This document shows positions 1-64,000 of a stretch of DNA of 64,000 nucleotides, in pieces. The DNA is from Hyphomicrobiales bacterium (GTDB taxonomy: Bacteria > Pseudomonadota > Alphaproteobacteria > Rhizobiales > Rhizobiaceae). A model generated the notes under the pieces. That model ran no database searches, was not told where the DNA came from, and saw only the letters and a list, made by a program, of their open reading frames with translations. The DNA is taken from positions 13,217 to 77,216 of the forward strand of contig UCHD01000003.1 of NCBI GenBank assembly GCA_900472175.1, given 5' to 3'. The number at the start of each line of letters is the position of its first letter. The stretch's first letter is position 1. A program made the translations under genes and the position numbers.

Positions 1-56
1 ATATAAAATCAACGGAGGAGCATCAAGCACGCGATTGTCAAATAAAGGTGACCGCC

Positions 57-515
57 TCAGGCAAGCTCGATCACCTGCCGAAGCCTCGAAAGGGACTCCG
101 CCAAAAGCGGTTCGTTTATCAGCATCCCCTCGACATGAACCTTCGCGAGGGTTTCCAGAACTCCCTCGCCCTTTGGCGTCAAGATGATCATCACGGTACG
201 TTTGTCGTCCTCTGCAGGTATCCGCTCAGAAAGGGCCGCAGCACACATCCGGTCTATGAGTTGCACCGCACCGTTGTGGTGCATCAGCATCTGGTCTGCC
301 AGATCGCGAATTCTGACTTGACGGTTTTTTGCGGTTCGGACGATCAGGAGCGCCTGATACTGTTGTGAGGTGACGCCAGCGTCGGAAAGCGCGGCCTCGC
401 TGAACGCCAGGAAACGCCGCATCGCCATGCGGAAGCCGGCCAGACCGTCATAGACATCGTCATTCAACGCCGAGGGATCGCGTTTCAAACGAGGCATCAG
501 CATAACCCTTTTCAT
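57..515 (-). CDS. MarR-family transcriptional regulator
   Basis: A 152-residue winged-helix regulator of usual MarR length. The middle of the protein carries the family pattern: a helix-turn-helix around RIRDLADQMLMHHNGAVQLI, followed by a wing that ends in EDDKRTVMIILTPKG. The first ATG has no good ribosome site. Two later in-frame ATGs (near 503 and 497) sit just after an AAAAGG run, so the true protein may be 4-6 residues shorter. Targets and ligand cannot be told from sequence. The gene stands alone, and the next gene (the copper oxidase at 999) is on the same strand but more than 480 bases away. MarR proteins usually repress their own promoter and a neighbouring efflux or detoxification gene, but no such neighbour is visible inside the window; one may lie to the left of it. 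Confidence 0.88.
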   Translation of the reverse strand: MKRVMLMPRLKRDPSALNDDVYDGLAGFRMAMRRFLAFSEAALSDAGVTSQQYQALLIVRTAKNRQVRIRDLADQMLMHHNGAVQLIDRMCAAALSERIPAEDDKRTVMIILTPKGEGVLETLAKVHVEGMLINEPLLAESLSRLRQVIELA

Positions 516-998
516 ACGTCATTACGTGATACAATTCGCTCGTGCATGTTGCGAGCACAGTTCGCAAGTTTCTCTGAGGAGGCTGGAGAGGTGTTGCCGC
601 ATCAACAGGATCGCTCGAGAACCCTTTTCTCATCATGTTGGCTTGTTGACTGTGCCAATTTCGTGACTTCCCGGAAAAATTGTTGGGAGCCAAGTAGCAG
701 CTGGATGTGCTTGCTCACTTCGAGTCGAGGAATCCTGGAGCAGGCCAGGGAGGAAGATTAGCCGTGAGGCTAACATTGAAAAAGTGAATGAACCGCACGG
801 CGAAAGGGTCCGATCGTGAAACGCTTCTCTTAAGGCCGCTACGAGGAGCCCGGTGAGCACCTCGCAGACTTCGTGCCGTTTACAACTTCGCCCTATGGCG
901 GAATATCTTGGAGGCCTCGCACCACAGGTGCTTGACTGCGAATGTTCGACAGTACAACCGGAGTTTCGGTCCGACTCAGCAACTCTTGGGGCTAACAA
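516..998. other. Non-coding stretch between MarR gene and copper oxidase
   Basis: No open frame here has a recognisable protein pattern, a plausible start with ribosome site, or codon use like the neighbours. It holds the promoter side of the marR-like gene (near 516-560) and the 3' flank of the oxidase gene. I see no clear repeat or terminator. Confidence 0.5.
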
Positions 999-2534
999 CT
1001 AAGCTTTAACATCGACGATTCCCATCATGCCGAGCTGTTCGTGCTCAAGGATGTGGCAGTGATACATGCGCGGTCCAGGTAAATCCTGGCGTAGTAGTAT
1101 CCGGACCGTCTCGCCGCCCACGACGTTCACAGTATCCTTCCACGCACGATAGGAAGGTGCGGTGACCTTTCCATCCTTCTCGTGCTCGACGATTTGAAAC
1201 TGCGTTCCATGCACATGGAAGGGATGATCCATATCAGCGTCATTGACGATTTCCCAAAGTTCGACCTGTCCGGCCTTCGAAACTTCGTCGATACGGTTCA
1301 TCTCGAAACTGGCCCCATTGATCAGGAACTTCATCCCCATGCTGCCGGAAGGCATGTTCATGCCGGAGTGATCCATGCCCTGCATCGACGTGCCGTCATT
1401 GTCCCCACTCATGGATTCCGTCAGCACAAACCGGCGGGTCACAACCGGACTGCCAAGAGGTTCGATCGCACGCAGCTTTGCCGGAAGGGGCGGCATCGCC
1501 GCCGCAGCCTCTTCCGACACGTTGGCTGTCAAAAGAACCATGCCGGCCTCGTCCGGCTTGCCCGGCCCCATCCAGCCGCGCTCGTAATCGAGCGTGGTGA
1601 GCTTGGCAGCTCCAGGTTTATCGAAGGAAACAATCAATTCGACGCGCTCGGCCGGCGTAAGCAGCAACTCGTCGACGGCGACGGGCGCCTCGATCAGGCC
1701 ACCGTCCGTTCCGATGACAGTCATGCTGACATTCTCGAATCGGAGCCGCAGGAACCGGGCATTCGTTGCGTTGTAGAGCCGGAAGCGGCGCTTTTCGCCA
1801 AGTGCTGCTGCCATGGCCGGGTTCTTCTGCCCGTTGACCAACACATGATCGCCGATACGACCGTTCATCAGATCAGCCATCGTACTTTCCGGCATCGTTC
1901 CGTCAGCGGCGATCCTGAGATCGGTCAGCATGAGGATCGTGTCACCATATTCCGGCGGGATGGGGTCATCTTTCGGCTTGACGATAAAGACGCCAGCGAG
2001 CCCGCGATAGACTTGCTCGGCGGTCAACCCGTGAGGATGGGGATGAAACCAGTAGGACGCCGCGCTGCTTTCCGGCAGATCAAACGCATAGATGCGTTCG
2101 CCACCCGGGGCTACGGGGTCGCCCGGATTGCCATCCTGGTCGGCCGGTACGGGCATGCCATGCCAATGGATCGTTGTGGGTTCGCCTGGAATGCCGTTCT
2201 TGAAACTGATCTCAACCTTGTCGCCTTCGCGGGCCTCGATCACCGGATTGGTGCCGTTGTAAAGCAGCACCGGCGTATCGAACCCTTCGGCGAACCGCAT
2301 AAAACCGGGCTCCGCTGCCAGCTCTGCCTTGAATAAGCTTGGCACGGCCGACTGGTTTGCCAGGCGCGGCAAAGCCGTCAGCGGTTTCCCTTCCAGCAAA
2401 ACGGGGTTGGTGCCCGCCAAAGGTATGGTGTTGCCGTGGCCACTCATGCCGCTCATATCGTGCTTCATCTTAGCTGCTGCCGGTTCGGCAACGGCGAGGC
2501 CAGCAAGGCCCGCAAGAAAAGTCCGCCGATGCAT
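999..2534 (-). CDS. Tat-exported multicopper oxidase (CueO/CopA-like)
   Basis: A 511-residue periplasmic copper enzyme. The start at 2534 is chosen because it gives a twin-arginine signal (RRTFLAGLAGLAVA) with an Ala-rich cleavage region; an open frame continues upstream but overlaps the remains of a copZ-like gene and the promoter. All four copper-ligand motifs are visible in order: HWHG, WFHPHPHG, HPFHVHG and the C-terminal HCHILEHEQLGMM (type 1, 2 and 3 sites). A Met-rich loop (MQGMDHSGMNMPSGSMGM) precedes the last domain, as in CueO-like cuprous oxidases. The likely role is oxidation of Cu(I) to protect the periplasm. It follows a small copper-chaperone frame that has an in-frame stop, and both lie behind a CueR-like promoter, so copper induction is likely. 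Substrate specificity is inferred from the Met-rich segment only. Confidence 0.93.
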   Translation of the reverse strand: MHRRTFLAGLAGLAVAEPAAAKMKHDMSGMSGHGNTIPLAGTNPVLLEGKPLTALPRLANQSAVPSLFKAELAAEPGFMRFAEGFDTPVLLYNGTNPVIEAREGDKVEISFKNGIPGEPTTIHWHGMPVPADQDGNPGDPVAPGGERIYAFDLPESSAASYWFHPHPHGLTAEQVYRGLAGVFIVKPKDDPIPPEYGDTILMLTDLRIAADGTMPESTMADLMNGRIGDHVLVNGQKNPAMAAALGEKRRFRLYNATNARFLRLRFENVSMTVIGTDGGLIEAPVAVDELLLTPAERVELIVSFDKPGAAKLTTLDYERGWMGPGKPDEAGMVLLTANVSEEAAAAMPPLPAKLRAIEPLGSPVVTRRFVLTESMSGDNDGTSMQGMDHSGMNMPSGSMGMKFLINGASFEMNRIDEVSKAGQVELWEIVNDADMDHPFHVHGTQFQIVEHEKDGKVTAPSYRAWKDTVNVVGGETVRILLRQDLPGPRMYHCHILEHEQLGMMGIVDVKA

Positions 2535-2635
2535 CGATCCTCTTCCTCTCGGTGTTTGACAGTCGACGGCAAGTCCGCTCAATCCTGTCCGATTTTCTTT
2601 TTTGCCCCGGAGCGGCGCGTGAAAGCCGCTCCTGT

Positions 2636-2830
2636 TCAGCGCGCGGTTGCCGGATAGCCGGCGTCTTCGAGAACTTTTCGAACAGCCACTGTATTCGCGG
2701 TCGTCTCGACCCTGACGGTTCAAGCAACGGGATTGGTTTCGATCCCGGCACAGAGATCGACGGACTGGATCGCCTCGATAGCGGACTTGGCGCAACTGCC
2801 ACAGGTCATGTTTTCGATTCTCAGCCCCAT
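2636..2830 (-). pseudogene. copZ-like heavy-metal chaperone with in-frame TGA
   Basis: Read from the ATG at 2830, this frame encodes a classic HMA copper-chaperone start (MGLRIENMTCGSCAKSAIEA) with the CxxC metal motif. It then meets TGA at 2720-2722 (codon 37). Past the stop the same frame continues with the usual second half of the fold (TVRVETTANTVAV, then VLEDAGYPATAR) and a normal stop at 2636. The whole would be 64 residues, the usual CopZ size. In relatives the position before TVRVETTA is often Arg, so a CGA to TGA change is the simplest explanation. The first 36 residues alone keep the CxxC loop but lack half of the fold. It sits about 100 bases upstream of the multicopper oxidase on the same strand, presumably co-transcribed. 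A sequencing error cannot be excluded. Confidence 0.8.
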
Positions 2831-2868
2831 TGGAACTCTCCTTGCTTGGATCTACAGAAGAATGTGGA

Positions 2869-2891
2869 GCTTCCAACCATGGGAAGGTCAA
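2869..2891 (-). promoter_or_regulatory. CueR-like copper promoter/operator
   Basis: On the minus strand a -35-like TTGACC (2891-2886) overlaps an imperfect dyad, CCTTCC-N7-GGAAGC (2887-2869). This is the arrangement of MerR/CueR operators, which lie in an over-long spacer between -35 and -10. About 19 bases after the -35 comes CACATT, a poor -10 as is normal for such promoters. It faces the copZ-like frame and the multicopper oxidase. No cueR gene is in the window. Confidence 0.6.
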
Positions 2892-3510
2892 GCCGTGGGG
2901 CAGAGAAAAACCTGCTCTGACTTTTCCACGATTAGAAGTCCGTGTTCAGCTCGGACCTGAACTTCGAACGAGAAAGGGAGACGCCACGATCCGCGACGGA
3001 TGCCTCTCCCTAGACAGAGTTTGGCCACGGCGGTCGGATCGGTTGCTACCAATGTCCGCCGAAGCGCATTTCGAACCAGATGCGCCCCTCTACCGGCCGC
3101 TGGGTGCTGCGTAATCATGCGACGGCGCTTGCCAAGGTGGCAACACTGTTCATGATGCCAACTTTACCACGGCCTCTGACCCACAGTACACGGTCTTGAT
3201 ACCGAGTTTGGCGACAAACGCCTCCGCCTGCAGGAGACGTTCGCTCAAAGGCAGAACGGGACTCGGCGGACGCTCGCAGGCGTTTGCCTGTGCGACGTAG
3301 ACAACAGATGATGCGCGAGCAAACATCCGGCGATGCCCGGCGCCGGTGTCGTCTTCATTATCCGTCAGCCGGGACGTCTCTGGACTTCGCTCCACAGCAC
3401 GACCGTGGTGGAGCGTTGTCCTCTCGCACCTGTGTGCCCGCCTGCCGCGATGCTTATAGTGCGCGGGAGACCGTCACCATAAAGCGCCACGGCAGATTGT
3501 GATGTCTTAA
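2892..3510. other. Intergenic stretch without a recognisable gene
   Basis: About 600 bases between the copper promoter and the end of hmp. The longest minus-strand frame (3150-3395, 81 codons) ends in a protein-like stretch (AEAFVAKLGIKTVYCGSEAV), but I recognise no family and see no supported start, so it may be the remains of a gene. Nothing else here has coding character. Confidence 0.4.
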
Positions 3511-4725
3511 TCAGGCTGCCATCTGTTCGTCCGTGGGCCCGAAAATTTCAAAATGTATCCGCGAGGCGTCAATGCCGCTGCGGGCCAGATCCCTGACCAG
3601 GATTTTCAGAAAGGGCTTTGGCCCGCAGAGGTAATAATCGGCATCGTGGAACGGGACGTTGTTTCGCAACCAGGCTGCAGTGATGAAGCCCTGATGGTCG
3701 TGATTGACACCGAGGGTGTCGGCCACCAGTGGATCACTATAGAACGTATGAACAGAGATACCGCCATGGCGTTGGGCCAACGTACGAACGTGGCAATCCA
3801 TGGCATGTGTGGCGCTGTTTAGCGCGCCATGCACATAGTGAACCTGCAAATCAGGGTGCATTCTTTCGATTTTCTCCATCATGCTTACCATAGGGGTCAA
3901 GCCCACTCCACCGGACAGAAGCACGACCGGACGGTCTGGTTCGTCAGCCAGAAAAAAATCACCTGCTGGCGGTGTCGCTTCCAAGATGTCCCCCACCACA
4001 ACGGAGTCGTGTAGAAACTTGGAGCCCCCCTGCCCCAGCGCTTCCCGTTTGACTGAGATCCGATAGGATATGTTATTTGGCCCGCACGAGATCGAATAAT
4101 TGCGTTTGATCTCTTGCCCCCCGGGCAGACGAAGAGAAAACGTCAGATACTGGCCTGGCCGATGAGGGATGACAGGCCCGCCGTCTGCGGGCCGCAGGAC
4201 GAAAGAGGTCACGACATCACTTTCGCGATGCTTTTCAACGATCTTGAACGGTCGCCAGCCGCTCCAACCGCCCTGACGGTTTTCGATCTCAACACGGATA
4301 GCAGCCTCCCGCGCCTTCAGCACGTCTGCCAGAAACCAGTAGGCTTCGCCCCAAGCCGTCATCAATTCGGGTGTGGCGGCCTCTCCGAGAACATCCGCGA
4401 TTGCCCCAAGAAGAGCAGTGGCAACAAAGGGATAATGCTCGGGAAGGATATGATAGCCAATATGTTTTTGCGCAATCCGTTCCAGCACGGGCATCAGGAC
4501 TGATGGGTTCTCAATATTCTGGGCATAAGCAAGGATCGCAGCAGCCAGAGCATTCGCCTGCGATCCACCCTTCCCTTGGTTGGAGTGGTTGAAGAGTGCT
4601 TTGATATGTTCGTCGCGAAAGAGGCGGGCGTACATGCCTTTTGTGATCGCTGTTCCGTGCTGCGCCAGAGCGGGCACACTTGCCTTAACGATTTCAATGG
4701 TGGATGGGCTGAGGGAGGTCGGCAT
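3511..4725 (-). CDS. hmp: Flavohaemoglobin, nitric oxide dioxygenase
   Basis: A 404-residue cytosolic enzyme that turns NO and O2 into nitrate using NAD(P)H. Domains in order: a globin domain (about 1-140) with the proximal haem His in QKHIGYHI; a ferredoxin-reductase FAD domain with RNYSIS; and an NAD domain with GGVGLTPM and YLCGPKPFL. The start at 4725 is chosen over an ATG 16 codons upstream because AAGGAG lies directly before it and MPTSLSPSTIEIVKAS matches the usual N-terminus. It is transcribed away from nsrR, and two NsrR-type operators lie in the shared region, so NO-dependent derepression is very likely. The length matches the family. Confidence 0.96.
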   Translation of the reverse strand: MPTSLSPSTIEIVKASVPALAQHGTAITKGMYARLFRDEHIKALFNHSNQGKGGSQANALAAAILAYAQNIENPSVLMPVLERIAQKHIGYHILPEHYPFVATALLGAIADVLGEAATPELMTAWGEAYWFLADVLKAREAAIRVEIENRQGGWSGWRPFKIVEKHRESDVVTSFVLRPADGGPVIPHRPGQYLTFSLRLPGGQEIKRNYSISCGPNNISYRISVKREALGQGGSKFLHDSVVVGDILEATPPAGDFFLADEPDRPVVLLSGGVGLTPMVSMMEKIERMHPDLQVHYVHGALNSATHAMDCHVRTLAQRHGGISVHTFYSDPLVADTLGVNHDHQGFITAAWLRNNVPFHDADYYLCGPKPFLKILVRDLARSGIDASRIHFEIFGPTDEQMAA

Positions 4726-4788
4726 GGATTTCTCCTTTACATAAGCTTTTAGAGAGTAACGGGGGATCGCCATCGAAGAATGCGATGG

Positions 4789-4974
4789 TCAGGATACGGT
4801 GGCGGCAAATTCAAGATGAAGCCGTTGCTGGCGCATCACCCGCATCGCCACAGGGGTTTGCTTGTTCCGGCGGCTGGAGGACGTCGGCAACGCCCCTAGC
4901 AATTGGTCCGCCCTCGCGCGGCGATAAAAGCGGCGCGGCAATTTCCGGATGTCATCATTGTTGAACGCAGGCAT
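4789..4974 (-). CDS. Possible small basic protein in the hmp leader
   Basis: A 61-codon frame starting with ATG at 4974, only 12 bases downstream of the first NsrR operator and ahead of hmp on the same strand. The product (starting MPAFNNDDIRKLPRRFYRRA) is basic and has no family I recognise. No clear ribosome site precedes it. It could be a real leader gene co-expressed with hmp, or just the untranslated leader of hmp. Confidence 0.25.
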   Translation of the reverse strand: MPAFNNDDIRKLPRRFYRRARADQLLGALPTSSSRRNKQTPVAMRVMRQQRLHLEFAATVS

Positions 4975-4985
4975 GGTCTTACTTA

Positions 4986-5008
4986 AAGATGGATTCTATA
5001 TGCATCTA
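4986..5008. promoter_or_regulatory. nsrR box: NsrR-type operator, copy 1
   Basis: AAGATG-N11-CATCTA, a 23-base near-palindrome with the half-site sequence and spacing known for NsrR operators (AAGATG...CATCTT). It is the copy nearer hmp and probably covers the hmp promoter. The gene named nsrR lies 65 bases away on the other side. Confidence 0.8.
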
Positions 5009-5022
5009 TTAAGGCGCCCAAA

Positions 5023-5045
5023 AAGATGCTATGTAAATCCATCTT
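5023..5045. promoter_or_regulatory. nsrR box: NsrR-type operator, copy 2
   Basis: AAGATG-N11-CATCTT, a perfect inverted repeat of the NsrR type in both half-sites. It ends 27 bases before the nsrR ATG, so it should control nsrR itself. It lies 37 bases from copy 1, suggesting one operator for each of the two divergent promoters. Confidence 0.85.
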
Positions 5046-5072
5046 TAATGCGCGTTTTGACGCAGGCAGACC

Positions 5073-5534
5073 ATGAAGCTGACACGCTATACCGACTATG
5101 CCATGCGAGTGATGATCCACCTCGCCTCCCATGACGGAGAACTCTCTTCCATTCGGCAAATCGCCGGCGTTTTCGATATCTCGCAAAACCATCTTATGAA
5201 AGTCGTACAAGATCTTGCCGCGGCGGGGTTCGTCAAGGCCATCAGAGGAAGACGCGGAGGTCTTCGTTTGGCCCGCCCAGCCAACGAGATCAATCTGGGG
5301 AAACTGCTGAGACATACCGAGGCGCTGACGGATTTGCTTGATTGCTCTTCGTGCATCATCGCTCCGGCCTGCGCACTTCCACCAATTCTCACTGAAGCGA
5401 CAGCAGCTTTCGTCGCCGTGTTTGACAAATATACCGTCGCGGACCTCGTAGACAGGCGAAACCAATTGCGCGCGATGTTTTCGTCGGAGTGGAAAAAGGA
5501 CCGGGCCATCAATCCGGAAACCGCGCCGCCCTAG
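5073..5534 (+). CDS. nsrR: Rrf2-family NO-sensing repressor
   Basis: A 153-residue Rrf2 regulator starting MKLTRYTDYAMRVMIHLA, typical of NsrR. The winged helix covers about residues 1-75. The cluster-binding loop is LLDCSSCIIAPACAL with Cys91, Cys94 and Cys100, then the family's AFVAVFDKYTVADLV helix. NsrR holds a [4Fe-4S] cluster that reacts with NO and releases DNA. The Cys spacing here (C-x2-C-x5-C) is shorter between the first two cysteines than the C-x4-C-x5-C I recall for E. coli NsrR. It is divergent from hmp, with two matching operators between the genes, which makes the function call secure. It is likely autoregulated. Confidence 0.92.
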   Translation: MKLTRYTDYAMRVMIHLASHDGELSSIRQIAGVFDISQNHLMKVVQDLAAAGFVKAIRGRRGGLRLARPANEINLGKLLRHTEALTDLLDCSSCIIAPACALPPILTEATAAFVAVFDKYTVADLVDRRNQLRAMFSSEWKKDRAINPETAPP

Positions 5535-5632
5535 GGTGAGCAAGGTCCAAACTAAACGCTTCCTAACCGAAGCGAAAATTTGCAACAAAGCCTTTAACTG
5601 TACGGTGGCCTTCGAATCCCGGCAAAGGCCGA

Positions 5633-5935
5633 TCAGGCGCCAGCTCGGAAGCCCAGAACAAATGCGACGACTTTATCGGCTGGCATTTCACATGGTTTGA
5701 GAGACAATTTTCCGGGCGCTAAGCGATAGAGGTTGAAACTTACAAAGTCGGTGCCGGCCAACTCACGCGCAAACAGGCTATTGCGTCGACCATCCTTAGA
5801 TCGGCGCACAGCCACTGCGTAGCGCCGGCCTTCGTAATGCCCTTCGAAATGGCCCTCAGGCAATTTGTCGAGCGCCGCCTCGAAATCAATATTCTCCGTG
5901 AATCCATTGCCATTCGACGTTTCCCACGATGTCAA
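5633..5935 (-). CDS. Small protein of unknown function, probably 5'-truncated
   Basis: A frame of about 100 codons with convincing protein character (for example FEAALDKLPEGHFEGHYEGR, then RLAPGKLSLKPCEMPADKVV). I know no function for it. There is no ATG near its 5' end: the frame opens only with a TTG at 5935, which lies inside a sequence resembling the end of an IS21-type element (5930 onward). The simplest reading is that the original gene was cut at about 5930 by that insertion and the remaining frame is a 3' fragment. It could also still be translated from the TTG. It is convergent with nsrR. Confidence 0.5.
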   Translation of the reverse strand: MTSWETSNGNGFTENIDFEAALDKLPEGHFEGHYEGRRYAVAVRRSKDGRRNSLFARELAGTDFVSFNLYRLAPGKLSLKPCEMPADKVVAFVLGFRAGA

Positions 5936-5985
5936 TCGGCACCCAAAACTGACCCCATATCGGCGTCCAATTTTGGGTCTGACGC
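5930..5985. mobile_element. Remnant end of an IS21-like element
   Basis: The sequence begins TGTCAATCGGC and contains two direct copies of ATCGGCRYCCAA (5935-5946 and 5959-5970), 24 bases apart, with GACCCC and GGGTC blocks between and after them. Repeated motifs at a TG-ending terminus are what I know of IS21-family ends. No istA or istB gene is present, so this would be a solo end. The family assignment is from memory of such termini and is tentative. Confidence 0.4.
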
Positions 5986-5998
5986 AATCTCGATGACA

Positions 5999-6347
5999 TC
6001 AGGGCGCTCCGACAATACGTGCTTCGAGCAGATCCAGTTTTCCGCGGCCGTACATCTGCCGCTTGATGAGTTTGAGCTTGGTGATCTGGCCCTCAGTCTG
6101 GCCGTTCGACCACATCGAAGTTATTGCATTCTGGACCGCTGCCCGGTCGCGGATGACGCCGTTGGCGAATGACGCGACCAGGCTTCTTGCCGCGCGATCG
6201 ATCCAAGCTTCCAAATCATCTTTAGACTTGCTGCGCAGCATTTTGTGGAAGCTTTCGACGACGTCCCTGGCCTCGACAAGATCCGGTAGCCTCTCTTCGA
6301 TGGCGGCGACTGTCATCGTTTGAGCCTTGGTCAGGTTGCTGCGTTCA
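5999..6347 (-). pseudogene. ISL3-family transposase, C-terminal fragment
   Basis: About 115 residues match the end of ISL3-type DDE transposases, including the typical SLVASFANGVIRDRAAVQNA, the NGQTEGQITKLKLIKRQMYG block and the normal stop. The N-terminal zinc and helix-turn-helix regions and most of the catalytic domain are missing. Upstream the frame runs straight into unrelated permease sequence at about 6345, so this is an immobile fragment. It adjoins an IS21-like end and two other gene pieces. Confidence 0.8.
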
Positions 6348-6572
6348 GGCCAGCCAATCTGGAATGGCAAAGCCATTCGTTTCAAAAAAGCCGGCCGAAC
6401 CGCCCAGTCTCGAATTTCGGAACAAGGTTCCCCACGCCAGCGCCGCGGCGAAACTGGGGATCATGTAAGGCAATGTTCCTGCAAGACCGAGAAGACGGCG
6501 GCCCGGAACAGCGGTTAAAACGACCAGCCAAGCCAGGAACCCGCCAAACATCAGACATCCGGCTGCGACACC
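6348..6572 (-). pseudogene. ABC transporter permease fragment
   Basis: About 75 residues of a binding-protein-dependent permease (LAGTLPYMIPSFAAALAWGT, then LFRNSRLGGSAGFFETNGFA) in the style of iron(III)/thiamine-type inner-membrane permeases. Both ends are missing. Its 5' end is joined in frame to the head of an RpiR-type regulator and its 3' end abuts the ISL3 fragment. It cannot make a working permease. Confidence 0.65.
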
Positions 6573-6713
6573 ATGGACGTTGGCACGTTGAGCAAGCTGA
6601 GGACCTGAGAGAAATGCTGCCTCAGCACGATGTTCAATGAACATGGCGATCAGTTTCTGATCGGACTCGGTCAGCTTTGCCGAGTGTGTCTTGATGCGCT
6701 CCAAAATCGACAT
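6573..6713 (-). pseudogene. RpiR-family regulator, N-terminal fragment
   Basis: From ATG 6713 the first 47 residues (MSILERIKTHSAKLTESDQK, later AEAAFLSGPQLAQRANVH) form the start of an RpiR/MurR-type helix-turn-helix domain. The family is normally about 280 residues with a C-terminal SIS domain, but here the frame passes directly into permease sequence with membrane-like segments. The chimera stays open for about 122 codons to 6345. Promoter and start may be intact, but the product would be meaningless as a regulator. Confidence 0.65.
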
Positions 6714-7096
6714 CGGTTCCCTGCAAGTTTGTTTGCTGTCATTACGGATATCTGCAAGGATTTGTTCTGAATTGAAGAGACTTGCAATGGTAATTGCAGG
6801 GTCGAGAATGAACGCAGCTTTTACCCGGCAAAGCAGGAATAGCACCGTCCGCTGTGAAACTTCGGCAACGGGATAGTTCCGCTCCGTGGTCTGACACTGA
6901 GGCGCGCTCAACCTGTTCGCTGAAATTCGATTTGCTCGTGACGAGCTTCTTGCTTCAAATTTAGAAAACAAGGCCTCGGCAAATTCGGAATTAGCAAGTC
7001 AGCACGCTGCAAGAAATGCGATGAGGCGCAGCTGGAAGCCCGGTGTCAAATGACACCTCAATGAGGTTGTCATCGCCGATGGCGGCGAGAACAGAC

Positions 7097-7990
7097 CTAA
7101 CCCTTCAAAATTGTCGCGCCACCTGCTGCTTGGACGGCAAGAGTACCCATGGCGATGGCGTCGCAGAGGCAGTGCTCGTCGTCATGTCCATCGAGCCAGC
7201 TATGGATAAAGCCGGCATTGAAGGCATCGCCCGCCCCCGTGGTGTCGATCACCTGTACGGGCTTTGCGCCACGGTGCAGCACATTTCCACGGTTCGCGAG
7301 ATATGCCCCCTCGGAACCGGCTTTCAGCGCAATCATCGGGAACACCTTAGCAAGCCTGTCCAGTGCCTTTAACGGCTCCGTCTCGCCGGTGATCGCTGCA
7401 GCCTCCTCGACATTCGGCAAAAAGATGTCGATACCTTCGCATTTGGCCAGAAAATCCCTATCGAAGATCAGGGTTTCGTCCCAGCTCGGATCGAGCGACA
7501 CGGTAAGGCCCTTTGCCTTAGCGGCGGCAACCAGCCCCGGAATTTCGACAAGTGTCGCAAATTCGGCAATGTGCATGTGGCGCGCTTCGGGCCATTCGAG
7601 GGCGTTTGAAAGCGTCGCCGGTTCCGCAGAACCGGCGCGGCGCGACAGAAAAGCCCGCTCCTGGTCGTTGATGATGGCGACAGTAACCTGTGGCCCGGCC
7701 TCGGCGGCGCGGTCAAGGAACCGCAGATCGACATTGCTCGCTGCCAGCTGACCTTCGAGGCCCATCGACAACGCGTCGGTGCCAAGGCGGGAAAGAAGTG
7801 CCGTCTTGCGGCCCGCATGCGCACAATAGGCAGCCATGATAAAGGCGCCACCGCCGGCCGCTATATCCATGTTCTCAGCAAAAATCTCGCGGCCGAGCAC
7901 CGGCATGCCCTGCAACCCGGTGAAAATCAGGTCGCAATAAATCCGGCCGATACTGAGCACGGCCGATCTTGTCTCGTTCTTAAGCGTCAT
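7097..7990 (-). CDS. PfkB-family sugar kinase
   Basis: A 297-residue cytosolic ribokinase/PfkB-type kinase. The N-terminal glycine-rich part (AAGGGAFIMAAYCAHAG) and the C-terminal PfkB signature DTTGAGDAFNAGF with the catalytic Asp are intact. It is the last gene of a six-gene minus-strand operon: its ATG overlaps the stop of the MalK-type ATPase by four bases (ATGA). It presumably phosphorylates the sugar brought in by the adjacent CUT1 transporter or released from it by the lyase or deacetylase. The exact sugar cannot be read from sequence. It differs from the second PfkB kinase at 19869, which belongs to another operon. Confidence 0.9.
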   Translation of the reverse strand: MTLKNETRSAVLSIGRIYCDLIFTGLQGMPVLGREIFAENMDIAAGGGAFIMAAYCAHAGRKTALLSRLGTDALSMGLEGQLAASNVDLRFLDRAAEAGPQVTVAIINDQERAFLSRRAGSAEPATLSNALEWPEARHMHIAEFATLVEIPGLVAAAKAKGLTVSLDPSWDETLIFDRDFLAKCEGIDIFLPNVEEAAAITGETEPLKALDRLAKVFPMIALKAGSEGAYLANRGNVLHRGAKPVQVIDTTGAGDAFNAGFIHSWLDGHDDEHCLCDAIAMGTLAVQAAGGATILKG

Positions 7991-9021
7991 TGGCGGCCGA
8001 GGGCCTTTTCCGTTTTGGCATCGAAAAGATAGAGCGAGCCGGGTTTGGCATGGGCGCTGACCGAGCTGCCAACGGCCGGTAGCAGTTTTGCCGGGGCGGT
8101 TGCAATGACCGATGTACCGGCCGTATCGAAATGCACAAGGGTTTCCGAGCCGAGCGGTTCAACTGCCGTGACCGTACCGGTGAGATTGAACCTGCCGTCT
8201 TGCGTCTCACCGACCAGGAGATCATGCGGTCTGACGCCGATCAGATGCGCCCCTTCCAAGCCGATGCGGGCGCCATCATCTGTCCAGGTCCCGGTAACGA
8301 GGTTCATTGACGGGCTGCCGATGAATTTGGCGGTAAACACATCGACGGGATTTTCGTAGATATTCATCGGTGTCCCCGCCTGCAGGATATGGCCATCACG
8401 CATCACGACGATCCGGTCGGCCATGGTCATCGCTTCGATCTGATCATGAGTGACATAGACGATCGTCGTGCCGAGCCTTTGATGAAGGCGCTTGATCTCG
8501 ATACGCATCTGTGCCCGCAATTGTGCATCCAGATTGGAAAGCGGCTCGTCAAACAGGAAGGCGGACGGGTTACGCACCATGGCGCGGCCGATTGCAACAC
8601 GCTGGCGCTGGCCGCCGGAAAGGGCGGCCGGCCTGCGGGAAAGATAGTCGGTCAACCCGAGCACATTGGCCGTCTCGTCGATTCGCTTGTTTTTTTCGGC
8701 CTGGGAGATTTTCGACGTGTAGAGCCCGAAACCGATATTCTGCCGCACGCTCATATGCGGGTATATCGCATAGTTCTGAAACACCATGGCGATGTTGCGC
8801 TGTTTGGGTTCGCGCTCATTGACGACTTCGCCGCCGATACGCAGCGTTCCGCCCGAAATGTCCTCTAGTCCGGCGATCATCCGCAACGTCGTCGACTTGC
8901 CGCAGCCGGACGGGCCGACGAAAACAACGAATTCGCCATCGGCAATAGTCAGATCGATGCCGTGGACGACGTCCAGCTTGCCATAGCGTTTGAGCAGACC
9001 CTGCAATTCTATGTTTGCCAT
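7987..9021 (-). CDS. CUT1 sugar ABC transporter ATPase (UgpC/MalK type)
   Basis: A 344-residue ATP-binding subunit. Walker A is GPSGCGKST, the signature is LSGGQRQR, Walker B is FLFDEPLSNLD and the switch His is in YVTHDQ. A C-terminal TOBE/OB domain (about 235-344) is typical of MalK-like subunits. It couples to the two permeases at 10540-12338 and the binding protein at 12348. The start and stop codons overlap those of the flanking genes (TGATG with the lyase, ATGA with the kinase), showing translational coupling. Confidence 0.94.
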   Translation of the reverse strand: MANIELQGLLKRYGKLDVVHGIDLTIADGEFVVFVGPSGCGKSTTLRMIAGLEDISGGTLRIGGEVVNEREPKQRNIAMVFQNYAIYPHMSVRQNIGFGLYTSKISQAEKNKRIDETANVLGLTDYLSRRPAALSGGQRQRVAIGRAMVRNPSAFLFDEPLSNLDAQLRAQMRIEIKRLHQRLGTTIVYVTHDQIEAMTMADRIVVMRDGHILQAGTPMNIYENPVDVFTAKFIGSPSMNLVTGTWTDDGARIGLEGAHLIGVRPHDLLVGETQDGRFNLTGTVTAVEPLGSETLVHFDTAGTSVIATAPAKLLPAVGSSVSAHAKPGSLYLFDAKTEKALGRQ

Positions 9022-10535
9022 CAGGCTGCTCCCATCAATGCTTTGAATTTTAAATCGAGTTCGACGGATGCCTTGGCTTCCCGCGCAGCGTTTACCTGCG
9101 CTTCCGCGGCAAATGCGGAAGACTTGTTTCGATATGCGCGCAGCGCCTGCGCCATCGGCTCCGGTGCAGGCCCGCCGAAACGGGTGCGTACTGCAACGAA
9201 GTGCTCCGGCGAGACGAGTTCGGCAAACTGGTCCATATCGACTGAGGGCTTACGGCCCGTCAAAGCCTCGAATGCGGCCAAAAACGGAGCGTAACCGTCA
9301 TGTTCAAGGCCACCACCGCTGGCCACGACCGAGCGCGCCACCGACGCGGCGATCTCATGTGCCTGACGGAATGAGAGACCTTCGAGCCGCACCAGAGAAT
9401 CCGCAAGCTCGGTAATCGTGATGCAGGAGCGGCGGATGTTGATGGCGACTTTCTCGGGATCGATCCGGATCGCAGCGACGAACGAGGCCATCAGATCCAA
9501 CACCCGGCCGGCTGCGTGGAAGGCCTCATAGCCAACCGACTGTGTTTCGCCTTCGCTGTCGTTCATATCGGTGAACGGCGTGTTGTGCATGATATCGAGC
9601 ATCGTGCGGGCGCGGCCAAACGTCTGGCTGGCCAGAAGCCGCATATGCTCGATCGGCACCGGATTACGCTTCTGCGGCATGATCGACGAGATCTGTACCA
9701 GTGCATTCGGCACATAGATCTGGCCAACTTCGAAACTCGTCCAGAACTGAAAATCCTGAATAAGCCGGCCCATATGCAGGAACATCAGTTCGATGGCGCT
9801 GTAGGTGGAGGTGATATAATCGACGGCGGCAATGCAGCTGTATGAGTTCTGCAAGGCTGCGCGAAAGCCGAGCAATTCGGCCACTCTTGCCCGGTCAACC
9901 GGAAAGCCTGATGTGGTGATGGCAGCAGCCCCCATCGGGCTGAGATCGACGATCCGGCGGGCTTCGGACAAACGTTCGATGTCGCGGATGAACACCTCGA
10001 TTGCAGCTGACAGATAGTGACCAAATGTGGTCGGCTGGGCCGGCTGGCCGTGGGTATAGGCGACAATCAGGGTCGCCTTCTCGCGATCAGCAGCTTCTAT
10101 GAGTGTGGCGAGCAATGTATGCGCCTTGACCATCAGCGCATCGATACGCGCCTTCAAGCCAAGCTTGAACAGCGTGTGGTCGATATCATTGCGCGAGCGC
10201 GCGGTATGCAGGCGCCCCGCGACATCGGCCCCGATACGCGCTTTCAGCTCCTTTTCGATCAGGAAGAAGAAGTCTTCGACTTCGCCGGTATAAACGAGCC
10301 CGGCCGGATCAACCTCGCGATCAATTGCCTCAAGCGCCGCGGCGATCTTGGAGGCCTGCGTCCAGTCGAGGATGCCGGTTTCAACCAGCATTACCAGATG
10401 CGCACGGTCGATGCGCCGGAAACCATCGACATGATGGGTCTTGGCGCCGTCGAAAAGCGGACGCAGCACCGTTTCCTTATAGACCGGATCGGGAAAGACG
10501 CTTTTGTCGTTCAGGCGTGGATTGCTCTCGGGCAC
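9021..10535 (-). CDS. Argininosuccinate-lyase homologue in a sugar operon
   Basis: A 504-residue member of the argininosuccinate lyase/fumarase superfamily, longer than housekeeping ArgH (about 460). Superfamily motifs are present: TARSRND (111-117), THGQPAQP with the His (161-168) and the mobile signature loop SSIMPQKRN (283-291). The start is GTG at 10535, preceded by AAAGGA. Superfamily members eliminate fumarate from a C-N or C-O bond on a succinyl/malyl group. Placement between a sugar permease and the MalK-type ATPase, far from arginine genes, argues for a catabolic role on an imported compound carrying an aspartyl, succinyl or malyl group. That substrate is inference; a spare ArgH is the alternative. 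Confidence 0.82.
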   Translation of the reverse strand: MPESNPRLNDKSVFPDPVYKETVLRPLFDGAKTHHVDGFRRIDRAHLVMLVETGILDWTQASKIAAALEAIDREVDPAGLVYTGEVEDFFFLIEKELKARIGADVAGRLHTARSRNDIDHTLFKLGLKARIDALMVKAHTLLATLIEAADREKATLIVAYTHGQPAQPTTFGHYLSAAIEVFIRDIERLSEARRIVDLSPMGAAAITTSGFPVDRARVAELLGFRAALQNSYSCIAAVDYITSTYSAIELMFLHMGRLIQDFQFWTSFEVGQIYVPNALVQISSIMPQKRNPVPIEHMRLLASQTFGRARTMLDIMHNTPFTDMNDSEGETQSVGYEAFHAAGRVLDLMASFVAAIRIDPEKVAINIRRSCITITELADSLVRLEGLSFRQAHEIAASVARSVVASGGGLEHDGYAPFLAAFEALTGRKPSVDMDQFAELVSPEHFVAVRTRFGGPAPEPMAQALRAYRNKSSAFAAEAQVNAAREAKASVELDLKFKALMGAA

Positions 10536-10539
10536 TGTC

Positions 10540-11394
10540 TTATCCTTTCAGACCGGCCAGCATGACGCCGCGCACGATGTAGCGCTGCAGCACCAGGAAG
10601 ACGAGCAGCGTCGGCAAAGTGGCAAGTGCCGCGCCGGTCATGATCATTTCCCATTGAATGGATTGCTCGACGGCAAAGCTCGAAAGCCCGACCGGTAGCG
10701 TATAGAGTTCACGGCTGGTCACCACGATCAGCGGCCAGAAAAAGGCTGTCCAATTGCCAAGGAAGGTGAAGATCGCCAGCGCAGACAGAGCCGGAGTAAC
10801 CAGCGGCATCGCCACTTTCCACCAGATCTGGAATTCGTTGAGGCCATCGATACGGGCGGCCTCCAGAAAGTCGTTCGGCACCGTTTCGAAAAACTGTTTC
10901 ATCAGGAAGGTGCCGAAAGCCGTCATCATGCCAGGGAACATGATGCCCCAGTAGCTATCCAGCCAGCCGAGCTGGCTCGACATCAGATACCAGGGAATAA
11001 CCAGCATTTCCGTCGGGATCATCAGCGTCGACAAGATCGCCAGAAAAATCAGCTGGCGGCCGCGAAACGCAAATTTGGCAAGCGTGTAGCCGACGAGACT
11101 GTCGAAGAATACGTTCGACAATGTTACCGTGCAGGCGACGATGGTGGAGTTCAGGAACCAACGCATGAACCGGCCATCGGAGAGCACGGTGATGTAGTTC
11201 TGCAGTGTCGGAGCGGCCGGGATCAGCCGCAAATCGTAGACTTGGCTTGCTGTCTTCAGCGATGTGGAGAACATGAACAGCAGTGGCGTGATCATCACAA
11301 GGCCGCCAATGAACAGCAGCGTCCAGACAATGATGCGGCCGGGGCGAATATTCGCTTTGGCGAGCGGCGCGGTATTCTGGGCAAGTGCCGTCAT
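10540..11394 (-). CDS. CUT1 sugar ABC transporter permease (UgpE/MalG type)
   Basis: A 284-residue inner-membrane subunit with six predicted hydrophobic segments and the EAA loop EAARIDGLNEFQIWWKVAMP that contacts the ATPase. The N-terminal segment (WTLLFIGGLVMITPLLFMF) and the ending on a basic cytosolic tail are as in MalG-like permeases. The ATG overlaps the stop of the partner permease by four bases, and the lyase starts four bases after it. It forms the channel with the gene at 11391. Confidence 0.93.
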   Translation of the reverse strand: MTALAQNTAPLAKANIRPGRIIVWTLLFIGGLVMITPLLFMFSTSLKTASQVYDLRLIPAAPTLQNYITVLSDGRFMRWFLNSTIVACTVTLSNVFFDSLVGYTLAKFAFRGRQLIFLAILSTLMIPTEMLVIPWYLMSSQLGWLDSYWGIMFPGMMTAFGTFLMKQFFETVPNDFLEAARIDGLNEFQIWWKVAMPLVTPALSALAIFTFLGNWTAFFWPLIVVTSRELYTLPVGLSSFAVEQSIQWEMIMTGAALATLPTLLVFLVLQRYIVRGVMLAGLKG

Positions 11395-12338
11395 TTGCGT
11401 TCCCTCAGTATCCAGAGCTGCAGAAGTGACACAGCCAGCAGGATGGCAAAGAGCACAACAGTTTGCGCTGCCGCATAGCCCATGTTGTAGGATGAAAAGG
11501 CCGTCTGATAGATCATCAGCACCAGCGGTTTGGTTGATCCGAGCGGGCCGCCCGGATCATTGGTCGTCATGTTGTAGACCTGATCGAAAATGCGCAGGAA
11601 ACCGATCGAAGAAAAGACGACAAGAAAGACGGTGGTGGGCTTTAGCAGCGGCAGCGTGATTTTCCACAGGATCGGCCATTCGCCTAATCCATCAATTTTC
11701 GCCGCCTCGTAATAGGTCGAGGGAATGGCGCGAAGACCAGCCATGAAAATGATGATCTGAAACCCGAGGCCGGCCCAGATCGAGGTCACCATGATTGACG
11801 GCAAAGCCTGATCGACGGAGCGTATGAAGGCTTGCTGCGGCAGTCCGATCAGGCCGAGCACGTCGTTGATGACGCCAATCGGTGCCGGTTGATAGAACCA
11901 ACGCCAGACCCAGGCCATAGCGGCAGCCGTCGTCAGAAACGGCAGGAAATAGAGAGCCCTGATCAGCCCATGGAGAATGCGCACCCGATCGAGATAGAAA
12001 GAGATCACGAAGGAAATCAGCAAGCTGACCGGCGTGCCGATAATCAGATAGGTGAACGTGTTGCGAAAAACCTTCCAGAATTGCGGATCATTGTAGAGCT
12101 TCACGTAATTGGCAAAGCCGATGAATTTCGGCGGCTTCATCAGGTTCCAGTTGGTGAAGGACAGATAGAAGGCCTGCAGTGTCGGGTAAAACCGGATGAC
12201 GCAGTAAAACAGGATCGGCAGGGCCAGGAATGTCCAGACCCAAATGAGGCGCTTGTGGCGCATGGATAGCCGATCCCAAAGGGATGCGGCGGGGCGGCGC
12301 GCGGCCGTCCCATCCGTATTTCCAGGTGCGGAGCTCAT
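11391..12338 (-). CDS. CUT1 sugar ABC transporter permease (UgpA/MalF type)
   Basis: A 315-residue inner-membrane subunit. A cytosolic N-terminal tail precedes the first membrane helix (WTFLALPILFYCVIRFYPTL), and the EAA loop is EAAKIDGLGEWPILWKITLP. It is the second gene after the binding protein, with nine bases between them, and overlaps the next permease by four bases. Length and topology match the MalF/UgpA class without the large periplasmic loop of E. coli MalF. Confidence 0.93.
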   Translation of the reverse strand: MSSAPGNTDGTAARRPAASLWDRLSMRHKRLIWVWTFLALPILFYCVIRFYPTLQAFYLSFTNWNLMKPPKFIGFANYVKLYNDPQFWKVFRNTFTYLIIGTPVSLLISFVISFYLDRVRILHGLIRALYFLPFLTTAAAMAWVWRWFYQPAPIGVINDVLGLIGLPQQAFIRSVDQALPSIMVTSIWAGLGFQIIIFMAGLRAIPSTYYEAAKIDGLGEWPILWKITLPLLKPTTVFLVVFSSIGFLRIFDQVYNMTTNDPGGPLGSTKPLVLMIYQTAFSSYNMGYAAAQTVVLFAILLAVSLLQLWILRERK

Positions 12339-12347
12339 GGCTTGCCC

Positions 12348-13604
12348 TTATTTGGTCTTTGCAGCGTCGATGATCTCCTGCTCGGCTGTTGCAGCCTGAG
12401 CAATGGAGTCCTCAGGAGACTGCTTTTCCAGCAGCACGCGATTGACCATGTCGATGGCCGTCTGGCGCTGGGCGGCTTCGTCGACAAACAGCGTTGTGTG
12501 AGCGTAATCCAGCGCCTTCAGGAACGGTGAATAGATCGGATCGGCCAGATTGGCCTCGGTCAGAGCGGCAGAGCGGCGGGCTGGCAGTTCGCCGACCGTA
12601 TCCAGCCAGACCTTCATGGCTTCCGGCGAAGAGATGTAGGCAAGGAACTTCTTCGAAGCTTCGAGCTTCTCGCCGCTCACCTTGGCACCGATGCCATTGG
12701 CAAAATAGCTGGCGTAATTCGAACGTATGCCCGCGGCATTGGTCGGCAGTTCAGTAACACCCCATTCGAAGTCCTTGATGCTCTTGAAGGAGCCGAGACG
12801 GAAGGTGCCGTCGATGGTCATCGCCGCACGGCCAGCGCGGAAAGCAGCCTGGCCTTCATCCATGAAGCCAACCTCACCAACCTTCTGTTCGGTCTGCAGG
12901 TCTGTGTAGAACTTCAGCGCCTTGATGCCAGCATCGTTGTTGTACGTTACCTTGGAATAATCGGCCGTATACGGCTCGCCGCCGTTCTGGCGGATCAACA
13001 CCTCACGCCACCACTGGTGGTCCTGCCCGGCCATATCCATCGTTGTGCCGGCCACGGTCATATTGCCATTGGCATCATGCTTCGCAGTCTTTTCAGCGGC
13101 GGCAACGAATTCATCGACCGTCTTCGGAGGGCTCTTCGGATCGAGGCCAGCTTCCTGGAATAGCTTCTTGTTATAGAACAGCGCCAGCGAACGAACGGCG
13201 GTCGGCAGGCCATAATAGTCGTCGCCACGCTTCATGGCAGAGACGATCGGAAAGAACTCGCTTTCGATCTTGTCGTGCGGAAAAGCATCTACAGGCAAAG
13301 GCTGGACGAGACCGCCGGCGATGAACTGGTCAAGCCAGCCATAGAAAAGCTGCATTACATCGGGGCCACTGCCGGACATGTTGGCGGCAACGACGCGGGT
13401 CTGGTAGTCGGCATAAGGGAATGTTGTCTGCTTGACGGTAATATCCGGATTGGCCTTCTCGAAATTCTCGATCAGCTGATCCATCGCCTTGACGCGGGTT
13501 TCGTAGACATACTGCCAATATTCGATCTCAACAGCCTGGGCACTGTTGACGGCAAAGACGCTAATACCCGTAAAAAGACCGGCCAATAGAATTCCGCGAC
13601 GCAT
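12348..13604 (-). CDS. Extracellular sugar-binding protein (family 1)
   Basis: A 418-residue periplasmic solute-binding protein. The start at 13604 is set by a perfect AGGAGG six bases upstream and by the signal peptide MRRGILLAGLFTGISVFAVN ending before AQAVEIEYWQ. The body shows the family pattern (ENFEKANPDITVKQTTFPYA, LPTAVRSLALFYNKKLFQEA). It is the first gene of the transporter operon, divergent from the ROK regulator. The ligand is probably a sugar or sugar conjugate; the motifs do not say which. Confidence 0.93.
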   Translation of the reverse strand: MRRGILLAGLFTGISVFAVNSAQAVEIEYWQYVYETRVKAMDQLIENFEKANPDITVKQTTFPYADYQTRVVAANMSGSGPDVMQLFYGWLDQFIAGGLVQPLPVDAFPHDKIESEFFPIVSAMKRGDDYYGLPTAVRSLALFYNKKLFQEAGLDPKSPPKTVDEFVAAAEKTAKHDANGNMTVAGTTMDMAGQDHQWWREVLIRQNGGEPYTADYSKVTYNNDAGIKALKFYTDLQTEQKVGEVGFMDEGQAAFRAGRAAMTIDGTFRLGSFKSIKDFEWGVTELPTNAAGIRSNYASYFANGIGAKVSGEKLEASKKFLAYISSPEAMKVWLDTVGELPARRSAALTEANLADPIYSPFLKALDYAHTTLFVDEAAQRQTAIDMVNRVLLEKQSPEDSIAQAATAEQEIIDAAKTK

Positions 13605-13806
13605 AGTAATCCTCCTTATGCCGAGCCGGTGGTGATTCCGCTCGTGCTCATCTGGTTCCCCAAAGCTACCTGCAATGTTTTGCTCAGCGCTTCGATTTGC
13701 TTGTCGGGGAGGATCTCCGAAGACCCGAAGGCCACCCTTCCCTTTTTCATAATCGCAGGTTCGCGATCTCCCTAGGCTCATCCGGGCGATGCGTTTTGTC
13801 AATAAG

Positions 13807-13824
13807 ATAATTTAGTTTAATTAT
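13807..13824. promoter_or_regulatory. AT-rich inverted repeat between operon and ROK gene
   Basis: ATAATT-TAGTTT-AATTAT is a perfect six-base inverted repeat in the only AT-rich stretch of the 281-base divergent region. ROK repressors such as NagC and XylR bind AT-rich dyads, so this is a candidate operator controlling the binding-protein operon and the ROK gene itself. It is not tested by any second copy in the cluster. Confidence 0.45.
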
Positions 13825-13885
13825 TCTATTGCGGTCTGCCGCACCCTGGGGCTATCCCTATGTCGCAGAGGCAAAGGTGGTCGAC

Positions 13886-15106
13886 ATGGCGCGGCAGTCA
13901 GGCAAACAACAGATCGCGATCGGGAAAAATCCGGAACGCAGCCGGGATCATAACCGGCGCGTCGTGCTGGATGTCGTGCGGATGCACGGCTCTCTCGGGC
14001 GCATGCACATTGCCAAGCTCACGCAACTGACGGCCCAGGCAGTGGCCAACATTGTCGATGAACTCGTTGGCGAAGAACTGCTGATGGAAATCGGCCGCCT
14101 GCGATCGGGCCGTGGCCAGCCACCCATCCAGTTTGCAGTCAATCCGGATGGGGCCGTCACCATCGGCACCGAAATTGCGGCCGATCACATGGTGACCACC
14201 GTCCTCGATCTCTCCGGACAGGTTCGTTCGCGGTCGATCGTCGCCGTGCTGGATACCCGGCCGGAATACATCGTTCCGTTTTTCGCGCGACAGGTTGAAG
14301 CCGTTCGCGCGCAGTTTCCGTCGAAGTTGCTGGGCATCGGCGTCGTCATGCCCGGCCCATTCGAAATCGATGGCATGAGTTCCGTCGGTCCGACCACGCT
14401 GCCTGGCTGGGGATCGATCGACGCGGCAGCTGTTCTGAGCGCGGCCAGCGGGGAAACGGTCATCGTCGAAAACGATGCCAATGCGGCAGCCGTTAGCGAA
14501 CGCTTGTTCGGCGCCGGACGGGCGATCTCGAATTTCGGCATGATCTATTTCGGCGTCGGCGTCGGGCTCGGGCTTATCCATGATGGCGCACCGTTTCGCG
14601 GTGCCTTTGGCAATGCCGGTGAAATCGGCCATGTTGTCGTCGCTCCGCGCGGCCGCCCTTGTGCCTGCGGCCAGAACGGTTGCCTGGAACGCTACGCCTC
14701 GGTCTACGCACTAAAGGAAAAGCTCGCAGCAGCTGGCTTCGAGAATTCCGATTTCGAAGCCATCGAGGTTATGCACAGAGAGGGCAATCCGGTCGTCCGG
14801 GAATGGATTGCGGAGACGGCGGAATATCTGTCGCCCATGGTCGCGATGCTCGAAAATGTGCTCGATCCGGAGACACTCATTCTGGGGGGCGCGCTGCCGG
14901 ATGCGGTTATCGACGACATCATAGACGCGCTGCAGGCGCTGCCCGTCTCGGTGGCGAGCCGCCGGACACGTGCCCTGCCCCGTGTCATGCGCGGACAGAC
15001 GGGCCAGTTGACGGCGGCGCTCGGTGCTGCCGCGCTGCCGCTTTTCGAAGCTGTGACGCCGAAGATGGAAACGTCGCAAACAGGCGTGACCGAGAACGTG
15101 GCCTGA
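13886..15106 (+). CDS. ROK-family transcriptional regulator
   Basis: A 406-residue regulator. An N-terminal winged helix (about 20-75, VLDVVRMHGSLGRMHIAKLT) is joined to a ROK sugar-kinase-like domain with ENDANAAAV, a glycine-rich phosphate loop and the zinc motif CACGQNGCLERYAS. The start at 13886 is preferred because AAGGTGG precedes it and MARQSGKQQ gives the usual N-terminus; the frame is open for 19 more codons upstream. The domain layout is that of NagC/XylR-type repressors, released by a sugar or sugar phosphate. It is divergent from the transporter operon and 46 bases upstream of the deacetylase, which it probably controls too. Confidence 0.92.
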   Translation: MARQSGKQQIAIGKNPERSRDHNRRVVLDVVRMHGSLGRMHIAKLTQLTAQAVANIVDELVGEELLMEIGRLRSGRGQPPIQFAVNPDGAVTIGTEIAADHMVTTVLDLSGQVRSRSIVAVLDTRPEYIVPFFARQVEAVRAQFPSKLLGIGVVMPGPFEIDGMSSVGPTTLPGWGSIDAAAVLSAASGETVIVENDANAAAVSERLFGAGRAISNFGMIYFGVGVGLGLIHDGAPFRGAFGNAGEIGHVVVAPRGRPCACGQNGCLERYASVYALKEKLAAAGFENSDFEAIEVMHREGNPVVREWIAETAEYLSPMVAMLENVLDPETLILGGALPDAVIDDIIDALQALPVSVASRRTRALPRVMRGQTGQLTAALGAAALPLFEAVTPKMETSQTGVTENVA

Positions 15107-15152
15107 ACCAAAGGCGATGGCGACCAGAGATGAAGAGATGGGAGAAGAAGGC

Positions 15153-17561
15153 ATGCTGACCGATCGCGAGCGCATCGAGAGACAGAAACAGAACCCTTCG
15201 TTGATCGGCCTGCATCGGGCTCTGTCCCGGCTGAACTCCTGCGTCACCATCATGAACACCGGCGCTCATCCGGACGACGAGCATAATAGCCTGCTTGCTT
15301 ACCTTCGGTTAGCGCTTGGCATGCGGATCATCGTTGCGTGTTCCACGCGCGGCGAAGGCGGCCAGAGCGCCATCGGCCCGGAACGGCTTGGCGCGCTTGG
15401 CGTCGTACGCAGCCGCGAAATGGAAGAGGCAGCGCGCGAGCTCGATGCGGATATCCACTGGCTGGGGCACGGTCCTGAAGACCCCATTCATGATTTCGGA
15501 TTTTCAAAGGACGGCGACCAGACCTTCGCCCGTTGGGGCGAAGAGCGAATGGTCGAGCGGCTGGTGCGCGCCTATCGAACGGAGCGGCCGGATATCGTGC
15601 TGCCGACATTTCTCGACGTACCGGGCCAGCATGGCCACCACCGTGCGATGACGCGAGCGGCGGAGACAGCCATTCGGCTGGCTGCCGATCCGGCAGCCTT
15701 TCCCGAACATATGTCGGAGGGTTTGAAACCGTGGGCGGTATCAAAATTCTACCTACCAGCCTGGTCCGGCGGCGGCGAAACCTATGATGACGAGGTGCCG
15801 CCGCCGCCCGCCACGCTTCTGATCAAGACAACCGGCCTGGAGCCGGCGACAGGTGCAAGCTACGATCATATCGGCGAATGGTCGCGCTATTATCACGCCT
15901 CTCAAGGCATGGGCCGCTGGCGCGACCGGCCACGCGAGGACTGGCCGCTGCATCTCGGATACGCCATGGCCGGTGTCGGAGACGAAGCCTCCATTTCTGA
16001 TGGTCTGCCCACCACACTTGCCCAGCTTGGCGATCAGGCAGACGTGCCGCAGAGCGTTGTTGATGCCCTGGCGATTGCCGATGCGTGCATCGCCAAAGCC
16101 ATCGGCAGTTTCCCCGACCTTTCCCGCATCGCTGATGCGCTACGTCAGGCTGCTTACGCGATCGATGAAGCCATTGCAGCCAGCAGCGCATCTCTGCTGG
16201 AGCTGCATGGGCATCGGTTCGCTCGTAAGCTTTCGCAAATAGATGCCGCTATCTTTGCGACACAGGGCATCACCGTCAGGGCTGTCGCCAGCCCGGCAAC
16301 GTTGTCGCCCGGCACTCAAGGCTCATTGACGCTGCATATTAGCGGCGTTCCCAGCAGTGCGTCTCTGAAAGCCGATCTCCATCTGCCTGCGGGCGTATCG
16401 GCTACTCGTCGGCAGCAAGGCGCTGACGACCAGGTCGTCTTTGACTTGACCGTCGCCGCCGATGCCCCACTGTCCCCGCAATACGCTCCATTATGGTCAA
16501 GCATGGGCGGCAATGACGGTGCGTTCGCGGAGATTTCTATCGAGGTCGGGGGAAGAGCGGTCACGACACGCATCGATATTGAAGAACCGCTTTCCATAGT
16601 GCCGACATATTCCTTGGTATTGTCGCCAAATGCCATCATTGCGCCGTTTGATGCCAAGCTCCGGCAGTGGACTGTGAAGGCGCAGGGCGCCGAGGCAAAT
16701 ATCACGTTCGCGGTTCCAGATGGCTGGTCGGTGCATAGGCAGATAGGCGGTTTCCAAGTGACTGCGCCAGCGTCGATATCACCCGGTTTGACTGTTCTCG
16801 CACCGAACATCGACAGCCGGCCTGCGATGCGTGTCACACCGATTGCCTATCCCCACATCGGGCGGACCGCTTTTCGTGAACCGGAGACCTTGCGCATTCT
16901 AGCGCTCGATCTGAAGCTCCCCGAGAACGCCAAGGTGGGCTATGTCGGTGGCGGAGCTGATCGTGTCGGCCTGTGGTTGCAGCGCATGGGCATTGATGTC
17001 ACCGAACTCGACGCCTCGTCATTGGCTGGCGATCTCTCGGGGTTCACGACAATCGTTGTCGGCATTTTCGCCTTCGGTATCCGCAAGGATCTGGCAGCGG
17101 CCACCCCGCGGCTGCATCGTTTTGTGGAGAATGGCGGGCATCTCGTTACGCTTTATCACCGGCCGTCGGATGGCTGGAACCCGAACGAGACGCCGCCACT
17201 TCGCATCGAGATTGGCACGCCTTCGGTGCGCTGGCGGGTCACCGATCCTGCAGCGGTTATCGATGTCCTGAGGCCGGACCACCCCCTGATGATCGGCCCG
17301 AACCGGATTGAGGCCAGCGATTGGCAGGGATGGGACAAGGAACGCGGGCTTTATTTCGCAGCGCGCTGGAACGAGGCCTATCAGCCGCTGCTATCAATGG
17401 GCGATCCCGGTGAAAGCCCATTGCAAGGATCACTGATCTCTGCCGAGATCGGTCGAGGGCGGCATACACACGTGAGCCTCGTTTTGCACCACCAACTTGA
17501 CAAGCTCGTGCCCGGAGCTTTCAGGGTGATCGCCAATCTCGTCCAGCCCGTGGGCCTCTAG
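15153..17561 (+). CDS. Long PIG-L family deacetylase
   Basis: An 802-residue protein. The first 250 residues are a PIG-L (LmbE-like) zinc amidohydrolase domain with the AHPDDEH motif at 38-44 and the later GHHRAM histidines. PIG-L enzymes remove acetyl from N-acetylglucosamine-type groups (as in mycothiol, bacillithiol and GPI-anchor synthesis). The remaining 550 residues include beta-rich segments (about 380-560) and a C-terminal part (GYVGGGADRVGLWLQRMGID onward) that resembles a glutamine-amidotransferase-like fold; I recognise no catalytic residues there. No signal peptide is seen, so it should be cytosolic. The start at 15153 is preferred for its GGAG ribosome site; an ATG at 15117 would add 12 residues. 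It is the second gene after the ROK regulator. Confidence 0.87.
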   Translation: MLTDRERIERQKQNPSLIGLHRALSRLNSCVTIMNTGAHPDDEHNSLLAYLRLALGMRIIVACSTRGEGGQSAIGPERLGALGVVRSREMEEAARELDADIHWLGHGPEDPIHDFGFSKDGDQTFARWGEERMVERLVRAYRTERPDIVLPTFLDVPGQHGHHRAMTRAAETAIRLAADPAAFPEHMSEGLKPWAVSKFYLPAWSGGGETYDDEVPPPPATLLIKTTGLEPATGASYDHIGEWSRYYHASQGMGRWRDRPREDWPLHLGYAMAGVGDEASISDGLPTTLAQLGDQADVPQSVVDALAIADACIAKAIGSFPDLSRIADALRQAAYAIDEAIAASSASLLELHGHRFARKLSQIDAAIFATQGITVRAVASPATLSPGTQGSLTLHISGVPSSASLKADLHLPAGVSATRRQQGADDQVVFDLTVAADAPLSPQYAPLWSSMGGNDGAFAEISIEVGGRAVTTRIDIEEPLSIVPTYSLVLSPNAIIAPFDAKLRQWTVKAQGAEANITFAVPDGWSVHRQIGGFQVTAPASISPGLTVLAPNIDSRPAMRVTPIAYPHIGRTAFREPETLRILALDLKLPENAKVGYVGGGADRVGLWLQRMGIDVTELDASSLAGDLSGFTTIVVGIFAFGIRKDLAAATPRLHRFVENGGHLVTLYHRPSDGWNPNETPPLRIEIGTPSVRWRVTDPAAVIDVLRPDHPLMIGPNRIEASDWQGWDKERGLYFAARWNEAYQPLLSMGDPGESPLQGSLISAEIGRGRHTHVSLVLHHQLDKLVPGAFRVIANLVQPVGL

Positions 17562-17753
17562 CCACGATTCCGGCAGCCGATTTGCTGTCATTGGTTATCG
17601 AGCAACTCGATGGACATGATCGGTTGAGGCTTCGTCGTGTCGTACGAAAGATTTGGCAATCGGCCCCTCGCCGATCTTGTCCTGCCCCCCTAAAGGAGAA
17701 GCAAGGGAGTCGCCACCTCCGGGGGCGAATCTGCCGACGCTTCGTGGTGGTGC

Positions 17754-18515
17754 CTACTTGCGCACGAGGCTGAAAGAAAAATGGCTGCCGCGATGGTAGT
17801 CGATGGCGTAGTTGACAGGCACGCCGGCCGCGCTGAAACAGGTTTCCGTAATGAGCAGAGCCGGGCCGAAATCCCGCAGGTCGTTGCGCTCGACGACGTC
17901 ATCCGGCAGCATGACAGCCGTCACGGATGCGGCCGACATGCGCGGCCGTTGCTTGTATTGCTCGAGCACGGAAAGCAGTGAACCGCTCCAGTCGATGTCG
18001 TAGAGCCGTGCGGAAATAATGCTACGCGGCACATAGTCGAGGCAATACATGATCGGCGTATCGTTCTCGAGCCGCAGGCGCTCGATGCGGATGACGCGCT
18101 CCCCCGTTTCCAGTCGCAATTGCCTGGCGACCGTTGCGTCCGGCGCCTCTTCGGAGATCGACAAAACCTTGTTCTGCGGCGAATAACCGTACTGACGCGC
18201 CATGTCGGTGACGCTTTCAAACACCGTGATCGGCCGATCGACCTGGACCGCGGAAATTGCCGAGACGAAACGGCCCCGCCCATGTTCGACAAAGATGAGA
18301 TCGTCCTGTTCAAGCAGCTTGAGCGCTTCGCGCAGAGCAGGGCGTGAAATTTTGAAACGGGCAGTCAGCTGCGCTTCCGTTGGCAGCTTGTCGCCGGGCT
18401 GGAGACCTTCGTCGCGAATCAGGTCGGCAAGGCGATCGCGAAGTTGGATCACCAGGGTGCGCGTATCGCGAAGGGGTTCGTCCAAGGCGTTCCTCACAGG
18501 TTGTAACAGTTTCAT
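17754..18515 (-). CDS. GntR/HutC-family regulator
   Basis: A 253-residue regulator with an N-terminal GntR winged helix (DKLPTEAQLTARFKISRPAL) and a C-terminal UTRA ligand domain ending in NYAIDYHRGSHFSFSLVRK. The ATG at 18515 is chosen over a TTG ten codons upstream. A perfect TTGTC-T-GACAA palindrome lies five bases upstream of this start, so autorepression is likely. It is divergent from the FrlB-type deglycase, and similar sequences occur before that gene and before the amino-acid ABC operon at 25.7 kb. UTRA domains bind small effectors such as phosphosugars; fructosamine 6-phosphates would fit the context, which is inference. Confidence 0.92.
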   Translation of the reverse strand: MKLLQPVRNALDEPLRDTRTLVIQLRDRLADLIRDEGLQPGDKLPTEAQLTARFKISRPALREALKLLEQDDLIFVEHGRGRFVSAISAVQVDRPITVFESVTDMARQYGYSPQNKVLSISEEAPDATVARQLRLETGERVIRIERLRLENDTPIMYCLDYVPRSIISARLYDIDWSGSLLSVLEQYKQRPRMSAASVTAVMLPDDVVERNDLRDFGPALLITETCFSAAGVPVNYAIDYHRGSHFSFSLVRK

Positions 18516-18519
18516 TCTC

Positions 18520-18530
18520 TTGTCTGACAA
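18520..18530. promoter_or_regulatory. GntR operator candidate, autoregulatory
   Basis: TTGTCTGACAA is a perfect palindrome around a central T, placed directly upstream of the GntR start codon. One-mismatch versions occur at 18650-18660 (TTGTCTTACAA) and 25695-25705 (ATGTCTGACAA). Confidence 0.6.
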
Positions 18531-18642
18531 ATACACAAACGTCAAGTGATGGCGATAGAGTGAACAAGCGCTTACAGGAAATGGAACTTCACGGATTGCT
18601 AATTAGAGAGGTAAGCAGACCGCTTGACACCAACAGATCAAG

Positions 18643-18660
18643 ATGTCAGTTGTCTTACAA
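18643..18660. promoter_or_regulatory. GntR operator candidate before the deglycase gene
   Basis: ATGTCAGTTGTCTTACAA matches the reverse complement of 25688-25705 (TTGTCAGACATCTTACAA) at 14 of 18 positions. It lies 63 bases before the frlB-like ATG, after a TTGACA (18624-18629) that could be a -35. The arrangement fits repression of this promoter by the adjacent GntR protein. Confidence 0.6.
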
Positions 18661-18723
18661 CATTGCTGAAACCGATAAGACTTGGAGGCGATCGGCAATG
18701 ATCATCACAACAGAGAGTTTTCC

Positions 18724-19737
18724 ATGCTGAATTTTGACGAAGAGAGATTTCTGCGCATTCAATCCGGCGCTGCTGGACTTGCAAAGCGCTTCGACGACGT
18801 GATCGCGGGCTGCCTCGCTGCCGGAGCAGAAAACGTCTTCTTTCTGGGAACCGGGGGGGCCGCCATCCTCATGCAGCCGGCGCATCAACTGCTGCAGCGC
18901 AAGTCGCGGTTCCCGGCCTTCATCGACCTGACGGCCGAACTCTTTATCGCTGGCTCGGCCAATCTCACGAAAAATTCCATCGTGGTCATGCCGTCGCTGT
19001 CCGGCACGACGAAGGAAAGCGTTGCGCTGCTTGCCAAGATCAAGGAAGTCGGCGCAACCGTGTTGACGCTTGTTGGCCATGAGGAAACGCCGCTTGGCAA
19101 GGGGGGCGACCATGTGTTCGTCAATTTTGCCGAAGACGATACGTCCTGTGAATCCTTCTATCTGCAGTCGCTGTTCGTCGCACTCTCGATCATGAAGCAC
19201 CGCGGCGAGATCAAGAATTACGAACAGCTGGTTGGTCAGCTGCAAAGCCTGCCGAAGTTGCTGCTGGACGTGAAGCGCGCTTATGAAGGCAAGGCGGAAG
19301 GTTTCGCCAAGATCCTCGCCGGCTCGGACTACCACATCGTCACTGGCGCCGGAAACGTCTGGCCAGAAGCCTTCTACTACGGCATGTGCATCCTTGAGGA
19401 AATGCAGTGGATCCGTACCCGTCCGGTCCATGCGTCCGATTTCTTTCACGGCACGCTGGAGCTGGTCGAAAAGAACGTCAGTGTCATCCTGTTCAAGGGT
19501 GAAGACGAATGCCGTCCGGTGGCCGATCGCGTCGAAAATTTCGCGCCGAACTATACCGACAAGCTTACCGTCCTCGACACCGCCAATTTCGACTTGCCGG
19601 GCATCTCTGCGGAAGTCCGCGGCCTGATCTCTCCGATCCTGCTGGCAACCGTGCTGGAGCGTATCAGCGCCCATCTCGAAGTCATGCGAAACCACCCTCT
19701 CACCACGCGGCGCTACTACAAGAAGGTTGCCTACTGA
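18724..19737 (+). CDS. frlB: SIS-domain deglycase, FrlB-like
   Basis: A 337-residue cytosolic protein with two SIS (sugar isomerase) domains. The first shows NVFFLGTGGAAILMQPAHQL and VVMPSLSGTTKES (phosphosugar-binding Ser/Thr). The C-terminus HPLTTRRYYKKVAY is characteristic of fructosamine-6-phosphate deglycases. FrlB-type enzymes split fructosyl-amino-acid 6-phosphates into glucose 6-phosphate and the free amino acid. The ATG at 18724 is preceded by AGAGAG. It is followed by an FrlD-type kinase, which would supply its substrate. Length matches E. coli FrlB (about 340). Whether the substrate is fructoselysine, fructosylglutamine or another Amadori opine is not visible. Confidence 0.85.
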   Translation: MLNFDEERFLRIQSGAAGLAKRFDDVIAGCLAAGAENVFFLGTGGAAILMQPAHQLLQRKSRFPAFIDLTAELFIAGSANLTKNSIVVMPSLSGTTKESVALLAKIKEVGATVLTLVGHEETPLGKGGDHVFVNFAEDDTSCESFYLQSLFVALSIMKHRGEIKNYEQLVGQLQSLPKLLLDVKRAYEGKAEGFAKILAGSDYHIVTGAGNVWPEAFYYGMCILEEMQWIRTRPVHASDFFHGTLELVEKNVSVILFKGEDECRPVADRVENFAPNYTDKLTVLDTANFDLPGISAEVRGLISPILLATVLERISAHLEVMRNHPLTTRRYYKKVAY

Positions 19738-19868
19738 GCAGCAATCCGCATGATGCGATTTCGGTTGTTTCCTGTATCGGAAACTCTTCCATGGGGCCGC
19801 GAGCATCAAAGCGATGCGCGCGGCCCTGCCATTGTGCCCTGCCATTGTGAATGACTATTCGAGGTTTC

Positions 19869-20681
19869 ATGTCCCGTCTCCGCTTCGCCGTCGTCGGCGA
19901 CAACTGCGTCGATCGTTTTCAGCCGCCCGTTGGCCAGTCGCTCATCGGCGGCAATGCCATCAATGTCGCCGTCCAGCTCGCCGCGCTCGGTCATGAGGCC
20001 TGGTATTTTGGCGCGGTCGGCCGCGATACCGATGGTGAACGCACGCGCGGCTTGTTGGTCGCCAACGGCGTGCGCGTCGAGCACCTGCAAATGCGGCCTG
20101 GCGAAACCGCCTATACGATTATCGAACATACCAAGACGGGCGACCGTATCTTCGCCTTCGAAGAATTCGGCGTTTGCCGGGATTACCTGCCGAGCGAGCG
20201 GGATTTTACGGCTCTTGCCGGCATGGATCACGTCCATATCGGCTGGATCGCGGATGGGGGACTAGTCCGCCGCAGAGTGACCGGTTCCGGCGTCAGCGTT
20301 TCGCAGGATGTATCAGTCAACAACGATGCGGCTCATCTCGGCGTCGACAAACTTCACATCGCCTTTGGTTCGGCCGGTGAAGATCACGAAAGGGCTGGAA
20401 GGATGATGGAAGGATTCCTTGCCGATGGCGCAAAGCTCGCTGTGGTGACGCTTGGTGGCGATGGATCGGCGGCCACTGACGGCAAAGACCATGCCGAAAC
20501 CGGCATCACGCCTGTCGACGTGATCGACACAACCGGTGCCGGTGACAGTTTCATCGCCGGCTTCCTGCATGCGTATGTGCCCGGCGGCAGCCTCGAAGAA
20601 AGCCTCATCTCCGGCCGTGATTGCGCCGCACGTACATGTGGCCATGTCGGAGGCTTTCCGCAGGAACCGCAACCGCTTTAG
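19869..20681 (+). CDS. frlD: PfkB-family fructosamine kinase, FrlD-like
   Basis: A 270-residue kinase. The N-terminus RLRFAVVGDNCVDRF and the substrate loop GGNAINVAVQLAALG match FrlD-type fructoselysine 6-kinases. The C-terminal signature DTTGAGDSFIAGF holds the catalytic Asp. The ATG at 19869 has GAGG upstream. It follows the deglycase by 131 bases on the same strand. Kinase plus deglycase is the known two-step route for Amadori products: phosphorylation at C6, then deglycation to glucose 6-phosphate. Confidence 0.87.
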   Translation: MSRLRFAVVGDNCVDRFQPPVGQSLIGGNAINVAVQLAALGHEAWYFGAVGRDTDGERTRGLLVANGVRVEHLQMRPGETAYTIIEHTKTGDRIFAFEEFGVCRDYLPSERDFTALAGMDHVHIGWIADGGLVRRRVTGSGVSVSQDVSVNNDAAHLGVDKLHIAFGSAGEDHERAGRMMEGFLADGAKLAVVTLGGDGSAATDGKDHAETGITPVDVIDTTGAGDSFIAGFLHAYVPGGSLEESLISGRDCAARTCGHVGGFPQEPQPL

Positions 20682-20850
20682 TCTATCGGCTCACTTCGCC
20701 CGCAGTGCCCTTCCCAACGGCCGAGTTGGAAACATTGTTTCCTCGCCTGTTGATGGTCGCGGCATCTGTCAGGATGCAGGCAAAGCCGAAAAGACTGGCA
20801 AAAGTCCATACCCCGCCCCAGAACGGGTGATGCCTGATATTATGCGTGCC

Positions 20851-21597
20851 TCAATGCAAGATCTGGCTGAGAAACAGCCGGCTGCGCTCATGCTGAGGAT
20901 TGTCGAAGAATTCGGCAGGTGCGGCTTCTTCCACCACCCGGCCCTGATCCATGAAGATCACCCGGTCGGCAACCTGACGGGCAAAGCCCATTTCGTGGGT
21001 GACACAGATCATTGTCATGCCTTCCTCGGCAAGCGACACCATCGTATCCAGTACTTCCTTGACCATTTCCGGGTCCAGAGCCGAGGTGGGCTCGTCGAAC
21101 AGCATGATCTTCGGGTTCATGCAAAGCGCCCGCGCGATGGCGACACGCTGTTGCTGGCCACCGGAAAGCTGCCCTGGATACTTGTTTGCCTGGTCCGCAA
21201 TACGTACCCGTTCAAGAAAGTGCATGGCGATCTCGGTCGCTTTGGCCTTGCCCATCTTGCGAACCCAAACCGGAGCAAGCACACAGTTTTCCACAATTGT
21301 CAGATGCGGGAAGAGATTGAAGTGCTGGAAGACCATGCCGACCTCGCGGCGCACTTCCTCGATGTTCTTCTCGTTGTCGGTGAGTTCGATGCCACCGACG
21401 ACGATCTGGCCTTGCTGATGTGCTTCAAGCCTGTTGATGCAGCGGATCAACGTCGATTTTCCAGAGCCCGACGGCCCGCAGATAACGATGCGTTCCTTCT
21501 TGGCAACGTCAAGATTGATGTCGTCGAGGGCATGATATTGCCCGTACCATTTGTGCACGCCGGAAAGTTTGATCTCGTCGTTCATCGGTTGCGGCAT
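20851..21597 (-). CDS. Polar amino acid ABC transporter ATPase (GlnQ/HisP type)
   Basis: A 248-residue ATPase with Walker [10 protein letters not shown], signature LSGGQQQR, Walker [13 protein letters not shown] and switch THEMGFA, as in amino-acid importers. It is the last gene of a five-gene minus-strand operon (binding protein, FAD oxidoreductase, permease, EamA protein, ATPase). It is convergent with the frlD-like gene. Likely cargo is an amino acid conjugate such as a fructosyl amino acid or opine, judged from context only. Confidence 0.94.
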
Positions 21598-21611
21598 GAA
21601 TTTCTCTCCGT

Positions 21612-22499
21612 TTACTTCAGAACCAGCCAGCCCGACACGATGATGATCGCAGCGCCGGCAAGCGTATGAATTTCGATTGGGGCGCCAAATAACAGTGCGC
21701 CGTAAACACAGCCCCAGACGATCTGGCTATATTGGAAAGGGGCGATGACCGAGGCATCGCCAATGCGGAAGGCGCGCACGAGCAGGACATGGCCCGCAAA
21801 AAGCAGAAGCCCGGCCGCGGCGACCGTCGTGAGATCCGATGTTTCCGCAGGCACGAAGCCGCCACCACCTGCAAAAGCGACGACGAACGAAAGCACGGAA
21901 AGCACGGCCAGAACGCTGAACACCAGCGCCGTGTCGGATTCCGTCGTTTTCGCGCGGCGCAGGATGACCAGCGAAAATGCGAACAGCAGCGCGGAGCCCA
22001 CGGCCGCCGCATGGCCGAGATTCATCGGCGCGACACCCGGCCGAAGCGCCACAATCACCCCGGCAAAGCCGAGAAATACACCGATCCAGCCAACGCGAGA
22101 CAGCCGTTCACCCAGAAAAACGAATGCGAGTATGGCGACGAGAACCGGCGCGAGAAAAGCAAGCACGTAAGCTTCCGAAAGCGGCAGTTTGGCGAAAGCG
22201 TAGTAGATCAGGATGGTATCGGCAGCGAGCAGACCGGCGCGCACGAAAGCGAGGCCGGGATGGCGAGGCCAAAGCGCCTTGGATCGACCTGAAAGGACGG
22301 CGGAGGCCATTACGATCAGCAGCGCTGCTACCGTGATCATGAAAGTCACCTGCGGCACGGGAAAAGTCTGTGCGAGAAGTTTCACCAGCGCATCCGTGCC
22401 GGAGAACGCCGCAAAAGCGCACGTAACGACCAATGCCGCTCTCAGATTGTATCGTTGCGGCATCGCCGCGATGTCCACCGTCATGGCGTCAGCGGGCAT
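21612..22499 (-). CDS. EamA/DMT-family transporter
   Basis: A 295-residue protein with about ten membrane segments and two EamA repeats ([20 protein letters not shown] is the typical end of repeat 1). It overlaps the upstream permease gene by 11 bases. EamA proteins often export amino acids or metabolites. Inside an import operon it may expel a surplus product, such as the amino acid freed by the deglycase; that is inference. Another ATG 12 codons in could be the start. Confidence 0.88.
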
Positions 22500-23460
22500 T
22501 AAAGCGGCCGAAATGAGCCTCTATGCGAGACTGAAGAAATTCGAGCCCAATCGAAAGAACCCAATAGATCATCGAGGCGGTGATCAGCATTTCGATATGC
22601 CGGAACTCCGTCTGGCCCTGTGTACGGGCAAGATACATGATTTCCCAGACACCCACGACCGATACCAGGGATGAATCCTTCAACATTGCGATGAACTGGT
22701 TGCCTGTGGGCGGTACGATGACGCGCATTGCCTGCGGCAGGATGACGAGGAACATCGTCTGGTTCGGGCTAAGGCCGAGCGCAGTCGCGCCCTCCGTCTG
22801 CCCACGATGAATGCTCTCGATCCCGGCGCGGAAGATTTCCGTCATATAGGCGCCGTAGCAGAGCGAAAGCGCCAGAATGCCGGCCGGCACGGCCCCGATG
22901 ACATAGCCGACCTGCGGCAGGCCGAGATAGATGATGTAGATCTGCATCAGGAGCGGCAGGCCGCGAAACAGCGACGTGTAGAAGGTGGCGAGACCGTAGA
23001 TCACACCATTCTTCGAGAGCTTTGCAATGGCGCCCGCCAGTGCGATCACCGTCGCGATCGCGATCGAGATCGCCGAAATGTAGAGCGTCGTCACCACGCC
23101 CTGCGAGATCATGAAGCCGATCTTCTTGGCGATGAACGGCAGCGACAGGTCGAAGGAATAGAAGAACAGCATCAGCAGTGCGAAGAGTTCAAGCCAGACG
23201 GCGACGATCTGCTGGCGGCGCGGCAGGAGCTGCAAGAGTTTCCAGTTGAATGCGACGATCAGAGCCAGCGCGATCGCCGATATGGCGCGGCCGAACTGCT
23301 TGTTTTCCTTCAGCCAGTCGACGGCCGATGGGAAGATCTTGCCGATCCAGGCAGAGCTGATGCCAAGCGAGTAAAGGCCTGCTGCAACGAGAAAAAGAAC
23401 GAACAGGGCGCCGATACGCCGCGCCGTTGCGGGATAGGTGAGTATCAGTCTTCCAAGCAT
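22489..23460 (-). CDS. Polar amino acid ABC transporter permease (HisM/GlnP type)
   Basis: A 323-residue inner-membrane permease. The EAA-like loop is GATALGLSPNQTMFLVILPQA, followed by RVIVPPTGNQFIAMLKDSSL, a hallmark of the HisMQ family. It is longer than usual (about 220-240 residues) because of roughly 100 extra N-terminal residues with additional membrane helices. It is the only permease in the operon, so it probably works as a homodimer with the ATPase at 20851. Confidence 0.92.
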   Translation of the reverse strand: MLGRLILTYPATARRIGALFVLFLVAAGLYSLGISSAWIGKIFPSAVDWLKENKQFGRAISAIALALIVAFNWKLLQLLPRRQQIVAVWLELFALLMLFFYSFDLSLPFIAKKIGFMISQGVVTTLYISAISIAIATVIALAGAIAKLSKNGVIYGLATFYTSLFRGLPLLMQIYIIYLGLPQVGYVIGAVPAGILALSLCYGAYMTEIFRAGIESIHRGQTEGATALGLSPNQTMFLVILPQAMRVIVPPTGNQFIAMLKDSSLVSVVGVWEIMYLARTQGQTEFRHIEMLITASMIYWVLSIGLEFLQSRIEAHFGRFNAR

Positions 23461-23478
23461 CGATGTCCCCCCGCAGGA

Positions 23479-24759
23479 TCAGGCGGCGCGTTCACGCCAC
23501 CAGTCCTGCGCCTGCAATTTCCAATAGGTGAGCTGCGCTGTGGCAAGCCCCGCGACACCACCGGCCCAGACGAGACCGAAGGGCTTGAACAGTTTGTAGC
23601 GGTCCGACTGGCCGAGAATCCCTTCCGCAATCAGCTTGCCGCCGATCGCGGTCGTGTTAAGCCCGTGGCCACCAAAGGCGGTACAATGCCATACGCCCGG
23701 CTGCATTTCGCCGATCTGGGGCATGAGATGGCGGGCATAGGACATGAGGCCGGACCACGCGAGTTCGGTTTTCAGCTCTTTGAGCTGCGGATATGTGCCG
23801 GTCATTTCGCGGCGCAGTTCCTGAGCGAGAGCTGCCGGGGACGCGGCGCGGGTCGTGATGCGCCCGCCCCAGAGAATACGCTTGCCGTCCTCCACCAAAC
23901 GATAATAGTCGCCGGCCCGGCGGTTGTCGCCTATCGCGTCGCGGGTGGTAATCGCTTCGCGGATGAGATCCGGTGCTTCCTCGGTGATCATGACGTAGGT
24001 TGCAATCGGAAGGTACGAACGTCTCAACTTGCCGATCAGCGAACCGGTGTAGCCGCCGGTCGTGAAGACGATGCGGCGGGCCTTCACCTGGCCGCCAGAT
24101 GTCGCCGCGCGCTTTTCCGCACCATCGACATCGCAGCGCGTTGCCGGAGAGTTCTCATAGATGCGGCCGCCGAGGCGCTCGATCTCCTTTGCCACCGCCC
24201 GCAGATAGTTCAACGGGTGCATATGGAAGGCCTTCGGGTCACGCAGCGCCTGGAAGTAACGCTCGGATTTCAACCGGCTACGCACTGCGTCCGTGCCAAA
24301 ATATTCCAGGTCGTAGCCGTACTCCCGGCGCATCTCGTCGGCATGTTGCTTCAGGCCATCGCCGCCGTCGTAACGCAACACACTCATGATGCCAGCTTGC
24401 GGCTTCGCGTCCGCGATATCGAGATCGCGGATCGTGTCGCGGACAAAATCGACGCCTTCGATCGACAGGCGATGGATTTTATGAGCCGCATCGGAGCCTG
24501 CCGCGCGCGCAATCGCATCGCCGCCGGTCGCGAAACCCGGGCTGACAAAGCCGCCATTGCGGCCGGATGCGCCGAAGCCGACGCTTTCAGCCTCCAGCAC
24601 AACAACGGAAATGCCGGCGCGTGCAAGCTGCAAAGCCGTAGTGAGGCCGGCAAGGCCACCACCAATGATCAGGGTGTCACAGTCGATGCTGCCGGAAAGT
24701 GTCGGCCGCTCGGCACCATTGGCCATGGTGCGGCGGTAATAGGTATCAGGATAGGTCAT
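23479..24759 (-). CDS. FAD-dependent oxidoreductase (DAO family)
   Basis: A 426-residue flavoenzyme. The N-terminal Rossmann motif is DTLIIGGGLAGLTTALQLA, followed by FGASGRNGGFVSPGF, a loop of gamma-glutamylputrescine oxidase/sarcosine oxidase-like proteins. The C-terminus has CTAFGGHGLNTTAIGGKLIA, closing the FAD site. It would oxidise a C-N bond of a secondary amine, releasing an aldehyde or ketone and H2O2. In this operon, next to a fructosamine kinase and deglycase, a second oxidative route for an Amadori compound or opine is plausible but unproven. It lies 18 bases upstream of the permease. Confidence 0.87.
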   Translation of the reverse strand: MTYPDTYYRRTMANGAERPTLSGSIDCDTLIIGGGLAGLTTALQLARAGISVVVLEAESVGFGASGRNGGFVSPGFATGGDAIARAAGSDAAHKIHRLSIEGVDFVRDTIRDLDIADAKPQAGIMSVLRYDGGDGLKQHADEMRREYGYDLEYFGTDAVRSRLKSERYFQALRDPKAFHMHPLNYLRAVAKEIERLGGRIYENSPATRCDVDGAEKRAATSGGQVKARRIVFTTGGYTGSLIGKLRRSYLPIATYVMITEEAPDLIREAITTRDAIGDNRRAGDYYRLVEDGKRILWGGRITTRAASPAALAQELRREMTGTYPQLKELKTELAWSGLMSYARHLMPQIGEMQPGVWHCTAFGGHGLNTTAIGGKLIAEGILGQSDRYKLFKPFGLVWAGGVAGLATAQLTYWKLQAQDWWRERAA

Positions 24760-24832
24760 GTCGGGCTCGCTTCGGGCAGGAATGGCAATGCCGGGTTCGG
24801 GATAAACCTGAGCCCGGCGTTGCTTGTGCGTC

Positions 24833-25657
24833 TCAGTCGGCGCTGTAGTCCTTGCCGTACCATTTGGCAGTCAGAGAGGCGAGCGTGCCGTCCTTCTTCA
24901 TCTCCTCAATGATGCCGCCAACTTTCGCAGTCCATTCCGGATCAACCTTCTCGCCGATGACGACCAGCGGTTCGCGGAACGCATAACCGCCGTCAAGGAT
25001 CCGCAGCGGATAGCCATTCTTGATAGCGTTCATTGCGGTCTGCTCCGGCGCGATCACCGCATCGAGACGAACACCGGCACCGAGGCGCAGATCATCGAAG
25101 GGCAGCATGGAGTCAGCGAATGTGCGGACTTCGCCCGGCGTCAGCTTGTATTCGACCGGCGGCAGGCCCGGCGCATCGATTTCAAGCTTGCGGTTGATGA
25201 AGTCTTCCGAGGTTGTCGCAGTTTCGACGCCGATAACCTTGCCGTTGAGATCTTCGACGGACTTGGCCGAGCTGTCCTTGTGAACGACGTAGACATAGGG
25301 GCTGTAGTAGTAGATGCCGGCGAAATCGATGACCTGGGCGCGGGCCTTGGTTGGGGTGACGGAGCCGACGCCGAGATCGTAACGGCCCTGCCAGCGGCCG
25401 CCGGTCAGCGTCGCCCAGTCCGGCGTCTGAAAGCTGACCTCAACGCCGAGACGCTTGGCGATCTCGCGGGAAACGTCGATGTCGAAACCGACCATTTCGT
25501 TGTTGTCGTCAAGGAAACTTTGGGGCGGCCAGCTGCTGTTGGTCGCGACGACCATCGCCTTGTTTTCCATAACGCGATCAAGCGTCTCGCCGGCAAAGGC
25601 GGAGTTTGCGGCAGCCAGCAGCACAACACCGGCCAGGAGCTTCGTCACAATGTTCAT
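24833..25657 (-). CDS. Amino-acid ABC transporter binding protein (family 3)
   Basis: A 274-residue periplasmic protein. The start at 25657 is fixed by GGGAGGG just upstream and by the signal peptide MNIVTKLLAGVVLLAAANSA. Family-3 patterns are clear: VVATNSSWPPQSFLDDNNEM, GFDIDVSREIAKRLGVEV and DLGVGSVTPTKARAQVIDFA. It is the first gene of the operon ending at 20851. An 18-base sequence shared with the frlB-like promoter lies 31 bases upstream. Confidence 0.93.
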   Translation of the reverse strand: MNIVTKLLAGVVLLAAANSAFAGETLDRVMENKAMVVATNSSWPPQSFLDDNNEMVGFDIDVSREIAKRLGVEVSFQTPDWATLTGGRWQGRYDLGVGSVTPTKARAQVIDFAGIYYYSPYVYVVHKDSSAKSVEDLNGKVIGVETATTSEDFINRKLEIDAPGLPPVEYKLTPGEVRTFADSMLPFDDLRLGAGVRLDAVIAPEQTAMNAIKNGYPLRILDGGYAFREPLVVIGEKVDPEWTAKVGGIIEEMKKDGTLASLTAKWYGKDYSAD

Positions 25658-25687
25658 GGTCCCTCCCAAGGTTTCTTCAAAACATCT

Positions 25688-25705
25688 TTGTAAGATGTCT
25701 GACAA
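25688..25705. promoter_or_regulatory. GntR operator candidate before the ABC operon
   Basis: TTGTAAGATGTCTGACAA lies just upstream of the binding-protein gene. Its reverse complement shares 14 of 18 positions with 18643-18660, and its right half (ATGTCTGACAA) differs by one base from the palindrome upstream of the GntR gene. This links the transporter operon to the Amadori genes 7 kb away. Confidence 0.55.
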
Positions 25706-25849
25706 CAAGTATTGAAAGATATAACCTCACTGTCAATGGATTTAGGCGGCAAGTTGATGAGATAATCAGATTACCAGATGTTTTCTCGGAACAGGACGTT
25801 GGGCATTGATCCAATGCTTTACGGGGCAGGTTTTGATGTGCACTGCCCC

Positions 25850-27328
25850 CTATAAATCAAAAAGGACACGGTGTGATTTAACCGCGTGGGAGGCACCGTC
25901 GACTTCGATGGCACTTAAGGACTGGATCAAGCTTTTCCTAAAGGCCGCATTGTGCGGCAAGTCCTGACCGAAGACATCTGATAGGCCCAACATGGCATCG
26001 ACACGCTCGCCGGGCGATGTCGTCGCCTGCAGGCACGATGCAATCCTGCCCGCGAGTGGATCATTGACCTTGATGATATCGCCATTCCGGTCGCGCCGGC
26101 TGACATAACCGATCCATGCGGCAACCCCGAGCGCCATCGCCGGATAAAGTTGGCCGGCTGCGATCCTGTCGCGGATCGTGTTCAGGAGCCGTTGGGGAAG
26201 CTTTTGGGAGCCGTCCATGGCAATTTGCATGGTTTTGTGGCGCAGGGCCGGATTGTTGAAACGGGCGATCAGGTCGCGGCGATAGGCGGGAAGATCGAAC
26301 CCGGACAGCACCGGCAGTGTCGGGCTCGCTTCGTCACGCATCAGACCTTCAATCAGGTCCCGCATGCCATCGATCGCCATGGCCTCGGCCACCGTTTCGG
26401 CGCCCGCGAGGACGCCGAGATAGGCGAGCGTGGAATGGCTGCCGTTCAGGAGCCGCAGCTTCATGTTCTCGTAGACGGAAACGTCGGTGACGAAAACGGC
26501 GCCTGCAGTATCCCATGCCGGCCGGCCGAGCGGGAAGTCATCCTCGATCACCCATTGGGAGAACGGTTCGGTGGCCACCGGCCAGGCATCGGTCATGCCA
26601 AGTGCAGCGGCAACCGCTTCGCGGTCGGCATCCGTCGTGGCAGGCACGATGCGATCGATCATCGTCGAGGGCGCGGAAACGCCGCGGACGAAGTCGCCCA
26701 ACTCCTTGCTGCGCAATTGCGCAAAGCGGACAATAACGCGCTTGAGTACATGGCCGTTCGACGGAAGGTTGTCGCAGGATAACAACGTAAACGGCGGCAC
26801 GTTCGCCGACCGCCTTTGGGCCAACGCCTCGACGATGAAGCCGGGTGCCGATTTTGGACGGCCAGGGTTCTGCAGATCATGGAGGACGCTTGGGTGGTTT
26901 TCATCCAGTGCGCCGGTTGCCGGATTATGGCAATAGCCCTTTTCCGTGATCGTCAGCGAAACGATCCGCGTAGCGGGATCCGCCATGCGGGCCAGAACCG
27001 CTTCCGGACTTTCCGGCGCGACGAGTGTTTCGACGACGCTGGCGATGACGCGCAACTGCTCGCCGCTGCCGTCCTGGACCTTCAGTGTGTATAGATCGTC
27101 CTGAGGGCCAAGCGCGTCGCGGGTGTCGGCACTGCGCAGCGAGACGCCACAGATGCCCCAGGAGAGATCGCGCGCCAATACGTCGTCGGTATAGACCGCC
27201 TGATGGGCGCGGTGAAAGGCACCGATGCCGAGATGGACGATACCGATGGAGACACCACTTGCATCATAGCCGGGTCTGCGGATTTCAGGCAGCAGGGACG
27301 CGAGGCTCTGTCTGGAAAGTCTGGTCAT
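25850..27328 (-). CDS. uxuB: Fructuronate reductase (D-mannonate oxidoreductase)
   Basis: A 492-residue member of the mannitol dehydrogenase family. The N-terminal NAD part shows IVHLGIGAFHRAHQAVYTDD, and the catalytic motif K-x5-N-x2-H is seen in MKLRLLNGSHSTLAYLG. It reduces fructuronate to mannonate with NADH in glucuronate breakdown. It is the last gene of the uxaC-transporter operon, two bases after the permease gene, and with uxaC and uxuA it completes the pathway to 2-keto-3-deoxygluconate. Other family members use mannitol or altronate (tagaturonate), but the neighbours favour fructuronate. Confidence 0.88.
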   Translation of the reverse strand: MTRLSRQSLASLLPEIRRPGYDASGVSIGIVHLGIGAFHRAHQAVYTDDVLARDLSWGICGVSLRSADTRDALGPQDDLYTLKVQDGSGEQLRVIASVVETLVAPESPEAVLARMADPATRIVSLTITEKGYCHNPATGALDENHPSVLHDLQNPGRPKSAPGFIVEALAQRRSANVPPFTLLSCDNLPSNGHVLKRVIVRFAQLRSKELGDFVRGVSAPSTMIDRIVPATTDADREAVAAALGMTDAWPVATEPFSQWVIEDDFPLGRPAWDTAGAVFVTDVSVYENMKLRLLNGSHSTLAYLGVLAGAETVAEAMAIDGMRDLIEGLMRDEASPTLPVLSGFDLPAYRRDLIARFNNPALRHKTMQIAMDGSQKLPQRLLNTIRDRIAAGQLYPAMALGVAAWIGYVSRRDRNGDIIKVNDPLAGRIASCLQATTSPGERVDAMLGLSDVFGQDLPHNAAFRKSLIQSLSAIEVDGASHAVKSHRVLFDL

Positions 27329-27329
27329 G

Positions 27330-28172
27330 TCATTCGGCCGGCTGTTGTTTGGCGCGGGCGACGATTTGCGACGGGTTGACGAATTGCAGGGCCAGAATGA
27401 GCCAGAACAGGGTCGTCACCATATAGATCACCGCCATGGCGTCGATCGATTGCCCAGCGCGGACACCAGCGGCAAAGACCGCGTAGTAGAGCGAAACGAC
27501 CAGCGTCTGGCTTGTCGGCCCGGCAATCAGAAAGGTCAGCTCGAACATGGCGATTGTCCGCACCAGCACCAGAAGCAGCGCCGCCAGCATGCCGGGCAGC
27601 AGAAGCGGTAGCAGGATACGCAGAAACAGGCTGCCGGTGCCTGCGCCAAAGACACGGGCCGCGGCCTCGATGCGCGGGTCGATCTGCTCGATGAACGGGA
27701 TCATCACCAGAACGACGAAGGGCAGCGAGGGCACGAGATTGATCAGCACGACGCCCCAGAAGGAACCGCCAAGGCCAATCTGGTAGAGCACCGTTGCCAA
27801 TGGAATGCCGTAGGTCAGCGGGGGAATGAGCAAGGGCAGCAGAAATAGCAACACGACAAGACGCTTGCCCGGAAAGTCCCGCCGCGCCAGCGCGTAAGCC
27901 GTGGTGACGCCGAGGATTCCGGAGATGAGGACCACGGTGAAGACGATCTGGAACGTCACGAACACGACGCTCGACAGCTGGAATTCCTTCCAGGCGCTGA
28001 AATACCACTTCGTCGTCAGGCCAACTGGCAGCCAGGTGCCGAGCCAACGGGTGGCAAAGGAATTCACTACTACGGCCGCAATGACGCCGATAAGATTGAC
28101 AATGAACAGCCCGGCGACTGCCCAGACGGCAAAACGCCAGATTTTCGACACGAGGCCCTGATCGCGGATCAT
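27330..28172 (-). CDS. PotC-type ABC transporter permease
   Basis: A 280-residue inner-membrane permease with six hydrophobic segments. The EAA loop is IEAAARVFGAGTGSLFLRIL, as in spermidine/putrescine-type systems. It pairs with the permease at 28225. Its position between uxaC and uxuB implies uptake of a hexuronate or a larger uronide, although this transporter type is named for polyamines. Confidence 0.9.
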   Translation of the reverse strand: MIRDQGLVSKIWRFAVWAVAGLFIVNLIGVIAAVVVNSFATRWLGTWLPVGLTTKWYFSAWKEFQLSSVVFVTFQIVFTVVLISGILGVTTAYALARRDFPGKRLVVLLFLLPLLIPPLTYGIPLATVLYQIGLGGSFWGVVLINLVPSLPFVVLVMIPFIEQIDPRIEAAARVFGAGTGSLFLRILLPLLLPGMLAALLLVLVRTIAMFELTFLIAGPTSQTLVVSLYYAVFAAGVRAGQSIDAMAVIYMVTTLFWLILALQFVNPSQIVARAKQQPAE

Positions 28173-28224
28173 AGCGGCATCTCCCGGAAAAATGCGTGAT
28201 GAGGCACAGGCTTTGTCATGGTCA

Positions 28225-29103
28225 TCATCCCTTTGTCCCCCCGGTCGGGCCGCGATAGAACATCGAGCGTGCGCCGAGCACGATCAACACGACGACCAGT
28301 TCCACCGCACCCATGACCATGGCGATCGCTGTTCCCAGCGAATGATCATATTGCTCGAAGGCGGCCTGATAGGCGGCAATAGAGATCACCCGCGTCGGGC
28401 CAGCCGGAGCACCCAGCAGGACGGCGGAGGGAAAGACGGCGAAGGCCTGAACGAAAGCCAGGCAGAAGGTCACCGCAAGCCCCGGCACCAAAAGCGGCAG
28501 GAACACTTTCATGAAGCGCTGGCGGGCATTGGCACCAAGCGTTGCTGCCGCCTGCTCGATCGCCGGGTCGATGCCGGTCACGTAGGACAGCGTCAACAGG
28601 AAAGCGAAGGGGAAACCGGTGATCACCAGCGAGGCGAACACACCCCAATAGTTGTTGGTGAGCTTGACCGGTGCATCCAGCAAGCCGACAAGCACCAGCA
28701 CGCGGTTGAACCATCCTTGCGGCCCGAGAAACGTCAAAAGTCCGTCGGCAACGAATACCGTGCCTAGCGTGATCGGCAGGACGAGGATCGTCGTCAACAG
28801 CCGTTGCCGCGTCATCAGCCGGACCCGGAAGGCAATCGGCACGGCAAAGGCGAGATTGACGATGGTCACCGGCAGCGCCAGCCAGAGGGTCGATGCAATC
28901 GTGCGATATTGGAAGGGATCGCTGAAGAAGGTCACATAGTTGGCATACCAGGCGCCCTCCTTCGGCATTACCGAGTCGGCAAGCCCGTAGAAGAACGGAT
29001 AGATGAACAGCCCGAGCATCACTGCAAGCCCCGGCAGGACCAGCAGTGTCGCGCCATCGAAACCGCGCGCGGCAAGCCGAGTGCGAAGCGACGGCGTGCT
29101 CAT
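28225..29103 (-). CDS. PotB-type ABC transporter permease
   Basis: A 292-residue inner-membrane permease. The EAA loop is IEQAAATLGANARQRFMKVF, and the N-terminal helix LPGLAVMLGLFIYPFFYGLA is typical. Its ATG overlaps the ATPase stop by four bases. It is followed after 52 bases by the second permease. Confidence 0.9.
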   Translation of the reverse strand: MSTPSLRTRLAARGFDGATLLVLPGLAVMLGLFIYPFFYGLADSVMPKEGAWYANYVTFFSDPFQYRTIASTLWLALPVTIVNLAFAVPIAFRVRLMTRQRLLTTILVLPITLGTVFVADGLLTFLGPQGWFNRVLVLVGLLDAPVKLTNNYWGVFASLVITGFPFAFLLTLSYVTGIDPAIEQAAATLGANARQRFMKVFLPLLVPGLAVTFCLAFVQAFAVFPSAVLLGAPAGPTRVISIAAYQAAFEQYDHSLGTAIAMVMGAVELVVVLIVLGARSMFYRGPTGGTKG

Positions 29104-30200
29104 GCGCCCTTCCCCTTGAACAATAGCGCCCGGCCTTGCGCTGGTTGCAGGGTTGCCGATGCACCGCGTGGCAGAGCCTGCTCGGCGCGAAAATAGAGGT
29201 CGGAACCATCGGCGGACTTGGCCAGCCCGAAAAAGGCACGGCCGCGATATTCCATGTTGACGACCGTGGCAGGCATGCCGTTGCCATCCTCGACGGCAAT
29301 CAGATCCTCCGGCCGCACCGACAGCACGGCCTGATCGCCAACGGCAAGCGGCTCGCGCATCGTGCCCGTCAGCTGCGCCCCGGCCACCTCGATGCGGGCT
29401 TCGTCACCAGATATGCCAATCACCCGCCCGGCAATGCGCGTGCGAAAACCCATGAAATCGGCGACGTCGATATGATTGGGCCGCTGATAGAGATCCTGCG
29501 GCGAGCCGATCTGCATGATCCGCCCCTGGCTCATCACGACAATCCGGTCGGCAAGCGACAGCGCCTCGTCCTGATCATGCGTCACGTAAATTGTTGTCGA
29601 GCCGATCTGGTCATGGATGCCGCGGATTTCAGCGCGCATCTCCAGCCTCAGCTTGGCATCGAGATTGGACAGCGGCTCGTCCATCAGTACGACCGGCGGC
29701 CGGATGACGATGGCGCGGGCAATCGCCACGCGCTGCTGTTGTCCGCCGGAAAGCTGCCCCGGCAGCTTGTCGATCTGGCTTTCCAGCCGGACCAGCGCCA
29801 AGGCCTGCTCGATGCGCCGGTCAGCTTCCGCACCGCGAACACCCTGCATGGTCAGCCCGAACCCGACATTGCGGCGCACGCTCATATGGGGAAACAGGGC
29901 GTAGCTCTGGAACACCATGCCGAAACCGCGCTTTTCCGGCTCCAGTTGGTCGATACGATTGCCGCCGAGCCTTATTTCGCCGCCCGACAGGGCAAGAAGC
30001 CCGGCCACGCAATTCAGCGCCGTCGACTTGCCACACCCGGACGGACCGAGAAGCGCGATGAATTCGCCAGGTTCGATACCAAGATCGATGCCATCGAGCG
30101 CGGTATAGGCACCGAACGAGCGGCGCAGGCCATCCAGCTCGAGGCGGGCCGACTGTTTGGGCGAAAGCACCGCCGCTGCGTTCTGAACCGGCAAATTCAA
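29100..30200 (-). CDS. PotA-type ABC transporter ATPase
   Basis: A 366-residue ATPase with Walker A GPSGCGKST, signature LSGGQQQR, Walker B VVLMDEPLSNLD, switch YVTHDQDEA, and a C-terminal TOBE domain. The start is taken as TTG at 30200 because GGAGGAA lies six bases before it. A GTG five codons upstream (30215) overlaps that ribosome site and is less likely. It powers the two permeases that follow. Confidence 0.92.
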   Translation of the reverse strand: MNLPVQNAAAVLSPKQSARLELDGLRRSFGAYTALDGIDLGIEPGEFIALLGPSGCGKSTALNCVAGLLALSGGEIRLGGNRIDQLEPEKRGFGMVFQSYALFPHMSVRRNVGFGLTMQGVRGAEADRRIEQALALVRLESQIDKLPGQLSGGQQQRVAIARAIVIRPPVVLMDEPLSNLDAKLRLEMRAEIRGIHDQIGSTTIYVTHDQDEALSLADRIVVMSQGRIMQIGSPQDLYQRPNHIDVADFMGFRTRIAGRVIGISGDEARIEVAGAQLTGTMREPLAVGDQAVLSVRPEDLIAVEDGNGMPATVVNMEYRGRAFFGLAKSADGSDLYFRAEQALPRGASATLQPAQGRALLFKGKGA

Positions 30201-30272
30201 GGTCGTTTCCTCCACGTCGATAGGCAGTTTGAAACGGCGGCAGAACCGCCGCCGTTTCAGGCTCTGTCAGGC

Positions 30273-31448
30273 TTAGCCCTTGGATGCGCCGATCTGTTCG
30301 TCCCAGATACGGAACGCATCGACGATCTGCGCCGGCTCAAGCGGCACTTCCAGCGGATTGTTGGCGATCCAATCGGCATATTCCGGGCGGCCGAACTCCT
30401 TGATGGCATCCTGACTTTCCTGCGGCGCCATCTCGATCGTCACGTCCTTGACCGCCGGGCCCGGGTAGAAATAACCCTGATCGTAGGCGATGGCCTGCTG
30501 CTGCGGCTGCAGCATGAAGTTGATGATGTCGAGCAGAACGGCAACCTTCTCGTCCGAAACGCCCTTCGGAATGACCGCGTAATGCGCATCCGTCACCCAA
30601 TGGAAACCGTCAAGCTTGCCGACCTTGGCCTCGGCCGGAACGATGCCGAGCGCGCGCGGGTTGATATCCCAGCCCGTTGTCGAGACGACAATATCGCGGG
30701 TGCCTTCGCCCAGTTCCTTCATCGTCTGGGTCGTGCCAGTACCGTAATATTCGACGTTTTCACCCAGAGCCTTCAGATATTCCCAGGTCTTCGTCCAGCC
30801 CTTGACCGGATCGCGCGGATCGCTGTCGCCGAGAATATAGGGAAGCCCCATCAGGAACGTGCGGCCGGGGCCGGAATTGGCCGGGCGGGCATACATGAAC
30901 TTCTTCGGATTGGCCTTCGACCATTCCAGCAGTTCCGCCGCTGTCTTCGGCGGTGTCGGAACCCGGTCCGGCATATATTCGATCAGCGGCCCGGATGGAT
31001 AATAGGTGACGACGACACCCTGCTCCTTGGCCAGCGCCTGCATCTTGAACGCCTGCGGCAGAAGGATGCTCTCCAGATTGGGCAGGTCGCCCTTATGGGT
31101 GGCAAGATCGACCCAGAGGCTCTGGTCGAGACCGGCCGCGAGCACGTCGGTGCCCGTCAGGACGAGATCGATATCGACCTTGCCGGCGGCCTGCTGCGCC
31201 TTGATCTTGGCCGGCAGTTCCGGTGCCGGTGCCTTGGTGAAGGCGAAGCTCGAGACCCATTCCGGCTTTGCCGCCGCATAGGCCTCGAGCATGCCCTGTG
31301 TCAGGGCGAGATTACCGGCAACGTCCACCACCGTGATGGTGACGGGGCTTGCCGGCGCCTTCAGCTGCGCAAAAAGACGGCCGGGCAGAAGCCCCAGGCC
31401 GGTCAGGCCGGCAACTCCGCCGACAAAGGTCCTGCGTGTAACGTTCAT
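30273..31448 (-). CDS. PotD/spermidine-type solute-binding protein, Tat signal
   Basis: A 391-residue periplasmic binding protein. The N-terminus NVTRRTFVGGVAGLTGLGLL is a twin-arginine signal, so it is probably exported folded. The body follows the family-1/PotD pattern. It is the second gene of the operon, 59 bases after uxaC. The ligand is likely a uronate or uronate oligomer by context; no polyamine-site residues were checked. Confidence 0.87.
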   Translation of the reverse strand: MNVTRRTFVGGVAGLTGLGLLPGRLFAQLKAPASPVTITVVDVAGNLALTQGMLEAYAAAKPEWVSSFAFTKAPAPELPAKIKAQQAAGKVDIDLVLTGTDVLAAGLDQSLWVDLATHKGDLPNLESILLPQAFKMQALAKEQGVVVTYYPSGPLIEYMPDRVPTPPKTAAELLEWSKANPKKFMYARPANSGPGRTFLMGLPYILGDSDPRDPVKGWTKTWEYLKALGENVEYYGTGTTQTMKELGEGTRDIVVSTTGWDINPRALGIVPAEAKVGKLDGFHWVTDAHYAVIPKGVSDEKVAVLLDIINFMLQPQQQAIAYDQGYFYPGPAVKDVTIEMAPQESQDAIKEFGRPEYADWIANNPLEVPLEPAQIVDAFRIWDEQIGASKG

Positions 31449-31507
31449 GTCGTTCTCCTCCCTTGTTGTGCAGCGGACGCCTCCTCAGCCGCCCGTCTGC
31501 CAGATGG

Positions 31508-32908
31508 TCACAGTCGATAGGCCCTCTTTGCCAACCCGTAGGCGAGTTCATGCGCCAGACCGGAAGCCTCGTCTTCATCGATGCGGTGGTCCGTCACGAG
31601 CCGGGCGAGATAGGCGCAGTCCACCCGCCGCGCCATGTCGTGGCGGGCCGGGATCGACAGGTAGGCGCGGGTATCGTCGTTGAAGCCGACCGTATTGTAG
31701 AACCCGGCGGTTTCGGTCACCGTTTCGCGGTAGCGGCGCATGCCTTCCGGACTGTCGAAGAACCACCAGGCGGGTCCGAGCTTCAGGGCCGGATAATGGC
31801 CGGCAAGTGGCGCCAGTTCGCGCGAATAGGCCGTTTCGTCGAGCGTGAAGAGGATCACCGTCAGCGCCGGGTCGTTACCAACAGCGTCGAGCAGCGGCTT
31901 CAACGCCTGCACATAGTTGGTTGACTGCGGAATATCCGCGCCCTTGTCGGGACCGAAATCCGCAAATAGCGACGGATTGTGGTTGCGGTAGGAGCCCGGA
32001 TGGATCTGCATGACCAGCCCGTCATCCCTGCTCATCCGCGCCATTTCCGTCAGCATCTGGCCACGGAAGGCGTCCGCTTCGCCAGCATCCGCCTTGCCGG
32101 CAAGCACTTTATCAAACAGCCGGGCCGCATCGTCGGAAGACAGATTCTCGGTCCGCGCGGTGGCATGACCGTGATCCGTCGCCGTTGCGCCGCGTTGTTT
32201 GAAGAATTCACGCCGCGCCCGGTGCGCATTCAGGTAACCTGACCACGTCGCGGCCTCACCGGTCATCGCCAAAAATCGGTCGAGGTTTCCGGCAAATCCG
32301 AGCACCTGCGGATCGACCACTGCATCCGGCCGGTATGTCGGCACCACCCGCCCATGCCATCCCGAATTGCGCACGGCGTCGTGATGCTCAAGATCATCCA
32401 GAGCGCTGTCCGTCGTGGCGATCACTTCAATCCGAAAACGATCAAACAGGGCACGCGGCCGCATCTCCGGCGTCGGGATCGCCGCCTCGATCCGGTCGAA
32501 CAAGGCGTCTGCCGTCTTTGGCGACAGACGTTCGGTGATCCCGAACACAGTCTCCATCGAATGCTCGAACCAGCTGCGCGTCGGCGTTCCGGCAAAAAGA
32601 TGAAAATGCGCGGCAAACAACCGCCATATTTTGCGGGGGTCCGTCTCGACCGCCGCCCCGTCACGCCGGGGGACGCCCAGATCCTCCAGCCGCACGCCCT
32701 GCGAATAGAGCATGCGCGTCGCATAGTGATCCGGGGTAATGAACAATGCTGCCGGGTCTGGAAACGGCTTGTCTTCCGCATACCAGGACGGGTCCGTATG
32801 GCCATGCGGCGACACGATCGGCAGTCCTGCAACGGTTTCGTAAAGCTGCCTTGCGATTGCCCGCGTACCGGGATCGGCAGGAAACAGCCTGTCGGGGTGC
32901 AATGCCAT
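31508..32908 (-). CDS. uxaC: Glucuronate isomerase
   Basis: A 466-residue cytosolic enzyme of the amidohydrolase fold (E. coli UxaC is about 470). The N-terminal metal motif is IVSPHGHTDPSWYAEDKPFP, and MQIHPGSYRNHNPSLFADFG carries a further catalytic region. It converts D-glucuronate to D-fructuronate (and galacturonate to tagaturonate). The start at 32908 is chosen for AAGGA next to the ATG; an upstream extension of 21 codons has no family match. It is first in an operon of six genes, divergent from the GntR/uxuA pair. Confidence 0.95.
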   Translation of the reverse strand: MALHPDRLFPADPGTRAIARQLYETVAGLPIVSPHGHTDPSWYAEDKPFPDPAALFITPDHYATRMLYSQGVRLEDLGVPRRDGAAVETDPRKIWRLFAAHFHLFAGTPTRSWFEHSMETVFGITERLSPKTADALFDRIEAAIPTPEMRPRALFDRFRIEVIATTDSALDDLEHHDAVRNSGWHGRVVPTYRPDAVVDPQVLGFAGNLDRFLAMTGEAATWSGYLNAHRARREFFKQRGATATDHGHATARTENLSSDDAARLFDKVLAGKADAGEADAFRGQMLTEMARMSRDDGLVMQIHPGSYRNHNPSLFADFGPDKGADIPQSTNYVQALKPLLDAVGNDPALTVILFTLDETAYSRELAPLAGHYPALKLGPAWWFFDSPEGMRRYRETVTETAGFYNTVGFNDDTRAYLSIPARHDMARRVDCAYLARLVTDHRIDEDEASGLAHELAYGLAKRAYRL

Positions 32909-32957
32909 TCCTTGTCGCTCCTCCCGCTTCACGTCTTGGCAACGTGAGCAAACTGAT

Positions 32958-32967
32958 ATACTAGTAT
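32958..32967. promoter_or_regulatory. Palindromic operator between uxaC and GntR gene
   Basis: ATACTAGTAT is a perfect ten-base palindrome inside a 90-base AT-rich divergent region. FadR/FCD-type GntR regulators bind short palindromes of this kind. It is well placed to control both uxaC and the GntR-uxuA unit. Confidence 0.6.
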
Positions 32968-32998
32968 TCACAACAGTGTCAACGCCTCGAGAAACCTC

Positions 32999-33721
32999 AT
33001 GCCATCATCGCCACGAAACACGGCCGTTGCGCCCTTCCTTGCAGAACCGGCAACTGCAAAGCTCCGGCGCGTCACGGCCGGTTCGGCAATCTATGAGCGG
33101 CTGCATTTGGCGATCACATCGCTGCAGATGCCGCCCGGCATGCCGTTGCAGGAGAAAAAGATCGCCGAGGAATTCGGCGTCAGCCGCACACCGGTGCGCG
33201 AGGCGCTGCTGCGATTGGCGGAAGCCGGACTTGTCGACATATTCCCCCAGTCCGGCACCTTCGTGTCGCTGGTTCCGGTCGCCGCCATTCCCGAGGCCGT
33301 GGTCATCCGCAAGTCGCTGGAGGGAACGACGGTGGAATCGGCAACGGCGATTGCGACCCTCGCCGACATTGCCAAGCTGGACGCCATCATCGCCCGTCAG
33401 CGCCTCCATGCCGCCCATAACGAAACGTCCCTGTTTCACGAACAGGATGAAGCCTTTCACGAGGCGATCGCCGGTATTGCCGGCTATCCCGGCATCTGGG
33501 CCATTCTGAAAACCGTCAAAATCCAGATCGACCGTGCCCGGCGTCTGACCCTGCCGGCGCTCGGCCGCATGGAGAACGTGATCGAAGAACATGTGACGAT
33601 CCGCAATGCCATCGCCGCCCATGACGTCGAAAGCGCGCGAACCGCGATGATGCACCATTTGAGCGCCGTCATTCCCGACGTTGCCGAATTGCGGGTCATG
33701 CACCCCGATTATTTTTGCTGA
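32999..33721 (+). CDS. GntR/FadR-family (FCD) regulator of hexuronate genes
   Basis: A 240-residue regulator. An N-terminal GntR winged helix (LQEKKIAEEFGVSRTPVREA, about 45-100) is followed by an all-helical FCD ligand domain with the usual metal-binding histidines near LFHEQDEAFHEAI and EEHVTIRNAI. It lies between uxaC (divergent) and uxuA (same strand, 34 bases on), so it is the probable repressor of both, released by a hexuronate or fructuronate. Confidence 0.92.
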   Translation: MPSSPRNTAVAPFLAEPATAKLRRVTAGSAIYERLHLAITSLQMPPGMPLQEKKIAEEFGVSRTPVREALLRLAEAGLVDIFPQSGTFVSLVPVAAIPEAVVIRKSLEGTTVESATAIATLADIAKLDAIIARQRLHAAHNETSLFHEQDEAFHEAIAGIAGYPGIWAILKTVKIQIDRARRLTLPALGRMENVIEEHVTIRNAIAAHDVESARTAMMHHLSAVIPDVAELRVMHPDYFC

Positions 33722-33755
33722 ACAACAACTGAATGAACCGGAGGAAGAAGCAGGC

Positions 33756-34943
33756 ATGCGTCAGGGATGGAGATGGTTTGGGCCGGACGCACCGGTAACG
33801 CTGGACGATGTGCGCCAGACTGGGGCGACCAATATCGTCTCCGCGCTGCATCAGGTACCGATCGGCCGTGCCTGGACGGAAAGCGAAGTCCGCGAGCGCC
33901 AGACTTTGATCGAAAACACGCCTGCGGGACGCTCGCCGCTCACGTGGTCCGTGGTCGAGAGCATTCCCATCCCCGATGCCGTCAAGCGCACCGGGGCCAA
34001 GGCCAAGGCCGAAATCGAAGCATGGATTGCGAGCCTCGAGGCCGTCGCTGCCTGCGGCATCAAGATCATCTGCTACAATTTCATGCCGGTGGTCGACTGG
34101 ACGCGCACGGAACTGGATTTCGTCACCCCCACCGGCGCCACCGCCATGCGCTTCGATCATGAGCGCTTCGCCGCCTTCGATCTGTTCGTCCTCAAGCGCC
34201 CCGGCGCTGAAAACGATTATTCAGAAGAAGACCGCCTGCGCGCCAAAACCGTGTTCGAGGCGATGCCCGAAGCCGAGATGGCCGAAATCACCCGCATCAT
34301 CACCTCCGCCCTGCCCGGCTCGACCACCGAACCGATGACCGTGCCCGGCTTTCGCGAACGGCTCGCCGCTTATAGCGGCATTGATGCAAACCGTTTTCGC
34401 CAGCATCTGATCGAGTTCCTGGAAGCCGTCACACCTGCGGCCGAAGCACGGGGCGTCAAACTGACCCTGCATCCGGACGATCCACCGCGCCCGCTTTTCG
34501 GCCTGCCGCGCATCGCCTCGACCGCTGACGACTACGCCGCCCTGTTCGATGCGGTACCCTCGCCAGCCAACGGCATGTGCTTTTGCACCGGCAGCCTTGG
34601 CGTGCGCGCCGACAATGATCTTCCGGCAATCGTACGCCGTTTTGCATCCCGCATCCATTTCGCTCACCTGCGCGCCACGACCCGCGAAGGCGACGGCAGA
34701 ACGTTCCATGAGAGCGCGCATCTCGAAGGCGATGTCGATATGCTGGCAGTGCTGAAGGAGCTGGTTGCCGAGGATCGCCGGAGGACGGCAGACGAAAAGA
34801 TCGTCTTCCGCTCCGACCACGGCCACCGCATGCTGGACGATCTCAGCAAAGTCGTCACACCAGGCTACCCGGCCATCGGCCGCCTGCGCGGACTGGCTGA
34901 ACTGAGGGGTATCCTCTACGCTCTTGGGTCCGAAATCTCGTGA
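33756..34943 (+). CDS. uxuA: Mannonate dehydratase
   Basis: A 395-residue TIM-barrel enzyme that dehydrates D-mannonate to 2-keto-3-deoxygluconate. The start MRQGWRWFGPDAPVTLDDVR and the blocks ITLHPDD-like (VKLTLHPDDPPRPLFGLPRI), GMCFCTGSLGVRADN and IHFAHLR are UxuA hallmarks with His and Cys metal ligands. The ATG at 33756 is preceded by GGAGG. It is co-directional with the GntR regulator. No kdgK or aldolase gene is in the window, so the final steps must be encoded elsewhere. Confidence 0.95.
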   Translation: MRQGWRWFGPDAPVTLDDVRQTGATNIVSALHQVPIGRAWTESEVRERQTLIENTPAGRSPLTWSVVESIPIPDAVKRTGAKAKAEIEAWIASLEAVAACGIKIICYNFMPVVDWTRTELDFVTPTGATAMRFDHERFAAFDLFVLKRPGAENDYSEEDRLRAKTVFEAMPEAEMAEITRIITSALPGSTTEPMTVPGFRERLAAYSGIDANRFRQHLIEFLEAVTPAAEARGVKLTLHPDDPPRPLFGLPRIASTADDYAALFDAVPSPANGMCFCTGSLGVRADNDLPAIVRRFASRIHFAHLRATTREGDGRTFHESAHLEGDVDMLAVLKELVAEDRRRTADEKIVFRSDHGHRMLDDLSKVVTPGYPAIGRLRGLAELRGILYALGSEIS

Positions 34944-36272
34944 CGTCGAACGACATCGCCGCCTGCGCTGTATTGACACTCGGCTTTGCTGTCGGATCTT
35001 TAGACCCCTCACAGCCAGCTGTTGTCTGGGGATTGTCCCTTCCTTCACTGGACAGCGTCAATCATGCCAATCCAGGTGGCCGCCCGACGGGCGGCATTGG
35101 CCAGAACAGGTTTAGGCGCCTTGTACCATTCGTTTTCCGGTAACTCGCGCTTGAGGCGAACAAAGGCTATCGCATCGTCGAGCGTTGGGAATTCCTGCGG
35201 CACAGTCAGGTGCAGAAAGAGCGCAACAACGGCAACGGAGCGGGAGCGGGAGCGGCCGTCGTGGCAATGGGGGCCGACGATATGAAAAGCATTGCACACG
35301 TGTTCATTTCTTTCAAGCCACCTCTACCTCGATAAATTAATCGGGTGGCAACGGTGTGTCGTGACGCGCATCCGGTTGGCACCCATGAGAGCGCGGTCGC
35401 GCAACACGTTGGCCGCATCGTGGAGTGACAGGCGGATGGGGATAGGCGTATCGGTGGCTCGCGGCAGTCATCAGATTGTCGGAAAACGGGACTGTAACGT
35501 CCGGATCACGGTCGCAGTACCTTTGGCGTCAACTGCATCTCGTCGATGATGCCGTCGTCCAAGCGAATGGTGGCTGCCGATTGGTGAAGACCGTGTTTGC
35601 ATCGTCGGGCAGGTATAGCCAGGGCGCGATCTGCCCCGAGCCAACGCCGGCAACACCACGCCGGTGCCAGGAAAATGTTTCAGCCTTGCCAGCACCGCCC
35701 GGTCCAGATAGGGCACGGCGCGATAGCCAGACGGGCGCGGTGGAGAATTGAATTCTCGTTTGCGTCCGCGGCATCAGCGACGTCGAAGAAGGCGGTGCTG
35801 ACGGCTGGGAGGTATGGCCTCTTCACGGCGCTGGATGCTGAACTCCTGTGGCTGTCATAATACCGGCCGGGAATGGCCAGCCTCGATCACCGTCCCCCGA
35901 ATCCACAACGCTAAACTCTGTGGATCCGGGATCAGGCGCCCCAGCTTCGGTGACCTGGATACCCGTGATCGAATGGGTCTCCTGCGGATCGACGATGAAG
36001 GGCAGCGGCAACGTTGTCGCCTTGCTGTCCATCACCGTATCCTGCAACGGCAGGACAGGCTCGCCGAGGTTCATGACGTAGAGTTCGCCCGCTCCCGGCA
36101 TTGACCAAGTCTCCCATCGCCGATCGATAAGCGACCATGCCCGGAATCGCATGTCCGGACTGTGAGCCACCTCACACATGTTTTCTAAAATAAGGAATCA
36201 GAGATATTCCCTTGTCGGAGGGGGGGATCGTCTGGCAAGCTTACGCAACTTCAGCAGAAAGCGGCCTTCGTC
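34944..36272. other. Eroded region with gene remains
   Basis: About 1.3 kb with no intact gene. Short stretches keep protein-like character in shifting frames on the minus strand: a tyrosine-phosphatase-like piece (35045-35299), a piece around 35471-35774 and a 118-codon frame (35823-36179, containing ITGIQVTEAGAPDPGSTEFS) that I cannot assign. None has a supported start. The pattern suggests old, frameshifted genes. Confidence 0.45.
35045..35299 (-). pseudogene. Possible tyrosine-phosphatase-like remnant
   Basis: The 84-codon frame holds HCHDGRSRSRSVAVVALFLH, a match to the HC-x5-R active-site loop of dual-specificity and tyrosine phosphatases, and then a helical tail (FPTLDDAIAFVRLKRELPEN). 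The N-terminal half of such a protein is missing or out of frame. It is probably a decayed gene. Confidence 0.35.
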
Positions 36273-37031
36273 ATGGGTAGGAAGAGTTTTGTTGCCGACA
36301 AGATTGTCTGGTTGGATTCCCACCGGCCTATATCCCGGCGTGCGAGCAAAAGCAAGCAAAGCCAATCCCGGGAGGCAGCTGAAGGCCACGACCAAAGCTC
36401 CTCCGGGCGTGACCTCTTCGATCTCCTGTTTGACAATTGCGTCACCGACCGGGTGCCGGCCGGCAAGCATCTCTTCCTGCAGGAAGACAGATCTGATCGG
36501 GTATACGGGTTGATCGAAGGCTCGATCGAAATCTCGATCTATTCGATCGATGGCCAGAAACTCGTCGCCAACATGCAGACGGCGCCGACACTCATCGGCG
36601 AGATTGGCGCGCTTGATGGCGGCGTGCGTACGGCAACGGCGACATGCCGGACCGATTGCGTGATTGTCTCGCTGGACCGCAATGAACTGCTGCACCGCAT
36701 CGAAGAAAGTCCGCTGCTCGCACGCTCCATGCTGCGCCTCCTGTGCGACAGAGTCCGCTGGGTCAGTGAGTCGTTGGGCGACCATGCCTTTCTCGATGTC
36801 GAGGCCAGGCTAGCCAAGCGATTATTGCTGCTCGACAAGCTATTGGCTGCCCCCTCCGGCTGGATTGCCATCTCGCAAAGCGAGGTCGCCGAGTTCCTCG
36901 GATCGACGCGCGAGTCCGTTAACAAACTCTTGACGAGTTGGCGCAGCCGAAACCTCATCGAAGTCAAACGCGGCCATATCAAGCTGGTCAGCCGGCCTCG
37001 CCTTCGCCAGTTGCTGACAGAGAGAGAATGA
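36273..37031 (+). CDS. Crp/Fnr-family transcriptional regulator
   Basis: A 252-residue regulator. It has a cyclic-nucleotide-binding-type beta-roll (about 55-150; GKHLFLQEDRSDRVYGLIEG, MQTAPTLIGEIGALDGGVRT) and a C-terminal Crp helix-turn-helix (ISQSEVAEFLGSTRESVNKL). The N-terminus has no FNR-type cysteine cluster, so oxygen sensing through an iron-sulfur centre is unlikely. The first 45 residues are basic and not conserved, and the true start may be further in. It converges on the P450-peroxidase gene, six bases apart. A class III cyclase lies at 41-43 kb, so cAMP or cGMP control is possible. Confidence 0.9.
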   Translation: MGRKSFVADKIVWLDSHRPISRRASKSKQSQSREAAEGHDQSSSGRDLFDLLFDNCVTDRVPAGKHLFLQEDRSDRVYGLIEGSIEISIYSIDGQKLVANMQTAPTLIGEIGALDGGVRTATATCRTDCVIVSLDRNELLHRIEESPLLARSMLRLLCDRVRWVSESLGDHAFLDVEARLAKRLLLLDKLLAAPSGWIAISQSEVAEFLGSTRESVNKLLTSWRSRNLIEVKRGHIKLVSRPRLRQLLTERE

Positions 37032-37037
37032 ACCGCG

Positions 37038-40000
37038 CTAAGCGCCGCCGCCCGCAGCATCCAGCCGCGAAAGCATGTAGCGCAGCGCTGCCCGGCTTGG
37101 CAGGAAGAAATAACCGCCGCCCCGCGTGGTGATGAACGACGGTATACCCTGCAGTGCAAGCGATCCTTCCCAGCGCGGCAAGGCGAAACGGCCCCTCGGT
37201 TTCCCCCCCGCGCCAACCTTCTGAGTGCCGATCAGCGGATCCTTCTCGTCGCGCAGGCCGTGAAAACTGCCCGAGGCCATCCAGGTCTGCTGGATAAACT
37301 CGTACTGGCGTTCGATGCTGGCGTTGACGCACATGAACAGCAGTCCCTTTTCCGCCATACCGTCCGCGCCGGTCGCTGCGTAGGTCCTGCCAACGCGGAG
37401 GATGCGATGGCGCTTGGTTATGCGGATCTCGGTGTCGAGGTCCGTGTTCAGGGAGGCTCGCGGATTGGAGCGCCGCACGTGGGCGCCGAGCGGGCATCTC
37501 AATCCCTGCGGATCCTCGGCGCCAAAGGTAAAGCGGTTGTCGGGTGGGTCGCCGGAGGGCCGGTGCGGACTCTTGATCAGCGAAGAACCGTCCTTCCAGC
37601 GCCCGACAATCCGCGCGCCTACCCAATCGGCCGATACTGCTTCGCCTGTCAATTTCCCGACGTTCTCGGCGGCGGTACGGCAGTAATTTTCAAAGACTTC
37701 GACATGCTGCTGGAGTTGGCGGACGACAACGAAACTCCCGTTGCGCCCAAAATCGTGCCAGCGGGATTTTGCCGCCGTGATGCTACCGTCGACTTCGATT
37801 GCACGCAGGATGCCGAGCGGATCAGTATGTCCGGGAACTGTTGGGCCTGGCGGGTAAAAACCGTGCTCGTCGCGGTAGCCGAACAGGAATTCGCCCGGAT
37901 TGAGCAGATGCATCGCATGCACGGGGCTGCCGGTATCTTGCCAGCTTCCACGCAGGATCGGCTGGGAAATGCCATCCTGAAAACCGAAATGATCACGCCC
38001 CTTGTTGCCGTCGCCTTCAGAGCCGGCTGGTTTGACCGACAGTTCAAGGCGATGGACGGGCACGACGCCAACTTCGCGAGAAACTGCTTCCATCTCGCGC
38101 ACCATGCCGGCCACGGTTTCCGCAGAGCCGGCATAGCAGTTGACGATCACGTCGACAGGGTTGCCACCAGCGCCCCAGGACCATCCGGCCGGGTCGTTCG
38201 GCCCCCAGTCATCGAGGATCCGGCTTCGATAGGGGTTCGCCATGCCCTGACGAAAGGCGAGCGGAAAGCTCGCCAGCGCATCCGCCTCGCTTGCACCTTC
38301 CGCCCCCACGCCGAGCCGGCGAAGCCCATCGGGTCCGAAGAAGGCCATCATGGCGCGTTCCGCTGGCGCTGTGTCGCCGAACGACAGCTTTTCGGTGACA
38401 TAGGCCAGCCAGCGTCGGCGCGATGCCGGGTCGAGACCATCCGGCACGCGAAATGCCAGCATCATGCCATGGCTGAGGCGCCCCAGCGGGCCGAAGACGA
38501 TCGACTGTATCTCGCCCTGTTCGATTATTTCGGACGGAGCCGCATCTGGCAGCAGCAGCCGTTGCACAGCATTGAGACGCGTGCGCGGCTGCCGCTCGGT
38601 GGACGAGAACAGGCTTATCCAGTCACGCGCCTCACTCAGCCGCGCCGAACAGATACCTTGCCTGATCAGCGCGTTCGTGCGGATATGCGCGGTCGAAATC
38701 CGGGGATAGGCGCTGTACCAGAAGCCGGTCGGAACCTGCTGGGTCCGGGCCCAGCGCTTGAAACGGTCGCCGTCGCGCGCGCCGTTGAAGAACAGGAATT
38801 TCGTCGACGGGAAACCTTCGGTATTGCTCCACACACCGGTCAGCCCAGCGGATGCCTTGGTGATGAAGTCTTCAAGATAGCTCTCCCAGCTGCCGCCGTA
38901 ATTGCTCAGAAAGACGAGCCGGTTCGTGCCGGGAATGCGAACCCAGCGGGCGAAATGGATCGTACCGATCGTCGAGAGAAAGCCCGGACGGAAGATGTGG
39001 GTGGCGGAAATGGAGATCAGATAAAAAGTGAGACGTAGCAACAGCATGCGGAAACGGCCCGCCTTGATGGCGGACACGGCTGTCATATGGTTCTGGAATT
39101 CACGGTCCTCGCCCTTCTGAAGCCCTTCCAGGCGCTCCGGCGAGACCGAATCCGTTGCAGGCTCGCAAGCCGCCTCGATACGGCGAAGCCAGACAATCGC
39201 GAGCGTAAGGGTAATAGAAATTGTCGTCAGGATGCCGAGGCCGGCCAAGACGAGCGCTGTACCCAGCCGCAAAAGAAAGGCCGGCCACGACGCACCTGCC
39301 CCAAAGACGAGATGGTAGGTCAGGTACCAGCACAGCGCGTAGACAAGAACCAGCGTGATGGTGAATGGCTTTGCCAACACAGTCTTGCGAACAGCACTCC
39401 ACACGCCCTTCGGCTGTTCAGCCAGCCCATTGGCGGCAGGGGCAAACGCCCAGTCGAATTTTCGCCTGTCACGCAGCTTTTTCCGCACGTCTGTCAGGAT
39501 CTGGGCAGCATCACCGCCGGGCCTCGCGGAAACCTTTTCGACGATACGCATCGCATGCGCCGCCAACAAAGCCTCGCGCCGGATGCGCTCGACCGTGTGG
39601 CCCGGCGTGCCGCCGAAGACGAGGCCGTTGAGGCTGCCGAAATAGGGAGAGACGTTTTGCGAATATCGGTCCAGGAACGCGGCAAGATCTGCATCGACGA
39701 CTTCGCGCGCAACGCCTTCAACGATTTTTCGCAATTGTGGTTCTGACGCCTGCGCAAACGCCTTCAAGACGGTTTTCTTGTCGCCATCCCCGCTCATCTC
39801 CATGAGCAAATGGTGACTTGGTGCCCCATCATCTCCGGTGTCGATGAGCGACATGCTGGCGAAGTGGACAATGCCCGCCTTGTCGAGCCCGATCTTCATA
39901 TCACCGGTGCAGGGGTTGCCGAGTGCATCCAGCTGTGCCCGGACCGCTTCTACCTCGACGCCTTGTTTTGCCGGCATGATGACCGTCACCATCGACTGCT

Positions 40001-41309
40001 GGTTTGCGGGATCGAATTCCACCATGAGTTTTTCAGGGTATGGACCAAGCCGCTGTAATCGCCCCGCCCTGCCCGCCGCGCGCCGGAAGCCGGGCTTTGA
40101 GAACAGCGCACGCAGGCACTCGCCCGTCTGCACCCGCGCCAGCAGAGCACCGATACACTTGTGGATGCCGTGACCGAAAATCAGCGATTGATGGTCTGGC
40201 CTCTGAGGCCGGAAATCCCAGGCATCGGCTACCGCCCGCGTGTCAAACATGGCCGAACGCGTGGCTGGCCAGACCACCGTATCGCCTTTGATCGTATAAG
40301 GCTTTCCACGGTCGCCTCCGATCCTCTGATCATGCCGCGCATAGCGCCAGGGGCTGATCCAGATCGGCTTGAAGCGCATGGCCTCGACGACGGCAAGATC
40401 CAGCCGCTTGTTATCCGACACGGCAACCGCTGCTTCCATCTCGTTAAAAACCTCGGCACGCGACAGCGCGACCTCGAGACAATTGCCGCCACCGAGCAAG
40501 GTGGTGGGTCCAAAACCAGTGATCATGCCCATCATGATGGCATGGATGTCCGGCCGGCCGATGCGTCCCTGTTGCATTGCCCCGACCAGCCGGTCGAGCG
40601 GCCTCTCCTGCAAGGTTCCGGCGGCGATGACTGCATCGATTGACCTGTCTATCGCTGCGCCAATCTCTCGCGCCGCCGCGATCGCCAACTCACGCACCAC
40701 AACATCTGCGGCCGGGTCGCCGAAGAAAACCGTGCTGAGCGCTATCGCCCAATCGGCAAACTCTCCCTCGTCGTCTACCGTAATGCCATAATATTCGCGG
40801 CAAATTGTCGAGGAAACGATACGGAAGAGATCCCAGGCCGCATTGAGCTTCGTGCCGGCGCCATCGACAATTTCGCGCGCGCGGCGTGCCGCGATCGGCC
40901 GTACGCGTTCTTCCACTTCGGCTGGTGGAAATGCGCTCAGTACGACCGATTTCAGACGCCGGTAATCCTCGCCGTCGTTCATCCCGAGAATGAAATTGGC
41001 GCCACCGGCGAACTCCATCATTTCCGGTCCGTAGGGTGTCTCGAAATCGGCTTGGCGCTCCAGCACCTCACGAACGTCGGCATTGCGCGTCAAGAGCACG
41101 AAACGTCCGCAGCGCGCCCGCGGCCAAACCCTTCGCAGCACGGAAAGCCACCAATCGGGATGCTCGATAAGGTAGCCTACCGCCCGCGCTAGCAACCCGC
41201 TGGACCGCATGCGCTGTAAGTCGAACGGCGGGACCTTAGCCGTGATGGGGCGTTCGGCCTGCGCCTGCGCCAGACGCTCAAAATATTTCGGGCTGCATTT
41301 GAAAACCAT
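37038..41309 (-). CDS. Cytochrome P450 - membrane - DyP peroxidase fusion
   Basis: A 1,423-residue protein with two haem-enzyme halves. Residues 1-430 are a cytochrome P450: ExxR motif EAMR (309-312) and haem-thiolate motif FGHGIHKCIG with Cys385. Residues 450-640 have no family I can name. Hydrophobic segments at about 649-670, 675-708 and 755-770 indicate membrane anchoring. Residues 780-930 are another uncharacterised domain (FLSNYGGSWESYLEDFITKA). Residues 930-1423 are a DyP-type peroxidase with GFQDG (distal Asp1112), GRNGSFVVVRQLQQ (distal Arg) and CPLGAHVRRSNPR with the proximal His1277. The ribosome site AAGAGG precedes the ATG. It lies 82 bases downstream of the class III cyclase on the same strand. 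The two haem enzymes could share a lipid-like or aromatic substrate; function is unknown. Confidence 0.87.
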   Translation of the reverse strand: MVFKCSPKYFERLAQAQAERPITAKVPPFDLQRMRSSGLLARAVGYLIEHPDWWLSVLRRVWPRARCGRFVLLTRNADVREVLERQADFETPYGPEMMEFAGGANFILGMNDGEDYRRLKSVVLSAFPPAEVEERVRPIAARRAREIVDGAGTKLNAAWDLFRIVSSTICREYYGITVDDEGEFADWAIALSTVFFGDPAADVVVRELAIAAAREIGAAIDRSIDAVIAAGTLQERPLDRLVGAMQQGRIGRPDIHAIMMGMITGFGPTTLLGGGNCLEVALSRAEVFNEMEAAVAVSDNKRLDLAVVEAMRFKPIWISPWRYARHDQRIGGDRGKPYTIKGDTVVWPATRSAMFDTRAVADAWDFRPQRPDHQSLIFGHGIHKCIGALLARVQTGECLRALFSKPGFRRAAGRAGRLQRLGPYPEKLMVEFDPANQQSMVTVIMPAKQGVEVEAVRAQLDALGNPCTGDMKIGLDKAGIVHFASMSLIDTGDDGAPSHHLLMEMSGDGDKKTVLKAFAQASEPQLRKIVEGVAREVVDADLAAFLDRYSQNVSPYFGSLNGLVFGGTPGHTVERIRREALLAAHAMRIVEKVSARPGGDAAQILTDVRKKLRDRRKFDWAFAPAANGLAEQPKGVWSAVRKTVLAKPFTITLVLVYALCWYLTYHLVFGAGASWPAFLLRLGTALVLAGLGILTTISITLTLAIVWLRRIEAACEPATDSVSPERLEGLQKGEDREFQNHMTAVSAIKAGRFRMLLLRLTFYLISISATHIFRPGFLSTIGTIHFARWVRIPGTNRLVFLSNYGGSWESYLEDFITKASAGLTGVWSNTEGFPSTKFLFFNGARDGDRFKRWARTQQVPTGFWYSAYPRISTAHIRTNALIRQGICSARLSEARDWISLFSSTERQPRTRLNAVQRLLLPDAAPSEIIEQGEIQSIVFGPLGRLSHGMMLAFRVPDGLDPASRRRWLAYVTEKLSFGDTAPAERAMMAFFGPDGLRRLGVGAEGASEADALASFPLAFRQGMANPYRSRILDDWGPNDPAGWSWGAGGNPVDVIVNCYAGSAETVAGMVREMEAVSREVGVVPVHRLELSVKPAGSEGDGNKGRDHFGFQDGISQPILRGSWQDTGSPVHAMHLLNPGEFLFGYRDEHGFYPPGPTVPGHTDPLGILRAIEVDGSITAAKSRWHDFGRNGSFVVVRQLQQHVEVFENYCRTAAENVGKLTGEAVSADWVGARIVGRWKDGSSLIKSPHRPSGDPPDNRFTFGAEDPQGLRCPLGAHVRRSNPRASLNTDLDTEIRITKRHRILRVGRTYAATGADGMAEKGLLFMCVNASIERQYEFIQQTWMASGSFHGLRDEKDPLIGTQKVGAGGKPRGRFALPRWEGSLALQGIPSFITTRGGGYFFLPSRAALRYMLSRLDAAGGGA

Positions 41310-41391
41310 GGCTGCCTCTTTGACCCTGATGGTTTCAGCAATCGGCCTAGCGTAGCGCTGCCTCTGTGAAATGCGTCACAGTTGCCCGCTT

Positions 41392-43161
41392 TTATTCACC
41401 GGCCAGCTGGAAATTCTCGATCATGCTTTGATTGACGGAACGGTCCTTGAAGGGAATCCATTCGATCCACCGGCGTTCAAATTCCGGATGACGGGTGCGG
41501 AAGAGATTTGCCTCCTGCCGCGCCTCTGCAAAATGTTCGTTGCGCGCCAAGGCGCCCGCCTTGAGATAACTTGCGTAGAAATAGTTGGGTGCAAGCGACA
41601 ACGAGCGGTCCGCCGCCTCGATTGCCGCCGGCCAGTTTTCATCAATGGTGTGAGCGGCGGCAAGCTCGCCGAGATTGTGGAAAAGATAGGGTTCAAAGGG
41701 GCTGAGCCGGATCGCCTCCTTCAGGTTGTGAATGGCATCGCGTGTCTGGAGCAGCAGGCCCCTGGCGCTACCAAGCCCCGTCAGCGCAAGCGAAAAGCTC
41801 GGGTTGATGTCAATCGCCTGATGGAAAAGGTCAACGGCAGAATGCGGTCGAGCTTCCAGAATTTCGACGAAACCGAGATAGCAGTAAGAGCGGGCGTCAA
41901 GACTGTCCATCAACGCGGCACGGCGGGCATAGTTGGCGACGATCTTCAATTCATCGCCGTCGGCGAAATTCAGCCAGGATTTCCAGAGGTGCCACCACGC
42001 CAGCTCGTTCAGGGCGGCGCTGGAATTGGGATCCTCGTCATACGCCTGCCTGAAATAGGCTTGCGCTTTTTCGGTATCCTCGGAAGAGCGCCGCCGCATG
42101 TGCCAGCGTCCCCGGCGCACCAGCTGCCAGGCCGATAGCGCCTCCGGCGGCACCTGGAACGTGCGGATTTGCTCGACACGGTCACACTCGTTTTCGAGGC
42201 GTGCGACGATCTCGCCGCCAAGCTCCCGTTGCAAGCGCAGCAGCTCCTCGAAAGCGCGCTCAAACCGGCCGGTCCAGATGACGCGGGAGTTGGAACTGTC
42301 GGCAAGCGCCGCGTTGAGGCACAGCTGCGCCGCGTCGCCGGAGACCGCGCCTGTCACGACATAGCGCGCGCCCAGCAGATGACCGATTGCAGCGGTCGTG
42401 AGGGAGGGGTCGCGGAACTGGAAGCTCGAATCCCGCGATATGACCGGAACAGAACGTGTGTTGGCCACGCCCGTCAAAATGTCGTCGGCGATGCCATCGC
42501 ACAGGTAGGCAAGACGTGGATCGCCGGTCAGGTTCTTGAAAGGCAGTACAGCCAGCGCCGGCAAATCGCCTTCCGCCTTGAGCCCTCCCTGCCCGTTCTG
42601 TCTCTCCACAAGCATGGGCAGGGCGGAATTGCCACCGTCCGTGCCCGAGATGAATACCCGCACGGGGACGGAGATGTTCTTCAGCTGAAACGGACCAAGA
42701 TCTGTGAACGACAGTTTGAACTGCTGTTGAAGCTGCGAATGCGCGGCCTCGGTCAGTGCAGTTCCACCGTGCGGCGAGAATTCCTGCACCCGGGCGGCGA
42801 TGTTCACCGTATCGCCGAATACCCCATCATCGCGAATGATGACCTGGCCGGCGCTGATGCCCGTCCGGAATGGCATCTTCCGGTCAGGTGCAACCGCGCG
42901 ATTGACCGCATCGATCGCAGCCTGGAACTGCAACACGGCCTGCAGCGCGACGATAACGTTTCCAAAGAGGGCCATGATGCTGTCACCCGCCGCCCCGAAC
43001 GTATTACCGCCGGCCCGCTCAACGGCCTCGACGATCAGGGCGCGGCGTTCGTCGAACAGCCGCAGCGCCTCCTCCTCATCGATATGCATGAGCTTGGAGA
43101 ATCCGACCGCGTCAGCGGAAACCACTGTCGCAATCTGCCGCGGATGCCGTTGTTCACGCAT
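41392..43161 (-). CDS. Class III adenylate/guanylate cyclase with TolB-like and TPR domains
   Basis: A 589-residue protein. Residues 1-170 are a class III nucleotide cyclase catalytic domain, with metal-binding Asp17 in VVSADAVGFSKLM, Asp60 in GDSIMALF, and the NIAARVQEF block. A TolB-N-like segment follows (about 200-330; ALAVLPFKNLTGDPRLAYLC), then TPR repeats (about 370-560). This three-part layout is common in rhizobial cyclases. A GTG six codons upstream is an alternative start. It is upstream of the P450-DyP gene, possibly in one transcript. No sensor or membrane domain is present, so input probably comes through the TPRs. Confidence 0.9.
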   Translation of the reverse strand: MREQRHPRQIATVVSADAVGFSKLMHIDEEEALRLFDERRALIVEAVERAGGNTFGAAGDSIMALFGNVIVALQAVLQFQAAIDAVNRAVAPDRKMPFRTGISAGQVIIRDDGVFGDTVNIAARVQEFSPHGGTALTEAAHSQLQQQFKLSFTDLGPFQLKNISVPVRVFISGTDGGNSALPMLVERQNGQGGLKAEGDLPALAVLPFKNLTGDPRLAYLCDGIADDILTGVANTRSVPVISRDSSFQFRDPSLTTAAIGHLLGARYVVTGAVSGDAAQLCLNAALADSSNSRVIWTGRFERAFEELLRLQRELGGEIVARLENECDRVEQIRTFQVPPEALSAWQLVRRGRWHMRRRSSEDTEKAQAYFRQAYDEDPNSSAALNELAWWHLWKSWLNFADGDELKIVANYARRAALMDSLDARSYCYLGFVEILEARPHSAVDLFHQAIDINPSFSLALTGLGSARGLLLQTRDAIHNLKEAIRLSPFEPYLFHNLGELAAAHTIDENWPAAIEAADRSLSLAPNYFYASYLKAGALARNEHFAEARQEANLFRTRHPEFERRWIEWIPFKDRSVNQSMIENFQLAGE

Positions 43162-43179
43162 CAGAGCAACGTCCCCCAC

Positions 43180-43966
43180 TCGAAACTTATATTAGCGAAC
43201 AAAGAATAGAGACGGTAGCATAAAGATGCTCTGAATAGTCTACACCGTTCAGCAGATTTCACGCCCATTAAGAGCCGCGGGCCAATGTCACGTTGTTTCA
43301 TGACGACAATATCACGCTCCAACAAAATTTCCTTCTCCCAACCCAGGCTCAAAGAGAACCAGAGGTATGGCCTGACCGTACGGGCGGAGATCTGTGGCGG
43401 GAAGCGTTGGTTCTTGTCGCGACGATTGGCAAAGTCCTCGTCAGCCGAACTATTCATAAACCATTAAGCGGCAGACGACGCGACATCACCTCTCAGCCCT
43501 GCGAAATCATTTCGTCCCGCCGCATCGAAAACACTCAGATCTCGACACCCGTTTTTCATTGCCCAACGTGGCGCGAGGCTCCTTACGGCGCCGGGATAAG
43601 ATTTCGTTGCTGGTTCTCGTGGGCGTCCTGGACGCCTAAGGCCCTTTTAAGCTGATTGTCGAGCGAACACATGCGGCCAGAAACCGGCGGCCAATCCCGT
43701 CAACGGCGCAATGTATACCCCAGGCAAGCCCCTGTTACCCTCGCTCAAAGGCTGATTGCCATCCATGGGCGTCCGCTATGGAACGGCTTTCACAAAATAC
43801 GTTTCAGAAGGAAATGACAGAAAACTTCCCCCCGCAATCTATCCGTAATGTAGATACGTAAATTGGGCATCGTCCGAACAATACTGTTGAGGACGGGGAC
43901 CTGGAATTGGTTCTCTGCGGCGTGCGAGGAGCTGGCCCCAAGCCTGGCTCCCGGTATGGAGATCCC
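43180..43966. other. Intergenic region, no gene supported
   Basis: Nearly 800 bases between the divergent cyclase and outer-membrane-protein genes. Open frames of up to 120 codons exist on both strands, but none has a family pattern or ribosome site. It must hold the promoters of both genes. No clear repeat was found. Confidence 0.5.
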
Positions 43967-44593
43967 ATGTTTTTTATGATCAAATGCCTTTCAATAGCAG
44001 TCTCTGTTGTCGGCCTCGGTGTGGCGGCAAGTGCAACGGCTGCCGACCTGACATTTACGCCACAAGCCTATCAGGCATCCCCTGCATTCAGCTTTGACGG
44101 CGCCTATGTCGGTGTTCATGGCGGCATGGCATCGCGTTCGCCCAATCCCTTTTCCGATGGCCGGGGCCTCGCCGCAGGCGCGCAGGCCGGGTACAATTTC
44201 CAGGTGGGGCCAGGCATCCTGGGTGCTGAAGTCGAAGGCTCCTACCTCGGCGATGCCGAGCAGAAAGTTCGTGGTGGCACGATCGGCGAAAAGTGGCGGC
44301 TGAGCGCCAAGGCGAAGGCTGGCGTCGCCTTCGATAAAACGCTCGTCTACGGCACAGCAGGCTACGCCATGACCAAGTTTGAGGCTGGCAAAGGCGTTCG
44401 CAGAGACTCCGATTGGAAGGGCGGCTACCTTGTGGGCGGTGGCCTTGAACATGCCTTTGCCGGCGGCCTGTCTGCCAAGATGGAATACAACTATGTCATC
44501 ACACCGGATGTGAAGACGCGGTCGGCCTCGGGTACGGGCAAGACCGACATCGACAGCCATGTCATCAAGGCGGGTCTCAACCTGCGTTTTTAA
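43967..44593 (+). CDS. Outer-membrane beta-barrel protein (Omp25/31-like)
   Basis: A 208-residue protein. The signal peptide (FMIKCLSIAVSVVGLGVAAS) ends before AADLTFTP. The body has alternating barrel strands (FDGAYVGVHGGMA, AAGAQAGYNFQVGPGILGAE, LVYGTAGYAMTKFEAG) and ends in Phe (HVIKAGLNLRF), as needed for BAM recognition. This is the small opacity/Omp25-type family common in Rhizobiales. The ATG at 43967 has GGAG five bases upstream. Its function may be structural; no link to the siderophore genes is shown. Confidence 0.9.
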   Translation: MFFMIKCLSIAVSVVGLGVAASATAADLTFTPQAYQASPAFSFDGAYVGVHGGMASRSPNPFSDGRGLAAGAQAGYNFQVGPGILGAEVEGSYLGDAEQKVRGGTIGEKWRLSAKAKAGVAFDKTLVYGTAGYAMTKFEAGKGVRRDSDWKGGYLVGGGLEHAFAGGLSAKMEYNYVITPDVKTRSASGTGKTDIDSHVIKAGLNLRF

Positions 44594-44666
44594 ACACTCA
44601 GTCGCCATCCCAGCAGGCCCCGCCTTCCCTTTCGGGCGGGCGGCTGTCCGCTGCTGTCTCAGATCC

Positions 44667-44699
44667 TGGTGCCAGCGTGCGCACTGCCCGCTGGCACCA
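44667..44699 (+). promoter_or_regulatory. Strong hairpin ahead of the MFS gene
   Basis: TGGTGCCAGCG and CGCTGGCACCA form a perfect 11-base-pair stem around an 11-base loop. It lies about 75 bases after the barrel gene and 20 bases before the ribosome site of the MFS gene. There is no T-run after it, so it is not a classic terminator. It could be a leader element, an mRNA stabiliser or a weak terminator. A smaller GC stem (CCCGCC/GGCGGG, 44619-44640) precedes it. Confidence 0.5.
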
Positions 44700-44730
44700 G
44701 CCGCAGACAGACAGAGGCAAGGAACTCCTA

Positions 44731-45921
44731 TTGCAATCGCTCAGAACCATCGCTGTCAAATGGCCCTTTATCGGCTTGCAGATCAGCAATGCGGCCATGA
44801 ACCTTGGGCACGCACTCGCCGCGGTACTCTACCCCTGGGTCATGTATCAAATCTCCGGAAGTATCCTGTGGACGACGGCGATCGCCGCGGTCACCGTCTC
44901 CCTTCTGTTGATGGGGCTCGTTGTCGGTGGTTATCTCGCAGAATTGATCGGTATCCGAGACGTCGCCTTGTCGGCCTCCAATCTTGCCGCCCTGATGGCC
45001 CTTGCCGTTGCAACGCTTTATGCAACCGATCTTTTGACCCCCAACCTGTTTCTGACGCTCGCAGTAATCGGCGGCATTCTGGAAGGACCCGCAACGATCG
45101 CCGTCGAGGCAAAACTGCCGGAGATTGCCAGGCTTTCCAAGGTTTCCAACCACCAAGCCAATGTGATCGACGATATCATTGACAGCACCGTGCTTGTCGG
45201 GGCGCCTGTCATTGTCGGTTTGCTGCTCGCGACCGTTGGCGTACTTGGGCTGATGTGGGCGATTGCAGCGTTGAGCGTGACCGCGCTCATTTTCCTGTTT
45301 CTCAGTCTTCCACGCTTCCGGCTTGCCACCGCGCCGAGACTTCAGGACACGTTTGAGAGCTTCCGATGGTTCAGACAAGCCTTGCGCGCACCGCACCTGT
45401 TGTTTGGCGGCAGCTTTGCCCTCGGTTTCTTTATCACCATGCAGATTTTTCTTGTTCCGGCAGCGCTGGCGATCGATGACATGCCTGCCGAGTCGCTCGG
45501 TCTTTTCCTCAGTGGTGCCGCAGCCGGCATGATTGTCATCAATATTATCCTTGCAACCATGAAGCCGCGCCACGCATCCAGCGATGTCCCGGGTGCCACA
45601 TTGCTTGGACTGTCGGCTTCGGTCGCTCTCTTGGCGTTCAACATGTCGCCACTGATGTTGCTGGCATCGGGCTTGCTTGCTGGTCTTTCCGGCGGATTGC
45701 TCAGCCCGGTTCATGCCGCCATGCCGCAGATGAGGGCACCTCGTCACCTGCGGTCCACCGCGCTTGGGCTTGCCCATGCCACTCTGGTGATCTTTTTGCC
45801 GGCCGAAATGTTGTTGGTGGGGATATTGATCTACACCGTCTCCGTCAAAACAACTTTTGTCATCAGCGCGATCGGTCTCCTGACGATGGCTCTGGTCTAT
45901 CACTGCTGGTTCGTGGATTGA
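44731..45921 (+). CDS. MFS transporter of the siderophore-exporter type
   Basis: A 396-residue membrane protein with about 11-12 helices, in the MFS_3 group that includes enterobactin exporter EntS. The segment VSNHQANVIDDIIDSTVLVG between helices 4 and 5 is typical of that group. The start is taken as TTG at 44731, because AAGGAA lies six bases upstream; a GTG at 44677 lacks a ribosome site. It is upstream of a two-component system and the siderophore locus on the same strand, so it is a reasonable candidate for the siderophore exporter. That role is inference. Confidence 0.85.
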   Translation: MQSLRTIAVKWPFIGLQISNAAMNLGHALAAVLYPWVMYQISGSILWTTAIAAVTVSLLLMGLVVGGYLAELIGIRDVALSASNLAALMALAVATLYATDLLTPNLFLTLAVIGGILEGPATIAVEAKLPEIARLSKVSNHQANVIDDIIDSTVLVGAPVIVGLLLATVGVLGLMWAIAALSVTALIFLFLSLPRFRLATAPRLQDTFESFRWFRQALRAPHLLFGGSFALGFFITMQIFLVPAALAIDDMPAESLGLFLSGAAAGMIVINIILATMKPRHASSDVPGATLLGLSASVALLAFNMSPLMLLASGLLAGLSGGLLSPVHAAMPQMRAPRHLRSTALGLAHATLVIFLPAEMLLVGILIYTVSVKTTFVISAIGLLTMALVYHCWFVD

Positions 45922-46018
45922 TATCCTATCTGTCGTTGATCCGTGATCGGACCTGTAATCCACGTGCAATCTTCGCTAGTCATTGAGCAATGGGCAGTAT
46001 TGCCCGGAGACCCTCATT

Positions 46019-46693
46019 TTGCGTATCCTGCTGCTCGAAGACGAACCTGAACTCGCCACGGCCTTGATAACGGCGCTCGGGCGCCGCGATATCCTGGTCG
46101 ATCACGTTCGCACGCTTGCGGATGCGGACGTGATGGCGCGATTTGGAACCTACGATATTCTAGTGTTCGATCGCCGCCTGCCCGACGGCGAGGGATTGGA
46201 TCTCATCCCCGTCCTACGCCGGCAGAAAGTAACGGCGCCAATCCTGATGCTGACGGCCTTGGCGGGAGTGCAGCACCGTGTCGAGGGGCTTGATTGCGGT
46301 GCTGACGACTATCTCGGCAAGCCGTTCGCAATTGAAGAGCTTTTGGCGCGCCTGCGCGCTCTGCAGCGGCGATCGCCGACAGTATCGAATGCGTGCTTCA
46401 CACTCGGCAACCTCACACTCGATCCACGCAGCAATGAAGTGTCGATCGGCGATCGGCTGCTCGATCTGGCGCGGCGGGAATATCTTGTCGTCGAAGCACT
46501 GATGCGGCGCGCAAATCGCATCGTCACGCGCGCGATCCTGGTCGAGGCTGTCTACGCTCTCGACGATGAAATCGAATCCAACGCACTCGACTCCCATATA
46601 TCGCGCGTCCGGCGAAAATTCAGTGCGTTTGATGCTTCCGTCGAAATCAGGGCGGTTCGAAACGTCGGTTATCTCCTGCGCGTGAAAACATGA
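46019..46693 (+). CDS. OmpR/QseB-type response regulator
   Basis: A 224-residue regulator. The receiver domain has the acidic pocket LLEDEPE, phospho-acceptor Asp51 in DILVFDRRLPDG and the conserved Lys in LGKPF. The C-terminal winged helix is of the OmpR type (LDSHISRVRRKF). The start is taken as TTG at 46019 with GGAGA eight bases upstream; a TTG at 45983 is the alternative. Its stop overlaps the kinase ATG by four bases. Confidence 0.92.
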   Translation: MRILLLEDEPELATALITALGRRDILVDHVRTLADADVMARFGTYDILVFDRRLPDGEGLDLIPVLRRQKVTAPILMLTALAGVQHRVEGLDCGADDYLGKPFAIEELLARLRALQRRSPTVSNACFTLGNLTLDPRSNEVSIGDRLLDLARREYLVVEALMRRANRIVTRAILVEAVYALDDEIESNALDSHISRVRRKFSAFDASVEIRAVRNVGYLLRVKT

Positions 46694-48114
46694 CAGCACA
46701 CAATCGGCGCTCACTCAAATGGGTCCTGACCCGGCGGCTCATCGTACTGCAGGCATTCCTTCTCTTTCTTTTTGTCGTGCTTTTGAGCGCGTGGATCTGG
46801 ATGCTTGATCCCAAGCTCGAAAATTCGAATGATACCATTATCCGGACCGTAGCCCAGACGGTCGTCCGGCAGGCCGACGGCTCCATCGGGGTTATCGAGT
46901 CACCTGAATTCAAGGAGTTAAAAGAAGCATATCCGGATCTTTGGTTCGTCGTCAGGGATGCGGCGGGCGTCACGTTTCAGTATGGCGGGTATCCGCAATC
47001 GCTGTTCTCGGATCCATTTCCGTATTCGATTGACGGTGCGACCATCAATGTGGGGAACGGCAACCACGCCGCCGTTGGCAACAGGGACACGCCAATCGGG
47101 CGATTGCAATTCATAGGATCGACAGAACGCATCGACAGCAAGAATGATGGAATCAAGATCTGGGTAAATGTTGACGTCGATGTTGCAAAGAGTACCACAA
47201 CAAAATTCTTCTGGTTGAACATCGTACCGGCAACGGCGCTTGTCATCCTCGGTGGTCTGTTGCCGATCGTGATCATCGTCGGAGCGGCAACGGTGCTGGT
47301 GACGCCCTTTTCGATCGGAAAATCGCTCACGGGCCTCGTTGACGTTGCCAGCGAAGCCCGAAGCATAGAGTTCGAGAAGCGGCCGGCGCGCCTCGATACG
47401 ACTGTCGTCCCGACGGAAATCGTTCCGCTGGTGGACGCTTTCAACGAGGCACTTCGAAAGCTTGGTGATGGTTATCAGCGGCAGAGCCGGTTTTTGGCGG
47501 ATGCCGCGCATGAATTGAGGACGCCGATCGCCATCGTGCGCACGCGCGCCGATCTTCTGCCGGAAAGTGACATAGGCCGCGATCTGCTGCGCGACATCGA
47601 ACGGCTTTCGCGCCTTGCCCACCAGTTGCTGGATATGCAGGCCGTCGGTGAGATCTCGCAGCAGGTTCAAACGGTGGACCTGAATGATCTGGCCGGCAGA
47701 ATTGCCACGGATCTCGCGCCGATGGCAATCGATGCCGGTTACGATTTCGTCTTTGAACCCGATGGTACACAGGTCCGTTTTGCCATCCAGCCTTACGCGA
47801 TCGAACTTGCTCTGATCAATCTGATCCGCAACGCGATTGATCATGGCGGCCGGGCGGGCACGATCACGCTGCAGGTCAGTGCCAAAGGCTGGATCGATGT
47901 CATCGACCAGGGACAAGGGATTCCCGTTTCGGAGCATTCTCGCGTTCTCGAACCATTCCACCGTCTCAACCTGAAATCACAAGGGGCTGGCCTTGGGCTG
48001 AATCTCGCGCAAAAGGCGGCTGAGCTTCACGGTGGCAAGGTTCAGTTTATCAGTAATCCAGGCCTATTTACCGTCCGTTTTGTGTTTGGTGCCGTGTATC
48101 GCCGCGGTCGATAG
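46690..48114 (+). CDS. Sensor histidine kinase, QseC-like
   Basis: A 474-residue inner-membrane kinase. TM1 (about 16-38) and TM2 (about 175-203) flank a 135-residue periplasmic sensor region with no family I recognise. Then come a HAMP-like linker, the phospho-acceptor His274 in DAAHELRTPIAIV, the N box LINLIRNAIDHGG, and G boxes DQGQGIP and GAGLGLNLAQ. It pairs with the overlapping response regulator. Signal unknown; iron, as in PmrB/QseC relatives, or a siderophore-linked cue is possible from context only. Confidence 0.92.
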   Translation: MTAHNRRSLKWVLTRRLIVLQAFLLFLFVVLLSAWIWMLDPKLENSNDTIIRTVAQTVVRQADGSIGVIESPEFKELKEAYPDLWFVVRDAAGVTFQYGGYPQSLFSDPFPYSIDGATINVGNGNHAAVGNRDTPIGRLQFIGSTERIDSKNDGIKIWVNVDVDVAKSTTTKFFWLNIVPATALVILGGLLPIVIIVGAATVLVTPFSIGKSLTGLVDVASEARSIEFEKRPARLDTTVVPTEIVPLVDAFNEALRKLGDGYQRQSRFLADAAHELRTPIAIVRTRADLLPESDIGRDLLRDIERLSRLAHQLLDMQAVGEISQQVQTVDLNDLAGRIATDLAPMAIDAGYDFVFEPDGTQVRFAIQPYAIELALINLIRNAIDHGGRAGTITLQVSAKGWIDVIDQGQGIPVSEHSRVLEPFHRLNLKSQGAGLGLNLAQKAAELHGGKVQFISNPGLFTVRFVFGAVYRRGR

Positions 48115-48503
48115 GGCGATTACAGGTTACGGGGTCATTGCGGCATTTAGCGGGAAGAGAATCGCCCCTTCGCCGATGAGTGGGCACGACGATGCTTCAA
48201 TTGCTTTTCGCGCACTCGACGGCGGACTGGATCTTACCGCGCCACATCATGGGGCTTCCAAAAGGCGGTAATTTCCCCCGGCACACTACTCGAATGCTTG
48301 CCGTACCTTTTGGTGTTCTCCGTCCATTCCGCAACACGGCTTGTATCTTGGTCAATCGCGGAATAAACATGATAATTACAGACAGGTATATTTCTTCGTG
48401 GTAAAGGCACCCGCTTGCGTGATTTACAATGAGCTTACACGAATAGGACCATGGGCATAAAAGGCCGAGACGAGAACCGATGGAATGACGGTGCCGCAAG
48501 TGT
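48115..48503. other. Intergenic region before the sigma-factor gene
   Basis: About 390 bases, locally AT-rich around 48340-48440, that must contain the promoter of the siderophore locus. No open frame is convincing. I looked for a TGA-N9-TCA RirA-type box and an Irr-type ICE motif and could not support either. Confidence 0.45.
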
Positions 48504-49031
48504 ATGCGGGCTGGCCTCATGATCGATGTGGAAGCGCGCCACGAGGTTTATATCGCCAACCGAACGGCATTAATTGCCTATGCCACACGTATCCTCGGAT
48601 CCAGGGAAGCGGCTGAAGACATCGTACACGACGCTTTCTTGCGGTTTTCACCGGCGAACATGAACACCGTTACCTCCGCGCAAACACTTGCTTATCTTTA
48701 CAAGATCGTTCGCAATCTCTCCTTCGACTCTCTGAAGCGCCAAAAAGTCGAGATGCGGGAAAAACAAAATGAACCACCGTTCTGGTCCATACCGAACGAG
48801 TTGCCGACGCCGGAAGACCTCGTTGTTGTTGCGGATGAGGTAAGGCAAATATCCCTAGTTCTGGACGATTTGCCAGCCGATGTCCGCATCGCGCTCGAGA
48901 TGCACCGGTTCGGTGGATACAGCCTGGAGGAGATCGCGGCTCATTTGGGGATCTCCATCGCAACCGCCCATCGTCATGTGCGCGCTGCCATGGTGCGGGT
49001 AGCGACCATGCTCACCGCCAACGCATCCTGA
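48504..49031 (+). CDS. FecI-type ECF sigma factor
   Basis: A 175-residue extracytoplasmic-function sigma factor. Region 2 is seen in LIAYATRILGSREAAEDIVH, and region 4 in DLPADVRIALEMHRFGGYSL with the helix-turn-helix AAHLGISIATAHRHVRAAM. The ATG five codons on (48519) is also possible. It is followed by a FecR-type protein and a TonB-dependent transducer with an N-terminal signalling domain: the standard FecIRA cell-surface signalling set, in which ferric siderophore outside the cell triggers transcription of its own receptor. Confidence 0.92.
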   Translation: MRAGLMIDVEARHEVYIANRTALIAYATRILGSREAAEDIVHDAFLRFSPANMNTVTSAQTLAYLYKIVRNLSFDSLKRQKVEMREKQNEPPFWSIPNELPTPEDLVVVADEVRQISLVLDDLPADVRIALEMHRFGGYSLEEIAAHLGISIATAHRHVRAAMVRVATMLTANAS

Positions 49032-49142
49032 AAACCTGCAATGCATATGAAAAAAAATCGACCGCAGTTCGTCTTTGTAAGGGACGGCATGCTTCGGATA
49101 GAAATGTCCAGAGAGACGCAAGCCCAGCACTGCAGGTGAAAT

Positions 49143-50129
49143 TTGACAGAGGACGAGACAATCCCCCCCGCAATATTGGAAGAAGCCATGGATTGGTTTC
49201 TCGATCTCAAGGCGCGCCCCGACTGTCGGCAGACCGAACAGGGGTTTGAGATTTGGCTCTCCAGATCACCCCTGCATAAACGTGCCTGGGAGCAGGCGTT
49301 AAAAACATGGGCGCTGCTGGGCGAGGTGCCGCCCGTCTATGAGCATATTTGGAAAGTGGATTCTTTCGCTTCTGTCGCCGCTCTGCGCTCGCGCCGCCGC
49401 TGGAAACCATGGGCTGTGGGTGCCACTTTGACGATTGCCGCCAGTATGCTCGCTCTTCTGGCTGGGCCGTCACTTCTGATCCAATGGCAGGCGGATCATG
49501 TCACGCGGACAGCCGAAAGCCGTATCCTCAAACTGGAGGACGGAACGGTCATAGAGATGGGCGGAGACAGTGCGATATCCACCGAGATCACGGCGTCCGC
49601 ACGCCGGGTCACGCTTCTTGTCGGCGAGGCTTTTTTCGACGTCGCCCACGATGCAGCCCGCCCCTTCACGGTAAGCGCCGGGGGCGTTGAGGTTGCAGTC
49701 CTCGGGACGGCCTTCGATGTGCAGCTCGCGGATGACACAACGACGGTGGAGCTTGCGCGTGGAACTGTCGCCATCTCCTACGCTGGACCAGATCACAAGG
49801 AAGATTTCGAACTGTCGCAAGGGCAAATGGCTGCGGTCGACCATCGGACGGGGGCCGTGATGCGCAATGAGATTGCGCCGGAAGATATCGCGGCCTGGAG
49901 AACCGGGCGGATGTTCGTCGATGACGTCACCGTTGCCGCGGCCGCCGAACGTCTCCAACGCTACCATGATGCCTGGATCAGCATACCGGACCCCGCCCTT
50001 GCTGCCCGCAGGGTGACGGGCCTCTACGATCTCAAAAATCCCGATAGCGCCCTTGAAGCGTTGGTCAAACCCTTCGGAGGCAAGGTCCGCCAGATAACGC
50101 CGTACGGACGCGTGCTCAGCCGATTTTAA
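49143..50129 (+). CDS. FecR-type anti-sigma regulator
   Basis: A 328-residue inner-membrane protein. The N-terminal cytosolic domain (EEAMDWFLDLKARPDCRQTE, FEIWLSRSPLHKRAWEQA) binds the sigma factor. One membrane helix follows (about 84-108), then a periplasmic FecR domain (SRILKLEDGTVIEMGGDSAI, LVGEAFFDVAHDAARPFTV). The start is TTG at 49143. It relays the signal from the receptor at 50164 to the sigma factor at 48504. Confidence 0.92.
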   Translation: MTEDETIPPAILEEAMDWFLDLKARPDCRQTEQGFEIWLSRSPLHKRAWEQALKTWALLGEVPPVYEHIWKVDSFASVAALRSRRRWKPWAVGATLTIAASMLALLAGPSLLIQWQADHVTRTAESRILKLEDGTVIEMGGDSAISTEITASARRVTLLVGEAFFDVAHDAARPFTVSAGGVEVAVLGTAFDVQLADDTTTVELARGTVAISYAGPDHKEDFELSQGQMAAVDHRTGAVMRNEIAPEDIAAWRTGRMFVDDVTVAAAAERLQRYHDAWISIPDPALAARRVTGLYDLKNPDSALEALVKPFGGKVRQITPYGRVLSRF

Positions 50130-50163
50130 GCTGACAAAAAACATCAAGAAAAATTCGGATTTG

Positions 50164-52560
50164 ATGAAAAAAAATCCGGAGCCGCTCGTCTTTGGTTGGA
50201 AGCGCATGCTGGGGCACTGCGCGGAAAGCAGAGCCAAGAGTACGATGCGTTCGCCAAAATACTGCAATGAGAAGACAGCGCCAAGAGCAGATCGTGGCCG
50301 TGCGATCGGATTGCGCTTGCTCGCTACAACGGCGGTCGTCGGACTTTCGTCCGTTGCCCTGGGGTCTCTACAGCCTGCCTTTGCACAGGAAAAGACATCG
50401 CGCGCCGGCAAAAGCCGGACGTTCACCATTCCCGCCCAGCCGCTCGCCAGCGCCCTCAACGCTTTCGGCAGCCAGTCTGGGCTGCAAGTAACGCTCGCTG
50501 CCGACACATCACGCGGCGTCCGTTCGAATGCCGTCAATGGCACGCTTGATCCGCAGCAGGCACTTGCGCAGCTGCTGTCCGGCACGGGCATCTCCTATCA
50601 GATTTCCGGCGCCACGGCCGTGATAGGCCACACTGCTTCGGCAAGCGGCGATACCGGAACAGTTGCCGTTACCGGGGCAACCACGCTTGATCCGATCTCC
50701 GTCTTCGGCGGCAGTGGTACCCTTGGGGCTGGCGAGATCCAGATTTCCGCCGAGGAACTTGAGCAGAAGAACCCGGCGAGTATTGCCGACGTGTTTTCGG
50801 GTGAACCGGGCATCTCGGTCGGCAGTTCGCTACCGATGTCGCAGAAGGTTTATGTTCACGGCATCGAAGAAACCAACCTGGCCGTGACCATCGACGGCAG
50901 CCGCCAGAACAACAAGGTTTTTCATCACAGCGGCACCAACCTGATCGACCCGGGACTTTTGAAGGCTGTCGGCGTGGACGCAGGCGTCGCACCAGCCGAC
51001 GCAGGCCCTGCCGCACTGGGCGGCGCCATTGCCTACGAAACCAAGGATGCGCGCGACCTGATCGATGGTGATGGTTTCGGCGGTTTCGTCACGTCGAGCT
51101 ACAATTTCAACAGCGATACCGTCACGACGGGATTGTCAGCCTATGGTGTCCACGAGGGACTGGATTTCCTCGGTTATTTCAATTTCGGAAATGGCAATGA
51201 CTTCAAGGCCGGTAATGGTGACAGCGTTGAAGGGACAAGCACGGATATCCTGAGCGGAATTGGAAAGGTCGGCTTCGAAGCCGACAGCGGCGACCGGATC
51301 GAGATCAGCCATGAGCGTGTTCGCGACACTGCGCCGCGGCCCTATCGTGCCAACGCGGGCTTCATCGACGGCCGTCCGCCGTGGGAACCACGGGTTCGCG
51401 ACTATGCGCTGGACCGGCAGAACACGGTCTTCACCTACACCGACAGTACGCCTGAGGGTTGGTGGGATCCGAAAGTGGTTCTGGCCTACAGCAAGACGGA
51501 ACTGGAAGTACCGGTCTTCCTGCCGCCGCGGCTCAACATTCCGCCCTATAACGGCATCGGCACGACGGAAAGTTTTAACGGCAAGTTCGAAAACAAATTT
51601 TCCTTCGACATCGGCAATGTCGTTGCCGGCGCCGATTTCTATAATGACAAGGCGGAACTGGAAGATCTTTTCGATCCCGGCACCGAAAAGTCCCGCAACA
51701 TCGGCGTCTATGCACAGGCACGGCTGGAGCCCTGGGAGCGGACGCGCCTGTCCTTCGGCGGGCGTGGCGATAATCAGCATTTTACCGGAACGACCGGTGA
51801 AAAATGGACGAATTCCGGCTTCAGCGGCAATGCCTCGGGTGAATATGATCTGATCGAGGGTTTTCTGGTCGCCAAGGCTGGGTATTCGCATGTCTGGGGT
51901 GGCATCCCGCTGGCTGAAAACTTCATCATGAATCCCAACTGGGATTACGGCAGCGGCCCGAAACCGGTAACAGCAGACAACTACAATGCCGGCCTTGAGG
52001 CGAAATACAACGATTTCACGATAGAGGGCATCGTCTTCCAGACAAAGCTCGATGACGCCCGGTCGCCGCGATTCGGGATCGACCGCGGTATCGAAGCACA
52101 TGACGTCCGCTCGCGCGGGTTTGAGATTGGTGGCGGGTACAATTGGGGTGCTGGTTACTTCAAGGTGAAATACGCCAATATCGATGTTGAAATCGACGGC
52201 CAGCCGGCCGATTCCGACCTCGGAACCTATCTGGCAGCCCCGGCCGGCGAGATTATCACTCTGCAGGCCGTCCATACATTTTCGGATTGGGGTGTCACCG
52301 TTGGCGCCGATGCAGAAATCGCGCTCGACTACGATGACGTTGCGGTCGGCAGCAAGCCGTACGAGGACTATCAAGTCTTCAACGCCTTTGTCGAATACAA
52401 GCCGTCAACCCGGCCAAACCTGACGTTCCGGGCAGATTTGAAGAACATTTTCGACGAGACCTATTCGGATCGCGCCACCTACGGCCAGGAGTTCGGCACC
52501 GTGACCCCGCTCTACGAGCAGGGCCGGGCCTTTATTCTGACCGCAAAGGCGACATTCTGA
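50164..52560 (+). CDS. TonB-dependent siderophore receptor with signalling (STN) domain
   Basis: A 798-residue outer-membrane receptor. A long N-terminus with a hydrophobic signal segment ends near LQPAFAQ. An STN domain follows (FTIPAQPLASALNAFGSQSG through LLSGTGISYQISGATAVI), then a TonB-box-like DPISVFGG, the plug (ELEQKNPASIADVFSGEPGI) and a 22-strand-type barrel ending in Phe (RAFILTAKATF). The STN domain marks it as a transducer that contacts the FecR-type protein. By context it imports a ferric petrobactin-type siderophore. An ATG at 50245 is an alternative start. Confidence 0.92.
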   Translation: MKKNPEPLVFGWKRMLGHCAESRAKSTMRSPKYCNEKTAPRADRGRAIGLRLLATTAVVGLSSVALGSLQPAFAQEKTSRAGKSRTFTIPAQPLASALNAFGSQSGLQVTLAADTSRGVRSNAVNGTLDPQQALAQLLSGTGISYQISGATAVIGHTASASGDTGTVAVTGATTLDPISVFGGSGTLGAGEIQISAEELEQKNPASIADVFSGEPGISVGSSLPMSQKVYVHGIEETNLAVTIDGSRQNNKVFHHSGTNLIDPGLLKAVGVDAGVAPADAGPAALGGAIAYETKDARDLIDGDGFGGFVTSSYNFNSDTVTTGLSAYGVHEGLDFLGYFNFGNGNDFKAGNGDSVEGTSTDILSGIGKVGFEADSGDRIEISHERVRDTAPRPYRANAGFIDGRPPWEPRVRDYALDRQNTVFTYTDSTPEGWWDPKVVLAYSKTELEVPVFLPPRLNIPPYNGIGTTESFNGKFENKFSFDIGNVVAGADFYNDKAELEDLFDPGTEKSRNIGVYAQARLEPWERTRLSFGGRGDNQHFTGTTGEKWTNSGFSGNASGEYDLIEGFLVAKAGYSHVWGGIPLAENFIMNPNWDYGSGPKPVTADNYNAGLEAKYNDFTIEGIVFQTKLDDARSPRFGIDRGIEAHDVRSRGFEIGGGYNWGAGYFKVKYANIDVEIDGQPADSDLGTYLAAPAGEIITLQAVHTFSDWGVTVGADAEIALDYDDVAVGSKPYEDYQVFNAFVEYKPSTRPNLTFRADLKNIFDETYSDRATYGQEFGTVTPLYEQGRAFILTAKATF

Positions 52561-52678
52561 TGGGTTGATGCTGCGATCAGGACAGCGCCATGAGAATCGG
52601 GAGCGGAATGTCTGCGGAAGAACCGCTGAAAACGTCACCCCACCCTCTGTACCCAAAGTCGATAGAAAGGAGTTGCTG

Positions 52679-52969
52679 ATGCGAGAAGCGAAAACCCATT
52701 TTGCAACGGAAAACGGCCAGAAATATCTGGCCCAGCTCTGCAAGCATTTCGCCCATAAGATTGATGTCATCCAGACGGACGATCGTGGCGAACTCAAATT
52801 TTCGTGCGGGACCGGATATCTGCAAGCCCGGGCGGATGGGCTGCACATCCGCGTGCTGTCTCCTGATGAGACCAACTTGGCCGATACCAAATCGGTCGTC
52901 GAGGATCATCTTCTCAGGTTCGCGTTTCGGGAAAATACCGGCCCGCTCGACTGGCAACCCACTGGCTGA
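52679..52969 (+). CDS. DUF2218 protein
   Basis: A 96-residue protein of the DUF2218 family (HFATENGQKYLAQLCKHFAH; C-terminal DHLLRFAFRENTGPLDWQ). The start at 52679 has AAGGAG eight bases upstream. The function of the family is not known to me. Members are often found next to TonB-dependent receptors and siderophore genes, and here it lies between the receptor and the first synthetase. His and Cys residues (LCKHFAHK, FSCGTG) could bind metal, which is a guess. Confidence 0.85.
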   Translation: MREAKTHFATENGQKYLAQLCKHFAHKIDVIQTDDRGELKFSCGTGYLQARADGLHIRVLSPDETNLADTKSVVEDHLLRFAFRENTGPLDWQPTG

Positions 52970-53064
52970 GACCCCAAGCCCCGTTCGACAAGAAAATTCA
53001 ATGCGTTGCGCGGCATGCAACGCCATTGCGCGGCATTGCGCGCCGCGTGCCAAGGATCGACAGA

Positions 53065-54849
53065 ATGCAATCGTCTAGGCAAATCGCTGAGATGGCGACC
53101 TTCCAGAGTTTCGCAAACTGCTACCTGCACGAGGTGAATTGCGGGGTTCCAGTCTTGCATAGGACGCCGCTCGGGTCGGCAGACTGCATCGAATGGTCGT
53201 TGCCGGGACAGGAGATCGTCCTGCGTGCGGAAGTCACCTCTTCCTCCCTGTGCGGACCGCGCCATTTTGGCCGCATCTGGTCCAGGGGCGCGTCCGATAC
53301 GACCTGGCGGGTGCTCGAACTGATGTCTGCACTCTTCAGTCTCGTGCGCGAAGCCTATCGTCAGATGGACGAAGGCCACGCCGATGCATTGCGCGGCTTC
53401 GAACTGGAACTGCTGATGCGGGTGCTGGAAAGCTACCAGCAAACCGCCCTGTTCATCGAGAAAGCGCTGTCCGCCCCTGCTCTCGGAGATCATTTCATCG
53501 AAGCCGAGCAGTCGCTGGTGTTCGGCCACTGGCTGCATCCGACGCCAAAGAGCCGGCAGGGCATGACCTTCTGGCAGCAGGAAAGTTATGCGCCGGAACT
53601 GCGCGGCCAGTTCAAGCTGCACTATTTTGCAGCAAAGAGAGATCATGTCGCGCATGCCTCGGCCCGGCCGGCAGCGGCTCCTGACATCGTCCGCTTGCTG
53701 GCCATGGCCCCTGGCGAAACCGTTGGCTTGGGAGCGGACGAATATCTGCTGCCGATGCATCCGCTCCAGGCCGAAGCGTTGCTGCTAGATCCGGACGTCC
53801 AGGCAATGCAGCGGGATGGCGTCTTGCGCCATCTCGGACCTGCCGGTCCCCTCTACACGGCAACCTCGTCGGTGCGGACAGTGTATCACGGCGGCGGAGA
53901 CTGGATGTTGAAGTTCTCTCTGCCGGTGCGCATCACCAATTCCATCCGCCTCAACCGGCGCCACGAGCTGGAAGCCGGCGTTGCTATGGCCAAGCTGATT
54001 GATCGGATCGGTTTTACCCGGCGGTCGAAAAATTTCCGGATCATCCAGGATCCAGCCTACATCACGCTGGTTATGCCAGGCCGCAGCGAAAGCGGTTTTG
54101 AAGTGATCTTGCGCGAGAACCCGTTTGTCGGCGGCAGGGGGCAAGGCGTCATCACTGTTGCCGCCCTGACGGCCGATCCCGTTCCGGGCGAGCCTTCGCG
54201 GCTTGAGCGCCTGGTTCGCAATATTGCCGTCCGTGACCGACAGCCGATTTCCGATGTCGCCCTCGCCTGGTTCCAGCATTACCTCAGTTGCGCCGTCGAG
54301 CCGTTGATCCGGCTCTACGACGATTACGGGATAGCTTTGGAGGCCCATCAGCAAAACAGCCTGCTCGATATCGCCAGCGGCTACCCGACGATCGGCTACT
54401 ATCGCGACAATCAGGGATTCTACCTCTCCGAACGTTACCGCAGCCTGCTTTGCGGCCACGTCCCCGAGACTGAGACAATTGCCTCCCTGTATTTCCCGGA
54501 AACCGAAATCCGCGACAGGTTCGCCTACTACCTGATCGTCAACCAGGTGTTTTCGGTCATCAGCCGCATGGGACACGACGGGCTGTGCGACGAAGGTCAG
54601 CTGTTGCGGATGATGCGTGCACATCTCGAACGTTGCGCGGTCTCCATGAGCGGTGCCGGTCGTGACTTCGCACGGCACGTGCTCGATTTGCCGACCATAG
54701 CCTCGAAAGCCAACCTGACGACACGTCTATTCGACGTCGATGAACTGCAATCCGGTAATGCACCGGCGCTGTACCGTCCCGTGCCAAATCCTTTGAGAGC
54801 GCCGGCTGCGCTGACCGTTGCAAGGACAAGTCATGCCATTGCCTCTTGA
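53065..54849 (+). CDS. asbA: IucA/IucC-family siderophore synthetase, AsbA-like
   Basis: A 594-residue NRPS-independent siderophore (NIS) synthetase. Family blocks are in order: FGHWLHPTPKSRQGM (ATP/citrate binding), LPMHPLQAEALLL, KFSLPVRITNSIRLNRRHEL and ALEAHQQNSLLDI. In petrobactin synthesis AsbA joins citrate to spermidine by an adenylate intermediate. The start at 53065 has AAGGA upstream; the frame is open for 13 more codons. It overlaps asbB by 17 bases. Assignment to AsbA rather than another NIS enzyme rests on gene order with asbB, asbC, asbDE and asbF. Confidence 0.87.
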   Translation: MQSSRQIAEMATFQSFANCYLHEVNCGVPVLHRTPLGSADCIEWSLPGQEIVLRAEVTSSSLCGPRHFGRIWSRGASDTTWRVLELMSALFSLVREAYRQMDEGHADALRGFELELLMRVLESYQQTALFIEKALSAPALGDHFIEAEQSLVFGHWLHPTPKSRQGMTFWQQESYAPELRGQFKLHYFAAKRDHVAHASARPAAAPDIVRLLAMAPGETVGLGADEYLLPMHPLQAEALLLDPDVQAMQRDGVLRHLGPAGPLYTATSSVRTVYHGGGDWMLKFSLPVRITNSIRLNRRHELEAGVAMAKLIDRIGFTRRSKNFRIIQDPAYITLVMPGRSESGFEVILRENPFVGGRGQGVITVAALTADPVPGEPSRLERLVRNIAVRDRQPISDVALAWFQHYLSCAVEPLIRLYDDYGIALEAHQQNSLLDIASGYPTIGYYRDNQGFYLSERYRSLLCGHVPETETIASLYFPETEIRDRFAYYLIVNQVFSVISRMGHDGLCDEGQLLRMMRAHLERCAVSMSGAGRDFARHVLDLPTIASKANLTTRLFDVDELQSGNAPALYRPVPNPLRAPAALTVARTSHAIAS

Positions 54850-56569
54850 TCTCAAAGGGCAGCCCGGCGAACGGGTGTTGCGCCAGCTTGTCGCGGCCCT
54901 TCTCTACGAAGGTGTCGTCGATACGCATCGAAGTGTTCGGGACGGCCGGACGCATTTTCATTGGACGCTTGGCGGCCGCTCCTACCGTTGCATTGGAACG
55001 GTGGGGCCTTTCGGCCGCGTCCGTCCGGCGGCGGGTTCGATTGAGGCACAAGGCGACGACGGAGTTTGGGGCGAAGTCTCAATGGCTCAGTTTGTCTCTG
55101 CCCTGCCCGGCACGGGGATTTCCCGGGGCAAGCTTCTCGGCGAATTGAAGCAGACGATTGCCTTTTCGGAGTGGAACGAGCGCAACATCCCGCCCCGGTC
55201 TCGCCGTCCCATGTCTTTTGCGGCCCTTGAGGGAGCCCTGGATGAGGGACATCCCTATCATCCCTGCTACAAGGCAAGGACCGGATTTTCAAACGCCGAT
55301 CACGCAGCCTATGGCCCGGAAACCGGCAAGGCCTTTCAACTGGTTTGGTTGCTGGTTGACCGCAAGCATCTTCGCCACGCACTACCGGGAGGAGAAACGG
55401 CTTTCTGGCAGAGCGAACTTGGCCCGGAAACCTGGTCGCAACTGACGGCAATGCAGGCGCAACTTGACCTGCCGGCAGACGCGTTCGGACTTGTGCCGCT
55501 GCATCCCTGGCAATGGCGCAATCTCGCGGAAACCCTGTTTGCAGGCTGGATCTCTGCCGGTGAAGCGTATTGCCTCGGCCCGATGGGCGACCGCTACACG
55601 GCGACCCAGTCGGTACGCTCGCTTTTGAACCTGGACCGACCGTTCGCGGCCAGCATCAAGCTGCCGCTGAACATGGTCAACACATCGTCGCTGCGGACGC
55701 TGGAGCCGCATTCGGTCTGCACGGCACCGGCAATCTCGCGCTGGATCAGCGGCATCGCTGTCGACGACGTGTTCTTTCATGAGCGCTATCCGCTGACGAT
55801 CCTGCAGGAATATGCCGGGATCATCGCCGATGCCGATGGACCGCTTGCCGGCCATGTTGGTGCGATCTGGCGCGAGAACGCTCAGGCCACGCTATTGCTG
55901 GGCGAAGCAATCATTCCCTTCAATGCCCTGATGATGGTGGAGACGGACGGGAAGCCATTTGCCGACGACTGGATCCGCCGCTTCGGCCTGATGCCGTGGA
56001 TCAACAGGCTGCTCGAAATCTCTGTCCTGCCCGTCTGGCATCTGCTCATCCATCATGGCATCGCGGTGGAAGCGCATGGGCAGAATATGCTGCTCGTTCA
56101 CCGCGACGGCTGGCCGGTTCGGCTGATCCTGCGTGACTTTCACGACAGTATGGAATTTTGCCCCGCTTATCTGCGCGAGCCGCAGAAGGCTCCGGATTTT
56201 CTGCCTCTGAATCCGCTCTACGGCCAGGCGGAGCCGGATCAATATTACTGGACCGACAATCTGGATTCGCTGCGCGAACTGGTGATGGACACGCTGTTCG
56301 TCTACAATCTGGCCGAGATTTCTCACCTTCTCGATCATTGCTACGGGCTGCCGGAAAGCCGTTTTTGGCAGAGGGTCGAAAGCCTGCTTGCGATCTATGC
56401 GCAAGAGCACGACGCCGCCGGGCGGCTGGCGCTACTTGGCTGCGACCAGCCGCATATTCTCACCGAATCCCTGATGACGCGGAAGCTGCTCGCGCTGAAG
56501 CCTGAGTACCACCACACGGTACCCAACGCCTTGGCCTCGAAGCAGTTGCAACGAAGGAGAAAGCCATGA
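54833..56569 (+). CDS. asbB: IucA/IucC-family siderophore synthetase, AsbB-like
   Basis: A 578-residue second NIS synthetase with GHPYHPCYKARTGFS, LVPLHPWQWRN, KLPLNMVNTSSLRTLEPHS and AVEAHGQNMLLVHRDG. In petrobactin synthesis AsbB adds the second polyamine arm to the citryl intermediate. The start at 54833 has AAGGA upstream; its stop overlaps the next ATG by four bases. Two NIS synthetases followed by an aryl ligase, carrier and AsbF is diagnostic of the petrobactin route. Confidence 0.87.
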   Translation: MPLPLDLKGQPGERVLRQLVAALLYEGVVDTHRSVRDGRTHFHWTLGGRSYRCIGTVGPFGRVRPAAGSIEAQGDDGVWGEVSMAQFVSALPGTGISRGKLLGELKQTIAFSEWNERNIPPRSRRPMSFAALEGALDEGHPYHPCYKARTGFSNADHAAYGPETGKAFQLVWLLVDRKHLRHALPGGETAFWQSELGPETWSQLTAMQAQLDLPADAFGLVPLHPWQWRNLAETLFAGWISAGEAYCLGPMGDRYTATQSVRSLLNLDRPFAASIKLPLNMVNTSSLRTLEPHSVCTAPAISRWISGIAVDDVFFHERYPLTILQEYAGIIADADGPLAGHVGAIWRENAQATLLLGEAIIPFNALMMVETDGKPFADDWIRRFGLMPWINRLLEISVLPVWHLLIHHGIAVEAHGQNMLLVHRDGWPVRLILRDFHDSMEFCPAYLREPQKAPDFLPLNPLYGQAEPDQYYWTDNLDSLRELVMDTLFVYNLAEISHLLDHCYGLPESRFWQRVESLLAIYAQEHDAAGRLALLGCDQPHILTESLMTRKLLALKPEYHHTVPNALASKQLQRRRKP

Positions 56570-57846
56570 TCCGGATCGACGACAGGCTTTACGACCATGC
56601 CCATTTCGAACAAGCCACGAGCCGCCTCGCAGAACAGGCAGGGCTTTCGGCCCGCGAGGGTGGCCGGTACGCGGTGTGCTTTACTCAGACCATCGACTGG
56701 CTGGCACTGTTTTTCGCCATTCACAAGGCCGGCGCGAGCGTGTTGCCGATCCATCCCGGTACACCCTATGCCGCCGCCCGCAAGCTTGCGATTGGTGCCG
56801 GGTGTGACCGGCTGTTCTACAACAGTCTGACGGCGGAAGCGCTTGAAGCTCCAGCGATCGGCTCGCCGAAAGGCCAGTTGCTGCAGATGAGTTCCGGCAC
56901 TACTGGCGCGCCCAAATGTGTGGCGCGGAGTTGGGACGAGATCGACGCGGAGATCGAAAGCTACGTGCGGACGTTCCGCGAGCCGGAGAACATGACCCCG
57001 GTGGTCGCCTGCCCAACGACCCATTCGTACGGACTGATCTGCGGCATCCTCGTGGCGCTGAAGCGCGGCCAGACGCCGGTGATCGTCAATACCGCCAACC
57101 CGAAATATCTGCTGAAAGTGTTGCGCGACACCGAGCGCCCACTGCTTTATTCGTCCCCGGCGATCCTGCACACTTTGGCTCGCCTGCTGCCGGACGGTGA
57201 GCAGATCCATGCGACCATGACGTCGGGAACACTATTGCCGGACGCCTGGTTCTCGCTGATCCGTGCCCGAAGCCTGCACATGTTCCAGCAATATGGCTGC
57301 TCGGAATCCGGTTGCATTGCCATCAATCCGAACGTCGCCGCAACGGGGGACATGGGCTTTGTATTGCCGCATCTGCGTGCCGAGACGGGAACGAGCACTG
57401 ACGATGCCTGCGAGATCGCAGTGAAGACTGTGGATGGCCTCACCATCCATACAAGCGACCTCGGCTATATCAGGAACGATGGCATGCTGGTCTTCATCTC
57501 CCGCATGGACGACATGATCAATGTCTCCGGTCTCAACGTCTATCCGAAGGATGTTGAAGACGCGATCATGGCCATGCCGGCCGTCACGGATGCTGTTGCC
57601 TTCCGCAAGGGCGACCGGTTTGCCGGTGAGCGCGTGGCGCTCTTGTTCAGCGCATCGGAAGCGGTCGCGCCACAGGCCGTGCGCGAGTGGTGCACCGGCA
57701 ATCTCGCCAGCCATCAATTGCCGATGGACATCCTGCAGATCGACGCGATCCCGCGTCAGGCCAACGGCAAGATCAGCCGCCGTGACGTCGCGGCGCGCCA
57801 TGCCGCGGGCGAATTTACTGCGCGGATCTCCGGAGTAGCATCATGA
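56566..57846 (+). CDS. asbC: 3,4-dihydroxybenzoate-AMP ligase, AsbC-like
   Basis: A 426-residue ANL-family adenylating enzyme. Motifs: P-loop QMSSGTTGAPK, ACPTTHSYGL, QQYGCSESGC, hinge region TSDLGYIRNDG with SRMDDMINVSGLNVYP, and catalytic Lys in QANGKISRRD. AsbC activates 3,4-dihydroxybenzoate and loads it on the carrier AsbD; here the carrier is encoded in the next, overlapping gene. Length is close to B. anthracis AsbC. Confidence 0.88.
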   Translation: MIRIDDRLYDHAHFEQATSRLAEQAGLSAREGGRYAVCFTQTIDWLALFFAIHKAGASVLPIHPGTPYAAARKLAIGAGCDRLFYNSLTAEALEAPAIGSPKGQLLQMSSGTTGAPKCVARSWDEIDAEIESYVRTFREPENMTPVVACPTTHSYGLICGILVALKRGQTPVIVNTANPKYLLKVLRDTERPLLYSSPAILHTLARLLPDGEQIHATMTSGTLLPDAWFSLIRARSLHMFQQYGCSESGCIAINPNVAATGDMGFVLPHLRAETGTSTDDACEIAVKTVDGLTIHTSDLGYIRNDGMLVFISRMDDMINVSGLNVYPKDVEDAIMAMPAVTDAVAFRKGDRFAGERVALLFSASEAVAPQAVREWCTGNLASHQLPMDILQIDAIPRQANGKISRRDVAARHAAGEFTARISGVAS

Positions 57847-59159
57847 CGCAGAGTGAAATCCTTACCGCAATTTATACGGTTTTGAGTGAGCAGATGATGC
57901 ATCAGCATCTGGATGGCTTTGGCCTTCACTCCCGCCTCAATGAGGACCTCTATCTCGATTCCGTGTTGATCCTGCAGATTTTCCTCAATCTGGAGCTGGA
58001 GTATGGCCTGTCCGTTCCGGAAGAGGCCATCGCCAAACAGGACATCGAAACCGCCGCCGATCTGGTCGCACTTTATGAGCCGAAGGATACCGCAATCGCC
58101 GTGCCGGCGTTCGCGCTCACCGGCGGAACAGCGGACGAAGGCGTGCACGGAGAAGCCTATTACGATATCAAGGTTCACTGCTTCGTCAGTTGCGTCTGCG
58201 ACGGCCTGAAGCGCCGAGGTCTCGACCACAGGCCATTCTACTTCGGCGTCTGGGACGCAAAATTCGCCGTCAGTGATCGTTTCGAGCTTCTCTACCACGC
58301 GCCGGAGATCAGCCAGGAGTTCCTGCGCGAATGGTTCGAGCGGCTTTATGGCGTCACGGTCAGCGAATGGTACGACGCTGAAAAGACCAAGATCGAAAAC
58401 CTTGCCACGCTGCTCGACCTCGTCGAAAACCGCAGCGAGACCGGGTCCGTCATGGTCATGCTGGATATGTTCCACCTGCCGGAGCGCGAGAACAAGTTCA
58501 ATCAGAACCCCTTCCCGCATTATCTGATGTTGCAGAAAACAAGCGATCCGCAAACCTGGTTCGTGCATGATCCCGATTATCGCTGGGAAGGCGAGATCGC
58601 GCGGGACAAGGTCATTCATGCCATCATGCAGCCCACCGTCGGCGGCGGTTACGTCTTCGATACGGCAGGGGCGAAGATACCGGAACCGGAAGATCTACAA
58701 GCTTTCTTCGAGGCCTGCTTTATCGGCGACACGAATCCGCTCGTTGATGCCGTTCGTGCGATCGTCAAGGCACATCTGGATGGAGCCAGCGGCGTAGTGC
58801 TTTCAGGGCTGACGGCGGCTGTGCGCGAACTGCCCGTGATCACCATTCGCAAATATGCCTACGAGCATGGTTTCGCCTTCTTCTGGCGGGCGCTGAAGCT
58901 GCCGGCGGCAGACTTTGAATCCTGGTGCGAGGAGATCGAAGCGCTGGTTCAATCGCTGAAGACGCTGCATTACGCCTGCATGAAACTGTCCCAGACCGGC
59001 GACCGCGCGCTTGCGGTCCCCGTCTTCGAACGGTTCGACGAAGCCGATCGGCTGGAGACGAAACTGAAAGCCAAGCTGGCCGAGATCTCCGGCGTCTGGT
59101 GCGCACAAAATGTTCCGGCGCCTGTCGAAGTCCAACTGCTGAAGAGGATTGCAGGATGA
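57843..59159 (+). CDS. Aryl carrier - condensing enzyme fusion (AsbD-AsbE)
   Basis: A 438-residue fusion. Residues 1-82 are an acyl/aryl carrier domain with the phosphopantetheine Ser40 in NEDLYLDSVLILQIF. From about residue 100 the protein is AsbE-like (VHCFVSCVCDGLKRRGLDHR, PFYFGVWDAKF). In Bacillus petrobactin operons AsbD (about 90 residues) and AsbE (about 330) are separate proteins: AsbD carries 3,4-dihydroxybenzoate and AsbE transfers it to the polyamine. A linker of about 20 residues (KDTAIAVPAFALTGG) joins them here. The gene overlaps asbC and asbF by four bases each. No frameshift is needed to read it. Confidence 0.88.
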   Translation: MTQSEILTAIYTVLSEQMMHQHLDGFGLHSRLNEDLYLDSVLILQIFLNLELEYGLSVPEEAIAKQDIETAADLVALYEPKDTAIAVPAFALTGGTADEGVHGEAYYDIKVHCFVSCVCDGLKRRGLDHRPFYFGVWDAKFAVSDRFELLYHAPEISQEFLREWFERLYGVTVSEWYDAEKTKIENLATLLDLVENRSETGSVMVMLDMFHLPERENKFNQNPFPHYLMLQKTSDPQTWFVHDPDYRWEGEIARDKVIHAIMQPTVGGGYVFDTAGAKIPEPEDLQAFFEACFIGDTNPLVDAVRAIVKAHLDGASGVVLSGLTAAVRELPVITIRKYAYEHGFAFFWRALKLPAADFESWCEEIEALVQSLKTLHYACMKLSQTGDRALAVPVFERFDEADRLETKLKAKLAEISGVWCAQNVPAPVEVQLLKRIAG

Positions 59160-60001
59160 GAGTATCGCTCTGCACCATAACCTTCCGTCACCACCTGATC
59201 TCGCTGGGCGAGATTGCCGCATGGGCACAGACCAACGATTTCCAGGGCATCGAGCTCTGGGGCGCGCATGCACGCAATCTGGCCCCGCAGCCGGATCGCA
59301 ACGCCGAGTGGCTGGATAACTACGGCCTATCGGTACCAATGATCAGCGACTACCTGCCGATCGACGCGGATCCGGAAACGCTGCGCCGCAAGACCGTTGA
59401 TCTATGCCGATTGGCGCGCCGCTGGCGGGCAACAAAAATCCGGACGTTTGCAGGAAATCGCGGTAGCCTTTCTACCCCGGCAGAGGACCGTCGGATGATT
59501 GTCGAGCGCCTGCGCGATATCTGCGCCATAACGGCCAGCTATGGCATTCATCTGCTGGTCGAGACCCATCCACAGACGCTGGCGGATACCGCAGCCTCGA
59601 CCATGCGGCTCATCGGCGAGGTCGACCATCCCTTCTTCGCGATTAATTTCGATACGCTGCACATCTGGGAGGGCGGTGACGATCCGGTCCGTGCGCACCG
59701 CGAGATGAAGCCCTTTATCCGTCACTATCATCTGAAGAACATTCTCGACCGGTCCGACCTGTCAATCTTCGAACCGGCCAATGTCTATGCCGCTGCCGGT
59801 CGCCGCGACGGCATGACGCCGCTGTTTGAAGGCACGGTCGATTACGTCAGCTTTCTCTCCGAGGTGTCCAGTGATCCCCAGATCGAGGCGTCGCTGGAGT
59901 GGTTCGGCAATGATTGCCTCGACATCCTGCGGCGCGACCGGCGGCAGGTCCGGCAGGTCATCGAGGGGCGTGAACCGGCCCGGCGCACAGTGAACTTTTA
60001 G
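59156..60001 (+). CDS. asbF: 3-dehydroshikimate dehydratase, AsbF-like
   Basis: A 281-residue TIM-barrel enzyme that makes 3,4-dihydroxybenzoate from 3-dehydroshikimate. Metal ligands are visible as Glu136 (LLVETHPQTLADT), Asp166 (INFDTLHIWEGG), His192 (HYHLKN) and Glu248 (ASLEWFG). Their spacing agrees with the Glu/Asp/His/Glu set I recall for B. anthracis AsbF. The ATG overlaps the previous stop as ATGA. This gene is what separates a 3,4-catechol (petrobactin) pathway from the usual 2,3-catechol siderophores. Confidence 0.93.
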   Translation: MRVSLCTITFRHHLISLGEIAAWAQTNDFQGIELWGAHARNLAPQPDRNAEWLDNYGLSVPMISDYLPIDADPETLRRKTVDLCRLARRWRATKIRTFAGNRGSLSTPAEDRRMIVERLRDICAITASYGIHLLVETHPQTLADTAASTMRLIGEVDHPFFAINFDTLHIWEGGDDPVRAHREMKPFIRHYHLKNILDRSDLSIFEPANVYAAAGRRDGMTPLFEGTVDYVSFLSEVSSDPQIEASLEWFGNDCLDILRRDRRQVRQVIEGREPARRTVNF

Positions 60002-60011
60002 GAAAACGACA

Positions 60012-60917
60012 ATGCTGAAAACGAAGACCGTATCAATCGCCGCAATTCTGACGCTGGCCCACTTGTGTGCGGCCCATGCTGCCGACATAGACACCGCAAA
60101 GGGGACGGTGACGATCGATGCGGCACCTGCTAAAATCGCGGTATTCGACATCGCCGCCATCGATACGCTGGCCAGTCTCGGCGTCAAGATCGACGGCCTT
60201 CCGTCCAATCTCTACTTGCCGGAGCTGGCGCACCTGAAGGACGGCTCCGCCGTCGTCGGCGATATTTTCGAGCCGAACCTTGAGGCTTTGAGTGAATTGC
60301 AACCCGATCTCATCATTGTTGGTGGCCGCTCTTCAACACAGGTCGAAGCGGCGTCGCAGGTAGCACCGACGATCGACATGACCATGGATGGCGACGACCT
60401 TCTCTTGCAGGCCAAAACGCGGCTGGCAGCCTATGGCGAACTGTTCGGTAAAACGGCGGAAGCCGAGGTTCAAACAAAGGCGCTTGACGCTGTCGTCGAT
60501 AAAGCCCGCGCTGCCGTGTCCGGCAAGGGTAAGGCGCTGATTATCATGACCAATGGGCCGAAGGTCACGGCCTATGGGTCCGGCTCGCGGTTCGGATGGG
60601 TTCATTCGGCACTCAATTTGCCGCCCGCTGTGCCGGATGTTGAGACCGCTACGCATGGCGAGGCCGTCTCGTTCGAATTCATCGCCAATGCCAACCCTGA
60701 TTGGCTGCTCGTGCTTGATCGGGCCGCTGCGATCGGCGCGGAAGACCAGAACGCCAAGGCAACGTTGGACAACGAACTGGTCGCAAGCACAACCGCCTGG
60801 AAAAAGGGCCAGGTCATCTACCTGCCCGCCGGAGATTTCTATATTGCAGCCGGCGGCGTTCAGGCGATGAGCCGGGTGTTTACAGCCATCACCAAGGCAT
60901 ATGCCGGGTTGAAATGA
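60012..60917 (+). CDS. Siderophore-binding protein (YclQ/FatB-like)
   Basis: A 301-residue periplasmic binding protein of the iron-siderophore (PBP type III) class. The signal peptide (SIAAILTLAHLCAAHA) precedes ADIDTAKG. It shows IAVFDIAAIDTLASLGVKID and QPDLIIVGGRSSTQ. YclQ and FatB type proteins bind petrobactin in Bacillus. It starts ten bases after asbF and overlaps the first permease by four bases. Confidence 0.92.
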   Translation: MLKTKTVSIAAILTLAHLCAAHAADIDTAKGTVTIDAAPAKIAVFDIAAIDTLASLGVKIDGLPSNLYLPELAHLKDGSAVVGDIFEPNLEALSELQPDLIIVGGRSSTQVEAASQVAPTIDMTMDGDDLLLQAKTRLAAYGELFGKTAEAEVQTKALDAVVDKARAAVSGKGKALIIMTNGPKVTAYGSGSRFGWVHSALNLPPAVPDVETATHGEAVSFEFIANANPDWLLVLDRAAAIGAEDQNAKATLDNELVASTTAWKKGQVIYLPAGDFYIAAGGVQAMSRVFTAITKAYAGLK

Positions 60918-61891
60918 CTGACATTCGTACTTCCGGCAAATGGATGACGAAGCTGGCCGCCTGCGCGGCCTTTGTCATGCTTGTGATCCTCAGCATTTTC
61001 ATCGGCGCCGGGGAGTTCTCGCCGTGGCAGGCCATCCACGATCCGGCCGCTCTGCAACTCTTTTTCGCCAGCCGCCTGCCCAGGACGGTCGCCGCGGCTC
61101 TGACCGGCGCGGCCCTTTCGATCGCCGGCCTCATCATGCAGGCGCTGGTGCGCAACCGGTTTGTCGAACCGTCGACGGCCGGCACTGCGCAAAGCGCTGC
61201 GCTTGGCATTCTGATCATGACCCTCGTGTTTCCCGCCGCTTCCTTGGCAATGAAAACCCTGTTTGCAAGCATCCTGGCCCTGCTGGGCACCTCGATCTTC
61301 ATGATGACTGCGCATCGCCTGCCTCCGGCCCAACCCTATCTCGTCCCGCTGTTCGGCCTGGTTTACGGTGGTGTCATCGGTGCAGTCGTCACCTTCGTCG
61401 GCTGGCAGACGGAACTGCTGCAGTTCATCGACATCTGGACCAACGGCGAGTTTTCCGGTGTCGTTCGCGGACGTTACGAACTTCTCTGGGGCACCGCCCT
61501 GATGGCTGCGATTGCCTGGTGGGTTGCAGACAGGCTAACCGTGCTTTCCCTTGGCCGTGATGTCAGTATCGGCCTCGGTCTCAGCTACCAGCGCACGCTT
61601 CAACTTGGTCTCGTCATTGTGTCCGCCATTTCAGCGTTGACGGTGGTGATCGTCGGCATCATTCCCTTTGTCGGCCTCGTGGTTCCCAACCTCGTCTCAC
61701 GTATACTGGGTGACAATCTGCGGGGAACGATCCCCTGGGTTGGCTTGAGCGGCGCGACCCTGGTGCTTGGATGCGATGTGCTCGGGCGGCTGCTGCGTTA
61801 CCCCTACGAAATCCCGGTCGCAACGGTCATGGGTGTCGTCGGCGCCATCCTGTTTCTGCGCCTGATGTTCACGCGGGCGACCCATGCTTGA
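60914..61891 (+). CDS. Siderophore ABC permease (FecCD family), first
   Basis: A 325-residue inner-membrane permease with nine to ten helices. Typical FecCD blocks: SRLPRTVAAALTGAALSIAG, LIMQALVRNRFVEPSTAGTA and IIPFVGLVVPNLVSRILGDN. It forms a heterodimer with the next gene, which it overlaps by eight bases. It matches the YclN/FatD position in petrobactin importers. Confidence 0.93.
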   Translation: MTDIRTSGKWMTKLAACAAFVMLVILSIFIGAGEFSPWQAIHDPAALQLFFASRLPRTVAAALTGAALSIAGLIMQALVRNRFVEPSTAGTAQSAALGILIMTLVFPAASLAMKTLFASILALLGTSIFMMTAHRLPPAQPYLVPLFGLVYGGVIGAVVTFVGWQTELLQFIDIWTNGEFSGVVRGRYELLWGTALMAAIAWWVADRLTVLSLGRDVSIGLGLSYQRTLQLGLVIVSAISALTVVIVGIIPFVGLVVPNLVSRILGDNLRGTIPWVGLSGATLVLGCDVLGRLLRYPYEIPVATVMGVVGAILFLRLMFTRATHA

Positions 61892-62825
61892 CCGTCGCCT
61901 GCTCTTTCTGGCAGCCATTGCGCTTGCCGCCGTAATCGCTTTCATGACGCTTGGACTGCGCGGCAATGTTGCGTTCATCTTGCAATTACGCGGCCTGAAG
62001 CTTCTGGCCCTGGTTCAGGTCGCCGTTTCTATTGCGATTTCCACCGTTCTCTTCCAGACCGTGACGGCAAATCGCATCCTGACGCCATCGATCATGGGGC
62101 TTGATGCGCTTTACCTATTTGGTCAGACGGCTCTGGTCTTCTTGCTGGGCGGCTTTGGCTACGCGAGCCTCAACACTGGCGTGAAGTTCGGCGTGGAAGT
62201 TTTGTTGATGGTGGCACTTGCGATGGTCCTGCTATGGCCGCTGCTTCGAAACCGGATGGACATGAACCTGATGCTGCTTATGGGGGTTACCCTTGGGCTT
62301 CTCTTTCGCAGTCTCTCAGCACTTCTTTCGCGACTGCTTGATCCGAATGCCTTTGCCATCGTGCAGACCGTGAGCTTTGCCAACTTCAATACACTCCGCG
62401 CCGATCTTACCGTCCTCGGTACCATCGTGACATTTGGCGCAGCCCTCCTCTGTTGGCGCGCACGTCACGTCCTTGACGTCATCGGGTTGGGGCGCGAAAC
62501 GGCAATCGGGCTCGGCGTCAATTGGACTAAGGCCGCCGCTGGCCTTCTCATGCTCGTCGCCGTCCTCGTGGCTGTCTCAACGGCCCTGGTCGGGCCGGTC
62601 GCCTTCTTCGGACTGTTGGTTGCAGCACTTGCGGAGCGGCTGATGGGGACACAGCGGCACGCCACGCTGCTGCCTGCTGCCGCCCTTATGGGGATAGTTG
62701 TGCTGGTGGGTGGGCAGACCGTTTCGCAGCATGGATTGGGCGGTGCTTCCACCCTCGGGGTTGTGATTGAATTTGCCGGGGGGCTCGCTTTTCTCCTCCT
62801 GCTCATACTGGGGAGCCGAAAATGA
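61884..62825 (+). CDS. Siderophore ABC permease (FecCD family), second
   Basis: A 313-residue inner-membrane permease with FQTVTANRILTPSIMGLDAL and the gate region GPVAFFGLLVAALAERLMGT. It is paired with the previous permease and overlaps the ATPase by four bases. It corresponds to the YclO/FatC position. Confidence 0.93.
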   Translation: MLDRRLLFLAAIALAAVIAFMTLGLRGNVAFILQLRGLKLLALVQVAVSIAISTVLFQTVTANRILTPSIMGLDALYLFGQTALVFLLGGFGYASLNTGVKFGVEVLLMVALAMVLLWPLLRNRMDMNLMLLMGVTLGLLFRSLSALLSRLLDPNAFAIVQTVSFANFNTLRADLTVLGTIVTFGAALLCWRARHVLDVIGLGRETAIGLGVNWTKAAAGLLMLVAVLVAVSTALVGPVAFFGLLVAALAERLMGTQRHATLLPAAALMGIVVLVGGQTVSQHGLGGASTLGVVIEFAGGLAFLLLLILGSRK

Positions 62826-63580
62826 TCCAGATCGAAAACGTGTCACTGTCCTATCGTGAAGTACCAATCCTGAGTGACATTACTCTTTCGCTTGGCAAGG
62901 GCGGCATCACCGCGTTAGTCGGCCCGAATGGGGCCGGTAAATCGACACTGTTATCGCTGATTGCTCGGCTGCAGCCACTCCAGACCGGCCGTATCCTGGT
63001 TGACAGCCTGCCGGTCAATAGCACGGCAAGCCGGATTCTCGCGCGGCGCCTCGCCATCTTGCGCCAAGGTGGTGCAATCGCCAGCCGCCTGACTGTACGC
63101 CAGCTGGTTGGCTTCGGCCGCTTCCCGCATCATCAGGGGCGCCCGTGTGCCGGGGATATCGCTGCTGTCGAAGCGGCACTGGAGCAATTCGAACTGCAAG
63201 CTCTCGCAGAGCGCTTTATCGATACACTGTCCGGCGGACAGCGCCAGCGGGCGATGGTGGCAATGACGTTTTGCCAGGGTACAGATTATCTGCTTCTCGA
63301 TGAACCGTTGAACAACCTAGACATGTTCCATGCACGCCAGCTGATGCGTTCTCTCAGAACAATCGCCGATGAGCGGCAGCGAACCGCAATCATCGTGCTG
63401 CACGACATCAATCAGGCTGCCACATATGCGGATCGCATCGTCGCAATGCGTGACGGCAGGGTGATCGCCGACGGCACTCCGGCTACAGTTCTGACGGAAG
63501 ACAATCTTGAGGCCGTTTTTGGATACCGCATGCAGATTAGACAGATTGACGGGACACCTCTTGTCCTCCAGCATCTGTGA
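62822..63580 (+). CDS. Siderophore ABC transporter ATPase (FecE/YclP-like)
   Basis: A 252-residue ATPase with Walker A GPNGAGKST, signature LSGGQRQR, Walker B YLLLDEPLNNLD and switch VLHDINQA. It is last in the siderophore run and completes the importer. No further gene follows within about 300 bases, so the operon probably ends here. Confidence 0.94.
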   Translation: MIQIENVSLSYREVPILSDITLSLGKGGITALVGPNGAGKSTLLSLIARLQPLQTGRILVDSLPVNSTASRILARRLAILRQGGAIASRLTVRQLVGFGRFPHHQGRPCAGDIAAVEAALEQFELQALAERFIDTLSGGQRQRAMVAMTFCQGTDYLLLDEPLNNLDMFHARQLMRSLRTIADERQRTAIIVLHDINQAATYADRIVAMRDGRVIADGTPATVLTEDNLEAVFGYRMQIRQIDGTPLVLQHL

Positions 63581-64000
63581 TGATGCACAGATACAAGCCG
63601 AGTTGGTTGGCTTGCTCGTCCTCATCAAAGTCTTTTCAAGGTTCGATGTTGCTGATCGTAGAATCGCGTTCGAGCTCTGGTGTCACTGACCGTTCGTAAA
63701 CGGCTCACCGCAACAAATTTTACGCGAAGCTTCAGGTCACTTAGTCTTCGCAATCATGCCTGCCCGCAGAATGCGGCCATGCGCCTGGGGATCGCAAGCA
63801 CATCGCCTATCGCAATACCGAGAGCGGGCTGCGGAAAGAATCCGGTCTCCGGCTGAATAGACTCGAACTGACCGCGCTCATGAGCGCGGTCAGTTTTCTT
63901 GGATTGACGGTCGCAGCAATCAATCTCTTGCCTGCGGCTCTATTTCCTCAGAAATCAAACGAGGTGGAGAGCATCAAAGTCCGCGGAGCTCCTCCGGAGA
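63581..64000. other. Right edge: no complete gene
   Basis: Beyond the ATPase gene no frame has a family match. A frame running off the right edge (through FLGLTVAAINLLPAALFPQK) is hydrophobic and could be the start of a membrane or TonB-like protein. However, its only ATG (63880) lies inside a long palindrome and has no ribosome site. Confidence 0.35.
63866..63895. terminator. 30-base perfect palindrome followed by T-rich sequence
   Basis: AACTGACCGCGCTC followed by AT and GAGCGCGGTCAGTT is perfect over 30 bases, and TTTCTT follows. As RNA it would form a 12-13 bp GC-rich hairpin with a tiny loop, which fits an intrinsic terminator for the plus-strand siderophore operon, although it lies 286 bases past the last stop codon. 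Confidence 0.55.

Follow-up and report, generated by a model that had tools for sequence, protein, structure and literature searches.

The window (the whole stretch of 64,000 nucleotides that was analysed, from a soil bacterium) carries a single gene that joins a cytochrome P450 and a DyP-type peroxidase on one membrane-associated chain. Comparison of related loci gives good support to a conserved three-gene cassette in which this fusion would be governed by a private cyclic-nucleotide switch. We give roughly even odds (probability about 0.5) to the reading that the product is a cyclic-nucleotide-induced, membrane-anchored two-haem oxidase that uses peroxide, not O2 and a redox chain. A literature search of titles and abstract openings, with most subscription papers outside its scope, returned no description of a P450-DyP fusion.

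The fusion frame lies on the minus strand (positions 37038-41309) and is unbroken over 1,423 residues; the plus-strand reading of the same positions is interrupted by stops. Based on the open frame and domain searches, the order of the parts is P450, repeat X, membrane hairpin, repeat Y and DyP peroxidase. A first-pass annotation, made from the letters alone, had described a single frame of this length, and its layout, haem residues and membrane segments proved right. What it missed is the dedicated cyclase-Crp circuit, which is the strongest new fact. It had also asked whether either haem half might lack a profile match; both match above the respective cut-offs (PF00067, TIGR01413).

The P450 domain (residues 32-433; 40011..41216, minus strand) is defined by profile, PDB and alignment evidence. 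PF00067 matches residues 303-401 (E 8.6e-7, above the Pfam cut-off), while the phmmer match to the PDB spans residues 92-413 (3wvs at 8.5e-16). Among the best 60 of 630 PDB matches, the nearest solved P450s are macrolide-type bacterial hydroxylases. The haem-thiolate Cys385 (codon 40155-40157) and the ExxR motif (residues 309-312; 40374-40385) are present as first described. In an alignment of 16 sequences, Cys385 is invariant and within the ExxR only E, A and R are; the Cys of the FGxGxxxCxG loop and the ExxR are kept in all 54 aligned P450 rows (window counted twice).

With regard to the I-helix (G-F-G-P-T; 40503-40517), the acid of the acid-alcohol pair of O2-using P450s is replaced by Pro in 37/37 fused loci (38 rows, the window appearing twice), and the Thr is kept. 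Several split P450s retain the acid (Archangium, Parvularcula, L074), i.e., its loss is no property of the whole family. CYP152 peroxygenases carry Arg-Pro instead of the acid-alcohol pair; a P450 of this type is ruled out here, as the motif is Pro-Thr and the PDB neighbours differ. Inspection by eye of the genes next to the fusion reveals no ferredoxin or reductase that could act as redox partner. Still, the acid loss is no proof of peroxygenase action, because the acid-alcohol pair also aids peroxide-driven compound I formation, according to a review (PMC9112060).

The DyP domain (residues 937-1413; 37071..38501, minus strand) is likewise defined by profiles, a PDB match and an alignment. 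TIGR01413 matches with E 2.8e-29 (102.4 bits vs. a cut-off of 100.5), PF20628 with 2.7e-4 (21.2 bits vs. 20) and the PDB DyP 8re3 with 2.3e-39. The GFQDG motif (residues 1109-1113; 37971-37985) varies in its Q among 18 X-TM-Y-DyP sequences and is otherwise invariant. Asp1112, His1277 (codon 37479-37481) and Arg1305 (codon 37395-37397), which we take to be the GxxDG Asp, the proximal His and the distal Arg, are invariant in the 18 aligned rows. 8re3, 7anv and 4g2c each place their equivalent Arg opposite Arg1305, and the alignment of 2d3q is shifted by a gap at this position. Judged from sequence, motif residues and family profile both place this half among the DyP peroxidases, as had been proposed. 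It has the profile, fold, GxxDG, proximal His and distal Arg in common with the stand-alone enzymes (8re3, 7anv, 4g2c, 2d3q); unlike these, it is fused behind a P450, ABM-like repeats and a membrane hairpin.

The two stretches for which the first pass could name no family are copies of one ferredoxin-like, ABM-like domain, as judged by hhalign and the predicted fold. Repeat X (residues ~438-600; 39510..39998) and repeat Y (residues ~738-905; 38595..39098) flank a hairpin (39183..39383; all minus strand) with hydrophobic segments at 643-671 and 675-709, in agreement with the central hydrophobic segments noted in the first pass. We base the homology of X and Y on hhalign (96.9%, 1.6e-10) and on two Archangium copies of the domain that match each other at 1e-15; direct BLASTP of the window's X against its Y yields no alignment. 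Repeat Y shows the lowest dN/dS of the whole chain. No match to the Pfam ABM profile is found in the fusion at E 1, such that the ABM likeness is one of fold only. Structure prediction, suggested earlier as a check for the whole chain, covered parts of it: confidence is low for residues 438-1423 (pLDDT 67), and X+Y reaches a pLDDT of 80.3. The X+Y model matches the ABM/dimeric alpha-beta barrel fold, with a VIA Z of 14.1 for WhiE-ORFI (9lmn; rmsd 4.1 over 218 residues) and a Z of 10.8 for the polyketide decarboxylase Abx(+)O (9ltx); an anthrone-oxidase-like protein scores much below these (Z 5.3). Foldseek matches of the same model are weak (best E 0.011; 0.017 for the 9lmn chain). The predicted X+Y fold resembles these tandem ABM-type proteins, but X-Y lacks a sequence-profile match and has a membrane hairpin between its repeats. 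When the PDB was searched with an X-TM-Y profile, the lowest E was 0.2, over the membrane part, and Pfam EI24 was rejected for that part (16.6 bits, under the cut-off of 32).

In the reading we prefer, the fusion would be anchored in the membrane and work with peroxide instead of O2 and a redox chain. Since there are two membrane helices, both haem domains would lie on the same side, probably the cytosolic one. X and Y may together form a single ABM-type barrel for holding or pre-oxidising a hydrophobic substrate. The oxidant at the DyP haem would be H2O2 or an organic hydroperoxide; the P450 without its I-helix acid would rearrange or peroxygenate the same substrate. The first-pass idea of a peroxide-linked or shunt P450 is thereby backed indirectly, i.e., by the I-helix Pro in all fused loci, by the lack of a redox-partner gene visible by eye and by an allene-oxide-synthase-related protein in relatives, while the acid loss does not prove it. 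A lipid-like substrate is plausible, and our favourite candidate would be an unsaturated lipid hydroperoxide.

In 3/11 relatives that lack the P450, DyP has the allene-oxide-synthase-related protein as its neighbour or fusion partner; the examined stretches of the other 8 do not contain it. One of the three loci also has an animal haem peroxidase, and one also carries alpha/beta hydrolases. The relatedness rests on a four-sequence profile; a single-sequence search found only catalase 1m7s (E 0.97), and Pfam and NCBIfam gave no match. The known counterparts are the catalase-related allene oxide synthases of the coral AOS-lipoxygenase type (1u5u, 3dy5) and 3e4w, presumably a mini-catalase under the PDB name 'putative uncharacterized protein'; the fusion protein contains no domain of this kind. 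Of the large hypothetical genes that follow downstream in relatives, those tried matched no family in Pfam or PHROGs (apart from one insignificant SH3 match), and a PDB search with one of them gave no convincing match.

We see a close parallel with fungal linoleate dioxygenase-P450 fusions, in which a single chain likewise unites two chemically different haem enzymes; they include linoleate diol, epoxy alcohol and allene oxide synthases (PMC13049297). As described there, a P450 without need of a redox partner is combined with a peroxidase-type haem domain, which belongs to the peroxidase-cyclooxygenase superfamily and not, as here, to the DyP peroxidases (PMC13049297). Accordingly sought as a trait of linoleate diol synthase/Ppo, An_peroxidase has no Pfam match in the fusion protein. 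The domain order of the fungal proteins is reversed relative to the one found here, and we know of no counterpart of the ABM-like repeats and the membrane hairpin among them. Tentatively, bacteria may have arrived independently at an equivalent of the dioxygenase-P450 lipid-mediator systems of fungi and animals: a membrane-anchored chain put together from DyP, a tandem barrel of ABM type and a P450 that uses peroxide, which would yield an oxidised lipid under its own cyclase-Crp switch. We regard this as possible and short of probable.

The same parts could instead form a tailoring oxidase for aromatic or quinone metabolites, in which the ABM-like barrel, DyP and P450 oxidise a polycyclic aromatic substrate one after another. 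Structurally, X+Y comes closest to the polyketide ABM/SchA-like WhiE-ORFI and the polyketide decarboxylase Abx(+)O, the nearest solved P450s are the macrolide-type hydroxylases, DyPs classically bleach anthraquinones, and the substrates of ABM and DyP enzymes include aromatics and quinones as well. We nevertheless find this doubtful: a fold match proves no function, the genes adjoining the fusion include none that can be recognised by eye as part of a polyketide or aromatic pathway, and the allene-oxide-synthase-related protein of the P450-less relatives, in one case with alpha/beta hydrolases, points elsewhere.

The switch that we propose for the putative peroxide-using oxidase is formed by two neighbouring genes. 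Upstream (41392..43179, minus strand), a protein of 595 residues combines a class III nucleotide cyclase, a middle part that we presume to be TolB-like (no Pfam match was found for it) and TPR. Convergent to the fusion (36273..37031, plus strand) lies a Crp/Fnr-type regulator with cNMP-binding domain and Crp helix-turn-helix. A perfect Crp box is found between the cyclase and fusion genes (41365..41380), another one upstream of the crp gene (36161..36176). The cyclase matches PF00211 with 34.5 bits (cut-off 21.9), and its catalytic residues, which we take to be two metal Asp, the catalytic Asn and Arg, are kept in 32/32 rows. The same holds for the cNMP-binding Glu/Arg and the recognition helix of Crp (32/32 rows, i.e., 31 fusion loci and L072). 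Domains and box type class the protein as a Crp regulator; for NF008732, the NCBI equivalog of E. coli CRP, it scores 69.9 bits against a cut-off of 266.

A TolB-like/TPR gene is directly upstream of the fusion in 37/37 loci, 33 of which have the class III cyclase in it. The convergent crp gene is present in 32/33 cyclase-type loci and absent from 4/4 loci whose upstream gene has a SARP-like N-terminus. The box before the fusion gene follows this pattern: each of the 32 crp-bearing loci has it, exactly in 27 and with a single mismatch in 5, as against 0/5 loci that lack crp (4-5 mismatches), and none of 160 mononucleotide-shuffled gaps reached one mismatch. The 5.46-Mb genome of the window holds exactly 2 perfect boxes, both within the cassette, and no occurrence of the reversed pattern (0-3 in other genomes). 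For 16/31 crp genes, no box lies in the 330 bases upstream. L033 (Pararhizobium qamdonense), a genome distinct from the others, is part of the 37-locus count and absent from the shuffle, crp-upstream-box, tree and residue counts. In L104 the exact box overlaps the cyclase frame, lying within its 3' end as annotated, and the split locus L075 has a one-mismatch box with no crp found in its examined stretch. An FNR-type and a third box pattern, scanned in three regions, are neither as prominent in the gap as the Crp box. Upstream of cyclase genes, the third pattern is observed with 0-1 mismatch in 11/32 cases vs. 12/160 shuffles.

Given these parts, the cyclase on its TolB-like/TPR protein would make a cyclic nucleotide for the neighbouring Crp. 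Once loaded, Crp would bind the box that precedes the fusion gene; in about half of the loci, this one among them, it would also bind a box before its own gene. Compared to cAMP-CRP regulation of the E. coli type, the Crp domains and the classical consensus box are common to both; unlike there, cyclase, regulator and target form one local cassette, to which the perfect box is limited in the window's genome.

Such a predicted cyclase-Crp pair would also suit a role in stress or detoxification, where DyP, as a peroxide-consuming enzyme, clears peroxide near the membrane, the P450 oxidises xenobiotics with an external partner and the cyclase senses envelope or oxidative stress. The kept I-helix Thr and the acid of some split P450s are in line with this. 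We hold it to be unlikely, since it does not account for why P450, two ABM-like repeats and DyP are conserved as a linked set, or for the acid loss in 37/37 fused P450s, and the required ferredoxin or reductase gene is not recognisable by eye nearby. An anti-phage module of the cyclic-nucleotide (Pycsar-like) type is very improbable: a class III cyclase does adjoin a cyclic-nucleotide-binding protein, and PADLOC gives weak matches (PycC 8.6e-4, 16.8 bits; PycTIR 2.5e-9), but these cover the cyclase and cNMP-binding stretches only, the receptor has a Crp DNA-binding domain with DNA boxes and no toxic effector, and the fusion matches no PADLOC model.

With regard to its spread, P450 and DyP share one open frame in 37 distinct loci among those examined (40 rows less L090, L091 and L081, which duplicate L015, L017 and L029). 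The taxonomic survey proposed in the first pass found the fusion in 35/61 genomes of a Mesorhizobium-like genus. Whole-gene dN/dS is 0.08-0.14 against L014, L018, L020 and L015, i.e., the frame is under purifying selection. Distant relatives do carry the parts as separate, mostly adjacent genes, as the first pass had considered, but the sequence error that it had also raised, like a chance joining of two genes, is ruled out by the 37 single-chain loci and these dN/dS values. On the DyP tree (without L037), 32 cyclase-type fusion rows form one clade (support 99), so the shared cassette is read as conservation and not as many independent events. Three SARP-type P450-DyP rows lie apart from it, yet a single clade of all P450-DyP fusions is not rejected (AU p 0.128; six rows dropped, cyclase-type rows thinned to 14).

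For annotation, a named cassette replaces database labels such as 'cytochrome P450' or 'Dyp-type peroxidase domain-containing protein', and two ABM-like repeats plus DyP emerge as a new unit, found repeatedly alongside P450 genes and, at a few loci, alongside genes for allene-oxide-synthase-related proteins or animal peroxidases. If our reading of a peroxide-using two-haem oxidase is right, rhizobia and their relatives would have an unrecognised membrane enzyme that couples the chemistry of a peroxidase to that of a P450 and needs no redox partner. The self-contained cyclic-nucleotide switch would make its inducer and product findable, and a Crp regulon with two perfect sites is testable in one strain. 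The peroxidase-plus-P450 solution of the fungal oxylipin enzymes would then have arisen again from other parts.

The fusion gene (37038-41309, minus strand) starts with ATG and runs through 1,423 residues without interruption, i.e., a cytochrome P450, a domain X, a membrane hairpin (TM), a domain Y and a DyP-type peroxidase form one protein. Both haem domains proposed by the first-pass annotation were recovered by domain searches. That is, the P450 part has a Pfam match (E 8.6e-7, residues 303-401) and PDB matches covering 92-413, and the DyP part scores above the cut-off of TIGR01413 (2.8e-29) and matches PDB 8re3 (2.3e-39). The positions given there for Cys385, ExxR (309-312), GFQDG (1109-1113) and His1277 are all correct. 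The key residues of P450 and DyP do not vary across aligned sets of 16 and 18 sequences, with the exception of the Q of GFQDG. Arg1305 pairs with the Arg following the proximal His in 8re3, 7anv and 4g2c, while a gap shifts the alignment with 2d3q at that site. Hydropathy places adjacent membrane segments at 643-671 and 675-709.

The whole chain is found as one open frame in 4/26 genomes of the window's genus (own genome counted) and in 35/61 genomes of the Mesorhizobium-like genus of G489, where a 36th genome (G842) has a match limited to the DyP part. Fused chains also occur in Shinella, Bosea, Aquamicrobium, Zhengella and Notoacmeibacter. Pararhizobium qamdonense and Novosphingobium aromaticivorans carry the fusion on plasmids, where its annotations read 'cytochrome P450' and 'Dyp-type peroxidase domain-containing protein'. 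At 1,620 aa, the fusion on a Sulfitobacter plasmid (L037:6225-11087) is longer. A survey with the Y region shows the family to be uncommon (8/385 genomes of the class and 18/398 of the phylum, the window's genome counted in each). After removal of three duplicate copies from 40 rows, 37 distinct fusion loci remain. Compared with four relatives, the whole-gene dN/dS is 0.08-0.14, with the lowest values of the chain in Y (0.04-0.05). Among the titles and abstract openings searched, no P450-DyP fusion is described.

The first-pass annotation had left two stretches without a family name. They are two copies of one domain, X (438-600) and Y (738-905), based on hhalign (96.9%, 1.6e-10) and on a mutual BLAST match of the Archangium copies (1e-15); in the window's protein itself, X and Y do not align in a plain BLASTP search. 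An AlphaFold2 model of residues 438-935 from 20 sequences (pLDDT 80.3, pTM 0.78) has an identical strand-helix order in X and Y. Using VIA-align, X plus Y was superposed on tandem ABM-type proteins, with Z scores of 14.1 for WhiE-ORFI (rmsd 4.1 over 218 residues), 10.8 for Abx(+)O and 8.5 for 3mcs. Since Foldseek alone is weak (best E 0.011) and sequence profile searches with the X/Y region gave no convincing match, this modelled resemblance is a fold match and not family membership. Because the nearest folds to X plus Y are polyketide enzymes, an aromatic or quinone substrate is the main rival to the lipid substrate we favour.

In distant relatives, the parts are encoded in separate, usually adjacent genes, either as P450 then X-TM-Y-DyP (Novosphingobium L028, Sphingobium L032, Parvularcula L025 and L083) or as X-TM-Y, DyP and P450 (Archangium L030/L031, genomes G014, G659 and G400). 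Bradyrhizobium CB82 has two and G380 three free-standing Y-type proteins ahead of a DyP, and we infer that the combination of such repeats with DyP is the more ancient unit.

Among 60 DyP rows, 11 are without a P450 in the examined stretch. In three of these loci (L068, L070, L073), an allene-oxide-synthase-related protein of about 400 residues is located beside or fused to the DyP, with L070 carrying a second, separate copy besides the fused one; none was found in the remaining 8/11. A four-sequence profile of this protein matches coral allene oxide synthase-lipoxygenase (1u5u, 8.5e-9; 3dy5, 1.2e-7) and 3e4w (2.2e-5), with no further match up to E 1; a single sequence as query retrieves only a catalase (E 0.97), and searches against Pfam and NCBIfam gave no match. 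Further genes in these loci encode an animal haem peroxidase (L070, 1.7e-68) and GMC oxidoreductases (L068 and L073). The L070 frame (9688-12390), near the animal haem peroxidase gene, is a second kind of DyP fusion. All three loci furthermore encode a family of about 150 residues (L068:8070-8513, L070:3684-4151, L073:10484-11062), without Pfam match in the two members scanned. Two Rhizobium plasmid loci have X-TM-Y and DyP genes but no P450; nearby genes are of the S8 peptidase, phospholipase D-like and CHAT types in L035 and include one for a DNA/RNA endonuclease in L036. Tandem free-standing Y-type genes precede a DyP in L084 and L038, each with a DUF4331 plus Polyketide_cyc2 gene nearby.

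Next, we considered the oxidant of the P450. In O2-driven P450s, an I-helix acid-alcohol pair supplies the proton for compound I formation, but it also aids the peroxide route, according to an excerpt of PMC9112060. The I-helix motif is G-F-x-P-T in all 37 fused loci, i.e., Pro at the acid position with Thr retained. In 16 split or stand-alone P450s, this position is Pro (10), Asp (four; two in Archangium, one each in Parvularcula and L074), Glu (one) or Ala (one). Given Pro at this position, the partner-free action of hydroperoxide-isomerising P450s (excerpt of PMC13049297), and that inspection by eye of the frames around the window's gene revealed no recognisable ferredoxin or reductase, the fused form likely uses peroxide.

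Directly upstream on the same strand (41392..43179 in the window), at -73 to +298 bases, all 37 distinct fusion loci have a gene for a TPR protein that we take to be TolB-like. In 33/37 loci, this protein has a class III cyclase at its N-terminus. The other four (N. aromaticivorans, Sulfitobacter, L066 and L067) have a different domain there, named SARP by RefSeq in N. aromaticivorans and sharing 38-47% identity among these four. A convergent crp gene (36273..37031, plus strand) follows the fusion gene in 32/33 cyclase loci and 0/4 SARP loci. The catalytic residues of the cyclase are kept in 32/32 rows, as are, in 32/32 rows, the Crp residues that contact the cyclic nucleotide and DNA. Beyond the three cassette genes, neighbours are mostly not common to the window and 19 named loci. 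The cyclase-type loci form one clade in the DyP tree, so that the shared cassette reflects conservation by descent. The window's genome has 15 class III cyclase matches, such that a cyclase neighbour alone means less than the set of box, crp and cyclase.

Between upstream gene and fusion gene, a classical Crp box is exact in 27/32 loci with crp and has one mismatch in 5/32. The gap is 4-5 mismatches away from this box in Bosea L022 and the four SARP loci, i.e., in all five that have no crp; 0/160 mononucleotide-shuffled gaps are within one mismatch. Upstream of crp, a box with at most one mismatch is found in 15/31 loci. The window's 5.46-Mb genome contains two exact boxes, at window positions 41365 and 36161, and no instance of the reversed control pattern. 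Twelve other fusion-bearing genomes have 1 to 7 exact boxes each, two of which flank the fusion gene in 9/12; in G846 and G812 one exact box immediately precedes it, and in G805 the only box at that site has one mismatch. For the control pattern, the count per genome is 0-3, and exact boxes number 0-3 in four genomes that lack the fused chain. L072, a split-gene locus of another family, combines cyclase gene, crp gene and two boxes between crp and P450 (one exact, one with one mismatch). L075, also a split locus, runs against this pattern, as its examined stretch contains a one-mismatch box and no crp. In front of the cyclase genes of fusion loci, a TGTT-N8-AACA-type pattern (0-1 mismatch) is seen above shuffles (11/32 vs. 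12/160).

At 35823-36179 (minus strand) lies a 118-aa remnant of a gene of about 800 aa. In L015, L018, L020 and L033, all relatives, this gene is long and oriented divergently to crp, and in L033 it heads a run of large hypothetical genes. As the Crp box upstream of crp sits at the junction with the remnant, this run may share the Crp switch.

In our best reading, the fusion works like the fungal dioxygenase-P450 fusions, but it is not a member of these, since it is without their animal peroxidase domain. Architecture, conserved catalytic residues, cassette and Crp boxes are established at the level of sequence. Beyond these, Crp would bind the boxes in response to a cyclic nucleotide, presumably the product of the neighbouring cyclase, X/Y may form a barrel that holds or pre-oxidises a lipid hydroperoxide as substrate, and the two haem steps would follow in order, with peroxide as oxidant, on the cytosolic side of the membrane. 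That is, the protein is best read as a membrane-held, peroxide-driven two-haem oxidase turned on by its own cyclic nucleotide circuit.
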